Under the pieces are notes generated by a model. The model was not told the origin of the DNA, did no database searches, and saw only the letters and a program-made list of their open reading frames with translations. From contig OZ023211.1 in the NCBI GenBank assembly GCA_963995525.1, positions 52,480,228 through 52,544,227 on the forward strand: a stretch of 64,000 nt of DNA, written 5' to 3'. Numbering within the stretch: the stretch's first letter is position 1; each line of letters opens with the position of its first letter. The translations under genes were made by a program, and so were the position numbers. Below are positions 1 through 64,000 of this stretch, in pieces. The stretch is from Escarpia spicata. Lineage: Eukaryota; Annelida; Polychaeta; Sabellida; Siboglinidae.

Positions 1-45727
<45,727 letters not shown>

Positions 45728-46100
45728 TAGTCCCAACTTTGACGTCGCCGACTCTGAGCATGAAGATTATGCACCGGACGCTTTATGCTAATTTTTGTTT
45801 TGCAGTAATATTTCTTTCAGACTGTTGACTTTTTGTGTGGTTAAAGCTACTAAGAGAAAGTGTCTTGCTTGATGTGCTTACTGGTAACATTTGAATTAAC
45901 AGACATCGCTGCAAGAGCTGCTGTTCAATGTTGTATGTAGTAGTCGGGGAGAGGTTGTTTCGTTTGTTCTCGCCATGTTTATTGAAGGTGTATCAGGTTA
46001 CTACATTATTCTACAAATAATTATTGATGAAGCAATAAATCATCGATATTGATGTGGAGTATCTTTGTCTTGCCCCTGCAGATTATTACAAATAAATGAA
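45728..46100 (+). other. DYNC1H1: DYNC1H1 3' UTR with poly(A) signals
   Basis: Non-coding sequence after the stop. AATAAA occurs at 46035-46040 and again at 46091-46096. The first is about 310 nt after the stop and is a plausible end of the transcript. The exact cleavage site cannot be read from sequence. Confidence 0.6.
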
Positions 46101-47480
46101 TGTGTAATGAGCTTTCAGAGCATCTTTGTGGAGTGGCATGAATCAAGATGTCAATTCGTGAACAAGTAAATACACCAACTGAATGCAATATTATACCGGT
46201 ATATTTGTTCATTACCCCTCACTATATAGATGCAGTATAATGTGTATTCTTCTTAAATATATATATGTAAACGGTGTTAGTTGAAACTTACATTGCTGTT
46301 TTTTCATTGTTGTCCTACATAATGTTAATGTCTAGTAATGGTCCTAATTTGACTCATTCAATTTACATGCCATATTTTCTTTTCTTTTTTAATCGTTACA
46401 ACATGGTCTGGTTTAAAAGTTGTTATTGAATATAGTATAAAGAATCATGTGAACTATAATGTTCCTTTGATGTTACGAAGAACTAAAAATAATTTATGTT
46501 AATAATTTACAAAATTTGCATATGCTATGCGATGTGGTTAAGATGTTTTCAATGGTTAAAACCAGAACTGGTCTGGGTTACAAAAGTGCAACAATTGCAG
46601 TGCATTGCTTGTTCAGAAAATGATGTTCAAACCTTCAATAATATAGTAAAATTCATTCATAGATAGTTAAGCATTTGCTACTTGGTTATCTTTGGCTTTG
46701 GCTAACATTTTCATTATTAAAAATTGTCTGTTGTGTCTAGATTGTTGTTGGGAGTTCTTCCTCGGGTTATTTTATTTATATTTATCCCTTTAACATTATA
46801 GTAATGTGTTTAAGTTCCTGTGTCCCGCAGTTAAATCAACTATGATACACTTTTCCAGACATACATATATCCAGTTTAAGATTATGGTCAGGGTGTTTAA
46901 CTTTACCATTTGACTAAAATGCTTTCACAGTCTTAACTACTTATAATATAACTGCTAGGAGTTTCAAGTACTGTACCAGCATATCACTTACAATACCCTA
47001 TAAAGGCTGCTTATTCAACAAAAGATTTGGGTCCCGCAGTTAAGTACAGTGTCTGCATACTGTCGTGATCCACAATGGCTCTGTACCTGCAAACTTCTTC
47101 GGAATTGCTTTTGATCGCGTGACTGGCACTCCCGCCCATCATCGCAAGCCAGGGCTGTTTGCCAAGCAAAACTAGCCCTGGCAGATCTCCTACGCGAAGT
47201 GCGGAAGTTAGCTGAGTCAAACTAGTAATTGACTTCGCCAGTCGCGACTGCTTCACCCATGAGAACAATGCAAATACCCGCCCCAATTTTAAAACGGATA
47301 AACGACTTCTGGGAATCCCAATATATAATGACCCGTTCGCCCATTAGCACGAGCAGCTGAGTATTGTGTATTCAAATAATTGCTTCTACTTACTAAACAT
47401 TGCATGTAACACGAGCCACGGTTGGTTGAAATTAGTTTTATTATGACCACCTGACCTGCCGACAACCACTGATCTAGTGA
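46100..47480. other. Intergenic sequence, no gene recognised
   Basis: AT-rich sequence downstream of DYNC1H1. A minus-strand open stretch at 47011-47286 is in a more GC-rich patch but has no recognisable similarity. Confidence 0.45.
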
Positions 47481-47514
47481 GCGATTTCATAGGTTGAGCC
47501 TAAATTCAGAGTTT

Positions 47515-47905
47515 CGCAAAGCGGTCAGCCAGGGGTACTGCTGGCTGGCACTGACGTAATCAGCAGCAGCGAACACTGGCGCGCGAGGATGCTCCCGCCA
47601 AGATTTGGGAATTCCCAAGAACGCCTGGTAATTTTATGCAAATAAAAATACGACCTATAGTGACGGTCACAGGAACCAATGAAAGACTGAACTACGTCGC
47701 AGCCAAGTTCGCGGGCGTTTTTCGACGATTATGACAGGTAAATTTATGTTAACTTTGACGTTATGAAGAATCGTTTAAATGATGGCATATAATAATAGCA
47801 CAACTTATTTACGCCACGCACACATCGTTAAGTACATCTACTTTAATATGATTGTGACGTAATCAGCAGCAGCGACCCCTGGCGCGCGAGGATGCTTCTA
47901 AGCGA
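47515..47905. repeat. Direct repeat pair of about 45 bp
   Basis: GACGTAATCAGCAGCAGCGA with CTGGCGCGCGAGGATGCT occurs at 47554-47592 and again at 47856-47894, with few differences. It may be the left end of the LINE fragment that follows. Confidence 0.6.
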
Positions 47906-48260
47906 GATGAAGACAACCTGTTGCCTTGTGACTTTCAAAACACTTGAAAACCCATCTTTTCCGGGTTGCTTACGCAACCAGTCGGTTTATTATTATTTAT
48001 TATCTTGTACATGTCTTTACTGATTTATTATCAATATACCTTTAATTTATTTTAACGATCATCTTTAGTTGTAACGTTTTGTTGTTGTTGTATATATTGT
48101 CATTTATTAAAACAAAATTACTATAATTAATTTTATGTAACTTATTAATGTTCTGCATTTGTAAATATATATTAGTATGTATTTTAAGCGCATCCGAATG
48201 GATTTATCTAGATTTATGGCGCTATATAAGTGTTCTTCTTCTTATTATTATAATGACTTC
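47895..48260 (+). pseudogene. CR1/L2-type LINE 3' end
   Basis: Starts in decayed ORF2 C-terminus (TFKTLENPSFP-like) and ends GGCGCTATATAAGTGTTCTT followed by (CTT)/(ATT) tail repeats. Same tail as the fragment at 18425-18990. The flanking stretch 48261-49240 shows no recognisable feature. Confidence 0.65.
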
Positions 48261-49446
48261 TCTAACGCCTGACAATAATATATACCAGTTCTTAACGTGA
48301 CCGGCCAGACATGTGCAGCTGAAAAACTAGTGGACTGTTTCCGTCGTTTGATTGCAATATTTAGCCGCTGGCAGTTGTTGCTAGGATACGTGTCTACGAT
48401 TGTGTCAATAATAATAATATAAAAATGCCGTTTTCACACCAAAATCGGAAGAAACATTTGCGAAAGATATTGATATTAATTGTACCTCCTTGTCACTTAT
48501 TTTTTTCATGTTACGCAAATAAATAGTCAGAAAAAGTTGGTTTTAGTTCAATATACTTAGTTTCCGTATGAAAACACAGCGCCGCGCAAAGTTTGGTAAC
48601 AGCGTTTACCGTGCTAGCGGTTATAACCAATGAAAAAGATATGTTGACGTACGTGGCGTAATTGCCTAAGGAAGTCACGGTCAGTTACTCGTGCACAGAG
48701 ATCAGCGGCTAGATCTCACGAGATTCAAAGCGACGGATTTTAATGCGAGTCAAACAACGACCCGGCTAAGAATGGAGACCCCGAATTTCGCCGTACATAG
48801 TGAGAACACATCGTTTTAACAACAAACCTGAACATACTCTTCCATAAAATATTCATATTCTTAATCTCTACCCTATATATCCAATCACATTTGTGCAAAC
48901 AAATTGTTCGAAACTTGTTTTGAGTGTAGTAATTCAAATTTTAAAATGGCGAAATCGCGTTGCCGCGAAGACACGCTAGCGCAAATAGTCGTGTTATGTA
49001 TAGTAATTATTATATGCCAGGTACGTAGTTTCTGTAGTTTATCATGTAAATGTTCCATGTTATATTATTAAATTAATCATGTATTTACCAACCTGATTAT
49101 TCATAGCTGAGTTTGTAAAAAAAAGTGTTTGTTCGGCGATGTTTTTACCCCAGAACCCTCCCTTATTACGTGCGCACATTTCCAGTCAGAAATCACCGCA
49201 ACCGGAAGGAAGTGACAGAGACTCCTACACCATGCGCACGCAGAGGAGGTACCAACTCGGCAACAATAAGTAATTTGCGCGTGGCGCCGCTGGGGCGTCG
49301 ATGAGCTAACCGCGTTGTGGCGCCCATGTAAACAGATAGGGAAACGGTTAATACGTTACGTATTTGAGGCAACAGTCACCATTCAGACGCATGTTTCACT
49401 ATCCCATTGAATCACGGAGGTGAAGTGATGTGCCAGTGTCAGACTA

Positions 49447-49628
49447 ATGGAGTTTAATAGCAACAACGATCAATGGAATTATCAACAACGCCGAAAAAGT
49501 GTCAGGCGCCGGGACACTGCCAATCGGGCCAAGGCAATTTTGGCAATGATTGAATCAAATCAGATGGCTGTTGACAGTGACAGTGTTGTTGACATTGTCA
49601 GTCGATTTTTTCTGGTGAACACATGGTA
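49447..49628 (+). CDS. Possible first coding exon of an unknown gene
   Basis: ATG at 49447 opens a 60-codon frame (MEFNSNNDQWNYQQRRKSVR, basic then Asp-rich) that runs into ACATG/GTAAGT, a strong donor at about 49625. The 300 bp upstream are relatively CpG-rich (GCGCGTGGCGCCGCTGG near 49277), as at a promoter. I recognise no domain and cannot find a following exon, so this is weak. Confidence 0.25.
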
Positions 49629-49629
49629 A

Positions 49630-50793
49630 GTACGCGTATTTAAGTAATATTGGTAGTTCCACCGTGCATACTGGTGTTACATGAATTGGTCATAGTTAAC
49701 AGAAAATGCCGTTTTGCACAAAAACCTAATTATAATGTCACGTGTAATTATCAAATCTTTACTCGAACAGTTTCAATATTCTAAATTACTAGCCATTGTT
49801 TAATCAATATTGTCCAAACAATTTATTTAAAAAGTTGTTTTAAGGGAAATACTTACATTTGTAAAATCAGAAAAGCACGCTCCACGAATTGACGCTATCA
49901 CACAAATTGGTCATGGCTGTTGTTATGGCAAGCCGTACCGGCAAAAACTGAATTAATTACGTCACTGGACAACGCGCACGCTGCATGGCGTTGTTGTTTA
50001 TGGTTAGCTTTCCTGGCGTTACTATTGTAAATAGTAGAATTCACTGAAAATATTTGATGCTAATTTCTTATGAGTGATTTAGCAAATGTAAGTTATTTAA
50101 TGACGACAAGGAGGTTTGTTCAAAAGAAAACATTTAATGGTAAATTGATGACACCAGCATTGACATTGTTTGCTTTTCATATACAGTGTTCACAATCTTA
50201 TATTTTAGCTTAATATTTTGAACATTTAGTTTGAATAAATATTGAAACACTACTCTTCCTGACTACTTGCCACACAACAGGGGCAGTTGAAATGTTCCTC
50301 GAGTGACACCTCTGTAACCTAGGTACACCAGATAAGGCATTGGGTGGTGTTTCCCTTTTGTATACGCAGCACACATCATCTGTTACAATTTCTTGAAGTT
50401 GTGCGTTGTTTGTTGGTGAATGTGTCGCTGCGATTGTCGGGGTGCCTGTTTGTTTGGTTGGTTGGTTCGTTTGTGTTTTGTTTTGTTTGTTGGGTTTGAT
50501 ATCTTTCTTATTTGTTGGTTTGATTTTCTGAAATACCTGGTCCACCACACGCCCTTCTGTGATAGCTTGACCACCATTGACCATTCCATGTTGACTGTAT
50601 GCTTTTTTACATGGTGGCACAAAATAATGTTTCTTCAAGTTAAGAAACGAATCTAAATTCGGGAGATGTGGTGTTGTGCAGTGTGTTTGTGTGTGTTGTT
50701 GTGTTCGTTGCTATGTGATCTACCCTGCTACCAGGTGCATGCATGTCCACAACAGTAGTGTTCGGGGCTAGGTAATCATCACTGTTACACACT
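49630..50793. other. Intergenic or intronic sequence, nothing recognised
   Basis: Contains a G/T-rich stretch (50430-50520) and TGTGTTGTTGTG runs near 50680. ACACAAATTGGTCA at about 49900 is the inverse of TGACCAATTTGTGT at about 53837, possible remains of the ends of the pogo-type element in between. Confidence 0.35.
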
Positions 50794-51445
50794 CAGTGTT
50801 TCCGCCAGCAGAATAAAAGGGTAAAATTACGTACCCAAAAATAATTCTAGGGTACAGATACGTACCCAAAATAAATCAAGATTTTTTATATATAAATATT
50901 CTGTGCAATGAAACTGATACTTGATGACGTTTTTAAAGGTGAAGAATGAGCCCGTGCCAACACATTTATGCTAGCTATTCTGTGATTGGCTAAACGTGGT
51001 ATTCACTGTGGGATTGAAGCCTTCACCTCAGGATAGAACATTACATACCAGTATATGGGATTATTGGTAGGCTTAGTGTAAAGAATACAGCGTGCTGTCA
51101 TGGCTGTACATTTTTCGCGATGTTTTTGAGTATTCATTGTTTCTTGGTGAAGAAAAACAACCCAACAAGATACCATACTACAGTTTACAATTTTCCTGCT
51201 GACTGTTACATTTATTATTCATTCACCTACGAAACATGGAAATGATCACCATGAGCCGCGCGGGATTTTCGACTCTAGGAAATCACTTCTCTTAGCATCT
51301 AGAAATCCAATTTTTTCTGGGAGTGGGCCCCCACAACCCTGCCCATCAGGGGCGCCCGTGGCAGACTTAGCCTGCCAGTTCCGTGGTCTCACAATTGACT
51401 AACTCCATACCCAAATTATTTTTTCTCACGGAAACCCTGACACTG
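50794..51445. mobile_element. hAT-like element remnant
   Basis: The left end CAGTGTTTCCGCCAGC resembles, read inverted, the right end CAGTGTCAGGGTTTCCGTGA. It contains TTTTTTCTGGGAGTGGGCCC and CATCAGGGGCGCC. CAGTGTTTCC termini are hAT-like. No 8-bp duplication is visible and there is no transposase. Confidence 0.4.
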
Positions 51446-51479
51446 CATGCACGTCAGCAGTAACAGTAATTATGTTCGC

Positions 51480-52440
51480 CGATTGATGATCCACATTGCT
51501 AGGCCTTTTCATTGCAGACAAGTCAGCAGTAGTGTTTATTGCTTGGTGATCTACACTGCCAGCTGCTGCCGGCACGTCTACAGTTGGCGCGTCGTTTATT
51601 GCTTGGTGATGTACACTGCCTTCCGCTGCAGGCACGTCTACAGTTGGTGCGTCATTTATTGCTTGGTGATGTACACTGCCTCCTACTGCAGGCAGTCTAC
51701 AGTTGGTGCATCGTTTATTGCTTGGTGATGTACACTGCCTTCCGCTGCAGGCACGTCTACAGTTGGTGTGTCGTTTATTGCTTGGTGATGTACACTGCCT
51801 CCTGCTACAGGCAGTCTACAGTTGGTGCGTCATTTATTGCTTGGTGATGTACACTGCCTCCTACTGCAGGCAGTCTACAGTTGGTGCATCGTTTATTGCT
51901 TGGTGATGTACACTGCCTCCCGCTGCAGGCACGTCTACGTTGGTGCGTCGTTTATTGCTTGGTGATGTACACTGCCTCCCGCTGCAGGCAGTCTACAGTT
52001 GGTGCGTCATTTATTGCTTGGTGATGTACACTGCTTCCTGCTACAGGCAGTCTACAGTTGGTGCGTCGTTTATTGCTTGGTGATGTACACTGCCTCCCGC
52101 TGCAGGCACGTCTACGTTGGTGCGTCGTTTATTGCTTGGTGATGTACACTGCCTCCTGCTACAGGCAGTCTACAGTGGGTGCGTCATTTATTGCTTGGTG
52201 ATGTACACTGCCTCCTGCTACAGGCACGTCTACAGTTGGTGCGTCATTTATTGCTTGGTGATGTACACTGCCTCCTGCTACAGGCAGTCTACAGTTTGTG
52301 CGTCGTTTATTGCTTGGTGATGTACACTGCCTCCTGCTACAGGCAGTCTACAGTTGGTGCATCGTTTATTGCTTGGTGATGTACACTGCCTCCCACTGCA
52401 GGCTCGTCTACAGTTGGTGCGTCGTTTATTGCTTGGTTCT
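51480..52440 (-). repeat. 60-bp minisatellite next to the pogo-type transposase
   Basis: About 16 units of 59 or 60 bp containing TTTATTGCTTGGTGATGTAC and CTACAGTTGGTGCGTC. On the minus strand a 60-bp unit encodes a stop-free 20-residue repeat (SVHHQAINDAPTVDVPAA-like). 59-bp units (GCAGTC for GCACGTC) break that frame. It begins where similarity to the transposase ends, so it may be a decayed coding repeat. Confidence 0.85.
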
Positions 52441-52454
52441 CATCATTTACCACT

Positions 52455-53317
52455 TTACTTGTTGCAAGCTGTTGGTCTGTGACCACACTGGCATTGAACG
52501 TGAAAATTCCCGAAGTAAGCAACCTTAAACGGGCCAAAGACCCCGACATCCAACGGCTGTAGGAAGTGACTCGTATGGGCCGGGAGTAGGAAGAGGATCA
52601 CGTTGTGTTTGTGTGCCCATTCTATTAATGGCACATTGATGTGCGAACTGTGCCCGCCATACAACAACAAAAGGGGTTTGTCTTTGCTGGTAGACACATA
52701 CTTAAGAAAATGTTTACTCAAGTAAGCCTGGAAGATTTTACTTGTGGACCATCCACTGTCGGGCATAGTCCCTTGTGTTCCTGGCAGCGTGCCGTTCATT
52801 AACTCCTCAATCATCCGCTTTCCCTTGAATATTAAGAAGGGAGGCAAGCACTGTCTTATTGCATTTATACAGCTTATGACCGTGGTTGTTGCCGATATTG
52901 GTGAAACTACGGCCAACGATGTCAGACCTATTTCGGCCATTATCTTAGGCAGCACATGTTCCGTAGACACACCAGTTTCATCAACATGGAAAATCCTATG
53001 TGGTTTTCCCAACAAGTCATACTTCTGAAGTATGCTCAGTAACTCATTGTAATAATTATCTAACGTTTCCCTTGTTGCACTGCGTGCTCTAACCATAGAC
53101 AAGCCTTTTGGCTTGGTCATCTTAAGGTCTGGCCATCTCTTTAGCAAGCGATACACCCATATATCATTTGGTGGTGGCGTAAAGTTGTTACAGGCACACC
53201 ACATGTCCTTGCTGCCTTACGGACCGATACTCCGTCTTCTTTGCATATTTTATATGAATATTTTAGTTGGCCAGGGGTATAATCTCTGTAGGTAGCTAGT
53301 CTTTTTATGGTTTTCTG
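52455..53317 (-). pseudogene. Pogo/Tigger-type transposase, broken
   Basis: Cut-and-paste DDE transposase of the Tc1/mariner-pogo superfamily. The N-terminal psq-type helix-turn-helix (53317 down to about 53185: QKTIKRLATYRDYTPGQLKY and VSVRKAARTCGVPVTTLRHH) is out of frame with the rest, and about 50 residues are missing at the join. The DDE part (from 53204) has RIFHVDETGVST (first Asp) and LLPAHTSHFLQPLDVGVFGP. The second catalytic Asp in the usual LLYDGHSSH reads Gly (GGC, complement of 52656-52658). The C-terminus is cut off near 52520 at the minisatellite. Not functional. Confidence 0.85.
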
Positions 53318-54595
53318 AAAAATACAGACGTACTGATATAGTGTTAGTTTGTAATGTATAAAAAAAAGTTTGGCAATTTTTTTAATACATTAATTTCATA
53401 CATTGTTCCCATTATTCCACCTTTTTAACAAGACAGCCCTGCTATACATACTTTACATACATCGTTAAACACCTGCGCTATATTTGGTAGTTACTATTAC
53501 TCCAGCCTTTATGACAAGACAGGCGTACCATAGATATTCCATAAAAGGTACTGTTTTATAACGTGGCTTAATACGATAAAACGCACCAGCCGATTAACGA
53601 ATTATTATTACTTAAGCATAGAAAGACGCTGTTATACGCGTACACACATCATGTATGCTTTATATGTTGTATTATAAATCTGAACATACTTGATTAAATG
53701 TAATTTCTTTTAATTTTTTTGGTTTTGACCTGTTTATATTGCCAACTCTTGCGTTACCCGTTGTATTCAAATAGCCTAGTGATGCCTCTAGCGGCGACAT
53801 CTAAACGTGATTTCCGGTATGTCCAATTGATGTGAGTGACCAATTTGTGTAAGGTAAGTATATATCAGTGCTGGTACAAGTACTCCAATAAAGTAACTAA
53901 GTAAAAGTAGCTCCCAAAACACTACTTAAGTAAAAGTAAAAGTATCCCCCCAAGAAAGTACATAAGTAATAGTAAAAAGTACTTGTATCGAAAAGAACGT
54001 AAGTAAATTGAACAAAAATATCCGGCTGTCAGATTATTCCAGTATGTGTTCATTATCCAAAATGGATACTTACGCCAAGCAAAGTTTTTTTGACGTAAAT
54101 ACTGATGCCACTACTACGTAGTAATAATAATAATAAACATTATTTACTCATGATAATCAACAGATCAAAAAATAAATGCAATATTATACAACAGAAGAGA
54201 AGAATGCAAACTTAATTAAACTGCAGTAATACCTTTAACAGACCGGTACGGTATATCGTACGTTGTGCATTACCTTTTCAATGAGCTAGAGTAGTTTTCA
54301 ACAAACAGCAAATATTTGCCCACTGTCACCTCACTCTGTTTGATTGACTCAAGACAAATGCATCATGAACGGCATAATTTTGTGTATCTCTTACATTAGT
54401 TACAATAGCAAAATGGACTCATTTTAGTGTGAAAAAATATTTGCTTTAAAATGTCAACTTTTGTATTTAAATATATATTTAAATACTGTTTTGTGGGTTT
54501 TCAAACACATTGATTGACTAAAGTAATAAATTTACAACATTTCCTATTTTTAGTACTAATTATAACCAAATTAATTAGTTATTTTTAGTAATGTA
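53318..54595. other. AT-rich sequence with a dispersed repeat
   Basis: 53868-54000 is rich in AAGTAAAAGTA copies (AGTAACTAAGTAAAAGTAGC, TACTTAAGTAAAAGTAAAAG), typical of an interspersed element seen in many animal genomes. No gene recognised. Confidence 0.45.
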
Positions 54596-55190
54596 GCAAG
54601 CAAACTCAACAGACCAACACGTTCCAATTAGAGGCCATAATACCCATGATTTTGAAGATATTTATACATATTATGCAGTGTGTATAACCACATTAATAAT
54701 GGTAATAAATATATATTAACAAATAATTTAATTGATTAGTCAATATTGGCTAATTAGTGCTCAACCTCGACAGACCAACACATTTCAGTAAAAGGCCATA
54801 ATGTCCATGATTATGAAGATATTTGTATAATTTATGAAAGCAGTAAACCACATTAATTATGGTAATAAATATACATTAACCAGTCATTTCGCATTAACAG
54901 TAACTTCATTAATAAGTTAATAATGGCTAATATTAGCACGCTAACGACTGACCGCTACATTTCGATAAAAGGCTGGAATGTCCATAATTATGAAGACAGT
55001 TACATAATTGATGCAATGTTTACAACCACATTAAACATCATAATAAATATACATTAACCATTCATATAGCATTAACAGTAACTTTATTAATAAGTAAAGA
55101 TTGGCTAAATAACATACAAACTCAATAGATCAGTACATGACAATGAAATACAATATTCATACTCCTAGTTCACTGTGTCTGTGTGCGACT
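54596..55190. repeat. Degenerate satellite, about 180-bp unit
   Basis: Three and a half diverged units starting near 54596, 54758, 54937 and 55120. Each has ACAGACCAACA(C)-like starts, AAAGGCCATAATGTCCATGA and AATAAATATACATTAACCA. It borders the U1 array. 55191-55576 is unremarkable. Confidence 0.75.
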
Positions 55191-55576
55191 GTGTCATGAC
55201 AGGTTGGATGAATACTGCAGGCTCTGTACAGACAAGTAATCAATTGTCACTGCTTCATAATGCAGTGTTCTGCATTTTAACATGAATTTGATCAAGTAAT
55301 GTTTATAACTTGTTCACAGTATTCCGTTGCTAAACTCAAATGCACCAAATGCAAGACTGCTTTCCTCCCATGGCCCATGGGAATCAAGCCATTAAGGAGT
55401 CTGCTCTGCTCATAATACAGTTTTTTTGTAATATTGGAAGTTGATTGTCTCATAATTTAATGTCAGTAGGCTGCAACATTGTGCAGCAAGGTTCATATTT
55501 CAGTATCGTCTTCAACATTATGTCTATAAGTAATGTTCGTGTCATGTTCAGTGGGCACTTTTCAATGTAGATATCA

Positions 55577-57316
55577 GGTGAGCACGTTCTATATCACCTC
55601 AGAATGTGAATCGCTTTTCTACAAAACATAATTGATCACTTTCCGTGCTATACCAGCAATGCATGACTTCAAGCCACGCGTGTCACTACTACACTACACC
55701 ACTCTACAGTAATGTTGTCAGTCGCCCCTGGCTCGTGGTGAGCATGCCGTTCAACATCCGAGTGCATAGCCAGTCCCGCCCCCTTTCGGAAAGTGCCCTC
55801 ACTATGCCTTTTCCAGCTGGATATGTGGTCCTAATCACAAGCACAAATGGACATACCATAATGCATATGAATCAATTTGGAATTATGTACAAAAGCACAT
55901 CACAGCGAAGATAGGATGCGCGATTTCTAGTGTCTTTTATAAGATTTTGATTTGCCTGTTTATATTCGTAATATTATATATTCGTTAGAGATTTAGCACA
56001 TAGATATCTTACGGAACAATTTGATAATTGTTTGTGAAAACAACGAAAACGATTGCACGCACGATTTGTGCCCCTACCGTTATGTATTCCATGCTGAGAC
56101 AGGTCTTAAAAATCATTTTTTCTGATGCATTAAACACAACTGCAATTAAAACTAGGCGGCTAATCAGACAAAAACAGTTGTATGTGCAATGCTGTCATGT
56201 TTACTTTGATTCATACATAATTTGACCGTAAAATGGATAGGGATTGCGCTTACCGATCACCCCTGCTGGTTTTGTATTTACCTATCCGATCGACACTTAA
56301 CCGATCGCAAAAACACAACAAGCGATGACGTAGTACGCACAGCGCGTTAGGGACAGGGAATGGAATCAAGATCGGTATGCTTGCAGACATTCTCTATTGG
56401 CGTTTGCATTCTGTGAAATCATTATTCAACAGTAAAACGGTACGCACACTCACACGTTACTATAATGCACTCTGACTGACATTTTAAGTGCTAGTTTGTC
56501 GCATATAGAAGTTTTTTTTTTGGAAGTAGCCATGTGTACGGACAACGAATCCACCTTGTTTCGGCAATAAATAACATGTAGCATCTTTCGAGTTGCTTTT
56601 TCGGAACAAAATTGTTGGATTTCACGAAAGCACTACTACTAATCGTTTCGAATACAGATTCCTCACTTTGCACACACGGTTGAATTACCTGACCGACATT
56701 TTGCATTGGTTTCAATATTGATATGTAGCCAGTACACTCCACCGTGTATTTGGTAGAAATCGTGTTCCCCAGCGTTTTTCGTCGTAACAAATTTTTTTTT
56801 ATGGAATCCTGCATGCGTGAAAGATTGGTTTAGCATATGCTTTGCGGGCCGTGTATTGTGGCATATAATGTAAACATGTATGTTAATTCAAAGGTTGACG
56901 GAGATCACGCGCAATCTTTCGGTTGTGACGTAGGCAGACAGTGACGTACTCAGTCCGCCAATAAGAGTAAATACGTTAAGTTCATTGTTTATTGTTTCTG
57001 CTGATATATTACTACTACTGGTACGTTTAGTCACTTACATATATGTGGTATTTGCTACAGTGTATGTTATTGTGTTGTAGTTTCAAACGGTAAACCGTAT
57101 TAATCTTTTAGATGCATAGGCTCAACAAATGTATTTTATTTCCATTTACAGAATGGATGACCTCAGTGCTTCCTAGCAATTTCAAATGTTAACAGCACGT
57201 ACATGATTTACTACTATTTAAAAAAATCGTTGAAAGTTGATCATTCCAATTCTAACAAAGTAGCATCGAACGCGGCATCAAACTCATAGTCATACGGTCT
57301 GTTTGCATATTTTTCG
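55577..57316 (+). repeat. U1 tandem array unit A, U1 gene deleted
   Basis: Matches unit B (57317-59904) along its length, but 758 bp of B (57551-58308), including the whole U1 gene, are missing. The breakpoint at about 55807 lies at a shared ATGC (ctcactATGC / atttATGCC). Smaller indels account for the rest of the length difference. The left array border is at about 55577. Confidence 0.85.
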
Positions 57317-57744
57317 TATGAACACGTTCTATATCACCTCAGAATGTGAATCGCTTTTCTAACAAACATATAATTGATCAGTTTTCCGTGCTATACTAAT
57401 AATGCGTGACTTCAAGCCACGCGTGGCACTACTACACTACACCACTCTACAGTAATGTTGTCAGCCGCCCCTGGCTCGTGTTGAGCGAGCCGTTCAACAT
57501 CCGAGTGCATAGCCAGTCCCGCCCCCTTTCGGAAAATGCCCTCACTATGCTGTCTACCATTGAGCCGAGCAAGAAGCTGAACATGAAACTTGTTTTGTTG
57601 TTTTGTAATTTAAGAACTTACTGCTATTCCCTTGTAGACAACTAGTGAGCGTCATAATAATTACGCATTAATAATAGCTACACTTAAATTAACTATAACA
57701 AACGATATCAATAAAAAGAACTTTCAGATTCGCCCGTTAACGAG

Positions 57745-57806
57745 ACACCATATTTTCACCACAACGAGGCCGTACTATCGATGAAGGTAGGCGACTTGTA
57801 AAAAGC
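57745..57806 (+). promoter_or_regulatory. Putative U1 proximal promoter (PSE region)
   Basis: The 60 bp before U1 contain TTTTCACCACAACGAGGC at about -53 to -36, where animal snRNA genes carry the proximal sequence element bound by SNAPc. There is no TATA box at -25, as expected for a pol II snRNA promoter. Identical in unit C. The exact element is a guess by position. Confidence 0.4.
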
Positions 57807-57888
57807 ATACTTACCTGGCACAGGAGATACCTTGATCACCAAGGAGGTTCTCCCAGGGCGAGGCCTTTCCATTGCACCTCGGTTGGGC

Positions 57889-57923
<35 letters not shown>

Positions 57924-57970
57924 GGTGCGTAATTTTTGGTAGTGGGGGACTGCGTTCGCGCTATCCCCTT
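57807..57970 (+). ncRNA. U1: U1 spliceosomal snRNA, complete
   Basis: RNA of the U1 snRNP, which recognises 5' splice sites by pairing with its 5' end. It starts ATACTTACCTG, the exact splice-site recognition sequence. The SL I region has GATCACC, the SL II loop ATTGCAC (U1A site), and the Sm site AATTTTTGG lies at 57931-57939. The terminal stem-loop is GGGGGACTGCGTTCGCGC plus TATCCCC. About 164 nt, the canonical length, with no gaps against the general U1 pattern. The U1-70K loop, usually ATCACGA, reads ATCACCA here. It lies in a tandem unit and looks functional. Confidence 0.95.
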
Positions 57971-58149
57971 GCAAAATCCTAAAAGCTTACTTAATTTTCT
58001 TTTTTATATACTCGAATTTAATATCACAAAATTCGATCACTTTTCTTGTCGATTGTTATCGTGATTCGAAATGGAAATGGATGCCGAACGTAATAGTGCA
58101 GTTTTACGTCCGCCTTAGTCGAATACACTTCGAGCTGTGTTGAGTCGGT

Positions 58150-58970
58150 GCCCTCTTGCTATTAGAGAGTGTCTGCAAGCATACCGATCTCGATTCCCTT
58201 CCCTATCCCCAACGCGCTACGCAATCGGTGTCGATTGTTCGAGATAGGTAACCATCACGAGTTTCTGCATCACGGCGTTTCACTCGCCAGCGTATCGTAC
58301 ATTTATGCCTTTTCCAGCTAGATATGTGGTCCTAATCACAAGCTGAAATGGACAGACCATAATGCATCTGAAACAATTTGGAATTATGTACAAAAGCACA
58401 TCACACCGAAGATAGGATGCGCGGTTTTTAGTGTCTGTCATAAGATTTTGATTTGCCTGTTTATATTCGTAAGTCCTTCACCCGAGACTACTTTTCTAAC
58501 AGTTTTTTTGCACAAATTTAATGGAATGTGTGTTAGAGATTTAGCACATAGATATCTAAAGGAAGAATTTGATAATTGTTTGTGAAAACAACGAAAACGA
58601 TTGCACGCACGATTTGTGCCCCTACCGTTATGTATTCCATGCTGAGACAGGTCTTAAAAAATCATTTCTTCTGATGCATTAAACACAACTGCAATTAAAA
58701 CGAAGCGGCTAATCAGTCAAAAACAGTTGTATGTACAATGCTGTCGTAATGTTTACTTTGATTCATACATAATTTGACCGTAAAATGGATAGGGATTGCG
58801 CTTACCGATCACCCCTGCCGGTTACGTATTTACCTATCCGATCGACACTTAACCGATCGCATAAACACAACAAGCGATGACGTAGTACGCACAGCACGTT
58901 AGGGATAGGGAATGGAATCGAGATCGGTATGCTTGCAGACATTCTCTGTTAGCGTTTGCATTCTGTGAAA
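58150..58970. mobile_element. Fold-back structure downstream of U1
   Basis: Arms of roughly 70-100 bp: GTCTGCAAGCATACCGATCT near 58168 is the inverse of AGATCGGTATGCTTGCAGAC near 58921, and similarity continues inward through CGCGTT(G)GGGATAGGG. About 550 bp lie between. Unit A keeps only the right arm (56270-56400). It could be a non-autonomous transposon or an array-borne inverted repeat. Confidence 0.6.
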
Positions 58971-59904
58971 TCATTCTTCAACAGTAAAACGGTACGCACA
59001 CTCACACATTACTATAATGCACTCTGGCTGACATTTGTAAGTGCTAGTTTGTCGCATATAGAAGTTTTATTTTTGGAAGTAGCTATGTGTACGGACAACG
59101 ATTCCACCTTGTTTCGGCAATAAATAACATGTAGCATCTTTCGAGTTGCTTTTTCGGAACAAAATTGTTGGATTTCACGAAAGCACTACTGCTAATCGGT
59201 GACAAGACAAACATCAAAATGTACCGTTTCATTTCGAATCGAATACAGATTCCTCACTTTGCACACACGGTTGAATTACCTGACCGACATTTTGCATTGG
59301 TTTCAATATTGATATGTAGCCAGTACAATCCACCGTGTATTTGGTAGAAATCGTGTTCACCAGCGTTTTTCGTCGTAACAAATTTTTTTTAAATGGAATC
59401 CTGCATGCGTGAAAGATTGGTTTAGCATATGCTTTGCGGGCCGTGTATTGTGGCATATAATGTAAACATGTTAATTCAAAGGTTGACGGAGATCACGCGC
59501 AATCTTTCGGTTGTGACGTAGGCAAACAGTGATGTACTCAGTCCGCCAATAAGAGTAAATACGTTAAGTTCATTGTTTATTGTTTCTGCTGATATATTAC
59601 TACTACTGGTACGTTTAGTCACTTACATGTATGTGGTATTTACTAGAGTGTATGTTATTGTGTTGTACTTTCAATCGGTAAACCGTATTAATTCTTTTAA
59701 ATGCATAGTCTCAACAAATGTATTTTATTTCCATTTACAGAATGGATGACCTCAGTGCTTCCTAGCAATTTCAAATGTTAACAGCACGTACATGATTTAC
59801 TAATATTTAAAAAAATCGTTGAAAGTTAATCATTCCAATTCTAACAAAGTAGCATCGAACGCGGCATCAAACTCATAGTCATACGGTCTGTTTGCATATT
59901 TTTC

Positions 59905-60430
59905 GTATGAGCACGTTCTATATCACCTCAGAATGTGAATCGCTTTTCTAACAAACATAATTTATCAGTTTTCCGTGCTATACTAATAATGCGTGACTTC
60001 AAGCCACGCGTGGCACTACTACACTATACCACTCTACAGTAATGTTGTCAGCCGCCCCTGACTCGTGTTGAGCGTGCCGTTCAACATCCGAGTGCATAGC
60101 CAGTCCCGCCCCCTTTCGGAAAATGCCCTCACTATGCTGTCTACTATTGAGCCGAGCAAGAAGCTGAATATGAAACTTGTTTTGTTGTTTTGTAATTTAA
60201 GAAATTACTGCTATTCCCTTGTAGACAACTAGTGAGCGTCATAATAATTACGCATTAATAATAGCTACACTTAAATTAACTATAACAAACGATATCAATA
60301 AAAAGAACTTTCAGATTCGCCCGTTAACGAGACACCATATTTTCACCACAACGAGGCCGTACTATCGATGAAGGTAGGCGACTTGTAAAAAGCATACTTA
60401 CCTGGCACAGGAGATACCTTGATCACCAAG
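59905..60430 (+). repeat. U1 tandem array unit C, 5' part, cut by retrotransposon
   Basis: Nearly identical to the start of unit B up to U1 nucleotide 37, then interrupted by the non-LTR element. Confidence 0.9.
60394..60430 (+). pseudogene. U1: U1 snRNA, first 37 nt only
   Basis: ATACTTACCTGGCACAGGAG through GATCACCAAG is identical to the complete U1 copy. After ...CACCAAG the complete copy continues GAGGTTC, while this one switches to retrotransposon sequence. The rest of the gene would lie 3' of the element, outside the window. Confidence 0.95.
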
Positions 60431-60452
60431 TAAGTTAGAATATGAGCGGCGA

Positions 60453-61913
60453 ATGATGGTGGAGCTGGAAGATGGTTGGGAAGCGGTGCAGCGATGTTCT
60501 GTAGTTTTGACAGGCCCGTATGACGGAACATTCTATCTGCGAGATGATTTCTTGTCACCAATAGAACAAATCGTGGGAAAGGTGAGCGAAAATGTGCTAG
60601 CCTTCGGGCCGTTAAACAAAAGTAATGTGTGGCACTTGGCCGCCAAGTCTGAGGAAGCGAAAGATGCCTTTCTAAAGGCAGGGATTATGAGGGTGAAAGG
60701 GAAACTTTTCAAGATAAAATCAGCAGATAATAGGCAGTTTACAGCCCGAATCCACTGGGCCCCGCCCTTCGTATCTAATGAGGCCGTCGTAGAGCAGCTC
60801 GACGATTTTTGTCGTATAACTTCTATCAATTATGAGAAATCGTCTAGTGTAGGTTTTGAAAATGTGGCAACAGGAGTAAGGTCTGTGTTAATGATCGGTG
60901 ACAAACGTGATATCCCTCATATCATTGTAATAACAAATCCGACTACCTATCAGAAATACGAATGTTTGGTGACTATAACGGGCAGACCGCCACTTTGTTT
61001 AAAATGTAGGAAAACAGGTCACTATCGCAGAGAGTGCACTACACCCTTCTGTCGTCACCATGGTGAGTATGGCCACACGACAGAGGGGTGTAGTGAGAAG
61101 AAGGCAACATACGCCAAAGCTACCCGTGAGAAGAAAAGTGGAGAGGGAGAAGACAAAGACGGAATGACAGAAGACATGTGTGTAGACGAAGAGACCGTTG
61201 CAGAAACCCCTTCACAAGAAAGAACAGAAGCTGAGACACCAATGAAAAATGCGACAGTCAACGCCCAGTTACGCAACAACAGAGACGGCACGCACGGTAG
61301 TCTGACGGCAGCACCGGCGGAGACAAAGGCGACAAACGATGTAAGCACCGCCTGTGTGGGAGACCACCTACAAGGCGCGGTCAATTCCGAACAAAGAATA
61401 GGAACACTAACCGAACAAATGCGTTCAGCATTAAATGGTTTGTCTAAGGAGGAAAGAAAAGCGTGGGTGGTTGCCGCGGAAGGCATCCAAAGACTAGATT
61501 TAGACAGACAAGCTGAACTGAGAAGGAATAGAAATAACATTGTAAGACCAGTACCAAAGGAGTCTGAACTGGAGAAGGGAAACTCATATAGCCCACCAGT
61601 TCAGGAGATTGAAGAAAATGTCAAGTCACCAGAGAAGGGAGGGGGAAGTAGCCCACAGCGGGAAGACTCAGCACCGGTGTCGGGAGACATGTTCTCAAAT
61701 GATAGTGCGGAGAGCATGTCTCCCGATGACGGGGAGGAGAAATGGGAGATAGTGACGAGGAAAAAGAGATCACGGAGTGTTTCCCCTCCGCCCTCGCCAG
61801 CGAGCCCTTCACTGGGCAGACTGGTGATAATGGAAGGAGAGTCCGATCATAACTCGGGTTATGATTCGGAATCTGGCATCACAAATAAAAATAAATGTGG
61901 CACTGAAGACTAA
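60453..61913 (+). CDS. ORF1 protein of the U1-inserted retrotransposon
   Basis: 486 residues, nucleic-acid-binding chaperone type. An N-terminal region of about 170 residues precedes a CCHC knuckle CLKCRKTGHYRREC (residues 182-195). A second, CRHHGEYGHTTEGC (from about residue 200), has His for the second Cys. The C-terminal half is charged, Ser/Pro-rich and low-complexity, ending in a basic RKKRSRSVSPPPSP patch. The start chosen is the first ATG of ATGATGG. A 4-codon upstream frame (60442-60456) ends in a TGA overlapping it. The frame is also open back to 60423, so a slight 5' truncation cannot be excluded. No stops, so the copy is young. Confidence 0.85.
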   Translation: MMVELEDGWEAVQRCSVVLTGPYDGTFYLRDDFLSPIEQIVGKVSENVLAFGPLNKSNVWHLAAKSEEAKDAFLKAGIMRVKGKLFKIKSADNRQFTARIHWAPPFVSNEAVVEQLDDFCRITSINYEKSSSVGFENVATGVRSVLMIGDKRDIPHIIVITNPTTYQKYECLVTITGRPPLCLKCRKTGHYRRECTTPFCRHHGEYGHTTEGCSEKKATYAKATREKKSGEGEDKDGMTEDMCVDEETVAETPSQERTEAETPMKNATVNAQLRNNRDGTHGSLTAAPAETKATNDVSTACVGDHLQGAVNSEQRIGTLTEQMRSALNGLSKEERKAWVVAAEGIQRLDLDRQAELRRNRNNIVRPVPKESELEKGNSYSPPVQEIEENVKSPEKGGGSSPQREDSAPVSGDMFSNDSAESMSPDDGEEKWEIVTRKKRSRSVSPPPSPASPSLGRLVIMEGESDHNSGYDSESGITNKNKCGTED

Positions 61914-61942
61914 AGAGAAAAATAAAACTAGAACAAACTTAA

Positions 61943-64000
61943 ATGAGTAAAAAATTACGATTTTCGTCTTTAAATTGCAGGGGTCTCAAAGAATTTCGGA
62001 AGAGAGAAAAAATTATTCAATATTTAAAAACTAATAAAGTAGACATTTGTTTATTACAAGAAACACATTATTGTAATACCTTCTTTAGTAAAAAATGGGG
62101 AGGAAAAATGTATTGGTCATTTGGATCACCAAATTCAAAAGGGGTAGCCATTTGGTTTAGAACGAATTTAAAATTTGAAATTAAATCAATAGAAAGAGAT
62201 ACTGAAGGAAGATTACTATGTTTACTGATAATAATTAATGGCCAAACAATACAATTGTTAAATATTTACGCACCAACAATTCCCGTCAATCGTAAAGAAT
62301 TTTTTACTTCCTTAAATCAGTACCTAGATGCCAAATTCCCCATAATATTAGGAGGAGATTTTAACTGTGTAATTGATCTAAAATTCGACAAGAGTGGAGG
62401 GAATGACATGAACGGAGCACGGGGTCGTAATGTCCTATTACCTATTTGTAGTAAAAATAAACTACAAGATGCTTTTAGAAAATTGTACCCTCATAAAAAA
62501 GAATATTCCTGGGAAAACTCAAACGCAATACAATGCAGACTTGACCGATTCTATGTATCAAACACACTTTTAAAAGGAGTAATTTCAGTACAACATGATT
62601 CATTAGGCAATAATATTTCAGATCACAAGATGGTGTCAGTATATGTTACTTTGGGTGATGTTCTGCAAGAGACTGGACCAGGGTATTGGAAATGTAATAC
62701 GAAAACTTTAGTAGATCCATACTTTCAAATTGATTTTAAATATTTATGGGAAACATTAGAAACAAGTACTCAACATAACACCGAGTGGTGGGAAGAATGC
62801 AAAATACAATTCCAGCGATTAATAATGTTCCATTCTATGCGATTATCAAGAGTTAAACAATCTGAATTACAAGATGCAAAACAAGAATTTAAAAGACTAA
62901 ACCGACTCGGAAACAAACACGGATTTTCACAAGATTTACAACAACAAATTAAAAAAGCACAAAGCTTGGTAGATTCTATAAATAATACATTGTTAGAAGG
63001 TTCAAAAATAAGATCCAAAGTTAAATATTTAGAAAATGATGAAAAACCTACAACTTTTTTCTTACGTAAAGAGAAAAAGTCGGCCACAGAGAAATATATT
63101 AAATTCTTAAAAAATGATAAAGGAGAAATACTTACTACTAATGACGAAATAAAAGAAGAATGTAGACAATTTTATGAAAAATTGTATAGAAGAAAAGATA
63201 CTGACGTTTCCCTAAATGAGTATTTTCTTAAAGACATTCCAAAACTGAGTGAAGAGAGTTCACAACTATGTGAAGGACAAATAACGTTGGAAGAATGTAA
63301 GAAAGCAATAAAACTAATGGAGAATAATAAATCCCCAGGACCGGATGGATTGCCAAAAGAATTTTACACTTTCGCTTTTCCTTACATTGGTAAATCGTTT
63401 GTAAATCTAATAAATCGTTGTTGGTTAGAAGGAAAACTTCCTCCTTCCCAAAGGCAGTGTTTAATAACACTAATATGTAAAGACAAAGAAAACGCAGAAA
63501 GTTTGACAAATTGGCGCCCTATTTCTTTATTAAACTGTGATTACAAAATTTTTTCTAAAGCTCTTACTTCAAGATTAAAGACAGTAATGAATGAAATAGT
63601 ACATCCAGACCAAACATGTTCTATTCCAGGGCGTACCATCCAAGATAACATACATCTGATTCGAAACATTATATAATATATAAATGGGAAGAATATGGCA
63701 GGTGCCATTATATCATTAGATCAATCTAAAGCATTTGATAGAGTATCACATACATATTTATTTACTGTACTAGAAGCTTTTGGGTTTGGAACGCAATTCA
63801 TTTCCTTGGTCAAACTATTATATGCTCACGTGTCAAGTCAAATATTAGTAAACGGATTCATTACAGAGTCCTTACCAGTTCAATGTAGTGTACGACAAGG
63901 ATGCAGCTTGTCACCTTTGTTGTATGTGCTATGTATAGAACCTTTTGCTCAACGCATACGTAATGATAACATGATCAAAGGAGTCCCACTTCCTGGGACA
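61943..64000 (+). pseudogene. ORF2 of the U1-inserted retrotransposon: endonuclease and reverse transcriptase, one stop
   Basis: The N-terminal APE-type endonuclease has LNCRGL, LLQETHY (catalytic Glu), LNIYAP, GGDFN and SDHKMV (catalytic His). A linker helix region is followed by RT motifs NNKSPGPDGLPKEFY, NWRPISLLNCDYKIFSKAL and PDQTCSIPGRTIQDN (Ser for the usual Phe). After NII at 63671-63673 a TAA stop (63674-63676) interrupts. The same frame continues with YINGKNMAGAIISLDQSKAF (first RT Asp) and VRQGCSLSPLLYVLCIEPF to the window edge. Apart from that stop the frame is intact. The YADD box and the C-terminal domain are outside the window. Confidence 0.9.

What the first reader, a model, noticed from the sequence alone, without database searches (positions are those of the whole stretch)
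60394..64000. A Tx1/L1-like retrotransposon sits inside a U1 snRNA gene: candidate U1-targeted element
Seen: U1 is identical to the complete neighbour copy up to nucleotide 37 (ending CACCAAG). It then changes abruptly to a non-LTR element in the same orientation whose ORF1 starts 23 bp later. Known: members of the Tx1/L1 group and other non-LTR groups target multicopy RNA genes (5S rRNA, U2 snRNA). I do not recall one described for U1. Inference: a tandem U1 array is a renewable target, the very short leader suggests reliance on the U1 promoter, and sense orientation would allow co-transcription. One copy cannot distinguish targeting from chance.
Basis: partly seen in the sequence, partly recalled or inferred. 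Interest (0 to 1): 0.92.

Follow-up and report, generated by a model that had tools for sequence, protein, structure and literature searches.

The report
LINE retrotransposon that targets U1 genes
A LINE-type jumping gene in this genome inserts at one exact position inside the genes for U1, a core RNA of the splicing machinery, and close relatives in the same genome sit in the genes of two other splicing RNAs, U2 and U5.

Summary
The window holds the first 3,570 bp of a 6,903-bp non-LTR element. Beyond the window it ends in an A-tail and U1 resumes at nt 26, not 38: nt 26-37 (TTGATCACCAAG) is a 12-bp target-site duplication. Three copies with identical junctions sit in one U1 array beside 69 uninterrupted sites. 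The two closest differ 0.20% in coding sequence but 0.77% in U1 flanks and 1.19% in the 3'UTR, which argues for separate insertions; the same rate test is not significant for the window copy. A subfamily about 20% divergent shows the same 12 bp at four tandem A-tail/element junctions. Specificity is not absolute: of nine family 3' ends, three are in U1, four in a U5 array, two at sites without snRNA. Copies in U5 begin at U1 nt 1-3, suggesting RNA made from the U1 promoter. Sister families sit in U2 and U5. No U1- or U5-targeted non-LTR element appeared in nine literature searches; a 2015 paper lists only Dada DNA transposons for U1. Tx1-clade membership could not be tested by a tree.

The parts
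57807..57970 (+). Complete neighbouring U1 snRNA gene (empty target site)
   Evidence: Rfam RF00003, 158.1 bits
57807..60393 (+). One 2,587-bp U1 tandem-repeat unit (U1 plus spacer with the upstream promoter region)
   Evidence: self-comparison 55803-57849 vs 58304-60436, 92.4% over 2,139 bp
60394..60430 (+). U1 nt 1-37, left flank of the insertion
   Evidence: identical to 57807-57843
60419..60430 (+). Left copy of the 12-bp target-site duplication TTGATCACCAAG (U1 nt 26-37); the right copy lies outside the window and carries one mismatch (TTGAGCACCAAG)
60431..64000 (+). First 3,570 bp of a 6,903-bp non-LTR retrotransposon; the remaining 3,333 bp, including the A-tail, lie beyond the window
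60431..60452 (+). 22-nt 5' leader
60453..61913 (+). ORF1, 486 aa, one weak CCHC zinc knuckle (residues 182-196)
   Evidence: Pfam PF00098 E 0.0065, below its gathering score
61943..63676 (+). ORF2 first part: APE-type endonuclease and start of the RT, ended by an in-frame stop
   Evidence: Pfam PF03372 2.7e-15, PF00078 1.3e-8; PDB match to LINE-1 ORF2
63677..64000 (+). Continuation of the RT domain in the same frame
   Evidence: PF00078 7.1e-14

Best explanation
It is a copy of a U1-gene-targeted non-LTR (LINE) retrotransposon. Shown: a 6.9-kb element with ORF1 (486 aa), ORF2 (endonuclease, reverse transcriptase, zf-RVT; 1,161 aa in copies with an open frame), a 1.94-kb 3'UTR and an A-tail sits in the sense direction in three U1 genes of one array, flanked by a duplication of U1 nt 26-37. 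Inferred: the ORF2 endonuclease nicks the bottom strand of U1 between nt 25 and 26, the A-tailed RNA is reverse-transcribed from that end (target-primed reverse transcription), and the top strand is cut after nt 37, giving the 12-bp duplication. Inferred with support: the RNA is made from the U1 promoter, starting at U1 +1, so it carries U1 nt 1-37 followed by the 22-nt leader and ORF1. Copies found in a U5 array begin at U1 nt 1-3, as expected if such a chimeric RNA was inserted there. The multicopy U1 array gives a renewable, low-harm target.
For: Six exact U1-interrupted-after-nt-37 sites genome-wide, all this family, reversed-pattern control 0, against 69 uninterrupted exact sites, all in the C8 array. 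A-tail then U1 nt 26-164 in the three C8 copies. L011 vs L012: coding 10/4941 substitutions, U1 flanks 22/2849 (Fisher P 0.0003), 3'UTR 23/1939 (P 8e-7): coding constraint, hence separate retrotransposition, not passive duplication. Synonymous/nonsynonymous counts depart from neutrality for window copy vs L012 (27/30, P 0.0003-0.0025) and L011 vs L012 (7/2, P 0.0015-0.0034). Divergent subfamily: the exact 12 bp between an A-tail and an element start at four places, all on C8, control 0. U1 nt 1-37 leader on the three U5-array copies with one shared 5' junction, and U1 nt 2-40 (94.9%) on a different family (C) in U5. Sister family in U2 with the same anatomy: U2 nt 1-61, 23-nt leader, ORF1 55.6% identical over 239 aligned positions. 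One fetched copy other than the window's has both frames open.
Against: For the window copy against L011 or L012, coding, flank and 3'UTR divergence are alike (1.2-1.4%, Fisher P 0.47-0.75), so array duplication of that copy is not excluded by rates. The six non-window copies are not six events: the three C2 copies share one 5' junction, and three of the four tandem junctions share one 5' deletion. Tandem element-TSD-element junctions could also come from unequal crossing-over. Of nine family 3' ends at 92% or more, four are in the U5 array and two are at sites without snRNA. The C6 29.0-Mb copy lacks a U1 leader, so it gives no sign of a U1-initiated RNA. No RNA or biochemical data.
Confidence: 0.88

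Rival explanations
1. Chance landing: a dispersed L1/Tx1-type element inserted once in a U1 gene, and array turnover multiplied that one event to three copies.
For: Window copy vs L011/L012 shows equal coding and flank divergence. Two of nine family 3' ends lie at sites without snRNA.
Against: 69 intact sites in 1.06 Gb make one exact-site hit about 7e-8 per random insertion (my arithmetic). L011 and L012 show coding constraint relative to their flanks. The divergent subfamily carries the same 12 bp, and sister families lie in U2 and U5.
Confidence: 0.06
2. snRNA-targeted generalist: the family does not recognise U1 in particular but inserts into several spliceosomal snRNA arrays (U1 and U5 for this family), through open chromatin or shared sequence features.
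For: Four of nine family 3' ends are in the U5 array. Three of those four abut U5 at the same place (nt 30-33) with at least two different 5' junctions. U2- and U5-flanked sisters.
Against: Junctions are nucleotide-precise, and the U1, U2 and U5 target sequences show no convincing shared motif (only a GAT close to each bottom-strand nick, by eye). Clean flanking duplications were seen for this family only in U1.
Confidence: 0.3
3. RNA template-switch chimera: reverse transcriptase jumped from element RNA to U1 snRNA, as described for LINE-1/U6 chimeras (recalled), so there was no insertion into a U1 gene.
For: U1 sequence abuts the 5' end of the element.
Against: In the window the U1 part has more than 2 kb of untranscribed U1-repeat sequence upstream and U1 resumes downstream. 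A jump would also join the 3' end of U1, not nt 37. It stays possible for how copies in U5 gained U1 nt 1-37.
Confidence: 0.02
4. Assembly artefact joining a U1 array to an element.
For: Tandem arrays are hard to assemble; no reads were available.
Against: Three separate loci with the same left and right junctions, A-tail and 12-bp duplication, and a matching pattern in U2.
Confidence: 0.02

Closest known systems
Keno (Tx1 clade, U2 snRNA genes, animals)
   Same: APE-type endonuclease, insertion inside a spliceosomal snRNA gene. In this genome a sister family (ORF1 55.6% identical) lies in U2, its 3' flank starting at U2 nt 36/37 (GTATCTGTTC), close to the nt-39 boundary that PMC4640811 gives for Utopia and calls identical to Keno's.
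   Different: The window family sits in U1 at nt 25/26-37. No Keno protein was available for comparison; the Kojima and Fujiwara 2004 paper was not held.
Utopia (U2 snRNA genes; PMC4640811, passages and section 6 seen)
   Same: snRNA-gene target, precise 3' and variable 5' boundaries, tandem insertions, TSD in some families.
   Different: Utopia has a restriction-like endonuclease and targets U2; here the endonuclease is APE-type.
Dada-U1A_DR / Dada-U1B_DR (DNA transposons in zebrafish U1 genes; PMC3706591, passages seen)
   Same: Same target gene, U1.
   Different: DDE transposase element with 6-bp TSD GCGAAT/GCGAAC; the corresponding GCGATT in this U1 is at nt 91, far from nt 26-37.
Tx1L, Mutsu (5S rRNA), Dewa (tRNA-Leu spacer): other target-specific elements named in PMC3706591 and PMC8869645
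   Same: Target-specific non-LTR strategy on multicopy RNA genes.

Membership tests
Target-specific non-LTR retrotransposon | Endonuclease and reverse transcriptase in ORF2 | tested here: met
   PF03372 1.7e-14, PF00078 4.5e-36, zf-RVT 9.5e-11 in L012 ORF2; YADD at residue 699 and endonuclease motifs present (motif meaning recalled)
Target-specific non-LTR retrotransposon | 3' tail and target-site duplication (TPRT signature) | tested here: met
   A-tail and 12-bp duplication in three U1 copies, one of which has 1 mismatch
Target-specific non-LTR retrotransposon | Repeated insertion at the same nucleotide of a repeated gene | tested here: met
   Three U1 genes plus four tandem junctions of the divergent subfamily; not exclusive: 2 of 9 3' ends outside snRNA arrays
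Tx1 clade | APE-type endonuclease, not restriction-like | tested here: met
Tx1 clade | RT phylogeny within Tx1 | not testable with these tools
   No Tx1 reference proteins held; the protein database was switched off. PDB gives only L1 and R2 relatives
Tx1 clade | ORF1 with CCHC zinc knuckles (recalled) | tested here: inconclusive
   One weak zf-CCHC, E 0.0065, below the gathering score
Keno | Insertion in U2 snRNA genes | tested here: not met
   Window family is in U1/U5; a sister family in the same genome is in U2
Utopia | Restriction-like endonuclease, U2 target | tested here: not met
   APE-type endonuclease
Dada DNA transposon | DDE transposase, 6-7 bp TSD | tested here: not met
   EN-RT proteins, 12-bp TSD at another U1 position

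The most novel reading that the evidence does not exclude
One LINE lineage has radiated over the spliceosomal snRNA genes of a single genome (U1, U2 and U5), using each snRNA gene's promoter to make its RNA. The chimeric U1-leader RNA lets it cross from one snRNA array to another, so target switching can be read directly from the junctions.
Probability: 0.5. Interest if true: 0.85.

Novelty: new variant of a known kind. Interest (0 to 1): 0.75.

Why it matters
U1 would be a new target gene for non-LTR retrotransposons. [quoted passage not shown] The target, U1 nt 26-37, lies in stem-loop I, one of the most conserved parts of the gene (recalled), so its endonuclease would be a candidate for studying site-specific insertion. 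U1-, U2- and U5-associated sister families in one genome make the evolution of target choice directly testable. Copies that start at the U1 transcription start give rare sequence evidence that a LINE uses its target's promoter.

Tried and rejected
Splice-site idea: the junction makes CAAG|TAAGT, a 5' splice-site-like GTAAGT, in the six U1-leader copies of family A. The divergent subfamily has CAAG|AGAGT instead, so it is not conserved and I dropped it.

Shared GTTCT motif in U1 and U2 at equal distance from the cut: this assumed U1 resumes at nt 38. It resumes at nt 26, so the idea fell.

Relatives elsewhere: ORF2 found nothing in viral contigs, genome contigs (15 pattern matches, none confirmed), plasmids or phages. 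A U1 pattern found 0 in viral contigs and 1 in genome contigs, which is bacterial and not U1 by Rfam. A U2 pattern found 0.

C6 copy: searched for an RNA gene at its flanks; no Rfam match, no tRNA. It lies between a Gypsy-like protease stretch (read by eye) and a 614-bp repeat that looks like its LTR.

ORF1 genome-wide tblastn (for a full count of sister families and their 5' flanks) did not complete. The host was not identified.
Full report
OBSERVATION. The window ends inside a non-LTR retrotransposon that interrupts a U1 snRNA gene. U1 is complete at 57807-57970. A second copy begins at 60394 and is identical through nt 37; more than 2 kb upstream it belongs to the same tandem repeat. The element starts at 60431 with a 22-nt leader, ORF1 (60453-61913) and ORF2 (from 61943). 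ORF2 matches LINE-1 ORF2 in the PDB (E 1.5e-47) and the Pfam endonuclease and RT models. This copy has an in-frame stop at 63674-63676.

THE OTHER SIDE. The window is G000:C8:52480228-52544227 of a 1.06-Gb assembly. Reading on, the window copy is 6,903 bp long and ends in AATAAACATTTAAAG plus an A-tail; then U1 nt 26-164 follows. Nt 26-37, TTGATCACCAAG, is therefore present on both sides (one mismatch on the right in this copy). Two more copies in the same array (L011, L012; 6,938 and 6,942 bp) have the same left junction and exact 12-bp duplications.

HOW MANY SITES. An exact search for U1 interrupted after nt 37 found six places, none on the reverse strand and none for the reversed control: three in the C8 U1 array, three on C2. 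Uninterrupted sites number 69, all in the C8 array, so 3 of 72 exact array sites are interrupted. The Rfam U1 search scored 42 U1 genes, 37 of them in this array (a lower bound); the five outside it did not match the exact 31-base pattern.

DUPLICATION OR REPEATED INSERTION. L011 and L012 differ at 10 of 4,941 coding positions, 22 of 2,849 flank positions and 23 of 1,939 3'UTR positions (Fisher P 0.0003 for coding vs flank, 8e-7 for coding vs 3'UTR). Passive duplication would not spare the coding part, so they look like separate retrotranspositions. For the window copy against L012 the rates are alike (58/4929, 36/2833, 27/1919; P 0.75 and 0.47), but synonymous and nonsynonymous changes (27 and 30) depart from neutrality (P 0.0003-0.0025 for transition fractions 0.5-0.7). 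Gene conversion in the array could blur all of this.

A SECOND SUBFAMILY AT THE SAME SITE. On the minus strand of C8, just past the array, copies at about 80-82% identity (up to 89% in an ORF2 stretch) each follow an A-tail plus the exact TTGATCACCAAG. Four such junctions exist genome-wide, control 0. Three share a 5' deletion (L018-L020), so they may be two events, and unequal crossing-over can make such tandems. The region carries U1-repeat remnants at 87-88%.

WHERE ELSE THE FAMILY GOES. A search with the last 450 bp gave 42 rows; I read the 30 loci returned. Nine 3' ends are at 92% identity or more: three followed by U1, four in the U5 array on C2, two on C6 without snRNA. The rest are sister elements, some not beside snRNA genes (for example L045, L050).

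U5. The C2 array holds 44 of the 47 U5 matches scored, period 2,156 bp. Three family-A copies there start with U1 nt 1-37 (one mismatch) at one shared junction in the U5 spacer, with 1-2 nt of ambiguity. Three of the four 3' ends abut U5 at nt 30-33; L040 abuts it near nt 93. L038 is a 5'-truncated copy with another 5' flank, 117 bp upstream of U5, so at least two events share the U5 3' junction. Family B has three 3' ends followed by U5 from nt 42-45; its one 5' end read follows U5 nt 39. Its ORF2 is 59.9% identical to family A. Family C (ORF1 42.1% identical) follows U5 nt 30-43 and itself starts with U1 nt 2-40 (94.9%). Family C-like copies on C8 are joined to U1 promoter remnants about 19 bp before U1 nt 1.

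U2. Five distinct sister copies end in an A-tail followed by U2 from nt 36/37 (L043, L044, L054, L055, L064); one more could not be read. L064 also shows U2 nt 1-61, a 23-nt leader and an ORF1 55.6% identical to family A, so that family appears to duplicate about 25 bp of U2.

MECHANISM. Shown: precise junctions, A-tail, duplications, coding constraint, open frames in at least one copy, endonuclease and RT domains. Inferred: bottom-strand nick at U1 25/26, reverse transcription primed there, top-strand cut after nt 37. Inferred with support: RNA starts at the U1 +1 site. Two families outside U1 genes begin at U1 nt 1-3. Against it, the C6 29.0-Mb copy starts at element nt 3 with no U1 leader. 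The C2 junctions could also reflect template switching or recombination.

LITERATURE. Nine searches of the open PMC library listed no U1- or U5-targeted non-LTR retrotransposon; Repbase and subscription journals were not searchable. PMC4640811 (passages and section 6; [quoted passage not shown] PMC3706591 (passages) describes Dada-U1 at another U1 site. PMC8869645 was seen as passages.

VERDICT. A real, recurrent, U1-gene-targeted LINE family, not strictly confined to U1, within a group of relatives beside U1, U2 and U5 genes. New target for a known strategy. Clade membership in Tx1 is likely from the APE endonuclease and the U2 sister, but untested by tree.

Noticed in passing
L032 788-7735; L047, L048, L051 (C2 U5 array): Family B, a sister LINE whose three 3' ends are followed by U5 from nt 42-45: a candidate U5-targeted element. 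The copy in L032 has ORF2 stops.
   Followed up: partly
L038 1958-3450 (C2): Family C: U5 nt 30-43, then U1 nt 2-40, then an element with a different ORF1, i.e. a U1-led element inside a U5 gene. Its 3' end was not read.
   Followed up: partly
L064, L054, L055, L043, L044: U2-associated sister family with U2 nt 1-61 on the left and nt 36/37 onward on the right (about 25-bp duplication) and a 23-nt leader.
   Followed up: partly
window 60425-60437: The junction creates GTAAGT, a 5' splice-site-like hexamer complementary to the U1 5' end; present in the six U1-leader copies, absent in the divergent subfamily.
   Followed up: yes
window 8668-12174 (+): ORFs that read by eye like a DIRS/Ngaro-type element (RT-like stretch and tyrosine-recombinase-like stretch); no domain search was run.
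   Followed up: no
window 52455-53216 (-): ORF that reads by eye like a pogo/Tigger-type DDE transposase; no domain search was run.
   Followed up: no
window 15918-16984, 26383-26969, 36397-36945, 40598-41531, 44601-45303, 51534-52437: Many minisatellite-like tandem repeats, several read as long open frames on both strands.
   Followed up: no
L012 (3'UTR, 1,944 bp): Long 3'UTR with a 110-codon open frame that is kept in several copies but in different frames relative to ORF2.
   Followed up: no
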